A program made the position numbers and the translations under genes. The notes under the pieces were generated by a model, which had not been told where the DNA came from, ran no database searches, and saw only the letters and a list, made by a program, of their open reading frames with translations. 64,000 nucleotides of DNA from the NCBI GenBank assembly GCA_017528315.1, contig JAFXOW010000003.1, positions 1-64,000 on the forward strand, written 5' to 3'. The first letter of the stretch is position 1. Every line of letters begins with the position of its first letter. Positions 1 to 64,000 of the stretch are shown here, piece by piece. This DNA is from Bacilli bacterium. Its GTDB lineage: Bacteria; Bacillota_I; Bacilli_A; RF39; UBA660.

Positions 1-95
1 AAAAATTTTATTTAATTATTTTAATTTAGTTTTTATTTCCTAGCTTCAAATTGACGTTTTGCTCAGTTTTCAAAGATCATTTCTCTTTTTTCGCT
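1..95 (-). promoter_or_regulatory. rRNA operon leader (upstream of a 16S rRNA gene lying off the left edge)
   Basis: Read on the minus strand, 50-90 carries TGATCTTTGAAAACTGAGCA, which closely resembles the sequence found just upstream of 16S genes in Bacilli (CTTTGAAAACTGAACA). A short hairpin (CGCTTTT-GAAG-AAAAGCG) lies at about 93-110. No rRNA sequence itself is inside the window, so the 16S gene is inferred from the leader and from the tandem promoters behind it. Confidence 0.6.
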
Positions 96-116
96 TTTCT
101 TCAAAAGCGCATTAGT

Positions 117-145
117 AATATAACAAATTATCAAACATAAGTCAA
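117..145 (-). promoter_or_regulatory. rRNA operon promoter, proximal (P1)
   Basis: Minus-strand -35 TTGACT (140-145), a 17-base spacer and -10 TATATT (117-122). It is the nearest of three evenly built promoters facing the left edge. Confidence 0.7.
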
Positions 146-211
146 GCAAATTTCTTATTTTTTTTAATAATTTGTCATTTTGTTGCTTGATTAACTCGAA
201 CAACGTTTCTA

Positions 212-240
212 ATAATATCACAACCAACTTATTAAGTCAA
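212..240 (-). promoter_or_regulatory. rRNA operon promoter, middle (P2)
   Basis: Minus-strand -35 TTGACT (235-240), a 17-base spacer and -10 TATTAT (212-217). Downstream it has GTTGTTCGA, nearly the same as the GTTGTTTGA after P3, so these promoters probably arose by duplication. Confidence 0.7.
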
Positions 241-325
241 CACTTTTTTTAAACTTTTTTCTTTTTTTAAAGCATTTTTTTAATAAATTGATTATTCCTA
301 TTCGGTTTTTCAAACAACTTTTTTT

Positions 326-354
326 AACATAACAAAGTTATTTTACTTTGTCAA
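326..354 (-). promoter_or_regulatory. rRNA operon promoter, distal (P3)
   Basis: Minus-strand -35 TTGACA (349-354), a 17-base spacer and -10 TATGTT (326-331). Apart from these promoters, the leader and the terminator at 476-499, bases 1-485 hold no gene that I can see. Confidence 0.65.
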
Positions 355-475
355 CAACTTCTTGAAATTAATCGGTTGCTTAATGAATATATCAAATTGA
401 AAAAAAAATAGCAATTAAATTTACATTTATTGACAATATATTTTTTTCTATATATTATATTCATTTATTTAAAAA

Positions 476-499
476 AAATTACCTCCTAATTGGTAATTT
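476..499 (-). terminator. Terminator of the Ntdp-like gene
   Basis: On the minus strand AAATTACC - 8-base loop - GGTAATTT is followed by a T run. The left arm includes the last sense codons of the gene. Confidence 0.65.
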
Positions 500-1028
500 C
501 TCCTTTAACTTTATTATATATATTATAATAGTATTCTATCGTTCCTTTATCAAATGGAATATGTTTTTTTCTAACTAATTCAATTAAGTCATTTAAATCT
601 TCCTTTAAAATAGAATCAATAGTCTCTGGATAACACATCTTTTTTTTATGATAACGATACTCTCCCCTATCTAAAATTTTAAAGGCTCCATCTGGAAATA
701 CTCTTAAATCTAAATCGTAATCTATATATTTAATTGCTCCATCTTCTAATATAAAAGGCGAAGCCATATTACAATAATAATAAATTCCATCTGGTTTCAT
801 TTGACCTATAATGTTATACCATTTATCTTTGAAAAAAAACATAATTGCTGGTTCTTTAGTTCTCCAACTCCTTCCATCTGACTCTAAAACCTTTGTCTTA
901 TTATTCCCGAATACTAAATATTCACCATGATCCTCAAGAAGTATTGCCTCATCCCATTCACGGTGAATATTACCATCATGTTTATAACTATGTATAATAA
1001 ACCTTTCATGCATTTTATATTCGTACAT
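486..1028 (-). CDS. DUF402 / Ntdp-like nucleoside tri- and diphosphatase
   Basis: The 180-residue protein has the length and sequence pattern of the DUF402 family, including S. aureus Ntdp and B. subtilis YgaC, which hydrolyse nucleoside tri- and diphosphates with a metal ion. Visible family features are the REWDEA segment near residue 24, the stretch EPAIMFFFKDKWYNII in the first half, and the acidic cluster IDYDLDLRVFPDG in the centre where the metal ligands lie. The start is ATG at 1028 with TGGAGAT seven bases upstream. No operon partner is close: the SASP gene upstream has its own terminator. In Gram-positive cocci the protein affects virulence and nucleotide pools; its role here is inferred by homology only. 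Confidence 0.8.
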   Translation of the reverse strand: MYEYKMHERFIIHSYKHDGNIHREWDEAILLEDHGEYLVFGNNKTKVLESDGRSWRTKEPAIMFFFKDKWYNIIGQMKPDGIYYYCNMASPFILEDGAIKYIDYDLDLRVFPDGAFKILDRGEYRYHKKKMCYPETIDSILKEDLNDLIELVRKKHIPFDKGTIEYYYNIYNKVKGEITN

Positions 1029-1095
1029 AATACATCTCCAAGAACATTATACTATAAAAGATAGATTTACACAAGCAACAACTAAAAATCAAAAA

Positions 1096-1127
1096 AAAGT
1101 TAGCATCAAATTCATGAAACTAACTTT
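1096..1127 (-). terminator. Terminator of the SASP gene
   Basis: Minus-strand AAAGTTAG - 16 bases - CTAACTTT followed by a T run. The loop contains a smaller TTCATGAA palindrome. Confidence 0.65.
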
Positions 1128-1140
1128 CTAATGGTTCAAA

Positions 1141-1359
1141 TTAATAATTTTGACTATTTGTACCACTTAAATGATTTAATCCATTTTGTACTAATCTCTT
1201 AGTAATTTCTCCACCTACAGATCCATTAGCACGAGAAGTTGTATCTGGTCCTAAAGTAACACCAAATTCTGAAGCTATTTCATATTTCATTTTATCGATA
1301 GCTTGTTTAGCACCTGGTACTCTCATTTTTAAAGAGTCTCTATTTGAATTTGAGTTCAT
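1141..1359 (-). CDS. Alpha/beta-type small acid-soluble spore protein
   Basis: This 72-residue protein is a clear alpha/beta SASP, which coats and protects DNA in the dormant spore and supplies amino acids on germination. The two signature segments are present: [10 protein letters not shown] with the EIA/SEFGV site where the germination protease GPR cuts, and [17 protein letters not shown] in the DNA-binding helix. The length matches B. subtilis SspA-D (about 60-72 residues). The gene stands alone between its own sigma-G promoter and a terminator, and is preceded by the strong ribosome site GGAGGTG. It lies just downstream of thiI, as sspA does in B. subtilis. It is direct evidence for endospore formation. 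Confidence 0.97.
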
Positions 1360-1378
1360 TGTTTCACCTCCACACTAC

Positions 1379-1407
1379 TAGAATGTGGAAAATATCTAAA
1401 ATTATAC
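1379..1407 (-). promoter_or_regulatory. Sigma-G (forespore) promoter of the SASP gene
   Basis: Minus strand: -35 GTATA (1403-1407, consensus GHATR), a 17-base spacer and -10 CATTCTA (1379-1385, consensus CATWHTA). The leader before the ribosome site would be very short. Both boxes match the B. subtilis sigma-G consensus. Confidence 0.7.
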
Positions 1408-1454
1408 AAAATAGGATATTCCAATTTTTGCCTTTATTTTTAACATATAATTAT

Positions 1455-2657
1455 CTATAAAACATCTTCATATTTATTAATTTCATAATTTTCATCAATC
1501 TTAATAACTAATAAATTATTCATGATTTCATCAATTAATGTCTCATAATCAAACTTTTGTTCCATCTCTATGCATTTTTCAATACTTGGATTAATTATAG
1601 GATGACGAGGTACAAAAACTGTACAACAATCTTCATATGGTAAAATACTAATATCATAAGTATCTATTTTTTTAGCAATATCAATTATTTCTAATTTATC
1701 AAAACAGGCAACTGGACGAATTACGGGAATACTCGTTACACTATTAATAGCATTCATACTTGTTAAAGTTTGGCTTGCAACTTGTCCAATCGATTCTCCA
1801 TTAACAATAGCTAGACTTTTATATTTTAAACTAAGTTTTTCCATAATACGATACATCATTCGGCGCATAATAGTAATAGGGTAATTTTCTAAAACATTTT
1901 TATAAATTTCCTCTTGAAGTTTAGTAAACGGAACCACAATAAGTCGCATTTCTCCACCATATATAGCTAATTTTTTAGCAAGTTCTATTACTTTATTACG
2001 AGCTTCAAGCGAAGTATGAGGAATTGCTTCAAAATAAACTAAATTTAGTTTTATTCCTCTTTTAATTGCTAAGTACCCTGCAACTGGTGAATCAATTCCA
2101 CCAGATAACATCAAAGATGCCTGACCAAGCGTTCCTACTGGATATCCACCAAGTCCATCATATTCATTTAAATAAACATATGAATAATCAATTCTTATTT
2201 CAACATGAACTATTATTTCAGGATTATGAACGTCAACTTGTAAATTTTTAAAATTTTTAAGAATAAATTCTCCTAATTCATAATTAATTTCCATTGAATC
2301 CATAGGAAATCTCTTATCACTTCTTTTAGTTTCTACTTTGAAAGTATAATTTCTTCCACTACTAATTGTATTATCCATTACTTCTTTTATAGTATTTTTA
2401 ATATTATCCATATTACTATTTGTTTTATAAGCAATTAAAAATTTATGAATACCAAATACTTCTTTTATCTTTTTTAAAATTAATTCTTCCTCACTACTTT
2501 CATATTCTATATACATACGAGATAGATCACTTGTAATAGTTACATTTAAATTTTTTAATTTCAAATTAATATTTTTATATAAAGTATTAATAAATAATTT
2601 TCGATTACCTTTTTTAGTAGTTAATTCACCATACTTTATTAAAATAATACGATTCAT
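1455..2657 (-). CDS. thiI: tRNA 4-thiouridine synthase ThiI
   Basis: ThiI adenylates U8 of tRNA and inserts sulfur to make 4-thiouridine; in many bacteria it also serves thiamine thiazole synthesis. The 400 residues show the usual order: an N-terminal ferredoxin-like region, a THUMP tRNA-binding domain (about 60-165) and a PP-loop ATP pyrophosphatase domain whose loop SGGIDS lies at 185-190. A Cys pair (EDCCTVFVP, near 345) may be the sulfur-accepting site. There is no C-terminal rhodanese domain, as in B. subtilis ThiI (about 401 residues). The gene follows the cysteine desulfurase by five bases, and that enzyme is the expected sulfur donor. The ATG at 2657 has GGGGGAA upstream. Confidence 0.96.
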   Translation of the reverse strand: MNRIILIKYGELTTKKGNRKLFINTLYKNINLKLKNLNVTITSDLSRMYIEYESSEEELILKKIKEVFGIHKFLIAYKTNSNMDNIKNTIKEVMDNTISSGRNYTFKVETKRSDKRFPMDSMEINYELGEFILKNFKNLQVDVHNPEIIVHVEIRIDYSYVYLNEYDGLGGYPVGTLGQASLMLSGGIDSPVAGYLAIKRGIKLNLVYFEAIPHTSLEARNKVIELAKKLAIYGGEMRLIVVPFTKLQEEIYKNVLENYPITIMRRMMYRIMEKLSLKYKSLAIVNGESIGQVASQTLTSMNAINSVTSIPVIRPVACFDKLEIIDIAKKIDTYDISILPYEDCCTVFVPRHPIINPSIEKCIEMEQKFDYETLIDEIMNNLLVIKIDENYEINKYEDVL

Positions 2658-2662
2658 CTATA

Positions 2663-3796
2663 TTATTCCCCCAATTCTATACTTAATTCATTTATTTTTT
2701 CTTTAAATATTTTTAAAAAATAATCTATTTCTTCGTAAGTTGTTAAAGATGATAAGCTTATTCTTATACTATTTTTAGCTAATTCCTTATCCATAGTTAC
2801 CTCATAAACTGCTAACGATAAAGAATCATCATTTGCACAAGCAGTTTTTGTTGAAATATAAATATCATATTCTGCTAAAGCATGCATCATTGTTTCCGGT
2901 TTTATTCCTCTAATACTTAAATTTAATATATGAGGAACACACTCTTCATTACTATTAATATGAACTAATTTCATTGTTTCTAAATTCTTTTTTAAATATT
3001 TATTTAATTCTAATACATGGTTATATTTATTATCAAAATCACCAAGTGCTAATTTTAAAGCTTTAGCAAGTGATACATATAAAGGAACACTTGGGGTTCC
3101 ACTTCGATAAATCGTTTGACTCTTTCCCCCATGAATAATTGGCATAAGTTCAATATGCCTTTTTTTTATTAAACAACCTACTCCTTTTATTCCATATATT
3201 TTATGACTAGAAAAAGAATATAAATCAATATTATCTAAATTAACTTTTATCTTACCAACAGCTTGAGTTCCATCAACATGAAATACTATTTTAGGATATT
3301 CTTTTAAAATACTTCCTATTTCATTAACATCTTGAATAATTCCAATTTCACTATTAACATGATTAATACTAACTAAAATAGTTGTTTCCTTTATTTTATT
3401 TTTTAAATCATTTAAATCTATTTTCCCGTTTTTAAGTAATTTGATATATTCAACTTCGAATCCATTTTTTTCTAAATGATTAACTGTTTCTAAAACACTT
3501 GAATGTTCTAGTTTAGTTGTTAATATATGATTACCTCTATTTTTATATTTTAAAGCTGTTCCAATGATAGCTAAGTTATTTGATTCACTTGCTCCACTTG
3601 TAAAGATCACTTCTTTAGAATCAACTTTAAGTAAATCTGCCACTTGTTTAGTTGCTGCTTCCATTAAATGATAAGTATCTCTTCCTAATTTATGTAAGCT
3701 ATTAGCATTTCCTGGATACTCTATACATACTTTATTAAAACTTTCTAAAACTTCCTTATTAAGTGGAGTTGTTGCACTATAATCTAAATATACCAT
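2663..3796 (-). CDS. nifS: Cysteine desulfurase, NifS/IscS family
   Basis: This PLP enzyme takes sulfur from cysteine and passes it as a persulfide, here most likely to ThiI encoded next. It has fold-type I aminotransferase features: the PLP-binding Lys in SSHKIYGIKG, the HVDGTQAVGK segment with the cofactor Asp, and the mobile catalytic Cys loop KTACANDDS. A GTG nine bases upstream is open in frame but forms part of the ribosome site AGAGGTG, so I place the start at the ATG at 3796, giving 377 residues. The pairing with thiI parallels the B. subtilis nifZ-thiI operon. Confidence 0.94.
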   Translation of the reverse strand: MVYLDYSATTPLNKEVLESFNKVCIEYPGNANSLHKLGRDTYHLMEAATKQVADLLKVDSKEVIFTSGASESNNLAIIGTALKYKNRGNHILTTKLEHSSVLETVNHLEKNGFEVEYIKLLKNGKIDLNDLKNKIKETTILVSINHVNSEIGIIQDVNEIGSILKEYPKIVFHVDGTQAVGKIKVNLDNIDLYSFSSHKIYGIKGVGCLIKKRHIELMPIIHGGKSQTIYRSGTPSVPLYVSLAKALKLALGDFDNKYNHVLELNKYLKKNLETMKLVHINSNEECVPHILNLSIRGIKPETMMHALAEYDIYISTKTACANDDSLSLAVYEVTMDKELAKNSIRISLSSLTTYEEIDYFLKIFKEKINELSIELGE

Positions 3797-3823
3797 ATAA
3801 CGCACCTCTTTTTTTTCGCTATA

Positions 3824-3852
3824 ATATTAGCAAATTTTTTTAATTTAATCAA
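3824..3852 (-). promoter_or_regulatory. Promoter of the cysteine desulfurase-thiI operon
   Basis: Minus-strand -35 TTGATT (3847-3852), a 17-base spacer and -10 TAATAT (3824-3829), placed directly before the ribosome site of the desulfurase. Confidence 0.6.
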
Positions 3853-3868
3853 GTTTTTTAAACTAAAA

Positions 3869-3899
3869 AACTATTTTAAACACTAAATCTAAAATAGTT
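3869..3899 (-). terminator. Terminator after the 170-residue hypothetical gene
   Basis: Minus-strand AACTATTTTA - 11 bases - TAAAATAGTT followed by TTTT. It separates the ezrA group from the desulfurase-thiI pair. Confidence 0.65.
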
Positions 3900-3920
3900 A
3901 TTTATATTTAATTTAAAAAT

Positions 3921-4433
3921 TTATTTTACAGTTTTATTTTCTGTCGAATTCATATTATTTAACCGATAATTATTTAAATATTTTTGCAAATAAATTATTC
4001 TTTCCTTTTTAAAAATTGGAAACTCTTCTACATCTAAACTCTCTACATGACCAGTGAAATCCAAAGTATATGCAAAATATGAACCATTTGAAATTTTATC
4101 AATTCTTTCAACTGAATTACTAACCCGAGAAGTATTTTCTAAAACAATATATCTTTTGTTTCCCTCTCCATAAATATAAACAGATAAACCATATCCCATT
4201 GATATTACTTGAAGTCTACCTTTTTTATCATTTAAGGCTACTATTTTATCCATAAATTCATAAGTTGGTAATTTATTAGAAGTACCTGTTAAAAAATTAT
4301 GAAAATACATTGCTAATTTATAATCCACAAAATTTTCTTTAACATAATTTCCTTGATTACCTATATGTTTTTGCAATGTTGCACTTTCCTCTTTCCTTGC
4401 CAACATAGAAACTATACGAGAATCATCTTGCAT
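3921..4433 (-). CDS. Hypothetical protein, 170 residues
   Basis: I do not recognise this protein. It has no signal peptide or membrane segment. Residues about 75-130 look like an antiparallel beta sheet (RLQVISMGYGLSVYIYG and NKRYIVLENTS), followed by a basic, Asn-rich tail. It starts 37 bases after ezrA and is followed by a terminator, so it is probably cotranscribed with ezrA. In B. subtilis this position between ezrA and the desulfurase holds unrelated genes. The ATG at 4433 has a modest GTGAGATGA ribosome site. Confidence 0.7.
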   Translation of the reverse strand: MQDDSRIVSMLARKEESATLQKHIGNQGNYVKENFVDYKLAMYFHNFLTGTSNKLPTYEFMDKIVALNDKKGRLQVISMGYGLSVYIYGEGNKRYIVLENTSRVSNSVERIDKISNGSYFAYTLDFTGHVESLDVEEFPIFKKERIIYLQKYLNNYRLNNMNSTENKTVK

Positions 4434-4470
4434 AAAATCATCTCACTTTCAATCTCTTTTTAAATTATTT

Positions 4471-6180
4471 TTAACAAGCTATCTTTTTTACACTATCTTT
4501 TATTCCAGGTTCATACCTATCAAGCATATCTAAAACAAATTTCAATGCATCTTCGTAATTTCCTTTATAAAACATTATCTCAGCTTTATTTAAAATCTTG
4601 TTAACACTACTTTCATCTCTATATCTATTAGCATAAACCATTAGTTGTTCAGCAACATAAGAATTATTAATAATATTTTTGGTTGTATTATATAACTTAA
4701 ATACCAAATCCCTTGCTGTATCAACTCTTATATTTAAAGTTTTAATTATAATTGGTTTCTTTTCAAGTTCTTTTATAATTTCTAAAATTGCTTCATTTGC
4801 TTCACTAAGTTCTACAAAATAATTATTAGAAACAACTGGAATCTTAACACTTTGAATTTGTCTTTTACAACTTTTAAGCAATTCCTGAACCTCTTCTAAC
4901 TGATCTCTAGCTCTTTCTTCATCATCTTGCATACTTCCAAGACTCTTTAAAGTTAAATCTAAATTATCTTCAATTTGTTTTAAAATCATACCTTGTTCAT
5001 TTAAATCACTCGTAAACTTACCAAAAGAGGCTTCTTGTTTTTTTACTTTTCGAAGTAAACTACGATATTCCTTAACTAAACTATCGTATTTAGTAGCTAA
5101 ATTTTCTAAATCATTTAAATCCTCATTATTTAAACCATATAATTTTTTTAAATCATCAAGTTGATTATTCATATCACTTAAAGTTTTTTTAACTAAAGAC
5201 ATTCTTTCATTAAAACTTGTCACTGTTACATCAAAATCTTTCTTATAAACTTTTTCCATCTCTATATCTTTAAATAAAGAATCTAAAAATTCTAAAATTG
5301 TCTTTAATTCAACTAAACTATTATCAATATTTAAAACTTTACTACGATCAACTATATCATTTTCTACCTTTTCTATTTCCTTCACATTATAATCTAAATT
5401 CATAAAATTTAAAGTATAACCTTCTGCTAACATATTTTTTCTAGTTTCTTCTAGTTCTTTCAAACGAGATGGAATTAAGTCTTGAACCAATACTAATATA
5501 TCTGGAAGTTCTAAGATAACTGCTCCAATATGCTCAATCATACCTTCAAGAGCATGTACAACTATTACCACTTCATTATATAAGTTTTCATTAATAACCG
5601 TTTCAAAATCATTAAATCGTTTTTCAATATTCTCAAATTGCATACTAATAGTATCAACAAAAACTCCATATAAATCCTTATTATTTTCAAATTCTCTTAA
5701 AAGAATTCGATATTTATTTTTTAATTTAATAATAATACCACGATATTTATCTTCATAACTTGTTAATTCCTTAAGTTCAGCTATCATATGATTAATTAAA
5801 TATTTATTTTTAACGAGTTCTATTTCCACTAAATTATATTTTTCCATAAACTCATGAGTGCGATTCGAACTCATTAAAAAATCTAATTCGTTTATCATAT
5901 CATCAATTTCAACAAAAGAATTCTTTTTTAAATTATCGTAAGTTTCCTTATAACTATTAACTTTATTTTCTAACTGTTCACTTTTAGCAAATCCATATGC
6001 CTTATCAATATCTGATACAATAGGAATCGATAACACTTCATTTCGCATTATATCTAATTTATTTATTTTATGTTCCATACTTTTCTTTTTTATTTTTATA
6101 ACAATGAATATTATAATAACAACTATTACTACTATTGCTACTAATGATAAAATTAGTATTAATTTAGGATTATTCATCAC
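4471..6180 (-). CDS. ezrA: Septation ring formation regulator EzrA
   Basis: EzrA is a membrane-anchored negative regulator of FtsZ ring assembly in low-GC Gram-positive bacteria. The 569 residues fit the family (about 560-575): one N-terminal membrane helix (about 6-28) with the N-terminus outside, a basic stop (KIKKK), and then almost entirely alpha-helical, spectrin-like coiled-coil repeats to the end. The position upstream of the cysteine desulfurase and thiI is conserved in Bacilli. The protein ends in KKIAC, and I do not see the QNR patch near the C-terminus reported for B. subtilis EzrA. A possible extended -10 (TGATATGAT) lies just before the gene. Confidence 0.92.
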   Translation of the reverse strand: MMNNPKLILILSLVAIVVIVVIIIFIVIKIKKKSMEHKINKLDIMRNEVLSIPIVSDIDKAYGFAKSEQLENKVNSYKETYDNLKKNSFVEIDDMINELDFLMSSNRTHEFMEKYNLVEIELVKNKYLINHMIAELKELTSYEDKYRGIIIKLKNKYRILLREFENNKDLYGVFVDTISMQFENIEKRFNDFETVINENLYNEVVIVVHALEGMIEHIGAVILELPDILVLVQDLIPSRLKELEETRKNMLAEGYTLNFMNLDYNVKEIEKVENDIVDRSKVLNIDNSLVELKTILEFLDSLFKDIEMEKVYKKDFDVTVTSFNERMSLVKKTLSDMNNQLDDLKKLYGLNNEDLNDLENLATKYDSLVKEYRSLLRKVKKQEASFGKFTSDLNEQGMILKQIEDNLDLTLKSLGSMQDDEERARDQLEEVQELLKSCKRQIQSVKIPVVSNNYFVELSEANEAILEIIKELEKKPIIIKTLNIRVDTARDLVFKLYNTTKNIINNSYVAEQLMVYANRYRDESSVNKILNKAEIMFYKGNYEDALKFVLDMLDRYEPGIKDSVKKIAC

Positions 6181-6225
6181 TTCACCTACTTTACCTATAA
6201 ATCATATCACATAATTTAAAAAAAA

Positions 6226-6246
6226 TAAACAAGATAATCTCGTTTA
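6226..6246 (-). terminator. Terminator after the IspE-like gene
   Basis: Minus-strand TAAACGAGA - TTA - TCTTGTTTA followed by eight T residues. The left arm reaches the stop codon of the gene. Confidence 0.65.
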
Positions 6247-6954
6247 TTCAAAATAATTTGAATATTTTACTAAAATTTTATTTTCATTAGTATTTTTAAA
6301 ATCATATATTTTAATACCTTCTACTTCTTTTTTAAGACTTACTAAAGCATTAAAAGAAAAATCATAATTAACTGCTAAAAATGGATATTTATTACTTTCA
6401 TCATAAGATAAATTATTTTTAGAAACAAATTCTTCAACTTTCAATAATTCCTCAGAATTTATATTATCAAATAAAAAATATTTACTATATATATTTTCTC
6501 CTATATTATAGTTTCTATGATTAACATCTATTTTTTTATAACCACATATCAAATAATAAGCAATTAATTCATCTATCTTTTTACTTAAATAAATTAATTC
6601 ATGACTAGGTAAATATATTTTAAAATAAATATTTAATCCCATTAAAAGTCCTGCTAGAATATTATAATCATTATCTAATAAATTTAATTTATTTTTTTTA
6701 ATATCAACAACTAAACTATCACAAGTTATACTTACATAATTTAAAAATAAATCAATTAATTTTTGAATATTATTTTTAGTTTCTTCTGCTAACTCTACAT
6801 TTGATTTAATTAATATTCCTTTTTGTTTATTAATATTCCTACTTATACATACTTCATCATATAAGTTAATTGTTTGAAATATATTCTCAGTATCATTTTT
6901 AATAATATTATTTAAATTAAGACTTTCACAGCATTTAATCGTAACACTTCCCAC
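6244..6954 (-). CDS. Degenerate IspE-like (GHMP kinase fold) protein
   Basis: The 236 residues resemble 4-diphosphocytidyl-2-C-methyl-D-erythritol kinase (IspE) in layout: an N-terminal segment with FQTINLYDEV (IspE proteins have FQSISLYDEL-like text here), an acidic/basic strand VDIKKNKLNLL where IspE has its IEKNIP segment, and LLMGLNIYFKIYL where IspE has LRGLNELFNL. The GHMP-kinase ATP loop (GxGGGSSDAA) that should precede that segment is missing: the sequence there is DNDYNILAGLL. A working kinase is therefore unlikely. The start is GTG at 6954 behind GAGGGG. It has its own terminator. The relationship is weak and read by eye. Confidence 0.5.
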   Translation of the reverse strand: MGSVTIKCCESLNLNNIIKNDTENIFQTINLYDEVCISRNINKQKGILIKSNVELAEETKNNIQKLIDLFLNYVSITCDSLVVDIKKNKLNLLDNDYNILAGLLMGLNIYFKIYLPSHELIYLSKKIDELIAYYLICGYKKIDVNHRNYNIGENIYSKYFLFDNINSEELLKVEEFVSKNNLSYDESNKYPFLAVNYDFSFNALVSLKKEVEGIKIYDFKNTNENKILVKYSNYFE

Positions 6955-7036
6955 TACTAACCCCTCTTTTCAAAAACAAAGATATTATACATCATATAAA
7001 TTAAAATGCAAGTAATATTTTTAAATCACATCAAAA

Positions 7037-7582
7037 CTATTTTCTATTAACAGGAATACCATATATTTCATCAATTGGATCAAAGAAAAACTCAGTACGA
7101 AGAGGATTATAAGTAAAGTATATTAAAATAAGCCAAATAAGTGGTATTACAATTAAACTTATCTTATTATAAAACTTATTATGATCTTTATTACAAATTA
7201 AATAAAATAGATATTGACTAATACAAAGTGTAATAAAATAAATAGTCATAGTCATTATTAAATTACTTCCAAATCTATTATAGATGGGTAAATATATTAA
7301 ATAAAACAATATTATATTAAAAAGTGTACTTAAAAGAAGAGCAGTAAAATAATTATTAACTTTAATATTTTTTTTCTTTACTACTAGATAAATCATTAAA
7401 CTAACAATTATTTCGGCATTAAAAATCATTTTTAAATGTTCAAATAAAGATTCATTTACTGGAAATATTAAACTACTAATAAAATTAGGCATCCATCTAT
7501 ATCCAAAACTAAATAAAAATAAAGATAAAAAAATAATAATGGTTTTTATAATCATAATTTTTTTATTATTATCATATCTCAT
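7037..7582 (-). CDS. Membrane protein, DUF6512-like
   Basis: A 181-residue integral membrane protein with about five hydrophobic helices (near 10-28, 48-66, 78-97, 104-128 and 138-158). The segment FPVNESLFEHLKMIF after helix 1 and the C-terminal ending with FFFDPIDEIYGIP are the patterns I associate with DUF6512 proteins of Firmicutes. No enzymatic residues are evident and the function is unknown. It sits 43 bases upstream of nothing coding on its own strand except the separate ATPase gene further up, so an operon is uncertain. Confidence 0.65.
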   Translation of the reverse strand: MRYDNNKKIMIIKTIIIFLSLFLFSFGYRWMPNFISSLIFPVNESLFEHLKMIFNAEIIVSLMIYLVVKKKNIKVNNYFTALLLSTLFNIILFYLIYLPIYNRFGSNLIMTMTIYFITLCISQYLFYLICNKDHNKFYNKISLIVIPLIWLILIYFTYNPLRTEFFFDPIDEIYGIPVNRK

Positions 7583-7625
7583 AAAATCACCATTATTATT
7601 ATATATATAACTTTTTATTTTATAC

Positions 7626-8894
7626 CTATAAATCTTTTAAACAAAATATAGCATAGATAGGTACATATCTAACATTTTTCTTTTTACTAAAATTATCTTC
7701 TGTAATTCTAATTGGAGCTGATACAATAAACTTAGAAGTAAACATAGCTAAAGCTTTAGCTTTAATTAATTTCATATTAACTATTTCAATAGGAATAATA
7801 GCACCTATCTTATTTTGAATGATAAAATTAATTTCACTTTTACCTTCTGATTGATAATAATATAAACTATATCCATATTCTACTAAAGTATTAGCAACAT
7901 TGCATTCTACTAAAATTCTTCTTATATCAGTATCTGTTAAAAATTTATTTTTTGTTAAATTCATCATACTATATAAAAGTCCTACATCATTGGGATATAA
8001 TTTAAAACTTTCATTATCTTTAAAACTTGATAGAGGACTCTTAACATCATTTAATTTAAAACTTCGATGAATTAAAGAATTAATTCCTAAAAAATTTATA
8101 CAAGATTCATAATCTTTACTACGACTCCCCTTCTTTATATTTCCATATTGAAATTTTTTATTTTCTTTTTCTAATCCTCTTGCTAAAGAATTAATAACAT
8201 CACATCCTCTTTGAATATCAATTAAATTCTTGGAGTTAATAGTTTCTCCTTTTATAATATCAATTATTTTATATTTAATACTTTCTATCTTACTACTATC
8301 AGTTTTTCTTAAATAATTATCAATTACTTCCGGATATCCTCCAGTTACTAAATAATCATTATATAAGTCAAGAGCAACTTGATGGAAAGGCATAGGAGTT
8401 CCGTTAATATAAGAGTCTTTTATAAAAGCTACTAACTGCTTTTGATCCGCATTTACTAAAAACTCTTCAAAATCCATTGGATACATAGCTTTAAACGTCA
8501 ATTCTTCTCCTTTAAATTTACTTAAGCAATCTTTTCTACTAGTAATCATGATTATGGGAAAAGAATTATCTACACTTGAAAATAATTTTATAGTTTTAAC
8601 AACATAGATATCATTAACATTATCAAGAATAATTAAAGTATCATCTTTTAAAATAGTTTCACCAGCTATAGCTGATAATTTAGTAACTAATCTTTCCGGA
8701 TTTTTTTCGCGCCTAATCAAACTTATTAAATCTACATTATTTTCTAAATTAAAATAAACATAATTTTTATAATTTCTTCTTGCAAATTCTAAAACCGAAA
8801 AGGTTTTTCCTACCTGTCTTGAACCATATATCATAAGAGGTTTCTTAATATTTTTTTGCCATTTTACTAAGTCATTATATATCTTACGTTCCAT
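7626..8894 (-). CDS. AAA ATPase with DUF4143 C-terminal domain
   Basis: A 422-residue ATPase of the common AAA_14/DUF4143 group. Walker A is GSRQVGKT (about 24-31) and Walker B is TLIILDNVND (about 88-97). The C-terminal part (about 210-420) contains the DUF4143 arrangement, ending in a nuclease-like strand SEGKSEINFIIQNKIGAIIPIEI with the D/E-x-K pattern typical of these proteins. Family members are frequent, often multi-copy and of unproven role. The start ATG at 8894 has GGGAGG upstream. It is monocistronic as far as I can see. Confidence 0.85.
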   Translation of the reverse strand: MERKIYNDLVKWQKNIKKPLMIYGSRQVGKTFSVLEFARRNYKNYVYFNLENNVDLISLIRREKNPERLVTKLSAIAGETILKDDTLIILDNVNDIYVVKTIKLFSSVDNSFPIIMITSRKDCLSKFKGEELTFKAMYPMDFEEFLVNADQKQLVAFIKDSYINGTPMPFHQVALDLYNDYLVTGGYPEVIDNYLRKTDSSKIESIKYKIIDIIKGETINSKNLIDIQRGCDVINSLARGLEKENKKFQYGNIKKGSRSKDYESCINFLGINSLIHRSFKLNDVKSPLSSFKDNESFKLYPNDVGLLYSMMNLTKNKFLTDTDIRRILVECNVANTLVEYGYSLYYYQSEGKSEINFIIQNKIGAIIPIEIVNMKLIKAKALAMFTSKFIVSAPIRITEDNFSKKKNVRYVPIYAIFCLKDL

Positions 8895-9016
8895 AAATTG
8901 ATTCCTCCCTACACTTACTATAACTTAAGTATATACTTAAATATAACAAAAGTCAATTTATTTAAAAAAATATATATAAGAAATTTTATTTTTACATATA
9001 TGATAATAAATATATG

Positions 9017-9025
9017 TGTTATAAT
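9017..9025 (+). promoter_or_regulatory. Extended -10 promoter of the BIg2-phosphodiesterase gene
   Basis: TGTTATAAT (TGN plus a perfect TATAAT) lies 20 bases before the GTG start. No good -35 is spaced correctly. Confidence 0.5.
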
Positions 9026-9045
9026 ATAAATAGGTGAAATAAGAA

Positions 9046-10908
9046 GTGGAAAAAAAATGGTTTATTATAATTACAATTAGTTTATTAATAGTAACAATAG
9101 GATTACTTTTTTATAAAATTTTATTTAAAAAAAATGTAAAAAATACAGAAAAAATAAATGAGGTTGAAAGTATAGTAATAAATAAAAAAAATCTAAATTT
9201 ATTTATAGGTGATAAAGAGAAATTAGAAATAACTATATTTCCAGAAAGTACTAATAATAAAAATATCATATGGGAAAGTGAAAATAAAGAAATAGCTAAA
9301 GTAACAAATGATGGAGATGTAGAGGGAGTTGGAGTTGGAAAAACAACAATAATTGTAAAAACCGAAGATGGAAAAGTATATAATAAATGTTTAATAACTG
9401 TTCAAGAGAAAGAAATTGAAATTAAAACAATTGAAAAAATTGAAATTGAAAATAATGTTGAAATAGATGTTGGTGAATCAAAAAAGCTAAATGTAACAAT
9501 AATTCCAGAAGATTTAAAAGACGAACCTATAACCTGGGAAAGTAGTAATGAAAATATAGTTAAAGTAGAAAATGGAATAGTAACAGGTATAACCAAAGGT
9601 GAAGCTATAATTACTGTCAAAGGAGGATTAGAAGAAGCAAGTTGTAAGGTAAAAGTAATCGTTCCAGTAGAAGAAATAATTATTGAGAATAACAATATCG
9701 AAGTTGGTGAAGGTTATACTGAAACAATAAATCCTACAATTATTCCAGAAAATGCAAGCAATAATAATTTAATATGGACAAGCTCTGACCCAAATATTGC
9801 TACTGTATCAAATGGAGTAGTAACAGGTATAACCAAAGGTGAAGCCATAATAACAGTTAAGACAGTTGATAGTAAAAAAGCAGCAACTATTACGGTAAAA
9901 GTATTAAAAAAATACACAATTTTTTATGCCGATTCTGATAATATAGAATATAGAAAAGAAGGCGAATTAGTTGGAACAATGCCAAACCCTACTAAAAATA
10001 AATATAAGTTTCTTGGTTGGTATACAGACCCTACAGATGGAACAAAAGTTGATCAACAAACTAAAGTAACTAGTAATTTAATTCTTTATGGACATTGGAT
10101 GGCAATTTATGATCATGTCTTTATTATTGGAATAGATGGCTTAGGGGCAACTTTTAGTAAAGTTTCATCGCCAAACTTTGATAGTATTTTCAATAAATAC
10201 GCTTATAGGCATGATGTAAAAACCGAATACAAAACTATTAGTGCACAAAATTGGGGATCAATATTAACTGGAGTAGCTTATAATACTCACGGAATAACTA
10301 ATACAAATATTAGTAGTAAAACCCGAAACTCAAAATCAAAGTACCCATCAATTTTCTATTACACTAAAAAAGCAATATCTAAGGCAAAATTAGTATCAAT
10401 AGTTAATTGGGAACCTATAAATCATGGTATAATTGAAACTGATTTAGGTGTTAATAAAATACATAAGAATTCAGATGATGAAGTAACTAATCAGGTAATC
10501 AATTATTTAAAGAAAAATGGTGCACCAACATTAATGTTTGTTCAATTTGATGAAGTTGATCATGCTGCTCACACTTATGGAGGATTTAGCAAACAATATT
10601 ATAATGCAGCAAAAAAAGCTGATACAAGATTAGGTAAGATATATAATGCTATAAAATCGATTGGTGCTCTTGATACTAGTTTATTTATCGTAGTAGCGGA
10701 TCATGGTGAAACATCAAATGGACATGGAGGACGTACTAAAGAGGAAACTTCGGCTTTATTAGCCGTAAAAGGTCATAGTGTAAATAACATTAAATTTGAT
10801 TCTAATGTTCAAAACAGAGATGTAGCAGCTATAGCATTATATGCTTTAGGAATAGATACACCGTCACATTTTGTTGCTAAAGTGCCAACCAATTTATTTA
10901 ATAAATAA
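9046..10908 (+). CDS. Cell-surface BIg2-repeat protein with alkaline phosphatase-superfamily domain
   Basis: A 620-residue protein with an N-terminal membrane anchor (about 5-25). Three bacterial Ig-like (BIg2) repeats follow at about 40-285, each ending in VTGITKGEAIITVK-type text. Next is an InlB/Flg_new beta repeat (about 288-350: KYKFLGWYTDPTDGTKV). The rest (about 352-620) is a type I phosphodiesterase/alkaline phosphatase-like domain, with metal-site motifs IGIDGLGA, DEVDHAAHTYG and VADHGETSNGHGG. The nucleophile position (ISAQNWGS) appears to be Ser rather than the Thr usual in NPP enzymes. The start is GTG at 9046 behind AGGTGA. A long perfect hairpin follows the gene. The substrate is unknown; extracytoplasmic phosphate-ester hydrolysis is inferred. 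Confidence 0.85.
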   Translation: MEKKWFIIITISLLIVTIGLLFYKILFKKNVKNTEKINEVESIVINKKNLNLFIGDKEKLEITIFPESTNNKNIIWESENKEIAKVTNDGDVEGVGVGKTTIIVKTEDGKVYNKCLITVQEKEIEIKTIEKIEIENNVEIDVGESKKLNVTIIPEDLKDEPITWESSNENIVKVENGIVTGITKGEAIITVKGGLEEASCKVKVIVPVEEIIIENNNIEVGEGYTETINPTIIPENASNNNLIWTSSDPNIATVSNGVVTGITKGEAIITVKTVDSKKAATITVKVLKKYTIFYADSDNIEYRKEGELVGTMPNPTKNKYKFLGWYTDPTDGTKVDQQTKVTSNLILYGHWMAIYDHVFIIGIDGLGATFSKVSSPNFDSIFNKYAYRHDVKTEYKTISAQNWGSILTGVAYNTHGITNTNISSKTRNSKSKYPSIFYYTKKAISKAKLVSIVNWEPINHGIIETDLGVNKIHKNSDDEVTNQVINYLKKNGAPTLMFVQFDEVDHAAHTYGGFSKQYYNAAKKADTRLGKIYNAIKSIGALDTSLFIVVADHGETSNGHGGRTKEETSALLAVKGHSVNNIKFDSNVQNRDVAAIALYALGIDTPSHFVAKVPTNLFNK

Positions 10909-10935
10909 AATACATATTTAACTTATATAAAATAA

Positions 10936-10976
10936 ATATGAACCCCGTTTCTTGGATATAGAAACGGGGTTCATAT
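10936..10976. terminator. 17-bp perfect hairpin after the phosphodiesterase gene
   Basis: The arms 10936-10952 and 10960-10976 are perfectly complementary (ATATGAACCCCGTTTCT and its inverse) with a 7-base loop. It is far more GC-rich than its surroundings. The T run is poor on both strands, so a transcription stop or an RNA 3'-end stabiliser are both possible. Confidence 0.6.
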
Positions 10977-11073
10977 CAAATTATACCTCTAAAATATTAA
11001 TAAAGGAATTGCTAACCACCTTTTTATTTTAGAATATATAATATTAAAAAATTGTTAAGATGAGAAAATAACA

Positions 11074-11102
11074 TTGTAAAACTTATATAAAAATGATAAA
11101 AT
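11074..11102 (+). promoter_or_regulatory. Promoter of the truncated uvrB copy (probable original uvrB promoter)
   Basis: -35 TTGTAA (11074-11079), a 17-base spacer and -10 TAAAAT (11097-11102), 51 bases before the ATG. Confidence 0.5.
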
Positions 11103-11153
11103 CTTGTCATGAAATTTATTTATATGTAAAAAATATTTTTAGGAAGTGATTAT

Positions 11154-11471
11154 ATGTTTAATTTAGTATCAAAGTTTGAACCAAATGGTGATCAACCAGA
11201 AGCAATAGACAAATTAGTTGAAGGAGTAAACAAAGGAAAAAAAAATCAAGTATTATTAGGAGCTACAGGAACTGGAAAAACTTTTACAATCGCCAATGTT
11301 ATACAAAAAACGGGTAAGCAAACATTAGTTCTTGCTCATAATAAAACACTTGCAGGACAATTATATTCCGAATTAAAAGAACTATTCCCAAATAATCATG
11401 TTGAATATTTTGTATCTTATTATTATACACCATTAAATTTCGTGTTATTTAGTCCATCTAATACCATTTAA
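11154..11471 (+). pseudogene. uvrB: Truncated uvrB 5' end (left copy)
   Basis: This reading frame matches the first 88 residues of UvrB, including the Walker A segment [15 protein letters not shown], then leaves the family abruptly after VEYFVSYY and stops at 11469-11471. It keeps a ribosome site (AGGAAGTGA) and a promoter. Compared codon by codon with the intact uvrB at 18015, I count about 44 base differences in the first 234 bases but only about seven amino-acid differences, so both copies evolved under selection in separate lineages before being brought together. The next 32 bases are identical. A short product without helicase motifs should be non-functional. See the block entry at 11388-18280. 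Confidence 0.9.
11388..11419 (+). repeat. uvrB: 32-bp direct repeat, left copy (junction in uvrB)
   Basis: Identical to 18249-18280, while the preceding 234 bases of the two uvrB copies match at only about 81 percent. It is the last uvrB-matching sequence before the left copy diverges, so it marks the probable crossover or attachment core. Confidence 0.8.
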
Positions 11472-11521
11472 TCCATAAAAAATGGACTATTTAATACTAA
11501 ATAGACTAAATGAAACTAAAT
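11447..11521. repeat. Cluster of ACTAAAT repeats and inverted repeats at the left junction
   Basis: Three direct copies of ACTAAAT (11496-11502, 11505-11511, 11515-11521) and one inverted copy ATTTAGT (11447-11453) lie just inside the left junction. TAGTCCAT (11450-11457) is inverted as ATGGACTA (11482-11489), and TCCAT-AAAAA-ATGGA forms a small hairpin at 11472-11486. The arrangement resembles recombinase arm sites, but an operator is equally possible. Confidence 0.45.
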
Positions 11522-11579
11522 GTTAAAATAGAACATTGTGACCTACGTTGTTTCTGATTCAAACACAACCATATTTTAA

Positions 11580-12287
11580 TTAAATTTCATTATCAAATAA
11601 TTCCATTATCATTTCAGAAACGCAACTATATTCTTTCTTTGCAACACTTTTTAATTCAACGACTGAATTTTCCATAGCATATCCATTATAATCTTTAACC
11701 ATATTAATATCACTATAACCATCTCCTATAGTATATATATTTGTTTTTTTAATTTTTAAATAATTTGATAATAATTTTATTGACTTTGACTTATTTATAT
11801 CTTTAGAAATTATTTCAAGCATATTATCATTTATGATATAAGAAATTACTTCTCGATATTTATTATTTATTCTATCATTTATTTTTTTTATATTTATATC
11901 ATTATTATATACTATTGCTATTTTAGTTAAATCTAAATGTTCAAAATTTACCCTACTTTCTAATTTACTACAGCAAAAATAAAATTTTGTCTTAGCAAGT
12001 TCTAAATCGTTTTTGATATCTTTTATAATATCATTTTTAATTGAAAAATTACACAAAACTTCATTATTTCTATTAATAATCGTTGATCCATGATTTATTA
12101 AAGCATAGTCATATTTTAAATTATATTTATCCACTTCTTCTTGCAAATCAAGATAGCTTCTTCCTGTTGCAATTACAAATATATTACCTTTTTTTCTAAA
12201 TTTATTAACCAATAAGTTATTTTTTTCTATATCTTTATCATTCAAATAAAATGTTTTATCATAATCACTAACTATCATTTTTGGCAT
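11580..12287 (-). CDS. HAD-superfamily hydrolase, Cof type
   Basis: A Cof-like HAD phosphatase of 235 residues. Motif I is DYDKT (the first Asp is the nucleophile), motif II is the Thr in IATGRS, the cap domain occupies the middle, and motif IV is GDGYSDINMV. An upstream in-frame ATG exists, but AAAGGAG stands at the right distance from the ATG at 12287, so I take that start. It is the last gene of the minus-strand block of the island, 72 bases after serS. Cof enzymes act on sugar phosphates, FMN, PLP and other small phosphates. In this context it could dephosphorylate an intermediate of the product, but nothing in the sequence shows the substrate. Confidence 0.85.
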   Translation of the reverse strand: MPKMIVSDYDKTFYLNDKDIEKNNLLVNKFRKKGNIFVIATGRSYLDLQEEVDKYNLKYDYALINHGSTIINRNNEVLCNFSIKNDIIKDIKNDLELAKTKFYFCCSKLESRVNFEHLDLTKIAIVYNNDINIKKINDRINNKYREVISYIINDNMLEIISKDINKSKSIKLLSNYLKIKKTNIYTIGDGYSDINMVKDYNGYAMENSVVELKSVAKKEYSCVSEMIMELFDNEI

Positions 12288-12359
12288 ATTTTTCTCCTTT
12301 TTTAAATAAGACAACTTATTATTTTAACATTAATAAGTTGCCAATTATTTAAATATAAT

Positions 12360-13664
12360 TTACTTTTTTAAAACTTTTTTCTTTTTAGATTCTATTACCT
12401 CAAGACCACCCATATATTTTCTTAAAACTTCTGGTACTATAACACTACCATCCAATTGCTGAAATTGCTCTAATATAGCAGGCAAAAGTCTACTGGTTGC
12501 AAGTCCTGATCCATTTAAAGTATTAATATAATTTGATTTTCCCGTAATACTATTCTTATATTTTATATTTCCTCTTCTTGCTTGATAATCTCTACAATTT
12601 GAAACTGAACTTATCTCTTTATATATACCCATACTAGGAATCCAAATTTCAACATCATATGTTCTACACATACTTGCACTACAATCTCCAGCAGCTAATT
12701 TACTTAATTGATAATGCAATCCTAATCCTTTAACTAAATTTTCAGCTTTTGTTAGCATTTCTTCAAAGGCTTTATCAGATTCTTCTGGCAACGTAAACTG
12801 TACCATCTCAATTTTATTGAATTGATGTCCTCTTATAATTCCTCGTTCTTCTTTTCTTGAACTTCCGGCTTCTCTTCGATAACAAGGAGTATAAGAAAAA
12901 TATTTTTTTGGTAACTCACTTTCATCTAATATTTCATTTCTATGTAAATTAACTAAAGCTGTTTCAGCTGTTGGTAATAAAAATTTCCCATTTTTATCAT
13001 TAAAATTATCTATCCAATATACTTCTTCTTGAAATTTTGGAAATTGACCAGCAACATAACCACATTCATAATTAAGCATATGAGGAACTAGCATAAAATT
13101 CCATCCATCTTTTATATGTTCATTTATACAATAATTTAGCAATGCCCACTCTAATCTTGCCCCTTCATTTGTATATATCCAACTACCTTGACCAGCAAGT
13201 TTTACACCTCTATCATAATCAATTAATCCAAGATTTTTTTCAAGTTCAACATGATCTTTTGGCAGAAAATCAAATTGTGTTTTTTTTAAAAATTGATATA
13301 AAACTTGATTGTTTTCTTTGCCTCCGCTTACTAAATCATCATCTGGTATGTTAGGCAATGATGCAAGTTTATCGTTTAATTCTAATTTAATGGTTGATAA
13401 TAAATTTGCTATACTATTTATTTTTTCTCCTATACTTTTTGTTTCTAATACTAAATCACTGATATCTTCATTATTTGATTTTAATCGTGCAATTTTTTTA
13501 GAATTTATATTTCTTAATTGTTGTAATTTTTCCAATGCTTGCTGTAATTTTAATTTTTCATCATCTAATCTCACAATCTCATCCAGAGAACATTCACCCA
13601 TTCTTTTACTTAATGCCTTTTCAATTTTTTCTTTATCGGCTTTTATCCTTTTAATGTCAATCAT
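12360..13664 (-). CDS. serS: Seryl-tRNA synthetase (island-borne, probably a second copy)
   Basis: A full-length class II SerRS of 434 residues: an N-terminal coiled-coil arm for tRNA-Ser (about 20-100), then the catalytic core with the TAE loop (LLPTAETALVN), motif 2 (YTPCYRREAGSSRKEERG), the Ser/ATP region and motif 3 (NGSGLATSRLLP). The active site looks intact, so it should charge tRNA with serine. The text IRGHQFNKIEMVQFTLPEES and AGDCSASMCRTYDVEIW differ from the usual Bacilli type and resemble SerRS of some distant phyla. The ATG at 13664 with GGGAGG is preferred over one 30 bases upstream. It is the fourth gene of an apparent operon, 22 bases after the S51 peptidase. It could provide Ser-tRNA for a product, or be a resistant replacement; a separate housekeeping serS cannot be checked here. 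Confidence 0.9.
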   Translation of the reverse strand: MIDIKRIKADKEKIEKALSKRMGECSLDEIVRLDDEKLKLQQALEKLQQLRNINSKKIARLKSNNEDISDLVLETKSIGEKINSIANLLSTIKLELNDKLASLPNIPDDDLVSGGKENNQVLYQFLKKTQFDFLPKDHVELEKNLGLIDYDRGVKLAGQGSWIYTNEGARLEWALLNYCINEHIKDGWNFMLVPHMLNYECGYVAGQFPKFQEEVYWIDNFNDKNGKFLLPTAETALVNLHRNEILDESELPKKYFSYTPCYRREAGSSRKEERGIIRGHQFNKIEMVQFTLPEESDKAFEEMLTKAENLVKGLGLHYQLSKLAAGDCSASMCRTYDVEIWIPSMGIYKEISSVSNCRDYQARRGNIKYKNSITGKSNYINTLNGSGLATSRLLPAILEQFQQLDGSVIVPEVLRKYMGGLEVIESKKKKVLKK

Positions 13665-13686
13665 TTTAAACCTCCCATTTTTTTGC

Positions 13687-14373
13687 TTATTCATTTATAA
13701 TATCTTTTTTAAAATTAGCAAAATTATGATATACATATTTACCATTTTTAAAAATCACATACTTCTTTTTTCCTATAATACTTGCTTTATTATCACTTAT
13801 AAGTATTACATCTTCTTCTGGCAAATATATAATTTTTTCTTTTTTTAAATTTTCTTTTAAATAATTACTATTTCTTTTAAAGCTTTTTTTATTTAAATGA
13901 CATAAAATTGAGTAATCATTTAACATATTGAATCCCTTTTTATCTTTCAAATCAACTATATTACCATCATCTAATAAACAAGTATCTATACTTTTTCCAA
14001 AGACAATTGCTCCTGCACTTCCTCCAAAAATGATTCCTCCATTATTTAAATAGTTCATAATATTTTCATAATTTGAATACTCTTTTAGCTCACTTAATAA
14101 TTTATAAGTATTTCCTCCACCGATAAATAATGCTGAATAATTAGATAAAACACAATTTGATAATTCTAAAGATGATCTTACCATTTCAAAGTTTTCAACC
14201 TTCATATTTTTAATTTCCTCTTTAAACCAATTATAGCAACCATCATATTTTTCACTTTCCATAGCAAGTGGTATATATAATATTGGTTTTGTTTTATCTA
14301 TAGTTCTAGAAAAGTGTAATAATGCATTTTTAATTTGTCTTCCACTTCCACCACCGCATAAATATAATTTCAT
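13687..14373 (-). CDS. Peptidase family S51 (peptidase E/cyanophycinase-like)
   Basis: A 228-residue serine peptidase of the S51 group, a class I glutamine amidotransferase-like fold. The nucleophile elbow FGGSAGA puts Ser at 119, and His159 in the ILCHLNKKS segment fits the second triad residue, as in Salmonella peptidase E (Ser120/His157). GGGNTY at 85-90 is another family signature. Peptidase E cleaves Asp-X dipeptides and cyanophycinase cleaves Asp-Arg units, so this enzyme probably acts on a short or unusual peptide. It starts seven bases after the AlaRS-like gene. In the island it could trim a leader, release a residue or degrade a toxic peptide conjugate (immunity). Which of these applies cannot be read from the sequence. 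Confidence 0.85.
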   Translation of the reverse strand: MKLYLCGGGSGRQIKNALLHFSRTIDKTKPILYIPLAMESEKYDGCYNWFKEEIKNMKVENFEMVRSSLELSNCVLSNYSALFIGGGNTYKLLSELKEYSNYENIMNYLNNGGIIFGGSAGAIVFGKSIDTCLLDDGNIVDLKDKKGFNMLNDYSILCHLNKKSFKRNSNYLKENLKKEKIIYLPEEDVILISDNKASIIGKKKYVIFKNGKYVYHNFANFKKDIINE

Positions 14374-14379
14374 AATATT

Positions 14380-15378
14380 CTACTTCCTTATCTTTATCAT
14401 TTTTTTCACTATACTTTCATCAACACCTGATGCAAGTAATCTTTTAACTAATTCTTCACGCGATATATTAATATTAATACCTGATAGATTGTCATATCCT
14501 TCTTTTGTTAATTGATCAATTATATATCTATTACAATTTCTAATATACTCATTCTTTATTAGGTTTAAATCAATATCTTTATTTATTTCTTGCCAATCTT
14601 TCCAATATTTCACACATTCTATTAAGTACGCTTCTTCTCTTTCAGAAAAATCACGGCCATGTAAAATACGAACCAGTGTTTTAGAAAATGAACGAGCACG
14701 ATAACCAGAATTTTTATTTGACGGAAAAACATTATTTACAGCAAGTAATGCTAAAACAGATAAGTATGCTTTAACTTCTGCTTTAAGTTCTAAACTATCT
14801 TCATACAAATCAAAATATGACTTTCCACTTACACACCATCTTATTCTTTCTAATCCAAAACCTACATCACTCATAGAATCAATTCCAATACTTTTTCCAT
14901 CTCTTTTTATACTTGTAAAAAAAGTAGTATCTCCTAATTCTATATCTTTATAATAGTGAAATGTTGTTTTGCCAGTTACTATTAAATCACCCCATAAACG
15001 CTCATAATTTTCTGTTTTGCTTGAAATATCTGACTGTTTCATTCCTAATTCATAAAATAAATTTAAAAAATCTTTAACTAAAATATTATGTTCCATCTCT
15101 GAAATATTAAATCCTGATGTTGTTGAATTTACAAAAGCAATAGATGTTCCCTCACAAGTCGAATCTTTAAATTGCGTTCTAATAACTGGCTGTGATATAT
15201 AAATCTTCTTACTTGAATCTAGTATATTTTTCCTATATAAGGAAACTATCGGTTGAATTCCAGCTGTTAAAAATACAGTATCTTTATTATTAACAACTTG
15301 ATGTGGTTGTAAACAATTATAACCTCTATCTAAAAAATATTTTTTTAAGTCTTGAGCTGATAATAAATCCTTTTTCAT
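14380..15378 (-). CDS. Short alanyl-tRNA synthetase-like protein (no editing or C-Ala domain)
   Basis: The 332 residues match only the N-terminal part of AlaRS (normally about 870): the class II catalytic domain with a motif 2-like segment (ISQPVIRTQF, Arg67) and motif 3 (DVGFGLERI, Arg178), followed by the helical tRNA-recognition region (GYRARSFSKTLVRILHG, near 230-245). The editing domain with its HxxxH zinc site and the C-Ala domain are absent, and both ends are clean, so this looks like a stable short paralogue and not a broken gene. The motif 2 loop (CEGTSIAFVNSTTSGFN) is unlike housekeeping AlaRS. It may activate an amino acid and transfer it to tRNA or another acceptor, without proofreading. 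It lies between MAT and the S51 peptidase with 14- and 6-base gaps. Confidence 0.8.
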   Translation of the reverse strand: MKKDLLSAQDLKKYFLDRGYNCLQPHQVVNNKDTVFLTAGIQPIVSLYRKNILDSSKKIYISQPVIRTQFKDSTCEGTSIAFVNSTTSGFNISEMEHNILVKDFLNLFYELGMKQSDISSKTENYERLWGDLIVTGKTTFHYYKDIELGDTTFFTSIKRDGKSIGIDSMSDVGFGLERIRWCVSGKSYFDLYEDSLELKAEVKAYLSVLALLAVNNVFPSNKNSGYRARSFSKTLVRILHGRDFSEREEAYLIECVKYWKDWQEINKDIDLNLIKNEYIRNCNRYIIDQLTKEGYDNLSGININISREELVKRLLASGVDESIVKKMIKIRK

Positions 15379-15392
15379 ATACTTTCCCTTTA

Positions 15393-16646
15393 TTAATAAC
15401 TATTTAACCTTATCTTTCCTTGAATTATTTTTTTAGTAATATTTTTATGATTTTTTATTTCTTTTTTTACCAATTTATCTATTTCATTTTTTATTTCATC
15501 AGATATTTCTTTATTTAATTCCACACTTACATTCCAGGGGTCTTCAATACTATCTCCCATTTTAGAAGTACAAAATACAACATTTTCAATATTAAATTTA
15601 TCATATATTTTTTTACTTATAATATCTCCAATAGCAGTAAAAAGTTTCCCTGTATGATAAACCGGATTTTTTCCACAAGATGCTTCCATACTAAAGTTTC
15701 TACTGAATGGAATAACACCTCTTGAACGATTTCCACGTCCTACTGCTCCTTCATCACCACTTTCAACCGCACTTCCTATTGCTGTAAGATATAAATCATT
15801 TTTTTCATAATTATCTCGTGTATTTAAGTAAATTGAAATTTCATTTTCTTTAAATTCTTTTTTTACCACCTTTAGTATATCTTTTTTTATCATTTCCATT
15901 TTATTTTTATAATCTTCTAAGTCTTTAACATATACAGAAATAAGTGGTACACAACTTGTAATTTCAATTTTTTCTTGTTTTCTCATTCCCATTACTTTAA
16001 TATCATTTCCTACCCAAGGATATTTTATCTTATATTTTTCTGAATTTAAAGTTTGTTCAATAGATAGAACCACTCTTTCTAACTTACTCATGGGATAATA
16101 ACTAACTGTAGTTGAAGTATCATTACATCTATTAAAATTATTATGTTTTAAAAGGTCTTCTTCGGATATTGCCTCAAAGAATTTTTTTCGTTCATTTTTA
16201 GTTGTATCATCAGTATCATAAACTACACCTGGTCCTTCATTATGATGTGTATTATCAACTATTATTAAATATTTATCCACATTCAAAAGTGGAAAAAGCT
16301 CTTTTAAATAACCCTTAATTGTACTTGATACAATAGACATATAATCTATTTTTTTATCTTTATATCTATCAGTAAATCGCCCATTTACTAGTATACGTAT
16401 TTGTGAAACCATCTCACCTTTTCCAAAATAAACTTTTGAACCACCACCCAAAATAGATAATTTGTCTATCATATGTCGAAGTATTACTCCATAATTTTCA
16501 AGGCAATAATTAGAATAATTAGCTGATATTTTTTCAGCAAGAGTATCACAAATATTATCAGGATGCCCTTTTCCTTTTGTTTCTACAACTTCAAATAATA
16601 AATCATCAATATTTTCTTTTTTACTTGTATAAATAAATGTCTTCAT
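15393..16646 (-). CDS. S-adenosylmethionine synthetase, archaeal type
   Basis: The 417-residue protein belongs to the archaeal MAT family, not to bacterial MetK. Characteristic segments are ETKGKGHPDNICD (about 22-34), NRCNDTSTTVSYYPMS, GNDIKVMGMR, ESGDEGAVGRGNRSRG and SMEASCGKNPVYHTGK. It makes SAM from methionine and ATP. It is the first long gene of the island's minus-strand operon, 73 bases after the small peptide gene, and has a GAGGAG ribosome site. Archaeal-type MATs occur sporadically in bacteria, sometimes next to specialised metabolism genes, and point to horizontal acquisition. The obvious local consumer of SAM is the radical SAM protein at 17065. A resistant or substrate-shifted replacement for MetK is an alternative role. 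Confidence 0.88.
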   Translation of the reverse strand: MKTFIYTSKKENIDDLLFEVVETKGKGHPDNICDTLAEKISANYSNYCLENYGVILRHMIDKLSILGGGSKVYFGKGEMVSQIRILVNGRFTDRYKDKKIDYMSIVSSTIKGYLKELFPLLNVDKYLIIVDNTHHNEGPGVVYDTDDTTKNERKKFFEAISEEDLLKHNNFNRCNDTSTTVSYYPMSKLERVVLSIEQTLNSEKYKIKYPWVGNDIKVMGMRKQEKIEITSCVPLISVYVKDLEDYKNKMEMIKKDILKVVKKEFKENEISIYLNTRDNYEKNDLYLTAIGSAVESGDEGAVGRGNRSRGVIPFSRNFSMEASCGKNPVYHTGKLFTAIGDIISKKIYDKFNIENVVFCTSKMGDSIEDPWNVSVELNKEISDEIKNEIDKLVKKEIKNHKNITKKIIQGKIRLNSY

Positions 16647-16719
16647 TTTTATATTCTCCTCATTTCTATTTTAAAAAACTACCAATAATATAAAAAGACA
16701 ATAACAAAACAAAATTCGT

Positions 16720-16839
16720 TCAATTATTGCCCTTAGATATTAGTTCACTTAATAAAGCACAAGAAGTCATATGACTATAGTTTACAATATAGCCACAACT
16801 TATGTAACCATGTATGTTTTTCCTAATGTAACTTCTCAT
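16720..16839 (-). CDS. Small peptide, 39 residues; candidate modified-peptide precursor
   Basis: An ATG at 16839 preceded by GAGGAGGAG (16843-16851), the strongest ribosome site I saw in the window, opens a 39-codon frame ending in TGA at 16720. The peptide begins MRSYIRKNIHGYISCG, is rich in Tyr, Ser, Ile and Asn, has two Cys (15 and 27) and ends SKGNN. It is basic at the N-terminus with no signal peptide, and has a consensus -35 upstream. It is the first gene of the MAT/AlaRS-like/S51/SerRS/HAD operon and is divergent from a radical SAM gene, the usual setting for a RiPP precursor. A regulatory leader peptide is the main alternative. No homologue is known to me. Confidence 0.6.
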   Translation of the reverse strand: MRSYIRKNIHGYISCGYIVNYSHMTSCALLSELISKGNN

Positions 16840-16864
16840 AGACTCCTCCTCAAGTAAAATTAAT

Positions 16865-16895
16865 TATATACTACCATATTTTTTCTAAATGTCAA
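16865..16895 (-). promoter_or_regulatory. Promoter of the small peptide/MAT operon
   Basis: Minus-strand -35 TTGACA (16890-16895, perfect) and -10 TATATA (16865-16870) with a 19-base spacer; a perfect TATAAT overlaps two bases further downstream. Confidence 0.55.
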
Positions 16896-16929
16896 TTCTT
16901 TTTTTTATAAAAATTCTTACTAATTTCTA

Positions 16930-16958
16930 TTGTAATAAAGAAGAAAAAATGATAAAAT
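16930..16958 (+). promoter_or_regulatory. Promoter of the radical SAM gene, with a long leader
   Basis: -35 TTGTAA (16930-16935), a 17-base spacer and -10 TAAAAT (16953-16958). The leader to the ATG at 17065 is about 100 bases and holds a TCGAA-A-TTCGA palindrome (about 16965-16975) and two ATAAACAATT repeats (about 17000-17021), possible operator sites. Confidence 0.5.
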
Positions 16959-17064
16959 CATATATCGAAATTCGAATGAATTAGATTTAAATAACAAATA
17001 TAAACAATTATAAACAATTTAAATGTTTTAATCATAATAAAACGGTTTTTATGGAGGTTTCACA

Positions 17065-17952
17065 ATGAAAGAATTTACTGGAAACAAAGTAATAATAATG
17101 TGTTGTTCTAATTGCAATTTATCTTGTAAGCATTGTTATATAAGTTATAAAGGTAATTTCGAACCAAATAAATTACTAAAAATTGTTAAACAATTAAAAG
17201 AAAAGTATATAATATCTCTAAATGGCGCCGAAGTATTAACAAATTTGGAATATTTAAAATCTTATCAAGAAATTGGACAAAAATATATATTATCAAACGG
17301 ATTGTTAATTTATCAAAATCCACAGATTATCGAAAAACTAATCAACTATGGATTAAAGTCTGTTTCAATATCTTATCATTTTGGAATTCATGATAAAATT
17401 TCATTAATTCCATCAAAAATTTTAGAAAATGTATTTCAATTATTAAAAAGTAATGAATTTAATTTCAGATTAATGACTACTATTACTTCACAAAATTATA
17501 ATATGATTGAAGAGATATGTAAAAAATCTTTAGATTTAGGTGCTAAAGGAATATATTTTACTAATTTTATTTTACAAGGAAATGCATTAAATATTATTGA
17601 TAAAAATTTAATATTAAACGAAAATCAAATTAGAATTTTTTTTGAACAACTAATTAAATGTAGGGAACAGTATGATATTAATCAACTTTTAATTGAGAGA
17701 GATGCCGGGTTTGGAAAGAATCCAATTTCAAGTCATGATAATTTTAAATGTCCAAGTATAAATAATCAAGTTATATTAACGCCAGATAATAATATATATC
17801 CATGCATTTTTCTTGCAAAAAAAGGATATGAAATTGGAAAATATATAGATGGTAAAATTTTTATTAATGATGAATATTACAATATAAATAACGGCAATAT
17901 TTGTTATGCTAAAGAAATATGTAACAAAGGAAAAAAATTGATTAAAAAATAA
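17065..17952 (+). CDS. Radical SAM protein with C-terminal Cys cluster (peptide-maturase-like)
   Basis: The 295 residues start with the radical SAM motif CNLSCKHC (Cys17, 21, 24), which binds the [4Fe-4S] cluster that cleaves SAM. The core strand text includes ISLNGAEVL, where GGEP usually occurs, so the GGE motif is altered to NGAE. After residue 230, four Cys residues (FKCPSINN, IYPCIF, Cys280 and Cys286) suggest a SPASM- or Twitch-like auxiliary cluster domain, as in enzymes that modify ribosomal peptides. It is divergent from the small peptide gene with a shared 225-base promoter region, and lies 62 bases before uvrB. The ATG is chosen with ATGGAGG upstream. The specific reaction is unknown; thioether or C-C crosslinking of the peptide is inference. 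Confidence 0.8.
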   Translation: MKEFTGNKVIIMCCSNCNLSCKHCYISYKGNFEPNKLLKIVKQLKEKYIISLNGAEVLTNLEYLKSYQEIGQKYILSNGLLIYQNPQIIEKLINYGLKSVSISYHFGIHDKISLIPSKILENVFQLLKSNEFNFRLMTTITSQNYNMIEEICKKSLDLGAKGIYFTNFILQGNALNIIDKNLILNENQIRIFFEQLIKCREQYDINQLLIERDAGFGKNPISSHDNFKCPSINNQVILTPDNNIYPCIFLAKKGYEIGKYIDGKIFINDEYYNINNGNICYAKEICNKGKKLIKK

Positions 17953-18014
17953 ACTTGAATAATATTTTTAATAAAATTAAATTATTAGTTTAAAATACTT
18001 TTAAGGAGGCATTT

Positions 18015-19970
18015 ATGTTTGATTTAGTATCCAAATTTGAACCAAATGGAGATCAACCACAAGCAATTAAAGAATTAGTTGAAGGTGTTAATAATGGTAA
18101 AAAGCACCAAGTATTACTTGGAGCAACTGGAACAGGTAAAACATTTACGATTGCAAACGTTATACAAAAAACAGGTAGACAAACACTTGTTCTTGCTCAC
18201 AATAAAACTCTTGCTGGACAACTTTATTCTGAGTTAAAAGAGTTGTTTCCAAATAATCATGTTGAATATTTTGTATCTTACTACGATTATTATCAACCAG
18301 AAGCCTATGTACCATCAAGTGATACTTATATTGAAAAAGATGCTCAAATAAATGATGAAATAGATGAATTACGTCATTCAGCAACAAGTTCCCTACTTTC
18401 TTATGATGATGTTATAGTAGTTGCATCTGTTTCTTGTATCTATGGTATTGGAGAAGTCGAAGAATATCGTAATAAAACCTTAACTTTAAAAGTTGGTGAT
18501 ACCATTGAACGTAATAAAGTAATGCATAAACTTGTTGATATGTTATATGAAAGAAATGAACTTGATTTTAAAAGAGGAACTTTTAGAGTTAGAGGAGATA
18601 ATTTAGAAATAATTCCTTCATCAGAACATTCTCATGGACTTCGTATTGAATTTTTTGGAGATGAAATAGATAAAATAAGCGAAATAGATGTTCTAACAGG
18701 TACTATTTTAAATAATAAAAAAAGCGTTACTTTATTCCCAGCCAGTCACTTTGTAACTAATGATGAAACACTAAAACTTGCTGTTAACAACATTAAAGAA
18801 GAGTTAGATGAAAGAATCAAATATTTTATGGATAATAATAAACCACTTGAAGCTGAACGTATAAGAGAACGTACCAACTATGATATGGAAATGCTTCTTG
18901 AAACCGGTTTTTGTCATGGCATTGAAAATTATTCACGACATATTGCTCTTAAAGGTCCAGGTGAAACACCTACCTGTTTACTTGATTTCTTCAAAAAAGA
19001 TTATTTAATGGTCATAGACGAAAGTCATGTAACTGTTCCTCAAATACGAGGCATGTACAATGGAGATAGAGCTCGTAAAATGAATCTTGTAGACTATGGA
19101 TTTAGACTACCTAGTGCCCTTGATAATAGACCTTTAAAATTTCAGGAATTTGAATCCAAAGTTAATCAAGTAATTTATGTATCTGCAACTCCAGGTGAAT
19201 ATGAACTTAATTTAACTAATAATCAATTTATTGAACAAATTATCAGACCAACTGGACTATTAGATCCTACTATCGAAATTCGTAAATCTTCGGGCCAAAT
19301 AGAAGATTTAGTTGGAGAAATAAATGATCGAATCAAAAAAAATGAAAGAGTTTTAGTCACAACTTTAACAATTAGAATGGCTGAAGAATTGACTAATTAT
19401 TTAAAACAATTAGATATTAATGTTGCTTATCTTCACTCAGAAATTAAAACTCTTGAACGTATGAAAATAATAAGAGATTTAAGAATTGGAACTTATGATG
19501 TATTAGTTGGAATAAATCTACTTAGAGAAGGATTAGATATTCCTGAAGTTAGTCTAATTGCTATAATCGATGCTGATAAAGAAGGATTTTTAAGAAGTAG
19601 TAGAAGTTTAATTCAAACCATTGGAAGATGTGCAAGAAACGAACATGGACATGTTATTTTATATGCTGATAATATAACTGATTCTATGGAATACGCGATA
19701 AATGAAACTAAAAGACGAAGAAATATTCAAGAAGAATATAACAAAATACATGGTATTATTCCAAAAACGATTCAAAAAGAAATACGTGATCTTATTTCTA
19801 ATGCTGATGAACGAGAAGAAAGACGCGAAAAACAAAAACTAAGTAAAAAAGATAAGATGAATATGATTGCCAGAATAGAAGAAGAAATGAAAGAAGCTGC
19901 TAAAAACCTTGACTTTGAACGAGCTATGGAACTAAGAGATGTATTATTTGAGATGAAAAGCGAATTATGA
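18015..19970 (+). CDS. uvrB: UvrABC excision nuclease subunit B
   Basis: A full-length UvrB of 651 residues, the damage-verification helicase of nucleotide excision repair that works with UvrA and UvrC. It shows Walker A GATGTGKT (about 36-43), the beta-hairpin region with Tyr residues ([12 protein letters not shown]), the DEAD-like [20 protein letters not shown], helicase motif VI (QTIGRCARN) and the C-terminal UVR motif ([15 protein letters not shown]). The ATG has AAGGAGG upstream, and a possible promoter (TTGAAT, 17 bases, TAAATT) lies after the radical SAM stop. Its first 266 bases are duplicated, in diverged form, at 11154. The stop overlaps the next gene (ATGA). Confidence 0.97.
18249..18280 (+). 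repeat. uvrB: 32-bp direct repeat, right copy (inside intact uvrB)
   Basis: Identical to 11388-11419. It encodes part of [11 protein letters not shown], near residue 80 of UvrB. If the block excised by recombination between the two copies, a single uvrB would be left with the left-hand promoter and 5' end. Confidence 0.8.
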
Positions 19971-20812
19971 GATTTAAAAAAATTTATATAGAAATTACTA
20001 ATATATGTAATTTAAATTGTTCATTTTGTTCAACAGATAATCGAAAATTAAAAGAAATGACACCTAATGAATTTGAAATAATAATTAATAAAATTAAAAA
20101 TTATACTAATAACATCTACTTACATATTAAGGGTGAACCTCTTCTTCATAGCAATTTAGAAAAAATATTAGAAATTGCTAAAAATAATCATATAAATATA
20201 AGAATCACTACTAATGGAACTCTATTAAAAGAGAAAATAAATATTTTAAAAAACTTTGATAATATTAAACAAATAAACATTTCTCTTCATTCAGAAAATA
20301 ATAAACCAAATTATTTTGAAGATATTTTTCTTGCTAGTGATATTTTATCCACCAAAATTCCTATAGTTTATCGTATTTGGACATTAAAAAATAATTTTTT
20401 AGATAATTTATCCACAACAATCGTGGATATAATTATAAATTTTTATAATCTTGACGATTGTTTTATAAATAAAGTTATAAAATATAATAATATAAAAATT
20501 AAAGAAAATATTTATTTAGATAAAGATAATAAGTTTATTTGGCCAAATAAAGCTAACAATAATATTAAAAAGAATAATCAAGGAACTTGTCTTGGAACCA
20601 GAAATCACATTGGGATACTAGTAAATGGTGATGTTGTACCTTGTTGCCTTGATTCAAAAGGACTTTTAAAACTTGGTAATATTTTTGATGAATCTATTGA
20701 TGATATAATAAATAATTTTCTATTCAAAGAAATAAATGAAGGATTTAAAAATCATAAAATATCTAATAACATATGTTGTAATTGTACATATAGAATTAAC
20801 AAATTTAAATAA
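19967..20812 (+). CDS. Radical SAM/SPASM protein coupled to uvrB
   Basis: The 281-residue protein carries CNLNCSFC (Cys14, 18, 21), the SAM-binding segment IKGEPLLH in place of GGEP, and a C-terminal SPASM-like region with Cys residues in CLGTRNH, VVPCCLD and NICCNCTY. It resembles a widespread Firmicutes family of unknown substrate that I know only as radical SAM/SPASM proteins. Its ATG overlaps the uvrB stop by four bases, so it is translationally coupled to uvrB. I find no small peptide gene next to it, so a function in protein or tRNA modification or in repair is as likely as peptide maturation. It is outside the uvrB-bounded block. Confidence 0.85.
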
Positions 20813-20841
20813 TTGTAATTTATATTTAATAGTGATATAAT
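20813..20841 (+). promoter_or_regulatory. Promoter of the anchored BIg2/C39-like gene
   Basis: -35 TTGTAA (20813-20818), a 17-base spacer and extended -10 TGATATAAT ending at 20841. It is nearly the same sequence as the promoter at 22610-22638. Confidence 0.7.
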
Positions 20842-20865
20842 TAAGTAATAATAGAGGAGTTATAA

Positions 20866-22593
20866 ATGAATAAAATATTAAATTCAAAAATATTTTGGAT
20901 AACATTATCAACTATATTAATTATTTTAATAATATTAGTATTAGTAATTTATAAAGAAAATAATAATAGTAATAATAAGACAAATATAAATAATTTTATT
21001 AATGATTTTAATAGTATAAAAATAACCGATGATGAAGATAATAATACAAAAACATTATTAAAAACTTTTAAATTAAATGGTAATAAAAAAGTCACTTTAA
21101 CTGAAGGTGACGAATATATAGAAAGTGGATATGTAGCACTAGATAGTAATAATAATGATATATCAAATTTAGTTAAAATAGATAAAAATTTAGATACCAA
21201 AAAACCTGGAACTTATACAATTAGATATATATTAACAGAATATGATCAAGAATTAATAAGAGAAGTTGAAGTTGTAAAAAAATCAATTCCCAACATTACT
21301 TTAATCGGAGATGAAGTAATATACTTAATTTTGCATCAAGAATATAATGAATTAGGAGTTAAGGCAACTTTAAATAAAATGGATGTTAGTGAATATGTAG
21401 ATATAAATGGAAATATTGACACAAATCAAACCGGAACATATACAATTGAATATTCATATCAAGATGTTAAAGTAACAAGAAAAGTAATAGTATTTGATTT
21501 AGATAGTTTATTTAATATTACTAATGAAAAAAATAAAACTACTATAAATATTAATTTAAATGATAATATTTTATATATTAAAATGCCTGATAATAGTTTA
21601 AATTCCAATAAAATAATAAGTTATAATATAAATAAAAATGGTACATATAGTTTTTATGTTTATACTTTGGATAACCAAGAATTTAAAGAAGTAATTGATG
21701 TTAATACAATAGAAGAAATTATAAATGTTCAAAGTATAAAAATAAATGAAGCTGATTTGTCTCTTACAGTTGGAGAAACAAAATCTCTTACAACTACTAT
21801 TAAGCCACAAAATGCAACCAATCAAAATGTAACATGGTCTACAAGTGATAACAACATTGCTACAGTTGTAAATGGAGTAGTAACGGCTAAGAAAGCTGGA
21901 AATGTTACTATAACAGTTAAAACTGCAGATGGTTCATACCAATCAACCTGCAAAGTAACCGTAAAAAACAAGCAAAATGAACTTAACTATAATTCCAAAT
22001 TTAACCAAACTTATACTTATAAATCAAGCAATAAAAATGTTTACCAAAAAGAAGCTAATAATAAAACTTATATAATAGTTAAAGCTGATATTGCAAATGT
22101 ACTTAGTAAAATTGGAAAACAGGAAAAAGATCAATGTCGTGATTATGCTGCTAAATATGTAAATCAAATTTTTAAAAGTGCCAATGTTTCACATACTTCG
22201 TCTAGTAGTAGACTTCGCACAAGTAATAAACAAACATTTTTATGGATAATGGCTCAAGAATTACTTCAAGGAAGACCAACAATTATACGAGTGACAGGTA
22301 GTAAAAAATCTGGTAATAAATATAATAGACATTATGTTACAGTTGTAGGAATTTTAAATACTGCTAATTTAAATAAATTAAATGAAAGTGATTTTTTAAT
22401 TATTGACCCTCTTGGTTATATTAGAAGACTTGGAACTGGTGCTAAAGGTGATGGAACCACTACTAGTGGTAGATATTTATTAGACGGTAAAGATAAAAGT
22501 GGAACATCTGATAGAAGCGGATACCAAATATATGTTTGGACTGATCAAAATACTTACTTAAAAATTAAAAATGTTAAAGAAGACCCTAAATAA
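20866..22593 (+). CDS. Membrane-anchored Ig-like protein with C39-like cysteine peptidase domain
   Basis: A 575-residue surface protein: membrane anchor (about 8-30), an Asn-rich linker, two DUF5011-like Ig domains (about 70-135 and 140-215, each with GTYTI strands), one BIg2 repeat (about 290-370, ending NGVVTAKKAGNVTITVKT) and a C-terminal domain (about 405-575) with the order Cys (DQCRDYAAKY), His (RHYVTVVGI), Asp (IIDPLG), the triad of C39/papain-like peptidases. The same C-terminal pattern recurs in the protein at 27729-28883. It could process an exported or surface protein, or bind it. It has its own promoter and AGAGGAG ribosome site. Confidence 0.8.
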   Translation: MNKILNSKIFWITLSTILIILIILVLVIYKENNNSNNKTNINNFINDFNSIKITDDEDNNTKTLLKTFKLNGNKKVTLTEGDEYIESGYVALDSNNNDISNLVKIDKNLDTKKPGTYTIRYILTEYDQELIREVEVVKKSIPNITLIGDEVIYLILHQEYNELGVKATLNKMDVSEYVDINGNIDTNQTGTYTIEYSYQDVKVTRKVIVFDLDSLFNITNEKNKTTININLNDNILYIKMPDNSLNSNKIISYNINKNGTYSFYVYTLDNQEFKEVIDVNTIEEIINVQSIKINEADLSLTVGETKSLTTTIKPQNATNQNVTWSTSDNNIATVVNGVVTAKKAGNVTITVKTADGSYQSTCKVTVKNKQNELNYNSKFNQTYTYKSSNKNVYQKEANNKTYIIVKADIANVLSKIGKQEKDQCRDYAAKYVNQIFKSANVSHTSSSSRLRTSNKQTFLWIMAQELLQGRPTIIRVTGSKKSGNKYNRHYVTVVGILNTANLNKLNESDFLIIDPLGYIRRLGTGAKGDGTTTSGRYLLDGKDKSGTSDRSGYQIYVWTDQNTYLKIKNVKEDPK

Positions 22594-22609
22594 TTAGAAA
22601 TTTATGGAA

Positions 22610-22638
22610 TTGTAATTTATATTTTAATGTGTTATAAT
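22610..22638 (+). promoter_or_regulatory. Promoter of the TM2-domain gene
   Basis: -35 TTGTAA (22610-22615), a 17-base spacer and extended -10 TGTTATAAT ending at 22638. Confidence 0.7.
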
Positions 22639-22661
22639 TAGAACAAAAAGGAGGAATTAAT

Positions 22662-23009
22662 ATGGCAAAATATTGTACTAATTGTGGTGCTGAATTAAAA
22701 AATGAAGCTGATATTTGTTTAAAATGTGGAAAAATCGTAAATGAAAACATAAAAAAATCTAATATAAATGTAGACCCAAACGCTAAGAGTAAATTGGCTG
22801 CTGGTTTATTTGGAATTTTTTTAGGTTGTTTTGGAGTACATAATTTTTATTTAGGTTATACAGGTAAAGCTGTTGCTCAGCTTTTAATTACCGTACTATC
22901 TTGTTTTTTCTTATCACCAATATCTGCTATTTGGGGATTAATAGAAGGAATATTAATTTTAGCCGGAAGCATTGATACAGATGCAGAAGGTCACAAACTT
23001 ACTGATTAA
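22662..23009 (+). CDS. Zinc-ribbon/TM2-domain membrane protein
   Basis: A 115-residue protein with an N-terminal zinc ribbon (CTNCGAELKNEADICLKCG, four Cys in two CxxC pairs) followed by a TM2 domain of two membrane helices (about 45-68 and 73-98) containing the family text GCFGVHNFYLGYTGKA. TM2 proteins are widespread in Firmicutes and have no settled biochemical role; the ribbon suggests a protein- or metal-binding cytoplasmic head. It has its own promoter, an AAGGAGG ribosome site and a bidirectional terminator behind it. Confidence 0.9.
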   Translation: MAKYCTNCGAELKNEADICLKCGKIVNENIKKSNINVDPNAKSKLAAGLFGIFLGCFGVHNFYLGYTGKAVAQLLITVLSCFFLSPISAIWGLIEGILILAGSIDTDAEGHKLTD

Positions 23010-23012
23010 TTT

Positions 23013-23039
23013 AAAAAGAATCATATATGATTCTTTTTT
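23013..23039. terminator. Bidirectional terminator between the TM2 gene and the ZIP gene
   Basis: The palindrome AAGAATCATATATGATTCTT is followed by a T run on the plus strand and preceded by an A run that serves the convergent minus-strand gene. Confidence 0.75.
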
Positions 23040-23827
23040 TATTCTAATAAAACATCTAATAACATCATAATAACAAAACCTACTAAAGTAAACATTGACA
23101 TTAAATCTTTACTTTCATTGGTTTGACTTTCAGGAATCAATTCTTCTACAACTACATATATCATAGCACCAGCTGCAAAAGCAAGTAAAAATGGTAAAAT
23201 TAATCTTATTTTTAAAACTAAAATAGCACCTATTACACCAGCAATTGGTTCAACAATTCCACTTAATTGACCATAAAAAAATGCTTTTCTTCTTGAAAAT
23301 CCTTCTCTTCTTAGAGGAACACTAACCGCTGTACCTTCAGGAAAATTTTGAATACCTATACCAATTGCTAAAGTCCAAGCTGAAATTATTGAAGCTCCAT
23401 CCAAACCATATAAAGTTGAACCAAAAGCAACTCCCACAGCTAAACCTTCGGGTATATTATGAAGAGTAATAGAAGTTATTAACATTAATACTCTTTTACT
23501 AGTAGAAAGTCCTCCTTTATTTTGCAGTTTAGAAGTTACTTTATCACCTATAAATAAAAGTAATCCCCCTGATAAAAAACCTAAACTAACTACTAATATA
23601 ATATTCATATTTAAACTTTTAGCCATATTAATTGATGGTGATAATAAAGACCAAAAAGAGGCTGCAATCATAACTCCTGCAGATATTCCAAGCATTGAAT
23701 CTAAAACATTCTTATTAACTTTTTTAAACATAAATACTAAAGCTGCTCCAATTGCAGTAACACTCCAAGTAAAAATAGTTGCAAGTATTGCCTGAATAAT
23801 AGGATTTAAATTATAAAGAAAAGACAT
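23039..23827 (-). CDS. ZIP-family divalent metal transporter
   Basis: A 262-residue, eight-helix ZIP transporter that brings zinc, iron or manganese into the cytoplasm. Helix 4 carries HNIPEGLAVG and helix 5 carries QNFPEGTAVSV, the two halves of the metal-binding site; in helix 5 the canonical His is replaced by Gln, as in several bacterial ZIPs. The size and the central loop resemble ZupT/GufA-type members. The start ATG at 23827 has TGAGGTG upstream. No metal-responsive operator is obvious. It converges on the TM2 gene through a shared terminator. Confidence 0.92.
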   Translation of the reverse strand: MSFLYNLNPIIQAILATIFTWSVTAIGAALVFMFKKVNKNVLDSMLGISAGVMIAASFWSLLSPSINMAKSLNMNIILVVSLGFLSGGLLLFIGDKVTSKLQNKGGLSTSKRVLMLITSITLHNIPEGLAVGVAFGSTLYGLDGASIISAWTLAIGIGIQNFPEGTAVSVPLRREGFSRRKAFFYGQLSGIVEPIAGVIGAILVLKIRLILPFLLAFAAGAMIYVVVEELIPESQTNESKDLMSMFTLVGFVIMMLLDVLLE

Positions 23828-23886
23828 ATTTCACCTCATACTACAAATAGTATATGAAATAGTCTTAAACAATTATAGGCAAATAC

Positions 23887-24822
23887 CTATTCTTTAATTG
23901 GCAATCCATTTGCATAAGATAAATTACCAAAAAATTTTTCTAAATCAAGTGGTTTATCATTATAAATATAATCATATAATATTTCAATCATATGAGTTCC
24001 TTTTACAATAACTTCTTTATATAAATCTATAAAACTTTTAGTATAAATTACATCTTTTTTTCTAACATTAAACCATATATCATGATTTAGATTTAAAAAA
24101 TAATTATTATCTTTTTCATTTAAATTAAAATGATATGAAAAGAATCTAATATCTCTATATAAAAAAGGTAAAAAGAAGTATAAAATACTATAAAATATTC
24201 TTTTTATTTTATAAGGATCATATCTTATTATATTAAATAAAAATCTCATATTTCGTAAACTCTTAAAATATATTTTACCCATATTTTTCTCATTAAATAT
24301 TTCTAAAAAACATTTATCAAGCATATTTTCTATGTTTTTATTTTTCCTAGTTTTTAATATATCATAACCTTTAAAAGTCTTATAATATTCCCCTTTTAAA
24401 TTTAAAATATAATTATCAATATAAGCTTCAGTTAAAAAGTGATAATCTTTCTTTTTATTAGTTTTTAATCTCATATCGTATTCTTTATAATTCACAAAAG
24501 GATGACAGATTGAATCACCGACATAATGAGTAACAAGTCCAGAAAGCCAAATAAATTTATCAATTTTTTTATCTTTTTTAACTTCCTTAACTAAACTAAT
24601 AAAAAACTTATTTACTTTTTGTCTATGAACAACACCTGCCAATCTTTTTATATAAAAACATTTTATAAATGGTGGAATAATAGGATAAAAGTATAAAATA
24701 TCTGCTCCTTGAGAATAAGTTAAATATTCTCCTAATCTAGGTTTAAATTTTTCTTTTAAATTATCATTTAAATTATTAAAAATATCATGAGCCATATAGG
24801 CATGCGTCATTGTTGAAGGCAT
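23887..24822 (-). CDS. Zinc-dependent phospholipase C family protein
   Basis: A 311-residue protein of the zinc-dependent phospholipase C/S1-P1-like fold (PF00882). Metal-ligand candidates are all in the N-terminal half: THAYMAHDIF, SQGADILYFYP, VVHRQKVNKF and GLVTHYVGDSICHPF, in the family's usual order. The C-terminal half is basic, aromatic and predicted helical. There is no signal peptide, so the protein appears cytoplasmic, unlike secreted C. perfringens alpha-toxin. Such domains are common in gut Firmicutes and are not by themselves toxins. The start ATG is behind AAAGGGG. A hairpin at 24841-24863 lies directly upstream. Confidence 0.8.
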   Translation of the reverse strand: MPSTMTHAYMAHDIFNNLNDNLKEKFKPRLGEYLTYSQGADILYFYPIIPPFIKCFYIKRLAGVVHRQKVNKFFISLVKEVKKDKKIDKFIWLSGLVTHYVGDSICHPFVNYKEYDMRLKTNKKKDYHFLTEAYIDNYILNLKGEYYKTFKGYDILKTRKNKNIENMLDKCFLEIFNEKNMGKIYFKSLRNMRFLFNIIRYDPYKIKRIFYSILYFFLPFLYRDIRFFSYHFNLNEKDNNYFLNLNHDIWFNVRKKDVIYTKSFIDLYKEVIVKGTHMIEILYDYIYNDKPLDLEKFFGNLSYANGLPIKE

Positions 24823-24840
24823 TTTTTTCCCCTTTCTAAA

Positions 24841-24863
24841 AGAAGATAAACTAGTTATCTTCT
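24841..24863 (-). terminator. Terminator of the S41 protease gene
   Basis: Minus-strand AGAAGATAA - CTAGT - TTATCTTCT followed by TTTT. It ends only about 15 bases before the ribosome site of the next gene, so it may act as a partial terminator or attenuator. Confidence 0.55.
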
Positions 24864-24896
24864 ATATGAACTTTATTATTTAATATTTAATTAATT

Positions 24897-26150
24897 TTAT
24901 TCGTCTTCAGTTTCAGTTTTTCCTGTTAATAAATCTAAAGCTTTTTGTAATTGACTATCATATTGATGCTCCTCATCTTCTGATTGATATTTTAAAATAT
25001 AATCCGGTTCAAATCCCTTATTTCCAACACTTTCGCCTTTTGGAGTCAACCATTCTTGGAAAGTATATTTAATAGCTGAACCATTTGATAAATCTTGAGT
25101 CTTTTGAACCTTACTCTTACCATAAGTAACTGTTCCAACTGTATATGCACCATAGGTATCTTTCATACAAGCAGCTAATAATTCACTAGCAGATGCTGAT
25201 CCTCCATTAACTAATACGGCAATTTTGTAATTTCGATGTTCATCCGTTTTAGCATAAAATTTCTCTATTTTATCCTTGGTTTTTAATTGATAAATCATAT
25301 CTCCTTTTTTAAGAAATAACTCTAAAATATCACTTACCGTTGTTAAATATCCCCCACTGTTACCTCTAACATCAATTATTAAAGAATCAATTTTTTCTTT
25401 TTCAACTTTTTCTAAATTATTTTTAAATTGTTCATAAGTATTAGCAGCAAATAAATCTATTTTAATATAGCCAATTTTTTTATTTTCATGTTCAATTACT
25501 TCACTAGCAATAGAATGAATATCAATACTAGAACGCATAACCGAAAATTCTTTTTCTTCTTCTCCTCTTAAAACTGTTATTTTAACTTCTGTCCCATCTT
25601 GTCCTTTAACCATATTAGATATTTCACTCACAGATTTTCCAGTTACATCATTTCCATCAACTTTTATAATAATGTCGCCATTTCTCATTCCAGCTTTATA
25701 GGCTGGACCATTCTCATATACTTCTTTTACTTCAACTTTCATATCAGAATATTGAATTATTTCTGTTCCAATGCCCACATATTCACCACTGACTTTTTCA
25801 TTGAACGCCTTAGCTGTTTTAGCATCCATAAATACAGAATATGGATCTCCTAAATAGCTTACCATACCATTTACTCCTGCTTCAAGTAATCCTTTTTCAT
25901 CAATATCAGTATAATATTCATTTAGTATTTCTGTATATGTATCCATAAATTCTGTTAATTCTTTTTTTATACCAAAATTAATAGTCCCTTTTCCATACAT
26001 TAAAATACCACCAAAAAACATACCAAATATAGTAGTTATTATCATTATGGCAATTACTTCAAATAAATTAAATTTTTTATTTTTATTCAAAAAATTAAAA
26101 TATTCTTTTTTATCTAATTTATCATTTTTATTATTAAATCTATCTTTCAA
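24897..26150 (-). CDS. S41-family C-terminal processing peptidase
   Basis: A membrane-anchored CtpA/CtpB-type serine protease of 417 residues. Order: cytoplasmic tail, membrane helix (about 33-55), PDZ domain (about 115-200, with the GYV-like loop YVGIGTEI), then the S41 core with catalytic Ser in GGSASASELLA and Lys in TYGKSKVQ. It trims extracytoplasmic proteins from the C-terminus; in B. subtilis CtpB also signals during sporulation. The GTG nine bases further upstream is part of the ribosome site AAGGTG, so TTG at 26150 is the better start. The acidic tail ends TETEDE. Confidence 0.92.
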   Translation of the reverse strand: MKDRFNNKNDKLDKKEYFNFLNKNKKFNLFEVIAIMIITTIFGMFFGGILMYGKGTINFGIKKELTEFMDTYTEILNEYYTDIDEKGLLEAGVNGMVSYLGDPYSVFMDAKTAKAFNEKVSGEYVGIGTEIIQYSDMKVEVKEVYENGPAYKAGMRNGDIIIKVDGNDVTGKSVSEISNMVKGQDGTEVKITVLRGEEEKEFSVMRSSIDIHSIASEVIEHENKKIGYIKIDLFAANTYEQFKNNLEKVEKEKIDSLIIDVRGNSGGYLTTVSDILELFLKKGDMIYQLKTKDKIEKFYAKTDEHRNYKIAVLVNGGSASASELLAACMKDTYGAYTVGTVTYGKSKVQKTQDLSNGSAIKYTFQEWLTPKGESVGNKGFEPDYILKYQSEDEEHQYDSQLQKALDLLTGKTETEDE

Positions 26151-26221
26151 CTTTATCACCTTCTAAATTATATTTATATTCTATCATAATTTAACCAATA
26201 TTAACATCTTTTTTTTAAAAA

Positions 26222-26249
26222 AAATATAGATATATCTCAATCTATATTT
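26222..26249 (-). terminator. Terminator after the propeller-protein gene
   Basis: Minus-strand AAATATAGAT - 8 bases - ATCTATATTT followed by a T run. Confidence 0.65.
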
Positions 26250-26256
26250 ATAAAAA

Positions 26257-27714
26257 TTATTTTTCTTCTAATATATTTAACTTACTATCCAACTTAATTA
26301 CTTTAGAGAAATAATCTTTTCCATTTCCTTTAAATACTCCTCTTTTACTATTAGAATATCCAACAATTATATAATCTTTAGTATTATTAATAATATTTTC
26401 TGTTTTAGTAATAGATTCTATTATACCAGTTAAAGTTTCATTTTTAGAACCACCATAAGTAAGTTTATCTATAATCTTTCCTTCATAATTAAATGATATA
26501 ACCATACCTTCTACCATTTTTTCTTGATAATTTAAATTATCAAGTTTTATATCATCTGATTTAGAATAACCAATAGCAATTATTTTATCATCAGTTAATA
26601 TCATGGAATTAAATCTATCTGTCTTTGATCCACCAATACTATATAGTTCAATAAATTCTCCATTTAAATCATAAACAAATATTGCAGCATCATATTCAAA
26701 TATAGGATTTTCTTCTTCATCTTTATCTTCGCTTTTATTATAAGCTCCAGCAATATAAAGTTTATCATTTTTTATTTCAGCTTTTGTAAATCCTATTTCA
26801 TCAGTATTAGCATAATTTTTTATCCAAACAATTTCTCCTTCAAGTGAGAATTTAACTATTAAGCCATAATTAACAGCATCTTTTCCGCAACATATATATC
26901 CATCTTCTACTTTAACTACATCATAAAATATCCCTGATTTATTTCCACCAAAATTATTATTCCATACAATATTTCCATCAAAATCGTATTTAATAATAAT
27001 TCCGCCACCTAAAGTATGATTTCCTATTTCCATGTTTTCATATATGCTTTGACCAACAACAATTATTCCATCATCAACAGGTAATATTCTTCTAAATTCA
27101 GTATCTCCAAGCACTTGAAAATTCTTATGCCATATCATATTACCATTTAAATCATATTTTACAATTAAACCATCTCTTGTTTGGTAACTAATTTGGCTTT
27201 CTTCGTAGATATAACTTCCAATAGCATATATAGAATTATTAACAACAACTGCATCATAAAAAGTTGAATCGTAGGTAGTTTCAAATGTTTTTTCAAATAA
27301 AACATTTAATTCTTTATCATATTTAACCAGCTTAGCTTGTTCTGCAAAAGCTTGTTTTAATGGCTTATCATCAAAATTTTCATCATGATACTCATAGATA
27401 AAACTATCATTATATCTACTATATTTAAAATTACTAGAACCACTAGCAATGTAATATTGATCATTAACTGCTCGAATGCTATTTAAAGAATCATAATAGG
27501 TAATTTTACTTTCTTTATTTAATTTCATACCATACATTATTAAAAGTTCAGCTATAATAATAATTAAGCAAATAGCTAAGATTAATTTTACTCTTCTTTT
27601 TAATAATACAGATTTATCAACTTTTTTCTTTTCTTTTCTCTCTTTTTTTGGTTTCTTTTCTTTTTTTGTTTTTGATTTCTTAGTTTTATTTTCATCAATT
27701 TTATTTTTTTTCAT
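26257..27714 (-). CDS. Membrane-anchored beta-propeller-like protein
   Basis: The 485 residues begin with a strongly basic cytoplasmic tail of about 40 residues (mostly Lys), followed by one membrane helix (about 47-65). The outer part consists of about seven repeats of 50-60 residues with the pattern IYAIGSY...GLIVKYDLNGNMIWHKNF, in which WxxN strands alternate with D-G turns, like PQQ/SBBP-type propellers. No catalytic motif is seen, so it is probably a binding or scaffold protein at the cell surface. It lies 14 bases after the C39-like gene at 27729 and is likely cotranscribed with it. Confidence 0.75.
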   Translation of the reverse strand: MKKNKIDENKTKKSKTKKEKKPKKERKEKKKVDKSVLLKRRVKLILAICLIIIIAELLIMYGMKLNKESKITYYDSLNSIRAVNDQYYIASGSSNFKYSRYNDSFIYEYHDENFDDKPLKQAFAEQAKLVKYDKELNVLFEKTFETTYDSTFYDAVVVNNSIYAIGSYIYEESQISYQTRDGLIVKYDLNGNMIWHKNFQVLGDTEFRRILPVDDGIIVVGQSIYENMEIGNHTLGGGIIIKYDFDGNIVWNNNFGGNKSGIFYDVVKVEDGYICCGKDAVNYGLIVKFSLEGEIVWIKNYANTDEIGFTKAEIKNDKLYIAGAYNKSEDKDEEENPIFEYDAAIFVYDLNGEFIELYSIGGSKTDRFNSMILTDDKIIAIGYSKSDDIKLDNLNYQEKMVEGMVISFNYEGKIIDKLTYGGSKNETLTGIIESITKTENIINNTKDYIIVGYSNSKRGVFKGNGKDYFSKVIKLDSKLNILEEK

Positions 27715-27728
27715 ACAACTCTCCTTCT

Positions 27729-28883
27729 CTATACATACATATATACTTGATAACCTGTATAATCAGGTTTATTACATTTTTTACCCGTTGTCATAAATCT
27801 TGAAGTCCCCCATTCATGTAATTGTTCAACTTTACAATCGAAACTATCTATTAATAATATATCAGTTTCTTTAAAATCAGCTGCACTTGTAACTGTTGAT
27901 TTAAACCCGATAACTGTTACATAATGTCTAGAGGTACCATTTCTATCTCCATTTACATGAAGAATAACTGGTTTATTATTAATTAGTTCTGAATAAACAA
28001 CATTTAGAACTTTATCTTTGTCATCATCAGAATAAATAACATAATTATTATAATACTTACCAGGTACTTCAAATGATTTTCGACTTATATCACCAGTTGT
28101 TAATGAATGAATTTGTTCTTCAGCAAAACACAAACATTGATCATAATATACTGTTCCATTTTCTTGATCTTGACATATTCTATTTTCTTTAAGAAAATTA
28201 ATATAATTGGCAACATCAAGTGGTGTATTTACTACCAAATAATCATTTAAACTTTCAAATGTGTAATAAAGCATACCATTTGACGTAGTTTTTTCTTGTA
28301 TTGATGGCTTTTTAAATATACACTCATTATTTTCATATATGCCACCCTTAGACATACAAACAAATTCATCATCACTCATAACCACTTTACTTCTAATAGA
28401 TGCTAAACTATATTCTAAATCTTCTATAATCATTCCATTAGCAACTCCATATAAAGAAGAAACTGCATTTTCAGCTTTAGTTAAATTTTCAGTAGTAGGC
28501 ATCCTTTTGACTTTATCTATTAAATCTTTAACATCCAATACTTTTTCTTCAACACCCTTATAATACTCTATTTTACTAAGATTGGCATTCGATAAACACG
28601 TTTTATAATTATAATTAATTTCATTTCCAATTAAAGACATAACTATATTAACTACTGTTGGAATAAAAAATATTATTACAACAGCTCCTATCTTTTTAAG
28701 TGAATCATTTATATATTCTCGATAATTTTCTTCTGCTTTTACTATATTTTTAAAAGTCCGAATTGTTAAAACTAAAATTAAAACTATAGGCATTACTATA
28801 AATAACAAACGTCTTGCTATATTTAAAAATAATAGTATTCTTAAAAATGATGTTGTTTCACATATTACATTTGATATAAGCAT
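27729..28883 (-). CDS. Membrane protein with C-terminal C39-like cysteine peptidase domain
   Basis: A 384-residue protein with two hydrophobic helices at the N-terminus (about 15-45 and 62-85), a helical stalk and a C-terminal domain (about 215-384). That domain repeats the Cys/His/Asp order of the protein at 20866: DQCLCFAEEQ, RHYVTVIGF, LLIDSFDC, and it ends in the same GYQVYMYV strand (there GYQIYVWT). A papain/C39-like fold is inferred from this. Several extra Cys pairs suggest disulfides outside the cell. The start ATG has GGTGAT upstream. The gene precedes the propeller-protein gene in a probable operon. Confidence 0.7.
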   Translation of the reverse strand: MLISNVICETTSFLRILLFLNIARRLLFIVMPIVLILVLTIRTFKNIVKAEENYREYINDSLKKIGAVVIIFFIPTVVNIVMSLIGNEINYNYKTCLSNANLSKIEYYKGVEEKVLDVKDLIDKVKRMPTTENLTKAENAVSSLYGVANGMIIEDLEYSLASIRSKVVMSDDEFVCMSKGGIYENNECIFKKPSIQEKTTSNGMLYYTFESLNDYLVVNTPLDVANYINFLKENRICQDQENGTVYYDQCLCFAEEQIHSLTTGDISRKSFEVPGKYYNNYVIYSDDDKDKVLNVVYSELINNKPVILHVNGDRNGTSRHYVTVIGFKSTVTSAADFKETDILLIDSFDCKVEQLHEWGTSRFMTTGKKCNKPDYTGYQVYMYV

Positions 28884-28934
28884 ACTTTATCACCATGTTA
28901 ATAATATCATTTTTTTTTAATTTATACAACCAAT

Positions 28935-30170
28935 TTAACAATGTCTAATGACAAAATACTTCTTTTTACCTTTTCTAACTACAGTATATTCATTATATAA
29001 AGCATTGCTTTTAGAAATAATATACTCTAAATCATTTATTTTCTCTCCATTTATACTAATAGAGTTATTATTAATGAATTCTCTCGCTTCTCTTTTACTG
29101 GAACAAATTTCAGCTTCAACAAGTAAATCTACAATATTTTTATCATCACTTATTTCATAACTTTGTAAACTATTAATTGCCATTTCTAATTCTTCTTTAG
29201 TTAAATCTTTAATATTCCCTTTAAATAATGCCTCACTTATATGTATACATTTATTAAGTTCTTCTTCTCCTCTTAAATCTTTAATAAATTCCGAAGCAAG
29301 TGTCTTTTGAGCAAGTCTTAGTTCTGGCATCTCTTTATGTTTTTCCATAATATCTATAATCATATCAGGTGTAAGGAATGTAAATACTTTTAAATATTCT
29401 TCTACTTTATCATCACTTGAATTAATTAAGTATTGATATAATTCATATGAAGATGTTTTATTTTTATCAAGCCATAAAGCATTTCCAGCACTTTTACCAA
29501 ATTTTTCACCATTTGAATCTAATATTAAAGGCATTGTAAAAGCATAAGCATTTTTTCCAATTTTTTTATTAATTAATTCAATTCCGGTTGTAATATTTCC
29601 CCACTGATCACTTCCTTCAACTTGCATAATACAATTTTTATGTTCATACAAATATAGAAAATCATATCCTTGTAAAAGAGTATAAGTAAATTCAGCAAAA
29701 GTTATTCCTGTTTCAAGGCGTCTTGATATGATATCTTTATTTAACATATAATTAACATTTATATATTTTCCAATATCACGTAAGAAATCTAAAATACTCA
29801 TATCCTTTGTCCAATCATAGTTATTAACAACTTCAACATCTAGTCCTGTAAAGATTTCTTCTACTTGTTTTTTTATTCCATTTAGGTTTTTTTCTACTTT
29901 TTCATATGAAATTATTTCACGTTCAGCAGTAGGTCTTGGGTCACCAATAAGTCCTGTTGCCCCTCCAACTAAAAGAATTGGATGGTGTCCAGCTTTAGCA
30001 AGTCTTTTAGCTGTTACTAAACTTGAATAATGTCCTATATGCAAACTATCTGCAGTTGGATCAGTTCCCCAATAAAAGGTTGCATTCCTCTCATTAATAA
30101 TTCTTTCTAAATCTTCCCCAGCTTGGTCTTTGATTAAACCACGCCATTTTAATTCTTCAAATAATGTCAT
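28935..30170 (-). CDS. tyrS: Tyrosyl-tRNA synthetase
   Basis: A bacterial TyrRS (411 residues) that charges tRNA-Tyr. The HIGH motif is at 44-47 (SLHIGHYSS), the KMSKS-equivalent is KFGKSAGN (near 230), and a C-terminal S4-like RNA-binding domain begins near 345. All landmarks and the length are standard. It is the last gene of the HAD-deoC-dUTPase-tyrS run. The only T-box found is at the head of that run, with the tyrosine specifier UAC, so charging of tRNA-Tyr should control all four genes. The ribosome site is AGGAGGG. Confidence 0.97.
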   Translation of the reverse strand: MTLFEELKWRGLIKDQAGEDLERIINERNATFYWGTDPTADSLHIGHYSSLVTAKRLAKAGHHPILLVGGATGLIGDPRPTAEREIISYEKVEKNLNGIKKQVEEIFTGLDVEVVNNYDWTKDMSILDFLRDIGKYINVNYMLNKDIISRRLETGITFAEFTYTLLQGYDFLYLYEHKNCIMQVEGSDQWGNITTGIELINKKIGKNAYAFTMPLILDSNGEKFGKSAGNALWLDKNKTSSYELYQYLINSSDDKVEEYLKVFTFLTPDMIIDIMEKHKEMPELRLAQKTLASEFIKDLRGEEELNKCIHISEALFKGNIKDLTKEELEMAINSLQSYEISDDKNIVDLLVEAEICSSKREAREFINNNSISINGEKINDLEYIISKSNALYNEYTVVRKGKKKYFVIRHC

Positions 30171-30182
30171 TCTATTTCCCTC

Positions 30183-30671
30183 CTAATAATCACTATTTAA
30201 TCTTTCTTCTATTATTTTTTGTTTTTTATCTATTGCTTCAATTACGTCACTTTCCGTAAATTCTAAAAGTGTACCTATATAAATTGTATAATAAAATATC
30301 TCTTCTAATATTTCTTTATTATTATGTTCATAAAATTTATATACCTTTTGATATAATTCCATAATCAACTTTAAAATATCTGTTTCCTCTATATTTGGAT
30401 AATATTCTTTTATTTTTAATTTATAAATACTATAAAAAGTTAATATCATCGTTATAACATCAGCATATTCTTCTAACATTTTTTCTTGTTTTGGTTTCTT
30501 GGTTGTCCAATATTTAAAAACTTTTGTTTCATTAACAAATTCGCTTATCTCAACCATTAATTCAACTATATTTTTATCATATAACCTTTTATCATCTTTA
30601 TACTTATCAACAAATATTTTATCAAGTCTCATATTATTTTTATATAACTTATTCCATTTAACTAAATTCAT
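30183..30671 (-). CDS. Dimeric dUTPase (dUTP diphosphatase, all-alpha type)
   Basis: A 162-residue all-alpha NTP pyrophosphohydrolase of the dimeric dUTPase_2 family. The metal-binding helix pair shows ELMVEISEFVNETKVFKYW and EEYADVITMILT, the EExxE/ExxD pattern that binds magnesium. It removes dUTP and so keeps uracil out of DNA, a function linked to ung at 39482. The gene overlaps the deoC stop by four bases and precedes tyrS by 12 bases. Confidence 0.85.
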   Translation of the reverse strand: MNLVKWNKLYKNNMRLDKIFVDKYKDDKRLYDKNIVELMVEISEFVNETKVFKYWTTKKPKQEKMLEEYADVITMILTFYSIYKLKIKEYYPNIEETDILKLIMELYQKVYKFYEHNNKEILEEIFYYTIYIGTLLEFTESDVIEAIDKKQKIIEERLNSDY

Positions 30672-31312
30672 TCTTGCTCCATTATTTCCGTAGCATGACT
30701 AGTACCAATTCTCGTTACTCCATGATCAATAAATTCTAAAACTTGTTCTTTAGTTTTAATACCACCACTTGCTTTTATTTCCAATACTTCATTTTTATGT
30801 TTATTTATTAAATCTATTACTTCTATACTGGCACCAGCTTTATCAAATCCTGTACTAGTTTTTATAAAATGAACAAACGTTTCATTACATATCTTTGTCA
30901 TTTCAACTATTTCATCATCCGTTAATAAACAACTTTCAATTATTACCTTTAATGTTTTACCACCAATTGAATCTCTTACTAATTCTATCTCATCTTTTAT
31001 ATAATCATAATCTTTATTCTTTAAAGCATTAATATTAATTACCATATCAATTTCTTTAGCACCAACATCAATTGCATTAATAGCTTCAAACTGCTTAGAT
31101 TCTTTGGTTTGATATCCATTAGGAAATCCTACCACTGTTCCAACGAAAACTGTTGTATCCTTTAAATATTCAACAGCTGATGCAACGTAATATGGTGGCA
31201 CAATTATACATGGAAAATGATATTTTTTAGCATCTTCACATAACTTAATAATGTCCTCGACTGTTGCAATTTTTGATAAATTAGTACTATCTAAATATTC
31301 ATTTATATTCAT
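30668..31312 (-). CDS. deoC: Deoxyribose-phosphate aldolase
   Basis: A 214-residue DeoC that splits 2-deoxyribose 5-phosphate into glyceraldehyde 3-phosphate and acetaldehyde. The Schiff-base Lys is in FIKTSTGF, the proton-relay Lys in EIKASGGI, and the TIM-barrel strand EIDMVININALK carries the conserved Asp. The length is normal for the short bacterial form. The start overlaps the stop of the HAD gene, and its stop overlaps the dUTPase start, so the genes are translationally coupled. Confidence 0.95.
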   Translation of the reverse strand: MNINEYLDSTNLSKIATVEDIIKLCEDAKKYHFPCIIVPPYYVASAVEYLKDTTVFVGTVVGFPNGYQTKESKQFEAINAIDVGAKEIDMVININALKNKDYDYIKDEIELVRDSIGGKTLKVIIESCLLTDDEIVEMTKICNETFVHFIKTSTGFDKAGASIEVIDLINKHKNEVLEIKASGGIKTKEQVLEFIDHGVTRIGTSHATEIMEQE

Positions 31313-31935
31313 TATAATACCTCCTTTAATTTTTTAAATTCTTTTATCTCTTTAACCTGTAATGGATTATCATTTTTTTTATAATTAAAATATATTACTG
31401 AAAGTCCTACTTCAAGTGCTCCTTTAATATCTTTATTATAATCATCACCAATCATTAAACATTCTGATATTTTATTGGATCCACATGCTTTTTTAAAAGC
31501 TTTTTTATCTGGTTTCATATATTCTTCTCCACCGATTACTTCTTTAAAATATTTATAAATTTTGGCTTTCTTTAAACGATTACATTGAGGTTCTTTAAAC
31601 CAATTAGTTAAAACTACTAATTCATACTTTTTACTTAAGTATTCTAAAATATCTATCACTTCTATTGATTTGTCACTCATACTTCCAAATAAATTTAAAA
31701 ATCTATCTAAAAATTCAATTGTTATCTTACTTTTAATATGTTTATTTATAAAATCAACCATTAACTTTTTATCATAATACCGGAATTCATTATCATATTC
31801 ATCAATTAAAGCACTAAGGTACTTATAATCATCAACAATTTTATATTCTTTAATTGCTGTCTTAATTGCTTCTAAATACTCATCTTTCCACATAATTAAA
31901 GTATTATCTAAATCAAATATTATTCTTTTTATCAT
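31312..31935 (-). CDS. HAD-superfamily hydrolase
   Basis: A 207-residue HAD phosphatase: motif I DLDNT near the N-terminus, motif II VVLTNW, motif III Lys in EYMKPDKKAF, and motif IV GDDYNKDI. The small helical cap (about 15-90) places it in the subfamily I (phosphoglycolate phosphatase/YjjG-like) group, which often acts on nucleotides. Two codons of an apparently earlier GTG start belong to the ribosome site AGAGGTG, so I use the ATG at 31935. It heads the T-box-controlled operon with deoC, dUTPase and tyrS, suggesting nucleotide clean-up. Confidence 0.85.
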   Translation of the reverse strand: MIKRIIFDLDNTLIMWKDEYLEAIKTAIKEYKIVDDYKYLSALIDEYDNEFRYYDKKLMVDFINKHIKSKITIEFLDRFLNLFGSMSDKSIEVIDILEYLSKKYELVVLTNWFKEPQCNRLKKAKIYKYFKEVIGGEEYMKPDKKAFKKACGSNKISECLMIGDDYNKDIKGALEVGLSVIYFNYKKNDNPLQVKEIKEFKKLKEVL

Positions 31936-31941
31936 ACACAC

Positions 31942-32150
31942 CTCTAAAAATAAAAATCACTACATACATAAGGACGACAAAATACCGTGGTACCACCTTA
32001 TTTCTGTAATGATTTACACTTTATATCCTTAACGCGGGAATTCGTTTTAACTCCATTTATGTAACTTCCATATTAATTTTACTAACTTACACCAACCGTC
32101 AGCTCTCTTTAAATTAATTAATATTTAAATTAAACTTCTTTGTTAAATAT
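31942..32150 (-). promoter_or_regulatory. T-box riboswitch, tyrosine-type
   Basis: Read on the minus strand: the Stem I AG motif AGAGAGC (32102-32108), the specifier UAC (32061-32063, within GTTACATAAATGGAG), the T-box AAGGTGGTACCACGG (31985-31999), which pairs with the uncharged tRNA end, and a terminator in which AAATCATTACA pairs with TGTAGTGATTT ahead of a T run (about 31944-32018). Uncharged tRNA-Tyr should favour antitermination. The riboswitch precedes HAD-deoC-dUTPase-tyrS. The region 31942-32269 holds only this leader and the two divergent promoters. Confidence 0.93.
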
Positions 32151-32156
32151 ACCTAT

Positions 32157-32184
32157 ATATTAACATATTTTCTTATTTTTGCAA
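32157..32184 (-). promoter_or_regulatory. Promoter of the T-box operon
   Basis: Minus-strand -35 TTGCAA (32179-32184), a 16-base spacer and -10 TAATAT (32157-32162). Confidence 0.55.
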
Positions 32185-32216
32185 GTGTTTTTGTTTAAAT
32201 ATACCAAATATAATGC

Positions 32217-32245
32217 TTTACTTTTCCATACTTTTTTGATATAAT
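32217..32245 (+). promoter_or_regulatory. Promoter of the VanY-like gene
   Basis: -35 TTTACT (32217-32222), a 17-base spacer and extended -10 TGATATAAT ending at 32245. It is divergent from the T-box operon promoter. Confidence 0.6.
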
Positions 32246-32269
32246 ATGTACTCCTAAAGGGGGAATGTT

Positions 32270-33265
32270 ATGTTTACCTGCAATAATATAAATTTATTAA
32301 CATTTACTTACTATTTAAAATATATTTTAGCAATTAATATGACTATTGTACCCTTTATATACTTTTATCTAAATTTAATTAATTTAATAAAAAATAAAAA
32401 GAAATTAAATAAATGGTATATTAAAAGAAGAATAAAACCTATTTTTTATATAATAATTCTATTTACCTTATCTTTAATACTTCATAACACATTAAATACT
32501 AGTAATAACATATGTTATTTAAGTGCTACTCCTAAAATTTATCACGAATATAAAAATAGTTATAATTTTTTACAAAATAAAGATATTGATAGTGAATTAA
32601 AAAATAATTATTTAAATAATATTTTAACTAATAAGAGTAATAATACTTTAACAAGTACTGTTTATAAACAAGCCAATATTATAAAAGTTAATGAAGAAAA
32701 AAATAGTATTGTAGAAGAACCAAAAGTTATAGTAGAAGATAATTTTTTGAACGAAACAGATACAAATATTCAAAATAATGTTTATATAATTAATGGAACA
32801 TTTAATTATCCTAAATATGTTTATGGTAATACTAATACCTATTCTGGTATGTTTTGTCCAAGTGACCCTCTAAATAATGGTTATAATAATCCTTATGGAT
32901 ATAATAATTATTTTTATACAAGACTTACAAGATTTATTGAAGAAGCTAGAAATAATGGTTATTTAATTACCATAAGTAGTCAAGGTTGTAGAACTTATGA
33001 CACTCAAATAAATTATTATAATACCATGACACCTGGAAGAGCGGCTTCTCCTGGTCTGTCTCTTCATGGTTTTGGAATAGCAAGTGATTTAGAATTTTAT
33101 AATCAAGATGGATCAATTTGTTCATATTTTAGAACTGATTCAAGTTGTCCAAGTATGGGATGGGCACATCAAAATGCTGAAAAGTTTGGATTAACTTTCC
33201 CACTTCTATATTCAAATTATAAAGAAGATTGGCATATAGAACCCTTAAACAAATCTAAATACTAA
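32270..33265 (+). CDS. Membrane-anchored D-Ala-D-Ala carboxypeptidase, VanY/M15 family
   Basis: The 331-residue protein has two N-terminal membrane helices (about 14-38 and 55-75), an Asn-rich linker and a C-terminal M15 zinc peptidase domain (about 195-331). Zinc and catalytic motifs are SLHGFGIASDLEF (His and Asp ligands) and DWHIEP (Glu base and His ligand), with the substrate Arg region SSQGCRTYDTQ. Such enzymes trim the terminal D-Ala of peptidoglycan stems. Several FemX, ATP-grasp and M23 cell-wall genes follow in this region. A GGGGGAATGTT ribosome site precedes the ATG. No van regulatory genes are present, so a housekeeping role is more likely than glycopeptide resistance. Confidence 0.88.
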   Translation: MFTCNNINLLTFTYYLKYILAINMTIVPFIYFYLNLINLIKNKKKLNKWYIKRRIKPIFYIIILFTLSLILHNTLNTSNNICYLSATPKIYHEYKNSYNFLQNKDIDSELKNNYLNNILTNKSNNTLTSTVYKQANIIKVNEEKNSIVEEPKVIVEDNFLNETDTNIQNNVYIINGTFNYPKYVYGNTNTYSGMFCPSDPLNNGYNNPYGYNNYFYTRLTRFIEEARNNGYLITISSQGCRTYDTQINYYNTMTPGRAASPGLSLHGFGIASDLEFYNQDGSICSYFRTDSSCPSMGWAHQNAEKFGLTFPLLYSNYKEDWHIEPLNKSKY

Positions 33266-33266
33266 A

Positions 33267-33295
33267 AAAACTAAGAAAATCTTAGTTTTTTTGTT
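33267..33295. terminator. Bidirectional terminator, VanY-like gene / FemX-like gene
   Basis: AAAAAACTAAG - AAAAT - CTTAGTTTTTT serves the two convergent genes, with T runs in both directions. Confidence 0.75.
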
Positions 33296-34547
33296 ATTTT
33301 TTTTCTATTTTAGATTTAAACTTATTATATATTCTCTCATTAATAACTAAATCAAATTCCCCTATATATTCCATAACAGTAGCATTAAATTGTAATTTAA
33401 TATTATTTAAAGTCTTAAACTTTCCTAAATCTTCTTTATTAAAATCACCAACTACAGCATTTAAATTAAAGTACAAGAAATTTTCATTTTTATACTTCTT
33501 AATTAATTCCCATAATAGAACATATCTTGGATTAAATTTCAAATATTCTTCTAAATAACTATCAATAATAAGTTCAACCCCTCTATTATGTTTAATAGTA
33601 AAGGCAGCTCCTATTGTTAAAAATTCTGGATATTCTTTTGATAAATTAGTTGCGTATATAAGCTCATTTTTATAATAATTTAATTTCCTATCAGATTCCA
33701 TCTTTTCATTAATAATTTTTTGTTTTTCTGACATAGGAACACTTGTATCTTGAACTAAATTAGCATATTTTTCATTAACTGCTAATTCTTGATCATACAT
33801 TGCTTTCATATTATTTAAATATTTATCTGTATTAATATTAATAAAGAAAATATCCATCTTATTATCAATTCCAAAATTATTAAATAGTCCTGTATAGTAT
33901 TTCTTTCTTCTTTTCTTATTTTTTAAAACTATATACTTATACAATTCATCTATATTTCCATCTTTATCTTGAACAATTTCTACTCCAGCATTGGTACTGG
34001 TTTCTATTATTTTCTTAGCATCATTAGAAATCTTAGCATAAATAGTTTTTAAATCACTTTGTAAACTAGTAAAAGCTACAAACCTTGGTTTATAATTTTC
34101 AAAATACTTATTAAATCCTTGATGCTTATATTTATTTTTATTTAAAGTATTTAGAATATCATTAACTGCATTACTAAAATAAATAATATTACCATTTTTA
34201 TCACGTTCAGAACAAATTACAGGCGGATCTATTTTAATAAAAGCATAATGTTGTTTTTTTAATAAATTAATAAGTCCCATAGTTACATTATGAACTAATT
34301 TTTTATCAGTATAATCAATTAAAAAACCTCGTGGAGCATAAGCATATTTGTAATATAAATAAACTGTTTTATATAAAAATAAAGTTGCACCAACTAATTG
34401 TTCATTTTCCACAAATCCTACATAAAAAGTATTTAATCCTTCATATTTAGATACATCAGCATATTTTGATGTTTGATAATATGTACTATATTTATGCTTA
34501 TAAGCAAAATTATCAAATTCGTCTTTTGTAAGAGCAACTATTCGCAT
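33294..34547 (-). CDS. FemX/MurM-type peptidoglycan branch aminoacyltransferase
   Basis: A 417-residue FemABX enzyme that transfers an amino acid from aminoacyl-tRNA to the lysine side chain of the peptidoglycan precursor. It has the two GNAT-like lobes (about 1-150 and 155-400, the first with YYQTSKYADVSKYEG and APRGFLIDY) and the inserted helical coiled-coil arm (about 235-295) that family members use for tRNA. The start ATG at 34547 has GAGGTG upstream; a reading frame open nine codons further lacks a ribosome site. With the D-Asp-ligase-like gene at 41581 it suggests interpeptide bridges made by two routes. Confidence 0.88.
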   Translation of the reverse strand: MRIVALTKDEFDNFAYKHKYSTYYQTSKYADVSKYEGLNTFYVGFVENEQLVGATLFLYKTVYLYYKYAYAPRGFLIDYTDKKLVHNVTMGLINLLKKQHYAFIKIDPPVICSERDKNGNIIYFSNAVNDILNTLNKNKYKHQGFNKYFENYKPRFVAFTSLQSDLKTIYAKISNDAKKIIETSTNAGVEIVQDKDGNIDELYKYIVLKNKKRRKKYYTGLFNNFGIDNKMDIFFININTDKYLNNMKAMYDQELAVNEKYANLVQDTSVPMSEKQKIINEKMESDRKLNYYKNELIYATNLSKEYPEFLTIGAAFTIKHNRGVELIIDSYLEEYLKFNPRYVLLWELIKKYKNENFLYFNLNAVVGDFNKEDLGKFKTLNNIKLQFNATVMEYIGEFDLVINERIYNKFKSKIEKK

Positions 34548-34674
34548 AACCAACACCTCGAGATTATTATACATATTTTTTGTTACTTTAGCAAGTAAGT
34601 ATCTTTATTTTTGAAAAATTATTTTATTTTTAATTGATTTATGATATAATGTAATTAATAAAGGTGGTGGCTAT

Positions 34675-35865
34675 ATGGATTTATTTGATACTATTGATAT
34701 TAAAGATGAAGTTTTAGATATATCAAATAATAAAGAAACAAGTGATAGCGATATTGAAACATTAGATGATAATTATTTAAATAAAAATGTAGATATTAAA
34801 TTAAATGATAATGAACCTGAAAATTTAGATGATTTAATTACTAAAATTGAAGATGTTAGTAAACAAATAGAAGATAATTCTAGTAATGAAGAAATTTCTG
34901 ATTCAGAAGAAATAAAAGAAGATGTTTCAAAAACAGATGAAATACCTAAAGAAAATAAATTTAGTTTGCTTGAGCAATATGGAGAAAATTTTAGTACCAA
35001 AGTCTATTTGACTAATCCTGCCATTGGACGTGATAAAGAAATTGGAGAATTAATTGTTACTTTACTTACTCCTGAAAAATCAGCAATTTTAGTTGGTAAA
35101 CCTGGTATTGGTAAAACCGCTATTGTTGAAGGTCTTGGATATAGAATTAAAAATAATAATGTTCCTGATGCCTTAAAAGGGTATACCATTTTTAAACTAA
35201 ATACAGCAAGTTTAACAGGAGTTGATCCTTTAACTAATGAATTAAAAATTCAAAAAATAGTTGATAATCTTCAAACTTTAGATAAAGTCATGGTCTTTAT
35301 AGATGAAATTCATACTTTAATTGGAAATGGTGAAAACACTTTAGACTTTGCTAATATTTTTAAACCTGTTATTGATAGAGGTACTGTTAAACTAATAGGA
35401 GCTACTACTAGTGATGAATATGATAGATATATTTTAAGAGATAAAGCTTTTGTAAGACGTTTCCAAAAAATTGAAGTAGCTGAACCAAATAGAGAAATGG
35501 TTATCCAAATTATGATGGGTACTTATCCTAAATTTGAGAAAAAAATGAATCTTACTTTGAAATATAGTGATTTTATTAAAGAAAAAATAATGGCTTTTAT
35601 AACAGATGCAACTACTGAATTTAAAAGAGTTTATGAAACTTCAGTTAGATATCCAGATATATCGCTTACAATACTGCAATCAGCATTTTCTTACGCATCA
35701 TTTGATAATCGACAAGAAGTAACAATTAGAGATATTAGAAAAGCTATTAAAAATACTAAATTAATATATCCTGATGTAATAAAAAAAGAACTTATAAAAT
35801 TCAACCAAGATTTTCGTGATGTATATTTAATGGAAACTAAACAAATTTTAAAGGATGAAGTATGA
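34675..35865 (+). CDS. Single-module Clp-like AAA+ ATPase with acidic N-terminus
   Basis: The 396 residues consist of an acidic, Asn/Asp/Glu-rich low-complexity N-terminus (about 1-100) and one AAA+ module that resembles the first ATPase domain of ClpC: IGRDKEI, Walker A GKPGIGKT, Walker B VMVFIDEIHT, sensor 1 KLIGATTSDEY and an Arg finger region FVRRFQ. The second ATPase domain, middle domain and Clp_N are absent, and no ClpP-binding loop is possible. It is thus not a normal ClpC but a lone D1-like ATPase, overlapping a small membrane protein gene by four bases. The function is unknown. Confidence 0.75.
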   Translation: MDLFDTIDIKDEVLDISNNKETSDSDIETLDDNYLNKNVDIKLNDNEPENLDDLITKIEDVSKQIEDNSSNEEISDSEEIKEDVSKTDEIPKENKFSLLEQYGENFSTKVYLTNPAIGRDKEIGELIVTLLTPEKSAILVGKPGIGKTAIVEGLGYRIKNNNVPDALKGYTIFKLNTASLTGVDPLTNELKIQKIVDNLQTLDKVMVFIDEIHTLIGNGENTLDFANIFKPVIDRGTVKLIGATTSDEYDRYILRDKAFVRRFQKIEVAEPNREMVIQIMMGTYPKFEKKMNLTLKYSDFIKEKIMAFITDATTEFKRVYETSVRYPDISLTILQSAFSYASFDNRQEVTIRDIRKAIKNTKLIYPDVIKKELIKFNQDFRDVYLMETKQILKDEV

Positions 35866-36236
35866 GTAAAATAATTTACTATCTAAGATTTATTCTATTT
35901 ATTCCTTTTTTAATATGTTTATTTCTTTTAATTGATAAGATATTTACTATGAAAATATATGGTTCTATATTTTTTATATTCTGTTTACTTTATTCAATAT
36001 TTATTATTTTATCAATTTTATCTAAAAAGAAGGTATTTATTACAACTATATCTTATAATATATTAAACATTGGTATATATTTTTATTATTTTATAATATT
36101 TTACTTTACTTATAATTTAACTAGATTAGAAATAATAAATAATCGTTATTATTATAATAATAACTTTATATTAATGTGTATACTGCTTGGTTTTCAAATA
36201 ATTTATACCATATTTTTAAATACTGAAGAAAAATAA
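35862..36236 (+). CDS. Small membrane protein, 124 residues
   Basis: A hydrophobic protein with four predicted helices (about 6-26, 31-51, 58-82 and 101-119) and aromatic-rich loops. No family is recognised. Its ATG overlaps the stop of the Clp-like ATPase by four bases (ATGA), so the two are translationally coupled and may act together, for example with the small protein recruiting the ATPase to the membrane. Confidence 0.7.
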   Translation: MSKIIYYLRFILFIPFLICLFLLIDKIFTMKIYGSIFFIFCLLYSIFIILSILSKKKVFITTISYNILNIGIYFYYFIIFYFTYNLTRLEIINNRYYYNNNFILMCILLGFQIIYTIFLNTEEK

Positions 36237-36260
36237 GATACTTTATTAAAGTATCTTATT
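36237..36260. terminator. Bidirectional terminator between convergent genes at 36236 and 36263
   Basis: AAGATACTTTA and its inverse TTAAAGTATCTT form a near-perfect hairpin followed by a T-rich run on the plus strand. Confidence 0.65.
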
Positions 36261-36262
36261 TA

Positions 36263-37018
36263 TTATTTTTTAATAGTAGGTTCTAAAACAATTGCTTGCA
36301 AACTTTTATATATATCTTCATTTTTAATTTTTAATTCCGTTGGATCTATATTAGAACGAACCTGATAAATAGAATTTCCATATTGACCATAATTAAGTAA
36401 TAATCTAAGTTTTTCTTCACTATGAAGTATATCATCACGTCTTTTTATTTCTTCTTCATTTTCCTTTATTGTCTTATCTAAATATCCTATTACTTCTTCT
36501 CGTTCAATTCCTGATAAAGACTTTAATTTTATATCAAGATAATTAAATATTTTAGTTTGAAGTATATCAATATATTTTAATGATAATTCAAAAATTTCCA
36601 AATCCTTTTGAAGATTATTTATCTTTAAAAGAATATTATTTAAAACATCTTCACGACTAGCCCCTAGTCTTTTTGCTTCCTCAGTAATACTATCATCATC
36701 GTCTAAAAATTCTTTTTTTTGCTCAATCAAATCACGATTATCTCCAATTCTTTCATTATTCTTTAAAGTCCTAAGATAAATATCTGTATATATTTCTATA
36801 ACTTTTAAAATAGATAATTTATCTAATCTTTCCACAATTTTATCACACATTAAATTTAATACGTTTGATATATTTGGATACTTAACAAAATAAACTGAAC
36901 TTGAATATCCTAAATAAATAGAAATCAATTCTTCAACATTCATTTTTTCAAGACTAACTATTATCTCTGGTAAAAATTTCTCATCATCATTATATTTTTT
37001 TATTAAACTTTCTATCAT
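36263..37018 (-). CDS. Hypothetical helical protein, 251 residues
   Basis: I do not recognise this protein. It is soluble, almost entirely alpha-helical, with charged coiled-coil stretches at about 95-165 and 180-215 and a short C-terminal extension ending LEPTIKK. No motif for nucleotide or metal binding is seen. It has its own promoter in the gap behind the clpC-like gene and an ATGGAGCG ribosome site. Its neighbours, the lone Clp-like ATPase (convergent) and the ClpC-like gene (upstream), make an adaptor or stress role conceivable but unproved. Confidence 0.65.
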   Translation of the reverse strand: MIESLIKKYNDDEKFLPEIIVSLEKMNVEELISIYLGYSSSVYFVKYPNISNVLNLMCDKIVERLDKLSILKVIEIYTDIYLRTLKNNERIGDNRDLIEQKKEFLDDDDSITEEAKRLGASREDVLNNILLKINNLQKDLEIFELSLKYIDILQTKIFNYLDIKLKSLSGIEREEVIGYLDKTIKENEEEIKRRDDILHSEEKLRLLLNYGQYGNSIYQVRSNIDPTELKIKNEDIYKSLQAIVLEPTIKK

Positions 37019-37040
37019 TTTAACGCTCCATTCTAATAAT

Positions 37041-37069
37041 AGAATATCATTAAAAGATTTAATTGTAAA
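37041..37069 (-). promoter_or_regulatory. Promoter of the 251-residue helical-protein gene
   Basis: Minus-strand -35 TTTACA (37064-37069), a 17-base spacer and -10 TATTCT (37041-37046). Confidence 0.5.
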
Positions 37070-37071
37070 TA

Positions 37072-39369
37072 TTAAATATGACTTATTTCTATTTTTTTGT
37101 TATTTATTAAAAGATTATCTATAACAATATTATCAACTTTATCTTCAATTATCTTTTTTATTTGTCTTGCTCCATATTGTTCATAACTTGACATAGCTAT
37201 TATGTCATTAACTACCTGTTTTTGTATTACTAATTCTATTTTTTGATTTTTAAATTTATTTTTAACTTTATATAATTCTTTTTCAATAATTAATTTTATA
37301 TCTTGTTTAGTTAAATCATTAAAATTAATAACAAAATCTAATCTATTTAAAAATTCAGTAGTAAATACTTCTTTTAGAGTATTCTTTATAATAATATCTT
37401 TATTATTGTTAAAACCTATTGAATTAATGTTTGATGCTTGATTACTAGTCATAATTATAATAATATGATTAAAATATATTTTTTCTAAACTAGAATTTGT
37501 TATAAAACCATCATCTAATATTTGTAAGAATAAATTAATAAAACTAGAACTTGCTTTTTCTATTTCATCAATTAAGATAACTGAATTAGGATTATTTTTA
37601 ACTTCATCTAAAACACTTACATTTTCAAATCCTACATATCCTGGAGGCGAGCCAATTATTTTACTTATGGAATGAGATTCATTATATTCTGATGCATCTA
37701 TTCTAATTAAATGAGCTTTTAATAAATTAGCATATACTTTAACAAGTTCAGTTTTACCTACTCCACTTTTACCAACAAATAAGAAAGACAAAGGTTTACT
37801 AGTGTTTTTTAAGCCCATTTTTATTTTAATAGTTTCATATGCTAATTTACTAATAGCCTCATTCTGACCTATTATTTGTTCTTTTAACTTTTTTTCTAGT
37901 TTTAATAAATTATTTGTATTATATTTATCTATCTCATAAATTGGTATATTGGTTTTAGATTTTAAGACATCTTTCACATCTTCTAGTTTTACTTCTTTTC
38001 TTTGTTTAAATTTAATATTTAACTTATTTATTTTATCTTCTAAAATTATTTCTTCTTCTTTTAATTTAACGGCTTGTTCAAAATTTTGATTAATTATATA
38101 ATTATTTTTTTCTTTTTCAATTTTTTTAAGTTTTCCTATATAGTTTTCTAATTTTAAAGTATCTTTATCTTTGACTAAGGATCTTTTAGTACAGGCTTCG
38201 TCTAAAATATCTATTGATTTATCAGGATTTTTTCGATTAAAAATATATTTATCACTAAGATTTACAATAGCATCTATTATTTTTTCATTAACTACTACTT
38301 TATGAAAATTTTCATAAATAGTTTTAATATGTTCTAATATATATTTAGTCTCTTCAAGATTAGGTTCTTTAATTAAAATAGTTTGAAAACGTCTATTTAA
38401 AGCCTTATCTTTTTCAATAGTATCTTTATATTCATTTAAGGTAGTAGCTCCAATTAGTTTGAATTTACCTCTAGCCAGAGCTGGTTTTAAGATATTAGCA
38501 GCATCAATTACACCTTCAGCTCCTCCAGCACCAACAATTGAATGCATCTCATCTATAAATATTATTAAATCAGGATTATTTTCTATCTCGCGAATTATTT
38601 TTTCTATTTTTTCTTCAAATTCACCACGATACTTTGTTCCAGCTACTAAATTAGACATCGAAATTGATAATATTTTTTTATTTTCTAGTTCTGTTGGTAC
38701 TTCATGTTTTAAAATTTTTAAAGCTAAATTCTCTACAATCGCCGTTTTTCCAACCCCTGCATCCCCTAACAATAAAGGATTATTTTTATTTTTTCGAAGT
38801 AATATTTCTATTAATCTTTCAGTCTCTGCATCACGTCCTATAACTGGATCGATTTTACCACTTTTAGCCATTTCAACTAAATCTATTCCATATTCATAGA
38901 CCAATAATTTTTTTCTACTTTTCTTGCTACTTTTTGGTTCATCATTCTCCTTTTCTAAAAAAACTTGATATAATTCATCTATATTTGCTCCTAAATTATT
39001 AAGGATTCTTATTCCAATTCCTTCCCCTTCTTCTAAAATAGCCAAAAATATATTATTAGGAGTAACTTCTATATCATCATTTTCTTTAGTATCAATAATA
39101 GCATTTTCTATAATTCTTTTTAACATAGGAGTATATATAAAATAATTATTCAAACTATTTCCTATTCCAATTGTATTAATAAGTTCTTATCGAAAATTAT
39201 CATAGGTAATATGATATTCTTTAAGTTTTAAAGTAATATTTAAATCTTTATTTTTTAAAATACTAAGTATTAAATGTTCACTTCCAACGAAAGGATGCTT
39301 TAATTCTTGCATTTCTCGTTTAGCATTTTTTAATATCTTACGTAGTTCTTCTGAAAAGTTCTCTTGCAT
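37072..39369 (-). pseudogene. clpC: ClpC-like AAA+ ATPase gene interrupted by an in-frame stop codon
   Basis: A ClpC-type Hsp100 whose first 60 codons (39187-39369, half of a Clp_N repeat: HPFVGSEHLILSIL) end in TAA, after which the same frame continues with ELINTIGIGNS and the second Clp_N repeat (YTPMLKRIIENAI). The rest is complete: D1 Walker A GDAGVGKT and B LIIFIDEMHS, a short UVR-like middle (QAVKLKEEEIILEDKI), and D2 with GKSGVGKT and VILIDEIEKA. It is a nonsense codon, not a frameshift. A TTG at 39153 with AGGA five bases before it could restart translation, giving a 693-residue ATPase lacking half of Clp_N. No mcsA, mcsB or ctsR lies next to it. Confidence 0.85.
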
Positions 39370-39454
39370 ATAATTCCTCCATATATACTATATGTAAATT
39401 ACTATTTTTTATAAATTAATCTAATCGACAAATATTTTTTTTAATGTATAAAAA

Positions 39455-39483
39455 AAATATAATGAAAAAAATTCATTATATTT
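39455..39483 (-). terminator. Terminator of ung
   Basis: Minus-strand AAATATAATGAA - 5 bases - TTCATTATATTT followed by a T run. It overlaps the stop codon of ung. Confidence 0.65.
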
Positions 39484-40159
39484 AATTTATTTGCCAATCA
39501 ATTGGCTCTAAATTATTTTTAATTAAAAAGTCATTAGTCTTAGAAAATGGACGTGAACCAAAGAAACCATTATAAGCTGAAAATGGTGATGGATGAGCAG
39601 ATTCTATTATATAATGTTTAGGATTGGTAATATATTTCTTTTTACTACGAGCAAAACTTCCCCAAAGAATAAACACAACTGGTTCGTCTTTTTCATTTAT
39701 TTTTTTGATAACATTATCAGTAAATTCTTCCCAGCCAATATTTTTATGACTTGCAGCTTGATCTTTTATTACCGTTAAAACAGCATTTAATAATAATACT
39801 CCTTGTTTAGCCCATGAAACTAATGATCCATCAGGTGGAATAGTACATCCCATATCATCATGTAATTCTTTAAAGATATTATTTAAAGAAGGTGGCTTTC
39901 TAATACCTTTTTTAACTGAAAAACTAAGTCCTTCTGCTTCACCTATCCCATGATAAGGATCTTGTCCTAGTATTACAACTTTTAAATTCTTATAACTTGT
40001 ATACCTAAATGCTTTAAATACTTCATTTTTAGGTGGAAATACTGTTACTCTTTTATATTCACCTTGAACATGTTTTAATAAATTATAAAAATATTCTTTT
40101 TTAAATTCATCTTGTAAAACTATATCCCAATCATTTCCAATAATTTCAATTTTTTCCAC
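39482..40159 (-). CDS. ung: Uracil-DNA glycosylase
   Basis: A family 1 UDG (225 residues) that removes uracil from DNA. The catalytic water-activating loop GQDPYHG is near residue 64, the uracil pocket follows (KGIRKPPSL), and the leucine/His loop AHPSPFSAYNGF is near 190. The start is GTG at 40159 behind GAGGTAG, four bases after the stop of the amino-acid carrier gene. A dimeric dUTPase is encoded at 30183, so both arms of uracil exclusion are present. Confidence 0.96.
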   Translation of the reverse strand: MEKIEIIGNDWDIVLQDEFKKEYFYNLLKHVQGEYKRVTVFPPKNEVFKAFRYTSYKNLKVVILGQDPYHGIGEAEGLSFSVKKGIRKPPSLNNIFKELHDDMGCTIPPDGSLVSWAKQGVLLLNAVLTVIKDQAASHKNIGWEEFTDNVIKKINEKDEPVVFILWGSFARSKKKYITNPKHYIIESAHPSPFSAYNGFFGSRPFSKTNDFLIKNNLEPIDWQIN

Positions 40160-40163
40160 GATA

Positions 40164-41447
40164 CTACCTCACTTCTAATTCAATTATAACATCTTTCTTT
40201 AAATTTAATAGACAATTGACATTAATAATAATTAAGATAGCAACTAATATATCACATGTATTCCAAATAAAATCAGGACTTATAATCGAAGCAAGACAAA
40301 GAAGGAAACAAGTAAATATTTTTAACAATGTAATTACTTTATTTGATATATTCTTAAAAAGAAATTTTAAATTACTTTCAACATAGTAGTATCCTGAAAT
40401 AATAGTTGAAAAGGAAAATGCTATTAAACAAAAATATAAAACAATATTTCCAAATGTTCCTAAATGATATACTAGAGCATTTAAAGTAATCTCTATACCA
40501 TTTACTAAGGTATAATTATTGGGATTATAATTACTAGTTAAAATTATTAAAGCAGTTGATAAACATATAACAAAAGTTGTAAAATAACATCCTATTACTC
40601 CAACTAATCCTTGATTAATTGGCTTATCCAAGTTACTTGATCCTGATGCTATAGCACTGGTACCAGTTCCAACTTCACTGGCAAATATTCCTCTTTCAAT
40701 ACCAATTATAATAGATGATAAAATTCCGTATTTAAGTGAAGTTGTATTAAAAGCTTCATGAATAATATTACTTAAGATACCTGGCATTAAATTAATGTTT
40801 TTTACTATTATCAACATAGCAACTAATAAATATATTATTCCCATAAGTGGGACAAAAATTGAAGAAAACCTAGCAATTCCTTTTAAACCTTTTCTGATAA
40901 TTAAAAAAGATAAAATTCCAATTATAATTCCAATTAAAATACTAGGAACATTATAAAGAAAGGTTATAGATTTAGCAATCGTATTTGATTGAATAGTTAA
41001 AAAGCCAAAAAGATAAGCTAGTATTACAATAATAGAATATAAAATTGCTATTTTTTTATAACCTAATCCTTTTTTTATATAATAAGCTGGTCCTCCAATA
41101 TAACTATTATTATTTTTTTCTCTATACATTAAAGCTAAAGCATTTTCTACAATTGAATTAGGTGCAATTATTAAACAAGATAATAAAATCCAAAAAATAG
41201 TACCTACTCCGCCTTTAAAAATAGCTAAAGCAATTCCAGCTAAAGATCCTACTCCAATACAACCTCCAAGTGATACACTTAAAGATTCAAAGGGAGAAAT
41301 ACCTAATTTATTATTATCACTTTTTAAACTTTTAAGCATTTTTTTAAAATTCAAATGAAGAAATTTTAGTTTAAAAGCAAAATAAATACCTGATAAAACT
41401 AATAAAATTGTTGCTATACTCCATAAAAAATTATTAATTATTTCCAT
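40164..41447 (-). CDS. Sodium/alanine symporter family (AGCS) amino-acid carrier
   Basis: A 427-residue integral membrane protein with about eleven helices of the AGCS (AlsT/DagA) family, which imports alanine, glycine or glutamine with sodium. Recognisable parts are the N-terminal GCIGVGSLAGIALAIFKGG, the segment YREKNNNSYIGGPAYYIKKG (the family's YxGGPxYYI signature) and FASEVGTGTSAIASGSS. The start ATG has AGAGGAA upstream. It is followed closely by ung, with which it probably shares a transcript. The substrate is not determined by sequence. Confidence 0.92.
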   Translation of the reverse strand: MEIINNFLWSIATILLVLSGIYFAFKLKFLHLNFKKMLKSLKSDNNKLGISPFESLSVSLGGCIGVGSLAGIALAIFKGGVGTIFWILLSCLIIAPNSIVENALALMYREKNNNSYIGGPAYYIKKGLGYKKIAILYSIIVILAYLFGFLTIQSNTIAKSITFLYNVPSILIGIIIGILSFLIIRKGLKGIARFSSIFVPLMGIIYLLVAMLIIVKNINLMPGILSNIIHEAFNTTSLKYGILSSIIIGIERGIFASEVGTGTSAIASGSSNLDKPINQGLVGVIGCYFTTFVICLSTALIILTSNYNPNNYTLVNGIEITLNALVYHLGTFGNIVLYFCLIAFSFSTIISGYYYVESNLKFLFKNISNKVITLLKIFTCFLLCLASIISPDFIWNTCDILVAILIIINVNCLLNLKKDVIIELEVR

Positions 41448-41543
41448 ATTATTTCCTCTACTTTAATTATATATTATCAAATTTTAAAAAATTGTCAAAA
41501 TGAAATTAAAATATTAGAAAAATAAAATAAATTTTAAAATACG

Positions 41544-41552
41544 TGTTATAAT
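41544..41552 (+). promoter_or_regulatory. Extended -10 promoter of the ATP-grasp gene
   Basis: TGTTATAAT, 29 bases before the ATG, with no clear -35. Confidence 0.45.
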
Positions 41553-41580
41553 AAATTTGAATAAATGATGGAGGTAGTTT

Positions 41581-42810
41581 ATGAAGTATGAATTTATTCC
41601 AATATTACTAGCAAGTGATATTAATGTTTATAGTATGGCTAGAGCTTTTCATGAGGAATATAATATTAAATCAATAGTCTTAGCAAGACTAACATCAGGA
41701 GTTATAAATCATTCTAAGATAATTGATTTTAGAAAAGTTGATAATTTAGATGAAACTGATGTTTTTTTAAAAACTTTAAATAATTTATATGAAGAACTAA
41801 AACCACAGAATAAAAAATTAATATTAATTGGGTGTGCTGATCACTATGTCCGTTTAATTGTAAATAATAAAGATAAATTACAAGATAAATTTATCATGCC
41901 TTATACAGATATAGATACTTTAAATAATATTGTCTTAAAGGAAACTTTTTATGAATTATGTGATAAAAATAATATTGATCATCCTAAAACTTTTGTTTAT
42001 AAAAAAGGAGATAGTTTAGATTTTAAATTAGATTTTTCTTATCCTGTTATCTTAAAACCAAGTGATTCGGTAGCTTATTTTAAAGCATCATTTACTGGTC
42101 AATACAAAGTTTATACAATTCATACAAAAGAAGAACTTGATAACACCTTAAAAAAAATATATGATGCTGGTTATACGGGTAATATGATTATTCAAGATAA
42201 AATACCAGGTAATGATAATAGTATGTATGATTTACATGTATTTTGCTCTAAAAATAAAAAAGTAGAATATATGAATTTAGGAAATGTTTTACTTGAAGAA
42301 CATACTCCTAAAGGACTTGGTTCTAATGCTGCAACTATTACGGTTTATAATGAAGAATTAATGTTAAAAATCAAAGATTTATTAGAAAGTATTGGCTATC
42401 AAGGATGGTGTGACTGCGACCTTAAATATGATGAACGGGATGGTAAAATTAAAATCTTTGAAATAAATATTCGTCAAGGAAGAAGTCATTATCGTAATAC
42501 AGGAAGTGGTTATAATGTTGCTAAATATATCGTTGATTCTTTTGTAAATGGTATTGAAAAAGACTTAATATTAGTAAAAGAACCTTATTTTTGGCATGTT
42601 ATACCTAAAAAAATAGTTATCGATTATGTTGAAGATAAAGAAAAAGTTAAACTTGTTAAAAAATTAATAAAAGAAGGAAAAGTATGTCATTCTTTATTTT
42701 ATAAAAGAGATATGAGCATATTAAGACTTAAATATTTAATACTTAGAAACTTAAATCAATTTCGAAAATATAAAAAATATTACCATATCGATGGACAAAT
42801 AGAAGATTAG
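41581..42810 (+). CDS. ATP-grasp carboxylate-amine ligase, D-aspartate ligase-like
   Basis: The 409 residues form an ATP-grasp ligase: an N-terminal Rossmann-like domain (about 1-110), the ATP-grasp lids (YPVILKPSDS, MIIQDKIPG) and metal-site residues in the CDCDLKYDERDGKIKIFEINIRQGRS segment. The closest pattern known to me is the D-aspartate ligase (Asl) of Enterococcus, which builds D-Asp bridges on peptidoglycan precursors, and related MurNAc/peptide ligases. It lies among cell-wall genes (M23 next to it, FemX and VanY upstream). The exact substrate is inferred. GGAGGTAG precedes the ATG. Confidence 0.75.
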   Translation: MKYEFIPILLASDINVYSMARAFHEEYNIKSIVLARLTSGVINHSKIIDFRKVDNLDETDVFLKTLNNLYEELKPQNKKLILIGCADHYVRLIVNNKDKLQDKFIMPYTDIDTLNNIVLKETFYELCDKNNIDHPKTFVYKKGDSLDFKLDFSYPVILKPSDSVAYFKASFTGQYKVYTIHTKEELDNTLKKIYDAGYTGNMIIQDKIPGNDNSMYDLHVFCSKNKKVEYMNLGNVLLEEHTPKGLGSNAATITVYNEELMLKIKDLLESIGYQGWCDCDLKYDERDGKIKIFEINIRQGRSHYRNTGSGYNVAKYIVDSFVNGIEKDLILVKEPYFWHVIPKKIVIDYVEDKEKVKLVKKLIKEGKVCHSLFYKRDMSILRLKYLILRNLNQFRKYKKYYHIDGQIED

Positions 42811-42827
42811 GTCTTCTATTTTTTTTA
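42799..42827 (+). terminator. Terminator of the ATP-grasp gene
   Basis: ATAGAAGA - 5 bases - TCTTCTAT followed by a run of T; the stop codon lies within the hairpin. Confidence 0.75.
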
Positions 42828-42868
42828 TAATTATGATATAATTAACTAAAGAAAAGTATGAGGTCTAT

Positions 42869-44074
42869 ATGAAAATTAAAAAATTATATATATTACTAGC
42901 AGTTATAAGTTTATTTTTAATAACACCAAATGCTAATGCTAAAACCTTAAGAGATTTAAAAAATGAACTTGCTGCTTTAAAGCAAAAGAAAGCAAATAAT
43001 GAAAGCCAAAAAAAATTAACGGAACAAGAAAGAAATACAATTAATAATAATATTAAAGCCACAAGCAATAAGATAACCGAAAGTGAAAATACTATTAAAC
43101 AATTAACTGAAGAAATAAATGATTTAAATGATAAAATTAAAGAAAAAGAATTAGAGATTAAAGAAATTATTCACTTTCTACAAGTATCTAATGGAGAAAA
43201 TGCTTATCTTGAATATATATTTGGTTCTAAGGATATTACCGATTTTATTTATAGAAGTGCAGTATCTGGTCAACTAGTATCATATAACGATAAATTAATG
43301 GATGAATATAATGATACTATTGTTAAAAACAAAGAAAAGCAAGTTAATCTAAAAAATGAAATTGAAAGCTTAGGAGCAAAACAAAAAGAATTAGAAGTTC
43401 AATTTGAAAAATTAGGTAGTGAAATAAAAAATATATCTGAAATTAGTATGTCAATTGATGAAGAAATATCTGCTCAAGAAAAAGCTGTTTATCATTATGA
43501 AAAAGAATTAAAGTGTGAACTTGATGAAGATATCAATAGTTGTGGTAAGATTCCTTTTTCTGGTAAATTCATAAGACCTGTTACTAATGGACGTATTACT
43601 AGCAATTATGGATCACGTTGTTATTGGAATCAAACTCAAGGAAGAAATGTTTGTACTTATCATTATGGTATAGATATTTCTGGAGGCGATACCAAAATAT
43701 ATGCTGCTGCACCTGGAACAGTTGCTTCAATTCAATGGTATCAAAGTTGTGGTGGAACTAAAATATTTGTTCACCATAATGTTAATGGAACTTATTATAC
43801 AACTGGATATTATCATTTAAAAACTGTTAATGTTAAAGTTGGAGATTATGTTGATCAAAATACAGTAATTGCTACAATGGGTGGTGATTCTTCAACTTGG
43901 AGTTATGATAAATGTACAACTGGTCAACACTTACACTTTGCTGTTGCAACAGGTTTATATTTAAGAGATTATACCTATTGGTCTCAATTTGAAGCACATA
44001 ATCTAAATCCGGTTAGTGTTGTTAACTTCCCAGCTTATGGTGTATGGTTTGCAAACAGAGTTACTAAATACTAG
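42869..44074 (+). CDS. Secreted M23 peptidase with N-terminal coiled coil (EnvC/PcsB-like layout)
   Basis: A 401-residue exported protein: signal peptide (about 1-24, cut after ANA), two coiled-coil segments (about 25-105 and 140-210), and a LytM/M23 zinc endopeptidase domain (about 235-375). The zinc motifs are YHYGIDISGG (HxxxD) and GQHLHFAV (HxH). The layout resembles EnvC/NlpD and streptococcal PcsB, where the coiled coil couples the hydrolase to FtsEX during division. It has its own extended -10 (TGATATAAT, 42834-42842) and TGAGGT ribosome site. Internal Cys residues around the active domain could form disulfides. Confidence 0.92.
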   Translation: MKIKKLYILLAVISLFLITPNANAKTLRDLKNELAALKQKKANNESQKKLTEQERNTINNNIKATSNKITESENTIKQLTEEINDLNDKIKEKELEIKEIIHFLQVSNGENAYLEYIFGSKDITDFIYRSAVSGQLVSYNDKLMDEYNDTIVKNKEKQVNLKNEIESLGAKQKELEVQFEKLGSEIKNISEISMSIDEEISAQEKAVYHYEKELKCELDEDINSCGKIPFSGKFIRPVTNGRITSNYGSRCYWNQTQGRNVCTYHYGIDISGGDTKIYAAAPGTVASIQWYQSCGGTKIFVHHNVNGTYYTTGYYHLKTVNVKVGDYVDQNTVIATMGGDSSTWSYDKCTTGQHLHFAVATGLYLRDYTYWSQFEAHNLNPVSVVNFPAYGVWFANRVTKY

Positions 44075-44083
44075 TAACTCTGT
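44055..44083 (+). terminator. Terminator of the M23 peptidase gene at 42869
   Basis: ACAGAGTTAC - 9 bases - GTAACTCTGT followed by TTTATAT; it overlaps the last codons. Confidence 0.7.
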
Positions 44084-44100
44084 TTTATATAAAAAAAATA

Positions 44101-44553
44101 TCATTTATGATATTCTTCGTTATTTAAAATTTTAAAACTTCTATATATTTGTTCTAATAATATTACTCTAAATAGTTGATGAGGAAATGTTAGTTTAGAA
44201 AAAGAAATTCTTTCACTAACTATTTTTTTTATATCATCATGTACACCATATGAACCACCTATAATAAAATTAATATTGGAATTCACTTGTCTTATTTTAT
44301 CAATATTATAAGCAAATTCTATACTATTTAACTCATGTCCATTTAAATCTAGTAATATATTATAATCAGTTATTTTTATGTTTTTTAAAATACTATCTCT
44401 TTCAACTTCTAAAGTCTTTTTCAAATCATAATCTACATCTATAAGTTCTACTATATCTAACTTAGTATATTTATTAAGTCTTTTAGTATATTCATCTATA
44501 GCATCTCTTAAATATTGCTCTTTTATTTTTCCAACACAAATTATTTTTATCAT
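44101..44553 (-). CDS. rlmH: 23S rRNA pseudouridine-1915 N3-methyltransferase RlmH
   Basis: An SPOUT methyltransferase of 150 residues (usual length about 155-159) that methylates pseudouridine 1915 of 23S rRNA on assembled ribosomes. The N-terminus MIKIICVGKIKEQYL, the SAM knot IIGGSYGVHDDI and the C-terminal EQIYRSFKILNNEEYHK are diagnostic. The ATG overlaps the stop of the MBL gene by four bases. The order dnaB ... MBL ... rlmH is the yycJ-rlmH end of the yyc region in Bacilli. In staphylococci the 3' end of this gene is the SCC insertion site; here it is intact with no such element. Confidence 0.96.
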   Translation of the reverse strand: MIKIICVGKIKEQYLRDAIDEYTKRLNKYTKLDIVELIDVDYDLKKTLEVERDSILKNIKITDYNILLDLNGHELNSIEFAYNIDKIRQVNSNINFIIGGSYGVHDDIKKIVSERISFSKLTFPHQLFRVILLEQIYRSFKILNNEEYHK

Positions 44554-45299
44554 ATACGTACCACCATATCTTCATTTTGTCTTGCTGCTTTAACTTCTAC
44601 TCTATTATCTATCAAATCACTTACCGTTTTAATTGCTAAATCTTCTAAATTATTGGTTTCACTTAAATGTGCTAAAATTATTTGTTTGGTATTATCACCA
44701 ATTAATTCATTTAAATATTTACCAGTCATTTCATTTGATAAGTGTCCCGTATCCGATATTACTCTTTGTTTTAAAATATAAGGATAAGGACCATCCATTA
44801 ACATTTTTGGGTCATGATTACTTTCTATTATATATATATTTTTATTTTTCATATAAGAAAGATTCTTTTTACTAATATAACCAGTATCCGTCATATAAAG
44901 AAGCGAAGTTGTATCTTCTATTACAAAACCAACTGGATAAAGAGCATCATGAGAAGTATGTAAAAATCTAATTTTTAAATCATCTATTTGAAACTGTTCT
45001 TCATCAATAGTTATAATATAATCTTTATCAATTGCTTTATTGATGGCTTTATACATTTCAATTGGAATATAAACATTTTTTTTAGAATGTTTTACAACTG
45101 AAGCAAGTCCTGCAATATGATCCTTATGTTCATGAGTTATTAAAATAAAATCTATATCTTTAAATGTATAACCATGATTTTCTAAAATCATTTTAGTCTT
45201 AGGATAAGAAAATCCTACATCAATTAAAATTTTTTTTGTATCTGTTAAAAGTAATGTCGAATTTCCTTTTGATCCACTTCCCAGAATTATTGCTTCCAT
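44550..45299 (-). CDS. walJ: MBL-fold metallohydrolase, YycJ/WalJ family
   Basis: A 249-residue metallo-beta-lactamase-fold protein of the YycJ/WalJ group. The N-terminal LGSGSKGNSTLL and the metal-binding HEHKDHIAG are typical, with further ligands in DTGYIS and HLSE near the C-terminus. WalJ is linked to coordination of cell division and DNA replication or repair (possible 5'-exonuclease). Its start codon overlaps the stop of the M23 gene. It sits in the rplI-dnaB-M23-walJ-rlmH run. Confidence 0.9.
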   Translation of the reverse strand: MEAIILGSGSKGNSTLLLTDTKKILIDVGFSYPKTKMILENHGYTFKDIDFILITHEHKDHIAGLASVVKHSKKNVYIPIEMYKAINKAIDKDYIITIDEEQFQIDDLKIRFLHTSHDALYPVGFVIEDTTSLLYMTDTGYISKKNLSYMKNKNIYIIESNHDPKMLMDGPYPYILKQRVISDTGHLSNEMTGKYLNELIGDNTKQIILAHLSETNNLEDLAIKTVSDLIDNRVEVKAARQNEDMVVRI

Positions 45300-46828
45300 T
45301 AGTAGAACAATAATGGATTTATCGCTTCTCCACCATTATATGGAGCACCTCTCCATATTTCAAAGTGTAAATGTGTACCATAGCAATTACCACTACAACC
45401 CATGTCTCCTATTGTTTGTCCCATTACTACATAATCACCTTTTTTAACATAAGGTGAAATTGTAACCATATGAGCATATCTTGAATAATAACCATTTTGA
45501 TGATCAATTTGCACGTAATTTCCTGATAAGCCATTATAGCCAATATCAACAACTACTCCTGGTTTAGCTGCATATATTGGTGAACCATAACCAGTTCCGG
45601 ATATATCAACACCACTATGAAGTCGTCCCCAACGCCATCCAAATTGACTAGAAATAATATACGGAATATTGGTTGGCCAACCCCAATTACCAGCCGAAAC
45701 TATAGTTGGTTGTTTTCCACCTTTTACAATTATTTCATTTACAACTGGTTTTAACTCCTCAGTACTTGAAATTAAAGCCGTCACTATCTCACCATTTACT
45801 TCCTTAATCTTTTGAGTAATACGATTTACTCCATTACTTCCAGCTGTTCTAGTTGCTTGGTATCCTACTAATTGACTATTATCATAGATGTATTCTGTTT
45901 TATAAGCAACCGTTTGATCTTCAACCTTATGAATTTCTTTTACTGTTTGAAAAACTGGATCAAGTATTCCAACTGTTAATTTTTGACCAGCATAAAGAAG
46001 GGCATTACTACTTTTTAAATTAGCATTAGCAATTAAAACTTCATTAACATTCATTTTATTAGCTTCAGCAACGCTTACTAACGTATCTCCATCTTGAACA
46101 GTATAAGTAGACATATTTTGATTTTTACCAAATAATAAATATTCTGTTAAATCATTTTCATTAGTATATATTTTTTCATTAACAGGAAGAAAGCTCTCAG
46201 TATAAGTAATCTTAGCATCAATATATAAATTTTCTAATGATTCTCCTGTATCAATTATACTTTTTTGAACTTCATTTTCATAATCAGTAAATTCATCTTC
46301 AGATACAAATGATAAAACGACTTTTTTAGCAGCATTAGCAAATATTTCTTTATCTAAAATATTTATATACGTTTTCTTTTCCTTATTGTTTTTTTCTTCT
46401 TCCGTCTCTCCTTCACTTTCGTAATCGGTTGCATTAGTTTTATCAATTAATACTTTGTAACCTTTAATCGTAAATGGTTCTTTTTCATTCATTATATTAT
46501 AAATACTTTCAATTGATGTAATATTTTCTTCATAAGTAATATCCTTTTCAACATTTATATCATTTGGAATATATACATTATCAACCTTATACTTATCCAT
46601 TAATTCCTTTTGCATATGATTAATATAATTATATAATTCCTTATCTGATTGAATTAAACCAATGCTTTCTCCTTTTAGATATACTCTATATGCTTCAATT
46701 GGTACTTTTGACTTACTTAAAACATCACTACTACTAAAAAATGTAATTCCAACACTTAAAATTAAAGATATAACAATACCTATTATTAAAGTATTATTAT
46801 TTTTTTTATTATTTATATTATTATCCAA
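45299..46828 (-). CDS. Membrane-anchored LysM-G5-M23 peptidoglycan endopeptidase
   Basis: About 509 residues: membrane anchor (about 10-32), an alpha/beta stalk, a LysM peptidoglycan-binding domain (YTVQDGDTLVSVAEANKMNV), a G5 domain (about 300-375) and a C-terminal M23 endopeptidase with HSGVDISG and THLHFEIW. The order LysM-G5-M23 is common in Firmicutes wall hydrolases near yycH/I/J. The likely start is TTG at 46828, which has AAAGGAG eight bases upstream and overlaps the dnaB stop; an open GTG further up has no ribosome site. Peptide crosslinks are the expected substrate. Confidence 0.9.
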   Translation of the reverse strand: MDNNINNKKNNNTLIIGIVISLILSVGITFFSSSDVLSKSKVPIEAYRVYLKGESIGLIQSDKELYNYINHMQKELMDKYKVDNVYIPNDINVEKDITYEENITSIESIYNIMNEKEPFTIKGYKVLIDKTNATDYESEGETEEEKNNKEKKTYINILDKEIFANAAKKVVLSFVSEDEFTDYENEVQKSIIDTGESLENLYIDAKITYTESFLPVNEKIYTNENDLTEYLLFGKNQNMSTYTVQDGDTLVSVAEANKMNVNEVLIANANLKSSNALLYAGQKLTVGILDPVFQTVKEIHKVEDQTVAYKTEYIYDNSQLVGYQATRTAGSNGVNRITQKIKEVNGEIVTALISSTEELKPVVNEIIVKGGKQPTIVSAGNWGWPTNIPYIISSQFGWRWGRLHSGVDISGTGYGSPIYAAKPGVVVDIGYNGLSGNYVQIDHQNGYYSRYAHMVTISPYVKKGDYVVMGQTIGDMGCSGNCYGTHLHFEIWRGAPYNGGEAINPLLFY

Positions 46829-48188
46829 CCTCTTCACTCCTTTCAACACTTATATTTGCTTCAGCTGTAAAGTTTAAAAATGTACTCATATCTCTCTTAA
46901 ATAACAAATTAATTGTTCCGGTTGAACCATTTCTATGCTTTCCAATAATAAGTTCACTAACACTGGTATTATTATCAGTTCTAGCAGACTTATTATAATA
47001 ATCATCACGATATAAAAAAGCAACAATATCGGCATCTTGTTCAATTGAACCAGATTCACGTAAATCACTCATTAAAGGTCTCTTATCCTCTCTTGCTTCA
47101 ACTGAACGTGATAATTGACAAAGAGCAATAACGGGAATTTCTAATTCCATAGCAAGCATTTTTAATGATCTAGAAATATCTGAAACTTCTTGTTGACGAT
47201 TAGCACCATAATTTTTTCCACCAGATACTAATTGTAAATAGTCAATTATAACTAAATCTAAACCACTTGAAGAGCTTTTTAAACGACGACATTTAGAACG
47301 AATTTCTCCAATGGTTATACCTGGTGTATCATCGATAAAAAGATTAGTATCTTCAAGTTGACTTAAAGCCTCATTAAATTTAACATAATCATTGTTGTTA
47401 AACTTACCACTCATAAATTTATAGCCTTCAATTTGACCAAGGCTTGATAACATACGATTAGCAAGTTGTTCGGCACCCATTTCTAAGTTAAATATAGCAA
47501 CAGACTTTTTTGATGATATAGCAACATTAGTTGCCAAATTTAAAGCAAAAGCTGTTTTTCCCATTGCAGGACGTGCTCCAATTATAATTAATTGATTCTC
47601 GTGAAGTCCCGAAGTTATTTTATCAAAATCACTCCATCCAGTAGCAATACCAGTAATATCACCTTTAGTTTCTGCTAATGTTTGTAAATTTCTTTGAACA
47701 CTATTAACAACATCTTTAATCGTTCTAAACTCCGTTGAACGTCTATCTTTAACAATACTTAATATTTTTCTTTCAGCTTCATCAAGAGTTTCTGATACAT
47801 CTTTATCAGTTTCATATCCCATTTGATTAACTTCATTTGACACTTCAATTAAACGTCTAAGTAGACTATCATCATTAACAATTTTTAAATAATAATTAAT
47901 ATTAGCAGCGGTTGACTCGGTATTTAATACTTCAGTTAGATAAATTACCCCACCTATTTCCTCAAGATAACCTTTATTTTTAAGTTCATTAGTAATTGTT
48001 GTCATATCTATAGGAATATTTGCATCATATAAACTTTTTAAACAAATATAGATTTTTTTATTATTATCATAGTAAAATGAACTTTCAGAAAGCGTTTCAA
48101 AAGCCAAATCCTGAGCACTTTTAGATAAGAATATTGCACTTAAAACCGCTTTTTCAGCTTCAATACTATTAGGTACACTTCTTAACAT
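46821..48188 (-). CDS. dnaB: Replicative DNA helicase DnaB
   Basis: The hexameric replicative helicase (455 residues; dnaC in B. subtilis naming). N-terminal helical collar (SIEAEKAVLSAIF, about 1-150), linker helix, and RecA-like motor with Walker A GARPAMGKTAFAL (about 205-217), Walker B DLVIIDYLQL and the C-terminal SDLRESGSIEQDADIV and KHRNGSTG segments. The ribosome site AGAGGAG is formed by the last codons of rplI (three-base gap). The C-terminal codons in turn supply the ribosome site of the following M23 gene. Confidence 0.98.
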   Translation of the reverse strand: MLRSVPNSIEAEKAVLSAIFLSKSAQDLAFETLSESSFYYDNNKKIYICLKSLYDANIPIDMTTITNELKNKGYLEEIGGVIYLTEVLNTESTAANINYYLKIVNDDSLLRRLIEVSNEVNQMGYETDKDVSETLDEAERKILSIVKDRRSTEFRTIKDVVNSVQRNLQTLAETKGDITGIATGWSDFDKITSGLHENQLIIIGARPAMGKTAFALNLATNVAISSKKSVAIFNLEMGAEQLANRMLSSLGQIEGYKFMSGKFNNNDYVKFNEALSQLEDTNLFIDDTPGITIGEIRSKCRRLKSSSSGLDLVIIDYLQLVSGGKNYGANRQQEVSDISRSLKMLAMELEIPVIALCQLSRSVEAREDKRPLMSDLRESGSIEQDADIVAFLYRDDYYNKSARTDNNTSVSELIIGKHRNGSTGTINLLFKRDMSTFLNFTAEANISVERSEEVG

Positions 48189-48191
48189 AAA

Positions 48192-48626
48192 TTACTCCTC
48201 TGTATGAACTTTTAAATTACATACTATGTCTTTATATAAAGTTACTTTAATAATATGCATACCAAGTGAATTAATTAATTGATTTTCTATTTGTTTTTTA
48301 TCAATATTATATCCAAGTTTTAAAAGTTCTTCTTTTATTTGTTTTGTACTAATGCTTCCAAACATTTTACCATTGGTTGTTTTTACTTTAAATTTTAAGG
48401 TAATATTTTCTAATTTTTTCTTTAATTCTTCTGCATCTTTTCTATTTTCTAAATCTATTTCTTTATCTTTTTCTTTTTGTTTATTTAATTTATTTAGGCT
48501 TCCTTCTGTTTTCTTAATAGCTAATCCCTTCTTAATTAAAAAATTCATTCCATAGCCATCACTTACTTCTTTTATTTCCCCTTTTTTTCCTTGACCTTTA
48601 ACATCTTTTAAAAATATAACTTGCAT
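48192..48626 (-). CDS. rplI: 50S ribosomal protein L9
   Basis: L9 (144 residues, normal length) with the N-terminal domain [30 protein letters not shown], the long connecting helix rich in Lys/Glu (about 40-80) and a C-terminal rRNA-binding domain. It leads the rplI-dnaB operon, which begins after the rpsR terminator and has an extended -10 promoter. AAGGAGG precedes the ATG. Confidence 0.97.
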
Positions 48627-48658
48627 AGTACCCTCCTTGTAAATAAATATATATAAGT

Positions 48659-48667
48659 ATTATATCA
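48659..48667 (-). promoter_or_regulatory. Extended -10 promoter of rplI-dnaB
   Basis: Minus-strand TGATATAAT (TATAAT at 48659-48664) between the rpsR terminator and the rplI ribosome site. Confidence 0.5.
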
Positions 48668-48681
48668 TTAAATAAAAAAAA

Positions 48682-48706
48682 TAGGAATATAAAATTCTTA
48701 TTCCTA
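48682..48706 (-). terminator. Terminator of rpsF-ssb-rpsR
   Basis: Minus-strand TAGGAATA - 9 bases - TATTCCTA followed by eight T; the left arm starts with the rpsR stop codon. Confidence 0.75.
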
Positions 48707-48925
48707 CTTATTTGTAAATGGAAGTAATGCTATAGCACGAGCTTTTTTAATTTGAGTAGCAATATATCTTTGATGTTTAGCACATGCACCAGTTACACGA
48801 CGAGGTAATATTTTACCTTTATCATTTATATATTTTTTTAAGATTTCAACATCTTTATAGTTAATATCTTTACCAGTTGTACACATATAACATACTTTTT
48901 TCTTTTTTCTATAAAATTCTGCCAT
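48704..48925 (-). CDS. rpsR: 30S ribosomal protein S18
   Basis: S18 (73 residues) with CYMC near the N-terminus and CAKHQRYI later. This is the Cys-containing C+ form that can hold zinc, whereas many bacteria have the Cys-less form. It partners S6 in the 30S platform. It follows ssb by 12 bases with AAGGAGG, and ends in a terminator. The order rpsF-ssb-rpsR is conserved in Firmicutes. Confidence 0.97.
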   Translation of the reverse strand: MAEFYRKKKKVCYMCTTGKDINYKDVEILKKYINDKGKILPRRVTGACAKHQRYIATQIKKARAIALLPFTNK

Positions 48926-48937
48926 TTTATCCTCCTT

Positions 48938-49441
48938 CTAGAAAGGTAAATCGCTGTCATCTATTTCAATTTTATCTCCAAAATCCTTAAATGGATCTGA
49001 TTCATCACTACTATTTGTATTATTTGTAGTATCAGAGAAATCATAAGGAGTAAGATTTGATTGACTATCTGATGTTTGATTATTAAAATTAGATGAAGAA
49101 TCATTTTCTAAAGCTTGTCTACTTCCTTTAGAATCTAAAAATTGAAATTCATCGATTACAACATCAGTTGTATAAATTCTCTTACCATCTTTATCATCAT
49201 ATGATCCGGTTTGAATTCTACCACTAACAGCAATTTGACTTCCTTTTGTTAAATATTTTTTCATTGTTTCAGCACGATTACCAAAAGCAACAATATTAAT
49301 AAAATCTGCTTCACGCTCTCCGTTTTGATTAGTAAATTGTCTATCAACAGCAATGGATGAACGCATAACAGCATTATTACTTGCTCCATATCTTAAATCT
49401 GGATCTCTGGTTAATCTTCCTACTAAAAATACTTTATTCAT
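48938..49441 (-). CDS. ssb: Single-stranded DNA-binding protein
   Basis: Ssb (167 residues): the OB fold (about 1-110, starting MNKVFLVGRLTRDPDLR), a Ser/Asn/Asp-rich disordered linker and the conserved acidic tip DDSDLPF that docks repair and replication proteins. It lies between rpsF and rpsR as usual, with AAAGGAG as ribosome site. Confidence 0.97.
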   Translation of the reverse strand: MNKVFLVGRLTRDPDLRYGASNNAVMRSSIAVDRQFTNQNGEREADFINIVAFGNRAETMKKYLTKGSQIAVSGRIQTGSYDDKDGKRIYTTDVVIDEFQFLDSKGSRQALENDSSSNFNNQTSDSQSNLTPYDFSDTTNNTNSSDESDPFKDFGDKIEIDDSDLPF

Positions 49442-49451
49442 TTTTACTCCT

Positions 49452-49736
49452 TTAATCTACTTTAACTACGATATGTCTAATTATATCTTCGTTAATGTTT
49501 GCAATTCTATCAAACTCTTTAACTGCAGCAGGTTCTGCTTCTACAGTAATTAAGAAGTAGCTACCATTTTTAAATCCTTGTACTTCGTAAGCAAGTTCAC
49601 GTCTTCCCATATTCTTTTCAGAAACGATTTTAGCTTTTTGCTCACTAAGCATTTTTTTAATGCCTTCTACAACATTTTTAGTTGCTTCCTCTTCTAGAGT
49701 TGGTTTAATTACAAACATAAGTTCATAATTACGCAT
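49452..49736 (-). CDS. rpsF: 30S ribosomal protein S6
   Basis: S6 (94 residues, usual size) with the starting text MRNYELMFVIKP and the central GRRELAYEVQGFKNGSYFLI. First gene of the rpsF-ssb-rpsR operon, with the strong ribosome site AAAGGAGGTG. The S6-S18 pair often represses its own operon through the leader RNA. Confidence 0.97.
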   Translation of the reverse strand: MRNYELMFVIKPTLEEEATKNVVEGIKKMLSEQKAKIVSEKNMGRRELAYEVQGFKNGSYFLITVEAEPAAVKEFDRIANINEDIIRHIVVKVD

Positions 49737-49740
49737 CCTA

Positions 49741-49839
49741 ACACCTCCTTTTGGACTAATGGACTCCTAAGAGCCAAGAAAGTTTTGAAGTAACAAATTA
49801 CTTCGTACATAATATAGCATAAACCAAAAAAAAATTCAA
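49741..49839 (-). promoter_or_regulatory. rpsF promoter and structured leader
   Basis: Minus strand: -35 TTGAAT (49834-49839), a 17-base spacer, extended -10 TGCTATATT (TATATT at 49811-49816). The leader has the hairpin AAGTAA-TTTG-TTACTT and then a TTGG...CCAA-bounded hairpin containing GGAGTCC just before the ribosome site. Autoregulation by S6:S18 is known in other bacteria; I cannot confirm the specific motif here. Confidence 0.5.
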
Positions 49840-49896
49840 CATAAATGTGAATTTATTTGTAAAATTAATATATTATATACTGTATCAAACTATGAA

Positions 49897-50604
49897 CTAT
49901 TCTAATACTTTATAATCTATTTTCTCATCTTTTTTATAAATAGTTAATTTTTCTTTATTATCACAAGTTACTAGTAATAATTCTTCTGGATTATTATAGC
50001 CTTCTTTTGCTAGTCTTGTAATAAGCCAATTTTTATCATGACCAATAGTTTTAATATTATTTTCCATTATATTTCCATCTAATATTAAATTAGCAGTTAT
50101 ACCTCTATTATCAATTTTTAATTTCATATCACTAGGTGTTACTGGATGATACTTATTTTTGGGAAGAAAACTAATTTTACCAGAAGGCTCCATAATTGCA
50201 TAGTTAATTTCACTTATATCAAAATATCCACTTTCTCTTGCATCTTGAAGTAAATCATTTATATCAATCTTACACTTTTTTAATTGTTCTCTACTTATCT
50301 TACCATTTTCCATAATAATCACAGGTTCTCCCGTAATTAATCGCCTAGCAAAGATACTTTTTTCTGTTACAAATGATACAAACAAACTAAATATTCCATA
50401 AACACTCATAGAAACTAATCCTTCAATGATTGCTATATCATCATTTACAGTCATTTCAGCAGCAATATTTCCAAGTGATAATCCTATTATATAATCAAAA
50501 ATATTAAGTTCACTTATTTGTTTTTTTCCAAGTAACTTTATAACTAAAAACAAATAAATAACCGCAATACTCCCCTTTATACTCATAAATAAAATATTAT
50601 TCAC
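49897..50604 (-). CDS. DUF421 membrane protein, YetF family
   Basis: About 235 residues: three N-terminal membrane helices (about 3-75) with LLGKKQISELNIFDYIIGLSLGNIAAE, a DUF421 signature, followed by cytoplasmic alpha/beta domains (ARRLITGEPVIIMENGKI and LLQDARESGYFDISEINYAIMEPSG). YetF-type proteins are known from spore-forming Firmicutes and have been linked to spore membrane lipid or germination effects, but the biochemistry is unclear. The start is probably GTG at 50604 behind AGGTGG, which removes 15 odd residues of the longest frame. Confidence 0.85.
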   Translation of the reverse strand: MNNILFMSIKGSIAVIYLFLVIKLLGKKQISELNIFDYIIGLSLGNIAAEMTVNDDIAIIEGLVSMSVYGIFSLFVSFVTEKSIFARRLITGEPVIIMENGKISREQLKKCKIDINDLLQDARESGYFDISEINYAIMEPSGKISFLPKNKYHPVTPSDMKLKIDNRGITANLILDGNIMENNIKTIGHDKNWLITRLAKEGYNNPEELLLVTCDNKEKLTIYKKDEKIDYKVLE

Positions 50605-50650
50605 AATATCACCACCTATATTTTCCCCATAATATATTTTTATATACAAA

Positions 50651-50674
50651 AAAGAGTCTATTCTAAAACTCTTT
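50651..50674 (-). terminator. Terminator of the histidine-kinase-like gene
   Basis: Minus-strand AAAGAGT - 10 bases - ACTCTTT followed by TTT; it overlaps the last codons. Confidence 0.55.
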
Positions 50675-52436
50675 CTATTTCCTTCTCTAAATTATCTTTC
50701 ATAATGTAATTATCAAAACCATCTTCTATAAAATGTTCTTTAATTAATTCCATATCGCTTCCAAGTATAACAATAACTTTTGATTTAAATTTAGAATTTT
50801 TCTTTAACTCTTTTAATACTTCAATAGCTCTTTTATCCATATTATCATCTATAAATATATATACATATTCTTCTTTTAATCTAATTCTATCTAATATATC
50901 ATTTGCATAAATAGATGTTTCTATATCAAAACCTTTATTATCTAAAATATTCATCATTCTATGCATTAAATCATTATCTTGGCTCGCTATTAAAACTTTA
51001 TTTTTAGTAGTTATATTATTAATATTTATAGAATTATCAACAATAATTTTTTGATCAACTACAAATTTTATTTCACTTCCTTTTCCTACTTCACTTTTGA
51101 TAGTAAAATAACCACCTAATTTTGATATTAATTTCTTTATCGTATTAACATTAACATTATTTGTTTCTAGACGTTTTAATTCTTCATTAGTAAGTTCTGT
51201 ATCAACCATTAATAATTCATTTACTTTATCAATTGAAATACCAAGTCCTGAATCTTCTACCGTAAATATTAATCTTGCCATATCATATTTAACAATACTA
51301 GTAAGTCTCAATTCAATAAAACCTGATTTAGTATATTTAATAGCATTTTCAAGTAGTGATATAATTATTTGTTCTAATAATTTAGAATCACCATATAAAT
51401 ATTCGGGTATATTTTCACTTATATTAAATCGAAATTCCACTTCATTGGAAATTTTCTTTTCTTCAAGTAATCTTATTTTAGTAAGTAAATTTTTTAAATT
51501 ATATTTTTCCGGTATCATTTTAATATTTGAATTAGTTAAACTAGATATATCCATAGCATTGTTAACAATTACTGATAAATTATGACTTAAATTACTAATT
51601 TCTTTAAAATTTTCTTGTAATGTTTCAACATTATCTAATTTAATTGAATCATCAGCTAATTTTTTTATATCATCAACCGGTTTTTTTAATTGACTAGATG
51701 TTAAGAATAAGAAATTTGATTTATCTTCAATAGTTTGATTAACTAACACTCTATTCTTAGTTAATTCTTCAATCATCTTTACATCGGGATTTTCTATTGT
51801 AAAATACATAACAAAAGTTATAAAAACAAAAGCAGCATTTATAATTAACAATTCTGGAAATAAATTTTGAACTAAAACTATTACTCCAAAAGCAACTATT
51901 AATAAATAAAGAGGTATATACTTTTTATCACGCATATTTTTAATATTTTTAAAGAATATTACTAGCATTATTAAAACACAGATTACAACAAACAAATAAA
52001 TTAAGTTAACTGCTGGTCCAGAAGGCAACAACATTTGTCCAACTTTAGTAACCGTAATTGGTAAGAAAAATATATCTATAGCCGTTATTAAAAGAAATAA
52101 TAAAATTGAATTTTTAATTAATTGTTTTAAATCATTAATATTTTTCTTTTCTTTTAAAGTAACAATTAAAATATAAATAGTAAAGAAATATATCCAACCA
52201 AGTAAAAATATAAATAATATTTTTAAAGCCATTAAATAAGTTGAATCGTATGGATCTACACCTTTAGTTACCAATATATAAGTCCAAGTTTCAGTTAAAC
52301 AACTTAAAAAATTTATTACAATTATTAATCCATACATTCTATTTTCCAAAAAATTAACTTTTTTCTTAGGAAAATAAATAATCATTAATAATATACAAAA
52401 TACCATTCCAAATACAGTAAAATAAAAACTTTCCAT
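50658..52436 (-). CDS. Membrane histidine-kinase-like protein lacking the phosphoacceptor His
   Basis: The 592 residues hold seven membrane helices (about 1-215), a dimerisation helix region, a HATPase domain (about 330-465: N box LLENAIKYT, G1 VEDSGLGI, G2 GKGSEIKFV) and a C-terminal receiver-like domain (about 478-592). In the HisKA-like helix the text is FLFLTSSQLKKPVDDI, where a normal kinase has FxxxxSHELRTPL, so His is replaced by Gln. The receiver has lost part of the acidic pocket (VLIASQDND for VLVVDDN), while an Asp-rich IFIDDNMD remains. It may be a pseudokinase or an ATP-controlled scaffold. No response regulator gene is next to it. Confidence 0.75.
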   Translation of the reverse strand: MESFYFTVFGMVFCILLMIIYFPKKKVNFLENRMYGLIIVINFLSCLTETWTYILVTKGVDPYDSTYLMALKILFIFLLGWIYFFTIYILIVTLKEKKNINDLKQLIKNSILLFLLITAIDIFFLPITVTKVGQMLLPSGPAVNLIYLFVVICVLIMLVIFFKNIKNMRDKKYIPLYLLIVAFGVIVLVQNLFPELLIINAAFVFITFVMYFTIENPDVKMIEELTKNRVLVNQTIEDKSNFLFLTSSQLKKPVDDIKKLADDSIKLDNVETLQENFKEISNLSHNLSVIVNNAMDISSLTNSNIKMIPEKYNLKNLLTKIRLLEEKKISNEVEFRFNISENIPEYLYGDSKLLEQIIISLLENAIKYTKSGFIELRLTSIVKYDMARLIFTVEDSGLGISIDKVNELLMVDTELTNEELKRLETNNVNVNTIKKLISKLGGYFTIKSEVGKGSEIKFVVDQKIIVDNSININNITTKNKVLIASQDNDLMHRMMNILDNKGFDIETSIYANDILDRIRLKEEYVYIFIDDNMDKRAIEVLKELKKNSKFKSKVIVILGSDMELIKEHFIEDGFDNYIMKDNLEKEIERVLE

Positions 52437-52513
52437 ACAGTCCTCCTAATTTCTATTACCATTATACGAAATATTAATTATTTTTTCAATTCCTTTTAAT
52501 TTAATTTAAAAAA

Positions 52514-52535
52514 AATATTAGATTTCTCTAATATT
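52514..52535 (-). terminator. Terminator of the acyl-CoA synthetase-like gene
   Basis: Minus-strand AATATTAGA - GAAA - TCTAATATT followed by a T run. Confidence 0.75.
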
Positions 52536-52536
52536 C

Positions 52537-54456
52537 TTAAATTAATTTTTTTATTTTATTTCTTGGTTTAATTATTTTACCATTAATTATAAATTCATCT
52601 TCATCTAATATATTTTCTTTTTCTAAAGATTTAAAATCTAATTTTTTATTAACTTTAGTATAAGGTAAATATTCTTTAATAATATAATATTTTGGTAAAT
52701 AAAATGGTGGACAATTTTCTTTAATATAACTATCTAATTTACTTATTACTTCAAATTCATCTTCACCTTCATTTAAAACAACATGAACAACAGGTACTTC
52801 TCTTTCATTAATATCATCAAGTTTTACTGAACAACAACTAGCAACAAGACCTGTTCCCATAACCTTTTCATCTAAATCGGTTAGCCATAGTTTATTACCA
52901 CTCCTCGTTAACATTCTTTTTAATCTTCCTCTATGATAAATATAACCATCACTATCCATTACACCCATATCATCAGTATGAACCCAATACTTCCCATCAC
53001 TATGCTTCATTAAAGTATTTTTAGTTGCAAGAGGATTATTTAAATATCCTTTCATAACAGTTGGACCAGATATACATATTTCTCCTTCTAAATCTTTACC
53101 ATATGGTAGTTCTTTATCTGTTTGATATTCAAATATAGCAATATCTACATTTATCATTGGTATACCAATACTCCCAACTTTTTTTGGTTCCATTGGATTA
53201 CAAGTTGCAATAGCTGCTACTTCACTTGTTCCATATCCTTGCTGAATTGACTTAGCACCTCTTTCGGTTAATATATTGTTATACATTATCTCATTTGATA
53301 CATCTAATTTATCTCCACCGCTTATAGGATTTAATAGATAACTTAAATCTTTAACATTAGACATTGCTAATAATTGAAGTAAAATAGGCCCTGAGAAAAT
53401 AAAATGAGGTTTATACTCTTCAACGTACATTGGATACTTGGGAATATCAGGTGCATCAAAGTAAGGTATAAGTGTAACTGTTAATCCGCATATCATTAAA
53501 CCACAGGTTGCATTTAAATAATAAGCAATCGAAGGATATAAAACATTTAAAGATTTTTTAGGATATGTATAGCCATAATTACTATATTTTTCCCCATGAG
53601 CCATAGCAACTAGACTTTTATTAGTAAGTTCTACTCCTTTAGCTTTCCCAGTTGATCCACCAGTATAAACGATAAGAGTTGTTCTATCACTTCCACCACG
53701 TAATAAATGAACTGGAGTAGGCTTTAAATAATTTTCTTTATACACACTATACGATATAATTTTATTATTTATATTTTCATAACTTAACTCTTGTTGTAAT
53801 TCTTTTAATTTTAAAAATTCTTTATTATCTCTTTCTAAATCTTCATCTAAAAGTGTCGTATAAACAATGTCTAATATTTTCTTTTCTATTTCTTCTTTTT
53901 TAAATTTACTTTCTTCTAAACTTTCCATAACCGGAATTTTAATAATTTTTTCTAAACTATTATCCATATTTAAAACTTTAGAAGCATTGGAAATCATTAC
54001 ATCACTTTCACTAATAAAAAAGTATCTAGAATTAGTTAAATTTAACATATAATTAATTCTATCAGGACTTTCATCATACTTTATTAAATTAGCAATTGCA
54101 CCCATTTTATTTAAAGCTAAAAACATAAATATAACTTCTGGTGTATTTAACATCATAAAAGAAACTATATCACCAGCTTTAACTCCTAAATTAGTTAACA
54201 TTTTTATATGTTTACTTACTTCTTTTTCTATATCACTTCTAGTAAATTGTCTTTTACCTAAATAATCAAGCAAAACTGTATCTTTGGGATACATATAAGT
54301 TTGATTCATAAAATAATCATAAAAATTGTCATTACTAATAGGTATATTTTTATAATCATCATTATGATATTTCATCCATGGTCTATCAATAGATGCATAT
54401 CCTGTTAAATTACTTTCTCTTTCCTCTTTTTCTAATTCAATTTTTTCTTCTTTCAT
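52537..54456 (-). CDS. AMP-binding enzyme, acyl-CoA synthetase-like
   Basis: An ANL-family adenylate-forming enzyme of about 639 residues. The phosphate loop is YTGGSTGKAKGVELT, the aromatic/adenine motif YGTSEVAAIAT, the ribose-binding Asp in YWVHTDDMGVMDSDGYIYHRGR, and the catalytic Lys region LPYTKVNKKLDF near the C-terminus. It resembles acyl-CoA synthetases and 4-coumarate ligases; there is no carrier-protein domain. The frame is open further upstream, but ATG at 54456 (behind AAGGG) begins the conserved part, and another ATG 30 bases up is possible. The substrate is unknown. Upstream (54622-54844) is AT-rich DNA with nothing else recognisable. Confidence 0.85.
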   Translation of the reverse strand: MKEEKIELEKEERESNLTGYASIDRPWMKYHNDDYKNIPISNDNFYDYFMNQTYMYPKDTVLLDYLGKRQFTRSDIEKEVSKHIKMLTNLGVKAGDIVSFMMLNTPEVIFMFLALNKMGAIANLIKYDESPDRINYMLNLTNSRYFFISESDVMISNASKVLNMDNSLEKIIKIPVMESLEESKFKKEEIEKKILDIVYTTLLDEDLERDNKEFLKLKELQQELSYENINNKIISYSVYKENYLKPTPVHLLRGGSDRTTLIVYTGGSTGKAKGVELTNKSLVAMAHGEKYSNYGYTYPKKSLNVLYPSIAYYLNATCGLMICGLTVTLIPYFDAPDIPKYPMYVEEYKPHFIFSGPILLQLLAMSNVKDLSYLLNPISGGDKLDVSNEIMYNNILTERGAKSIQQGYGTSEVAAIATCNPMEPKKVGSIGIPMINVDIAIFEYQTDKELPYGKDLEGEICISGPTVMKGYLNNPLATKNTLMKHSDGKYWVHTDDMGVMDSDGYIYHRGRLKRMLTRSGNKLWLTDLDEKVMGTGLVASCCSVKLDDINEREVPVVHVVLNEGEDEFEVISKLDSYIKENCPPFYLPKYYIIKEYLPYTKVNKKLDFKSLEKENILDEDEFIINGKIIKPRNKIKKLI

Positions 54457-54844
54457 ACTTTCATTTCCCTTCATAGACAGATTCATCCTATTTTTCTTAT
54501 TAATATAATTATAAATAAAATAACCTGAATTAATCAATATATATGACATTTCTTTACTACATTTTTTTACAATGTTCTCCTTTCGTCTAAAAAATATAAC
54601 AAAATTAATAACAAAAAACAAATTAAATAATTATGAAAAAACTCTTCTTAATTACTTAATTTGTCTTAATAAAATACTTTAATTTGTTAAATTGGATATA
54701 ATTTTTTAAAGATTTTTAATTTTCTTTATTTTTTTACAACAAATCTTAAAATTAAATTTATATATTTTTTACAAACATTTACATTTTTTTATTTTTATAA
54801 CAATCATTTAATGTTATGCATTTACACTTTAAAGAAGATATATT

Positions 54845-57800
54845 TTACTTATAACTTGTACTTTCAGCTATTTTATAGTTTTTTAAATCTTCCAAAGCTT
54901 TTGCAAGTTCAACTTGACCTCTTTCATCAATTTCAATATATTCTTCATGAATATCATAATTACTATCTAAGTAACAATAGAAATCATCACCAACTATTCC
55001 TATTATAAAACCATTTTCAAATTCTAAATTAGCAATATAATCATAACTCTTAAATTGAATTGCTTTTTTAATAGCACTTATTCTTGATGATAATTTAATA
55101 AATTGATTAATATCAGTTATTTTTTTAGGTATATCTCTAGCAACAGGATACATCGGTAAATTATTTTGACTAAAGTTTATTGGTACAATTCCATCTTTAG
55201 CAATTGATGAAACAACTACTGCTTTAACATCGATATCTGAATAAACATCAAATAAACCTTTAACACTCTGTTCACCAATATTAACTGTATCAAGACCAAT
55301 GGCAGCATATTGAGCATCCATTATAGCATTTTGAATAGGATATGATGAATCTTTAGTTTCTCGAATTAATTTCTGGCCTACTAATCTAATGGCTTCAACT
55401 AATTCTGAATCTAAATAATCATCAGTTAATGAACTTCTTAATTGATTGAAAACAATTGTATTACCATTTCTAAATCCTGATGCCCGAGATACATATTCAG
55501 AAGTTTCAGCATCTTCAAATCTTAAATGAAAGCCATTAGGATTTTTAAGACAAAAGTTAAATAATTTTTCGGCATGTCCTCCTATTCTCATACAGGCTCC
55601 TGTTCTTTCACCATGAGTCATATTACAAGGATTTGTAAAATTACCAAGAACTGCTCTAATTTTTTTACCACTTCCTAATTCAATAATTTCATTAAATGCT
55701 GGTATAGTAATTACTTGTCTTTTAAAACATTCAATCATATCATTAGTTGCTTCAATTACTCTTTCATTATTTTTAGTTTTATTTTGAGCTGCATTTAAAG
55801 GGGGATTGCTTTTTATTAAAGCATAATCAGTATCTCCCAAAATGACCTTATATATTGAACTCATACTATCATATATAGAAGTATACCTTAAAATAGTTGC
55901 TAAGTTCATTCTACTACTTTTATCATTATTTATTTTTTCTATGATACTTGAAAAATAATTAATAAATGATGAGAAAGTACTACTAGATACATCAAACAAA
56001 TGATTATCCTGTAAATATCTAATCAAACTTTCTGGTAATTTATATAATTTTAAATTATTCATAATTGCTTGTAATTTATTATATATTTCTATATCATCCA
56101 GAACATTTTTTTCTATTAATTCAAAATCTAATTCACATAAAACTTGATAAAAATCCATTGATTCATCTAAATGATATATTTTCTTAACACTATTATCATT
56201 TTTTAATTTATTTAAATAATCTCTCGTCAAAAATCTAGGCAACTTTTTTAAAACTTCTGTAACTTTTGTTATTAAAATAGGTATAATTTTTTTAATATCA
56301 TTAAAATCATAAACTAAGTCTTTTATTTCTACTTTTCCTAAATAAAATTTTATAGCTTCTTCAATCTCATTATTACTATAACCAGTCTCTCTCTCTATTT
56401 CTAAAATCACACTATAATATAATCCATCTTTTAAATATTCTTTAACCAATCCTTTCTTTAAAGATGTCTCTTCAAAATCATATGGTAAATCTAAAACTTC
56501 TCCCATATTTATACTATTTTTATATTTACCTCTTTTTTTATCTAAATAATAAATACATATTTGATGAAGTATATCATAGTTACCACTTACCTTAGCCATT
56601 TTTATTAAATTTAATATATATTCTCGAGGATTAATTATTCCCATATGTAATTTATTATTAAAATAATTAAGAGCTTGATTATCAATTTCTTCTAGTAATT
56701 TGGAAACTATTAATAAATACCTCTCATCATTATTTCTAATATATTCTTCTAATAATTGAAAAATACTTACATCATCTGGATTATTAATAGCAAATTGAGA
56801 TTGAACAATTGAATCGAATGATGCTTCTAAATCTTTCATTGTATATTTTACATTGGAAAATAAATTAACAAACTTTTCTAATTTAGAATAATCTAAATTT
56901 AATACTTTAGTAAATTGTTCATTTCTTAAATATTTTAAAATATTTGAACCAAATTTATTTTTTAATAAATTTATTTTATTAGTGTCTAAATACATATATT
57001 TATCAATATATGGTAATAAAATATCAAATAATTGATCTAAATTTTCTTTTGTATCTAATTCCTCTATTTTAGACAATATTATATCAATATATTCTTCATT
57101 ATTAATAACTATTTGAAATAATTTATTTATTGTATCAAAATCCATTTTTAAAATATTTTCAAAATTTGTATTAAATAGTTCAAACATAAAATATGAATTA
57201 CTAGCTATTTTATTTATAAAGTATTCTTTATAATTGGTTATTATTTCATTTAAATCATAATAATTATATAAAATAATATAATAAATAATGTTATCAAAAT
57301 CTTCGCTTACCAAGAAATCAATAAATTCCCTATTAGGATTATCTTGAACACTTATTTTTAATTTCTCTTCTTTTATTAATCTTTTTAATGTTTCTTTATT
57401 AGAAATTATATTATATAATCCCATAAATTCTAAACAATTAATATCTATGTTATTTTTCGTAATATAATTAGATAAGATATCAAAATCTTCTAAAATATTA
57501 AAATTATTAGCAACAAATTTATAATGTTTAGTTTCTATTAGTTTTCTTATTAATTTCTCATCATTTTTAAATTCATAAATATTCATTTTATCTGGTAACC
57601 TAGTATTCTCATCTAAAGAATTAAGTATTAACTCTCTTACATAAGATGAATATTTATCAAGTTTAAAATATTCAAAATATTCCAAATAAAAATATACTTC
57701 TGGTGAATTTTTAAATAATAGTTTTATTATTTTATCACCTTTTTCATCCTTAAGATTAATTATATAATCAAAATCAATTCTATTTATTAATTCATTTTTT

Positions 57801-58498
57801 AATTCTATTTTCTCTCCATTTTCTAGTCGTTTAATTAAAACATCTATTTCTTCTTCACTAAGTGAATCAATAATAATTAATGAATAAATAATATTAGCTT
57901 TATTTTTAATAGATGAAAAATATCTTAAATTTTTTCTTTCAATAAATTTTATAGTATATTTATCAAAAGGAAACTCTTCAATTAATCTCTTAGTAATTAT
58001 ATTATCTTTAACATTATTATCACTATAATTTTGAACATATAAAACTTTTGAAATTGTTTCATATTCATTTTGATCCAATAAAGATAATAAGTATTTACCA
58101 CTTATATTATAATCTTCTTTATTATTTTTTACATAGTCACACATATTTTGAAGAACTTGTAAATCTTCATCACTAAGCTCTAATACTTCAATATATGGTT
58201 TTATTACACTTAAATCTATTAAATTTTCTCTATAAATGGTAAATAATATTGACTTTATTAAAGTATTTTTAGGCATAATTGTCGACATTTTTTCAAAATC
58301 TAAACCATATTTTTCTAATAAAATTATATCTACTACTTCTATTATTTTATCAATATCTTTATTATTAAATTCAATTAATTCTATAACCTTTATAAGTAAA
58401 TTTAAATCATTTTTTAATATATAATTTTCTTCACTAGTTAATATATAATTACCATTTGAAATTTTATTTATTATTTCTTTTTTCTTTGAATCTATCAT
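54845..58498 (-). CDS. Very large protein of unknown function (1217 residues)
   Basis: No family is recognised. The first two-thirds (about 1-870) are Ile/Leu/Asn/Asp/Glu-rich, probably helical and solenoid-like, with degenerate 30-40 residue units such as YIDIILSKIEELDTKENL. The last 300 residues are different and look globular and conserved: NPCNMTHGERTGACMRIGGH, LFNFCLKNPNGFHLRF, SRASGFRNGNTIVFNQLR and KDGIVPINFSQNNLP, with several Cys, His and Gly-rich turns that could bind a ligand or metal. There is no signal peptide or membrane helix. It starts two bases after the small cold-shock-like gene at 58501, so the pair is an operon. Whether it is an RNA-linked enzyme or a defence effector cannot be decided. 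Confidence 0.7.
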   Translation of the reverse strand: MIDSKKKEIINKISNGNYILTSEENYILKNDLNLLIKVIELIEFNNKDIDKIIEVVDIILLEKYGLDFEKMSTIMPKNTLIKSILFTIYRENLIDLSVIKPYIEVLELSDEDLQVLQNMCDYVKNNKEDYNISGKYLLSLLDQNEYETISKVLYVQNYSDNNVKDNIITKRLIEEFPFDKYTIKFIERKNLRYFSSIKNKANIIYSLIIIDSLSEEEIDVLIKRLENGEKIELKNELINRIDFDYIINLKDEKGDKIIKLLFKNSPEVYFYLEYFEYFKLDKYSSYVRELILNSLDENTRLPDKMNIYEFKNDEKLIRKLIETKHYKFVANNFNILEDFDILSNYITKNNIDINCLEFMGLYNIISNKETLKRLIKEEKLKISVQDNPNREFIDFLVSEDFDNIIYYIILYNYYDLNEIITNYKEYFINKIASNSYFMFELFNTNFENILKMDFDTINKLFQIVINNEEYIDIILSKIEELDTKENLDQLFDILLPYIDKYMYLDTNKINLLKNKFGSNILKYLRNEQFTKVLNLDYSKLEKFVNLFSNVKYTMKDLEASFDSIVQSQFAINNPDDVSIFQLLEEYIRNNDERYLLIVSKLLEEIDNQALNYFNNKLHMGIINPREYILNLIKMAKVSGNYDILHQICIYYLDKKRGKYKNSINMGEVLDLPYDFEETSLKKGLVKEYLKDGLYYSVILEIERETGYSNNEIEEAIKFYLGKVEIKDLVYDFNDIKKIIPILITKVTEVLKKLPRFLTRDYLNKLKNDNSVKKIYHLDESMDFYQVLCELDFELIEKNVLDDIEIYNKLQAIMNNLKLYKLPESLIRYLQDNHLFDVSSSTFSSFINYFSSIIEKINNDKSSRMNLATILRYTSIYDSMSSIYKVILGDTDYALIKSNPPLNAAQNKTKNNERVIEATNDMIECFKRQVITIPAFNEIIELGSGKKIRAVLGNFTNPCNMTHGERTGACMRIGGHAEKLFNFCLKNPNGFHLRFEDAETSEYVSRASGFRNGNTIVFNQLRSSLTDDYLDSELVEAIRLVGQKLIRETKDSSYPIQNAIMDAQYAAIGLDTVNIGEQSVKGLFDVYSDIDVKAVVVSSIAKDGIVPINFSQNNLPMYPVARDIPKKITDINQFIKLSSRISAIKKAIQFKSYDYIANLEFENGFIIGIVGDDFYCYLDSNYDIHEEYIEIDERGQVELAKALEDLKNYKIAESTSYK

Positions 58499-58500
58499 AA

Positions 58501-58761
58501 TTAATCCTCTTTTATAACTGATTTAAAATATTTTTTTATATTATTTTTATTATTTTCATCATCTAAATAATTTTCAAATTTTTTAACAAAATATGCTCTT
58601 TTAACATTTTCAACTTTTTCTGGTCTAAATATAACCAAATCATTAACATTAACTTTCGTATTAATATCTTTTTCTAAAAATAAATATTTATCTCCTTCAC
58701 TAGTTACTATAAGACCTTGGTTATCTTCATATTTAATTACTTTTCCAATATTAAAATACAT
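58501..58761 (-). CDS. Small OB-fold (cold-shock-like) protein
   Basis: An 86-residue protein whose first 55 residues follow the cold-shock-domain pattern: IGKVIKYEDNQGLIVTSEGDKYLF, then DINTKVNVNDLVIFRPE and a closing strand KRAYFVKK. The RNP1/RNP2 aromatic pairs are only partly kept (YLFLE), so it is a divergent CSD- or S1-like OB fold that may bind RNA. The C-terminal 25 residues are charged. It leads the operon with the 1217-residue protein, and the last codons supply part of that gene's ribosome site. Confidence 0.55.
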   Translation of the reverse strand: MYFNIGKVIKYEDNQGLIVTSEGDKYLFLEKDINTKVNVNDLVIFRPEKVENVKRAYFVKKFENYLDDENNKNNIKKYFKSVIKED

Positions 58762-58825
58762 ATTAACACATCCTATTCTATATAAATAGTAACATAAAAT
58801 ATAATGATAGTAAAGTATATAAAAA

Positions 58826-58849
58826 AGAATTTAGATTTCTCTAAACTCT
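58826..58849 (-). terminator. Terminator of clpB
   Basis: Minus-strand AGAGTTTAGA - GAAA - TCTAAATTCT (one G-U pair) followed by six T; it reaches the clpB stop codon. The GAAA loop is the same as in the terminator at 52514-52535. Confidence 0.7.
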
Positions 58850-60938
58850 ATTTTATTATAAGCTCATTATTTTGATAATCAAATGTTACGGTTTCACCGT
58901 AATGAACTTCTCCTTCAATTAATTTATTTGCAAGAATAGTTTCTAAAGTTCTTGAAACAACTCTTTTTAATGGTCTTGCTCCATAATTAACATCATATCC
59001 TATATCAACTAAATAATCACGAGCACTATCAGTTAATTTTAATTTTATATTTTTATCAATTAAACGTAATTCTATTTCATGAACAATTTTATCAAGAACT
59101 TGATATATTACTTCTTTTGTTAAAGGTTTAAAAACAATTATTTCATCAATACGATTTATAAACTCAGGTCTAAATGTACTTTCAAGTTCTTTCATAACCA
59201 AATCATTTTTACCTTCAAGAGCATATTCGCTTCCTAAATTACTAGTCATGATAATTATAGTATTTTTAAAATCAACTGTACGCCCATTCGAGTCAGTTAT
59301 ACGTCCATCATCAAGTATTTGTAAAAGTAAATTTAATACTTCTGGTTGAGCTTTTTCTATTTCATCAAATAAAACTATACTATATGGATTGCGTCTTACA
59401 GCTTCCGTTAATTCTCCACCTTCTTCATAGCCAACATAGCCTGGTGGTGAACCAATAAGACGGGATACACTAAACTTTTCCATATATTCACTCATATCAA
59501 TTCTTACCATATGACTCTTATCATCAAATAGTTCATAGGCCAGAGTCTTTGCTACCTCTGTTTTACCAACTCCGGTTGGTCCTAAGAAAATGAATGAACC
59601 AATTGGTCGATTTGGATCTTTAATACCACTTCGACTTTTAATTATACATTCACTTACTAATTTTAAAGCTTCATCTTGTCCCATAACATTTTTCTTCATA
59701 TTGGAATATAAATTTAATAATTTTTCTTTCTCACTTGAAACCAACTTAGTTAAAGGAATATTCGTAAGTTTTGATATAACATAAGCAATATCTTCTTCAT
59801 TTACAGTATCACTTAATATTCTATTTTTTTCTTTATTATTTAACTCTTCTAACTCTTTTTCAAGTCTTGGAATCTCTCCATGTCTAAATCTCGCTGCCGT
59901 TTCTAAATCATATCTATTTTCGGCTTGACTAAGTGTAAATTTAGCATCTTCTAAATCTCGTCTTTTCTTCTTTATTTCATCATTTATTTGTTTTTCATTA
60001 TTCCAAGCTTCTTTTAATTCTTTTTCTTTGCCTTTTAAATTAACTAATTCTTTATCAATAGCATCTAATCTATTCTTTGATAACTCATCTTTTTCACGAA
60101 TAATAGCTTGTCTTTCTATTTCAAGTGATAAAATATTGCGAGTTACTTGGTCGAGTTCAATTGGAACAGAATCCATTTGCACACGAATTGTAGCACAGGC
60201 TTCATCTACTAAATCAATAGCCTTATCTGGTAAGTATCTATCAGTTATATAACGATTTGATAAAGTAGCTGCTGCAATTATCGCTTTATCTGTTATAGAT
60301 ACACCATGATGTATTTCAAATCTTTCTTTTAAACCACGAAGTATTGTAATAGTATCTTCAACAGTTGGCTCTGATACTTTTATTTTTTGAAAACGTCTTT
60401 CTAATGCTCCATCTTTTTCAATATACTTACGATATTCATTCAAAGTTGTTGCACCTATTACATGAATTTCTCCACGAGCAAGCATTGGCTTTAATATATT
60501 AGATGTATCCATTGCTCCTTCTTGACCGTTTCCAACTATCATGTGTATTTCATCAATAAACATGATAATATTACCCTCTGATTTTTTAATTTCATTCAAA
60601 ACATTTTTTAATCTTTCTTCAAACTCTCCTCGATACTTAGCTCCAGCAACTAAACTAGCTAAATCCAACTCCCATATCTTCTTATCTTTAAGACTATTCG
60701 GAACATCTCCTGATATTATACGATTAGCAAGTCCTTCAACTATAGCCGTTTTTCCAACACCAGGTTCTCCTATAAGTACGGGATTATTTTTGGTCTTTCT
60801 TGATAAAATACGAGTAATTCCCCTTATTTCTTCGTCACGTCCTATAACTGGATCAATTTTACCATTTTTAGCATCAAGTGTTATATCACGTCCATATTTT
60901 TCAAGAACATTTTCTTCTTTTTCTTGATTATTATACAT
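58848..60938 (-). CDS. clpB: Chaperone ClpB lacking the N-terminal domain
   Basis: A protein disaggregase of 696 residues: D1 with GEPGVGKT and [10 protein letters not shown], the coiled-coil middle domain typical of ClpB (about 260-365, ending [16 protein letters not shown]), and D2 with [19 protein letters not shown] and the C-terminal [11 protein letters not shown]. The usual Clp_N domain of about 145 residues is absent: the protein begins a few residues before [24 protein letters not shown], like the short ClpB made from internal starts elsewhere. The ribosome site AAAGGGGA is good, and the promoter with CIRCE directly upstream shows that this is the real start. There is no ClpP-binding loop. 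Confidence 0.95.
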
Positions 60939-60961
60939 TGCTATCTCCCCTTTCAGTTATT

Positions 60962-61002
60962 ATTATACTCAGAAATTAGCACTTGTCAAGTGCGAGTGCT
61001 AA
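60962..61002 (-). promoter_or_regulatory. clpB promoter overlapped by a CIRCE operator (HrcA)
   Basis: CIRCE: TTAGCACTT (60976-60984), nine bases, GAGTGCTAA (60994-61002), one mismatch from the consensus TTAGCACTC-N9-GAGTGCTAA. The minus-strand -35 TTGACA (60984-60989) lies inside it and -10 TATAAT is at 60962-60967 with a 16-base spacer. HrcA binding should block the promoter until heat stress. Confidence 0.92.
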
Positions 61003-61028
61003 TTATATCTAAAAAAGAAAAATTAATT

Positions 61029-61415
61029 TTATCTTACTATCGTAGGCTTTAACCATGAGAATATAGAAATATTTCTCATTATTGTAAAAGCAATTACTAA
61101 GCCTAATAAAATTAACCAATCTCTATCTTTAATTTTATAATATTTTTTATGTTTAATCTTACAAATAATATAATATATTAAATAAATAATTCCAATTATT
61201 AATAAACAAAACATAAATGGATTAAATCTAAATGCTTGATATAAATCTAATTCAAATAAACTCTTAAACATACGTGTTGATCCACACCCAGCACAATCAA
61301 TATTAAAATTTGTTTTCCAAGGACATGGCACTTCAAATATCAAAACTATTCCTAAATTAATTATTCCAAGAATAATTATTATTAAATTTAAATGTCTATT
61401 TAAAAACTTATTCAT
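61029..61415 (-). CDS. DUF2752 membrane protein
   Basis: A 128-residue protein with about four helices (near 10-28, 55-80, 95-113). The segment CPWKTNFNIDCAGCGSTRMFKSLFELDLYQAFRFNPFMF is the DUF2752 signature, with the Cys-rich CxxCG-type turn between helices 1 and 2. The function is unknown. It overlaps the preceding zinc-ribbon gene by eight bases, so the two are coupled; both belong to poorly characterised membrane families often seen together. Confidence 0.88.
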   Translation of the reverse strand: MNKFLNRHLNLIIIILGIINLGIVLIFEVPCPWKTNFNIDCAGCGSTRMFKSLFELDLYQAFRFNPFMFCLLIIGIIYLIYYIICKIKHKKYYKIKDRDWLILLGLVIAFTIMRNISIFSWLKPTIVR

Positions 61416-61812
61416 TAGGTATATTTAATTTATCCATTATATTATTAACTATTTCTTGATTATGAGCAGGATACATTAAATTATAGAAAAGTTGAACTAC
61501 TCCTATAACTGAAAAAATAATTCCAACTATAGCCATCCATTTTCTCTCACTAGAAATTTTTCCATCTTTCATATCTTTTAATGATGTAATTGATAAAATT
61601 AAACCAGGAATTGCAACATAAGTACAACAAAGAGCTCCAATTACAGAACAAACAAGAGCTGTTACTGTATTATCCTTCACTTGAGCTTTATTGCTTGAAT
61701 TATCAACAACTGTTCCATTTACTACTTCTTTTTTATCCACTTTAGCACCACAATTTGGACAATATTCTGCATTGCTATCTAACTTTCCCCCACAATGTTC
61801 ACAATATTTCAT
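61408..61812 (-). CDS. Zinc-ribbon/DUF4190-type membrane protein
   Basis: A 134-residue protein with an N-terminal zinc ribbon (CEHCGGKLDSNAEYCPNCG, four Cys) followed by two membrane helices (about 50-75 and 92-112) separated by the segment LILSITSLKDMKDGKISSERKWMAIVGI, the pattern of DUF4190/DUF4870-type proteins. It is similar in plan to the TM2 protein at 22662. The function is unknown. AAGGAG precedes the start, and the gene overlaps the DUF2752 gene. Confidence 0.8.
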   Translation of the reverse strand: MKYCEHCGGKLDSNAEYCPNCGAKVDKKEVVNGTVVDNSSNKAQVKDNTVTALVCSVIGALCCTYVAIPGLILSITSLKDMKDGKISSERKWMAIVGIIFSVIGVVQLFYNLMYPAHNQEIVNNIMDKLNIPNE

Positions 61813-61893
61813 AAAACATACTTCTCCTTCTCTATAATTAGATTATCATAAAATATTAAAAATTACAATTATAATTATAAATATTTAAAAGAA

Positions 61894-62412
61894 TTACTTT
61901 AATAGATATTTATCAAGTAATTCTTTAACAAAAAATTTATATTCTACATCACTTGTAGTATCATTTTCATCAAGTAAACATAAAGGAGGAAACAATACAC
62001 ACCAAAAGTTATCACCCATACCTTTTCCTAAAGTAATAACAATTGATTCATAATTACCTTCATCATATATTATTCCTTTATAAACTTTCTCTGGAAAATA
62101 ATTATTACCAAATTTAACACTATAATTTAAATTTGTTGATTCATTTACTATATTATTTATATTATCAAGATTATCATTTATTATTTTCCGAGCTGTATCT
62201 AGATCATTTATTCCCTTAAGTAAAGAATAAATCTTTTTTTCCACATTTTTTCTTACTTTAGTTTTTAGAATTAAATCTTCCTCTAAATTACTATTGGATA
62301 TAACTCTTATTCTAATTGATTCCTTTGGTATAATAATACTTTCTTGTTTTTCATATACTAGCATTATAATTATAAAAGCTATAATTACTAAAATAATTGT
62401 TTTTGTTTTCAA
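61894..62412 (-). CDS. spoIIR: Stage II sporulation protein R
   Basis: SpoIIR is secreted by the forespore and triggers SpoIIGA to process pro-sigma-E in the mother cell. The 172-residue protein has an N-terminal membrane or signal helix (about 4-20) and the family segments IRIRVISNSNLEEDLILKTKVRKNV, NYFPEKVYKGIIYDEGNYESIVITLG and NFWCVLFPPLCLLD. Its start is TTG at 62412 with GGGTGAT upstream, which lies inside a hairpin (62418-62444). The position after prmC matches Bacillus. Together with the SASP at 1141 it supports true endospore formation. Confidence 0.94.
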   Translation of the reverse strand: MKTKTIILVIIAFIIIMLVYEKQESIIIPKESIRIRVISNSNLEEDLILKTKVRKNVEKKIYSLLKGINDLDTARKIINDNLDNINNIVNESTNLNYSVKFGNNYFPEKVYKGIIYDEGNYESIVITLGKGMGDNFWCVLFPPLCLLDENDTTSDVEYKFFVKELLDKYLLK

Positions 62413-62417
62413 AATAA

Positions 62418-62444
62418 ATCACCCATCACTTTCATAATGGGTGT
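62418..62444. promoter_or_regulatory. spoIIR: Hairpin covering the spoIIR ribosome site
   Basis: CACCCAT - 13 bases - ATGGGTG; on the minus strand the right arm contains the GGGTGAT ribosome site of spoIIR. On the plus strand it is followed by TTTTTT and could stop antisense transcription. Confidence 0.5.
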
Positions 62445-62455
62445 TTTTTAAAATT

Positions 62456-63289
62456 TTATTCACTTATATCTATATTTTTAAATATAAATACCATTCTATC
62501 ACGTCCTGCCATATCAGATTTGGTAATTACTTTTATATTCTTTAAATACTTATTAATTAAAGCTAATACTTTATCTTTTTGACTTTCTCCAATTTCAAAA
62601 GCAATTAAATATTTATCATTTAAATATTTTTCACATTGCAAAATAATTCTTTCATAAAACTCTAATCCATCTTCTCCACCATATAAAGCCATATGAGGTT
62701 CATTATTCTTTACTACTTCATCTACTATATCACTAGAAGCAATATAAGGTGGATTAGATATAATAATATCAAATTTAGAATCTATATTAAAAAACAAATC
62801 TGATTCTACTATTTTTACATCTAACTTAAGATTATTTCTATTAATATCACATACTTCTAAAGCATAAGGAGATAAATCACTTAAAACAACTTCTAAATTA
62901 TTATTTAAATGCTTTAAAGTAAGACCAATTGATCCAGAACCACAGCAAAGGTCCAGTACTTTAGCATTTTTATCAAAATATTTTCTTATATAATTACTAG
63001 TATTATAAACAAGTTCTTCCGTTTCAAATCTTGGAATTAAAACTCTTTCATCAACATAAAAATCTAATCCATAAAAATTTACATTATTTAAAGCATACTG
63101 AATAGGTTTACCATTTTTAATATTCTCTAAACATCTTTTAAATTTATTTTCTAAATTCGCAGTAACTATATCTTCTAAATGAAAATTAAGTTCTAAAGGA
63201 TTTAAATTTAAAATGGTTCCTAAAACTAATTTAGTTTGATCTTTATGTAATACTTTATTTCCTTCATCAATTAAATCTTTAATCTTCAC
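62456..63289 (-). CDS. prmC: Peptide chain release factor N5-glutamine methyltransferase PrmC
   Basis: PrmC (HemK) methylates the Gln of the GGQ motif in release factors, here the RF1 encoded directly upstream. About 277 residues: a helical N-terminal domain (about 1-85) and a Rossmann-like methyltransferase with VLDLCCGSGSIGLTL and the NPPYI motif (IIISNPPYI). The most likely start is GTG at 63289, with GAGG six bases upstream, overlapping the prfA stop; a TTG four codons earlier is possible. The order prfA-prmC-spoIIR is conserved in Bacilli. Confidence 0.95.
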   Translation of the reverse strand: MKIKDLIDEGNKVLHKDQTKLVLGTILNLNPLELNFHLEDIVTANLENKFKRCLENIKNGKPIQYALNNVNFYGLDFYVDERVLIPRFETEELVYNTSNYIRKYFDKNAKVLDLCCGSGSIGLTLKHLNNNLEVVLSDLSPYALEVCDINRNNLKLDVKIVESDLFFNIDSKFDIIISNPPYIASSDIVDEVVKNNEPHMALYGGEDGLEFYERIILQCEKYLNDKYLIAFEIGESQKDKVLALINKYLKNIKVITKSDMAGRDRMVFIFKNIDISE

Positions 63290-64000
63290 TATTAACCTCA
63301 AGTTTTCGTTTTTGATCTTCAGTAATTAAAGCTTCAATTATTTCGTCTAATTCTCCTTCCATAACTCTATCTAATTGTTTAGTTGTAAAACCTATTCTAT
63401 GGTCGGTTACTCGATTTTGAGGATAATTATAAGTTCTTATTTTTTCACTTCTATCCCCTGTTCCAATCTTGCTCTTTCTTTCTGCTCCAGCTTTTTCTTC
63501 TTCAATACTTTGATAATAATCATATACCCTACTTTTTAATATTTGATAAGCATTTTCTCTATTTTGAATTTGACTTCTTTGAGTTTGACTAAAGACCGTA
63601 ATTCCTGTTGGAATATGAGTCATACGAACAGCACTTTCAGTTCGATTTACATGTTGTCCTCCGGCACCACTACTACGAGTTATATCAATTCTAATATCAC
63701 TTTCTTTTAAATCAATATCAAAATCATCAGCTTCAGGCATAACTAAAACCGTAGCAGTTGACGTTTGAATACGTCCATTAGCTTCTGTTACAGGTACTCT
63801 TTGAACTCTATGAGATCCACTTTCATATTTTAAAAACGAATAAACATTTTTACCTTTAATCATAAATTCAATAAGGGTAAATCCGCCGCTAGCTCCATCA
63901 ATTGAATTTAAAACATCTATTTGAAAGCCTTTCTTTAGAGCATATTTTTCATACATTCTATATAAGTCACCAGCAAAGATATTCCCCTCATCTCCACCAG
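63279..64000 (-). CDS. prfA: Peptide chain release factor 1 (partial, runs off the right edge)
   Basis: The C-terminal two-thirds of RF1, which ends translation at UAA and UAG. The frame is open to the window edge (upstream residues read GGDEGNIFAGDLYRMYEKY, a known RF1 segment), so the start is outside. Visible landmarks are the peptide anticodon region (HRVQRVPVTEANGRIQTST) and the catalytic GGQ in SGAGGQHVNRTESAVRM. RF1 recognises UAA/UAG, and TGA stops elsewhere in the window imply an RF2 gene outside it. Confidence 0.97.
   Translation of the reverse strand, partial: GGDEGNIFAGDLYRMYEKYALKKGFQIDVLNSIDGASGGFTLIEFMIKGKNVYSFLKYESGSHRVQRVPVTEANGRIQTSTATVLVMPEADDFDIDLKESDIRIDITRSSGAGGQHVNRTESAVRMTHIPTGITVFSQTQRSQIQNRENAYQILKSRVYDYYQSIEEEKAGAERKSKIGTGDRSEKIRTYNYPQNRVTDHRIGFTTKQLDRVMEGELDEIIEALITEDQKRKLEVNSED

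Follow-up and report, generated by a model that had tools for sequence, protein, structure and literature searches.

Aminoacyl-tRNA synthetase (aaRS)-like enzymes are known from two nucleoside pathways that are close to the locus described here. In albomycin biosynthesis, the aaRS-like AbmF condenses a nucleoside amine with the seryl-adenylate supplied by the seryl-tRNA synthetase (SerRS) SerRS2/AbmK; AbmK also confers immunity, and the pathway includes the radical SAM enzyme AbmJ (PMC9032320). Ascamycin biosynthesis involves AcmF, an AlaRS-like enzyme that transfers alanine to a nucleoside in an alanyl-tRNA-dependent reaction and also accepts Ser and Gly (PMC12945691). Resistant second copies of aaRSs show about 30% identity (PMC9437257).

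The window, i.e. the whole stretch of 64,000 nucleotides analysed, from a Bacilli bacterium, contains a cluster in which an aaRS-like gene occurs together with a second SerRS gene and a radical SAM gene. All seven features listed in a previous reading based on sequence only were confirmed at their positions, and the genes are real and linked:

11154..11471, + strand: truncated uvrB, 5' part, with homology over about 285 bases; left boundary of the inserted block
11580..12287, - strand: HAD-IIB (Cof-type) phosphatase, accessory (Hydrolase_3, 4.6e-28)
12360..13664, - strand: second, divergent seryl-tRNA synthetase, accessory (serS, TIGR00414, 422 bits vs a cut-off of 302)
13687..14373, - strand: peptidase S51 (PepE/aspartyl dipeptidase-like), core gene (PF03575, 6e-25)
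14380..15378, - strand: truncated AlaRS-like ligase/transferase, core gene (predicted AlaRS fold)
15393..16646, - strand: archaeal-type methionine adenosyltransferase (MAT) paralogue, core gene (PF01941, 4e-103)
16720..16839, - strand: 39-aa open reading frame (ORF) with a good ribosome-binding site (RBS), candidate leader or peptide, outside the conserved unit
17065..17952, + strand: accessory radical SAM protein, C-terminal cysteines SPASM-like (Radical_SAM, 1.9e-6, slightly below the cut-off)
18015..19970, + strand: complete uvrB; right boundary of the inserted block

The location of the block between a truncated and a complete uvrB had escaped the sequence-only reading. The two copies share 83% nucleotide identity over 270 bases (87% amino acid identity over 101 residues), and the complete one is 84-86% identical to the uvrB of seven genomes of the same genus. 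The spacing of the minus-strand genes, previously given as gaps of 6 to 73 bases, needs a correction: when serS is read from its far start (frame 12360-13694), it shares 8 bases with the S51 gene; the ATG at 13664, behind GGGAGG, was preferred, and the TIGR00414 match starts at residue 11. The HAD frame (11580-12314) has a TTG start, and the ATG at 12287 was preferred. An Rfam scan of the region from 11 to 20 kb revealed no T-box or SAM riboswitch upstream of the MAT gene.

The conserved unit consists of three genes, encoding the MAT, the AlaRS-like protein and the S51 peptidase. They were found together in all ten loci carrying the AlaRS-like gene (nine genomes of one family and the rumen contig RUG591), directly adjacent in eight and inside one cluster in the remaining two. 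Because the set recurs in 10/10 loci, its linkage is not due to chance, and the proposal that these genes form a genuine unit was borne out. The trees of the three core proteins show matching clades that conflict with the relationship of the hosts: G749, which belongs to the genus of the window according to its housekeeping AlaRS and SerRS, has a module grouping with that of G526. The unit therefore moves horizontally. The RUG591 locus is 96% identical to that of the window. A HAD gene is present in the corresponding position in RUG591 (91% identity) and in G749 and G804, where the identity is just 24-32% and orthology is therefore not clear.

The available literature was also searched for clusters combining an archaeal MAT with aaRS-like or S51 and radical SAM genes; no description was found in it, in agreement with the earlier statement that no such gene set had been described. 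Among the arrangements closest to the module, replicons of Streptomyces, Megaera, Halorussus and Parageobacillus carry compact, operon-like clusters with an archaeal-type MAT, likewise a divergent PF01941 paralogue; except for Parageobacillus, they share a TIM-barrel gene with the G558 and G800 loci. In contrast to the module, most of these clusters have Gfo/Idh/MocA oxidoreductases and several have a NUDIX or glycosyltransferase gene, while no annotated AlaRS-like or S51 gene was seen in them.

The MAT paralogue resembles the archaeal enzymes (TkMAT, MjMAT, SsMAT) in matching the PF01941 fold over its full length (345.7 bits vs a cut-off of 27; profile positions 6-395 of 395) and in retaining the catalytic His33, in an invariant GHPD motif, the ribose-binding Asp of GxDIK and the Asn of NDTS. 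Unlike them, it falls below the cut-offs of the NCBIfam MAT models (best score 309 bits vs 577), missing even the lowest, 435 bits for a subfamily model. The differences affect residues whose roles are known from TkMAT (PMC3853416): the methionine-carboxylate ligands His62 and Asn64 (TkMAT numbering) are replaced by Arg and Met in 8/8 core-clade MATs, the canonical Asp144-Leu145 gating loop is gone, with a longer conserved loop in its place, and the motif NDTSFGVGYAP has become NDTSTTVSYYP. AF2 modelled the MAT poorly (pLDDT 60), and its model was excluded from the analysis.

The AlaRS-like protein gave no Pfam match. Profile searches related it to the AlaRS of P. horikoshii (6.6e-5), homology was also placed by hhalign, and its AF2 model (pLDDT 86.3, pTM 0.86) matched the A. 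fulgidus AlaRS in Foldseek (7.5e-13). According to this model it is a truncated AlaRS fold, composed of the catalytic domain and part of the tRNA-recognition domain; it ends at 332 aa, and the editing and C-Ala domains are missing. The host encodes a separate full AlaRS. With regard to the Asn-plus-Asp pair by which AlaRS reads G3:U70, a PSN-GYR segment is retained in most members (PSQ in G526 and G749), and the YDTYGFP segment of the host AlaRS was not found. A truncated AlaRS-like protein of the same two-part architecture, AcmF, serves the nucleoside pathway of ascamycin, but it has lost residues for ATP and alanine activation (D232E, N219Q; PMC12945691), whereas the motif-2 and motif-3 arginines of class II enzymes (R67 and R178) and the corresponding amino-group-binding Asp171 are invariant in all ten proteins of the module. 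Amino acid activation by the AlaRS-like protein itself is therefore possible, and the earlier suggestion that it uses an activated amino acid was judged likely. An assignment by eye of Glu147/Asp150 to Glu209/Asn212 of AlaRS conflicted with the profile alignment and was dropped.

The S51 protein (Peptidase_S51, 88.5 bits) has its nucleophile motif GGSAGA and H159 invariant in 10/10 loci, and its closest solved structures are PepE structures, those of Lmo0363 and alpha-aspartyl dipeptidase. The microcin C immunity peptidase MccF belongs to family S66. In a similar way, although its family is different, the serine peptidase-like S51 protein is predicted to cut an aminoacyl-nucleotide as an immunity function.

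The cluster SerRS is 29% identical to the SerRS of its own host, which has a second full SerRS on contig C10, and 29-32% to every housekeeping SerRS in the family, vs 68% to the cluster SerRS of G804. It is predicted to be a resistant target and/or a serine activator. An intact copy is present in only two of the ten loci (window and G804) and is absent or broken in the others; in RUG591 a deletion has reduced it to a remnant while the core genes are intact. Therefore, SerRS could be the target only if S51, or a host enzyme that is itself insensitive, sufficed for self-protection.

The altered MAT site, the class II residues of the AlaRS-like protein and the second SerRS together point to aminoacyl-nucleoside chemistry. 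The reading that we consider best, with a probability of roughly 0.45, is an albomycin/ascamycin-like pathway to an aminoacylated SAM-like nucleoside, with S51 and SerRS as immunity functions; its substrates, product and target are those that we infer. The MAT paralogue would transfer the adenosyl group of ATP onto a methionine-like or methionine-derived acceptor, so that SAM or a SAM-like nucleoside amino acid results. To this nucleoside, the AlaRS-like enzyme would couple a small amino acid (Ala, Ser or Gly) that it either activates itself or takes from an adenylate or an aminoacyl-tRNA. As a mimic of an aminoacyl-adenylate, the product would poison an aaRS, most likely SerRS. S51 would cleave the aminoacyl bond, for immunity or maturation; the divergent SerRS, if present, would be the resistant target and could also provide seryl-adenylate, and the HAD and radical SAM genes would be optional tailoring genes.

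The likeness to albomycin lies in the presence, within one cluster, of an aaRS-like ligase (compared with AbmF by the published description of the latter), a second SerRS of about 30% identity, corresponding in the window and G804 only to the self-resistant SerRS2, and a radical SAM gene (PMC9032320, PMC9437257); an amino-acid-acylated nucleoside amino acid would mimic seryl-adenylate. Unlike the albomycin cluster, the block contains no PLP transaldolase (AbmH), epimerase (AbmD), carbamoyltransferase or siderophore genes, neither MAT nor S51 has a counterpart there, and SerRS is optional in the module. It should be noted that several observations speak against the proposed pathway: SerRS is intact in only two loci, the MAT variant of G558 and G800 retains the His and Asn of normal MATs, no conserved dedicated exporter was found among the module loci, and bacterial MetK was not detected in the window genome.

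A bolder version, which we regard as rather unlikely, is that the product is a new class of aminoacyl-sulfonium nucleoside, in which the MAT would have switched to a methionine analogue that is peptide-linked or modified at the carboxyl group, and acylation by the AlaRS-like enzyme would turn the MAT product into a mimic of seryl- or alanyl-adenylate; this would be a three-enzyme antibiotic pathway of reduced-genome gut bacteria. If the aminoacyl-nucleoside reading is true, a compact nucleoside-antibiotic-like pathway exists in small-genome gut and rumen bacteria that have no reputation for natural products. The MAT with its rebuilt methionine site could open a route to SAM analogues, the AlaRS relative may serve as a stand-alone amino acid ligase, and the divergent second SerRS hints directly, and in a way that can be tested, at what the target is.

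Among the alternatives, simple SAM provision is unlikely, but it has to be weighed first. The acquired MAT would relieve hosts lacking MetK, and its neighbours would be passengers or belong to a SAM-dependent housekeeping pathway. Bacterial MetK was not detected in three of the nine module-bearing genomes checked (G000, G558 and G800). The window genome is among those without it, so that its MAT could be nothing more than its SAM synthase. Six cluster-free genomes from the genus of the window likewise gave no bacterial MetK, and PF02773 is found in just 44 of the 193 genomes of the family. However, the other six module-bearing genomes have bacterial MetK as well, and the replaced carboxylate ligands of the core clade and the constant linkage to the AlaRS-like and S51 genes also argue against this explanation. 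As a separate observation, a divergent MetK of reduced length (about 340-370 aa) occurs in 5/9 module-bearing genomes vs 12/193 genomes, a difference confounded by relatedness.

In the variant of the module in G558 and G800, the three core genes are accompanied by genes for a glycosyltransferase, a PIG-L deacetylase and kinases, a set that recalls MshA/MshB/MshC and suggests an aminoacyl-sugar or low-molecular-weight thiol-like compound, in which the AlaRS-like enzyme would amidate an amino sugar according to an MshC-like logic. Such genes are missing from the other eight loci, where nothing would supply the sugar, so that this possibility appears quite remote.

Even less probable is a role in anti-phage defence, with the module making a modified nucleotide or alarm compound in defence-rich variable regions. 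An AbiD homologue in the flank of RUG591, AbiEi and a PD-T7-5-like gene on the G558 element, and the location of modules at the insertion site in uvrB and on an element with a serine recombinase are consistent with it. On the other hand, the G841 and G804 copies lie amid ordinary chromosomal genes, no sensor or effector domain is present, and PADLOC gave no match for HAD, S51, AlaRS-like protein or MAT, the radical SAM protein reaching only 17 bits to pVip. Moreover, the AlaRS-like protein had no match in phage and plasmid collections, no MAT was found in phages, and alignments of both gave no match in the viral contigs of IMG/VR.

A strong RBS and a TTGACA...TATAAT pair precede the 39-aa ORF; the ORF product retains Cys15 and Cys27 in RUG591 (82% amino acid identity; dN/dS 0.36, from few sites), and the radical SAM protein weakly matches PapB/ranthipeptide maturases. 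The ORF and the divergent radical SAM gene occur together only in the window and the near-identical RUG591, where the peptide frame has lost its stop and continues to 57 aa. No homologue of the peptide was found by tblastn in any locus of the eight other module-bearing genomes, and no radical SAM homologue lies beside the module in six of them; in G794 and G526 the contig stops just upstream of MAT, hence the count of six, and G804 has just 22 bases upstream of MAT. Eight genomes have radical SAM homologues of 40-52% identity; these show no linkage to the module, and no short peptide ORF lies beside them. A ribosomal peptide pathway, in which the radical SAM enzyme would crosslink the peptide at its two cysteines and the aaRS-like enzymes would extend or cap it, is therefore highly improbable, since the ORF is not conserved in relatives, an outcome that the sequence-only reading itself had named as refuting its proposal, and the three core genes occur without peptide or radical SAM gene; the modification and capping of the peptide proposed in the sequence-only reading is unsupported. 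The radical SAM gene itself shows a dN/dS of 0.13 relative to RUG591, and the neighbours of its homologues are mostly kinase, transporter, glycosyltransferase and PHP-domain genes.

The sequence-only reading of this locus listed its genes correctly but overlooked the copies of uvrB that flank them. The window comprises bases 1-64000 of a 186 kb contig, from a 1.36 Mb genome that is 93% complete, and the relevant features are:

11154-11471: truncated 5' copy of uvrB, one border of the block
11580-17952: block of HAD phosphatase, SerRS, S51 peptidase, AlaRS-like protein, archaeal-type methionine adenosyltransferase paralogue (MAT), 39-codon ORF and radical SAM genes, all on the minus strand except the divergent radical SAM gene
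18015-19970: complete uvrB, the other border of the block
19967-20812: second radical SAM/SPASM gene, immediately after uvrB

Because the 5' ends of the two uvrB copies are 83% identical across 270 bases, the block seems to have arrived by insertion along with foreign or diverged uvrB sequence; its GC content does not differ from that of its surroundings. The partial duplication bracketing the block spans 11154-11471 and 18015-18300. The same uvrB 5' flank is occupied by the module in the rumen contig RUG591 and in G749, a genome of the window's genus, which suggests a recurrent insertion site. The second radical SAM/SPASM gene, which adjoins uvrB in G749 too, seems to be chromosomal background.

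Genomes were searched first with the AlaRS-like protein and then with an alignment of its relatives as query. The module was found in 9 of 385 genomes sampled from the order, all of one family, and in RUG591, where the AlaRS-like protein shows 96% amino acid identity; four further matches in the order were weak (E 4e-7 to 5e-6) and lay in frames of 585-895 residues, like ordinary aminoacyl-tRNA synthetase (aaRS) genes. When the neighbourhoods of all ten loci were read, an S51 gene followed the AlaRS-like gene in 10/10 and an archaeal-type MAT was present in the same cluster in 10/10, with the order MAT, AlaRS-like, S51 strict and tight in eight. This pairing is not background, since a phylum-wide sample of 392 genomes gave a PF01941 MAT above cut-off only once, in the genome of the window. 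The three genes almost certainly form a real, mobile unit.

The trees of MAT, AlaRS-like and S51 proteins give identical pairs (window with RUG591, G794 with G692, G526 with G749, G558 with G800). The housekeeping SerRS and AlaRS of G749 group with those of the window, whereas its module pairs with the G526 one, against the host relationship; therefore, judging from these trees, the three genes travel as a set between genera. Their sites vary: the uvrB flank in the window, RUG591 and G749; the relA flank in G804, decayed relA-like sequence being readable upstream of MAT in G692 and G794 too; and elsewhere in the others. G558 and G800 carry a larger variant cluster that has a different radical SAM/SPASM gene plus TIM-barrel, PIG-L, glycosyltransferase and kinase genes, and that in G558 rides a serine-recombinase element interrupting a penicillin-binding-protein gene (locus 569-1822 and 13997-16292). 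This element also holds AbiEi and PD-T7-5-like genes. The HAD gene was found in the window, RUG591, G749 and G804, its products being only 24-32% alike apart from the near-identical window/RUG591 pair.

The window MAT is by homology a full-length PF01941 protein; it shares about 28-39% identity with archaeal-type MATs carried on plasmids and scores under every NCBIfam MAT cut-off. In the Thermococcus kodakarensis enzyme, His33 is the catalytic acid, His62, Asn64 and Asn161 hold the methionine carboxylate, Asp201 and Asp283 bind the ribose, and Asp144 and Leu145 come from the gating loop (PMC3853416). All eight MATs of the core clade, which excludes those of G558 and G800, retain the catalytic His, the NDTS Asn and the GxDIK Asp, but have Arg for His62 and Met for Asn64, at the spacing found in solved enzymes (29 and 31 residues past that His). 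In addition, a conserved stretch of greater length, NTHHNEGPGVxY...NER, takes the place of their gating loop, and NDTSFGVGYAP has become NDTSTTVSYYP. From these substitutions we infer a changed acceptor specificity in the core clade. The G558 and G800 MATs retain His and Asn, yet have the longer loop. Replicons of Streptomyces, Megaera, Halorussus and Parageobacillus hold similar divergent paralogues, compactly clustered and in many cases accompanied by TIM-barrel and Gfo/Idh/MocA genes; these look like undescribed biosynthetic clusters, and some hold NUDIX, MIPS or glycosyltransferase genes. In contrast, motifs are close to canonical in the Cupriavidus, Burkholderia, Phenylobacterium and Methylocystis copies, whose neighbouring genes are unrelated.

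The AlaRS-like protein is related to AlaRS by profile search and hhalign, and its confident AF2 model (pLDDT 86.3, pTM 0.86) has AlaRS structures as best PDB matches (E 7.5e-13). Its catalytic domain is followed by the first part of the tRNA-recognition domain (PSN-GYR segment), and the editing and C-terminal domains are lacking. Three residues are the same in each of the ten proteins: motif-2 Arg67, motif-3 Arg178 and Asp171, whose counterpart in the AlaRS alignment is the Asp that binds the amino group. The layout resembles that of AcmF from the ascamycin pathway, a truncated AlaRS that no longer activates amino acids (Asp to Glu) and draws its alanine from Ala-tRNA, with Ser and Gly accepted as well (PMC12945691). 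Because Asp171 is kept, unlike in AcmF, the family may have retained the ability to activate an amino acid itself.

Two complete SerRS genes are present in each of the genomes of the window and G804, the second adjoining S51. Identity between these two cluster SerRSs is 68%, but only 29-32% to the family's housekeeping SerRSs (67-85% among themselves); the cluster copy comes closer, at about 40%, to the SerRSs of other Firmicutes. Where antibiotic producers have a second, resistant aaRS, the two copies likewise share about 30% identity (PMC9437257), and in albomycin producers SerRS2/AbmK feeds seryl-adenylate to the aaRS-like AbmF and confers immunity (PMC9032320). By this analogy the best clue to a target is the second SerRS, though just two of the ten loci have it intact and a third has it in broken form; we regard SerRS as a doubtful target. 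At its place in RUG591 (locus 4480-4770), the start and end of serS are kept and the middle is deleted.

The module is most economically read as a small pathway to an aminoacylated SAM-like nucleoside. In it, the S51 enzyme (aspartyl-dipeptidase fold, GGSAGA nucleophile invariant) would provide hydrolytic immunity or maturation, the second SerRS would be a resistant target, and the HAD and radical SAM enzymes would act in tailoring. We put this aminoacyl-nucleoside logic at about 0.45-0.5. The module would work like the albomycin and ascamycin pathways but is a member of neither, because it lacks genes or residues that define them.

In the main rival reading, MAT would do no more than supply SAM. 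Indeed, bacterial MetK was undetected in the genomes of the window, G558 and G800 and in six genomes of the window's genus that do not carry the cluster, and PF02773 was found in only 44 of 193 family genomes; however, MetK is present in six of the nine module-bearing genomes, the methionine site of MAT is altered, and the linkage to AlaRS-like and S51 genes is constant. Across the family PF02773 was thus undetected in 149 of the 193 genomes, and the MetK N-terminal domain (PF00438) was absent from seven of eight tested genomes of the genus, which suggests SAM uptake or another SAM source.

The earlier proposal, in which the 39-residue peptide is modified by the radical SAM enzyme, extended or capped with Ala/Ser via tRNA and then trimmed, is unlikely, because the peptide is conserved neither across module loci nor beside radical SAM homologues; the lack of a conserved short ORF beside the radical SAM gene in relatives is what the proposal itself had named as its refutation. 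The one homologue that tblastn gave across all module loci is that of RUG591; it is 82% identical and has lost its stop, leaving the frame open for 57 codons. In G804 only 22 bases separate MAT from relA. Among module loci, the radical SAM gene was seen in the window and RUG591 only, though G526 and G794 may have one too, as their contigs stop a short way upstream of MAT. Homologues at 40-52% identity occur in eight other genomes, none with a similar short ORF alongside. The product is very probably a small molecule rather than a peptide. The ORF may be translated, because it has an AGGAGG-type ribosome-binding site and a TTGACA...TATAAT pair. Between window and RUG591, dN/dS was 0.06 for MAT, 0.13 for radical SAM, 0.15 for AlaRS-like, 0.23 for S51 and 0.25 for HAD; the value for the peptide, 0.36 from 117 sites, is not decisive.

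Within the ORF (16720-16839), a perfect 12-base palindrome, AGTCATATGACT, lies in about 28 bases identical between window and RUG591. Most radical SAM homologues adjoin choline-kinase/APH-like kinase, thymidylate-kinase-like, amino-acid ABC transporter, PHP-domain or dehydrogenase genes, as named from their translations, and this family is possibly part of another small-molecule pathway. Upstream of MAT in G692 (about 8607-8710 of the locus), a 32-residue hydrophobic ORF with a strong ribosome-binding site, followed by a terminator-like hairpin, resembles a type I toxin gene.
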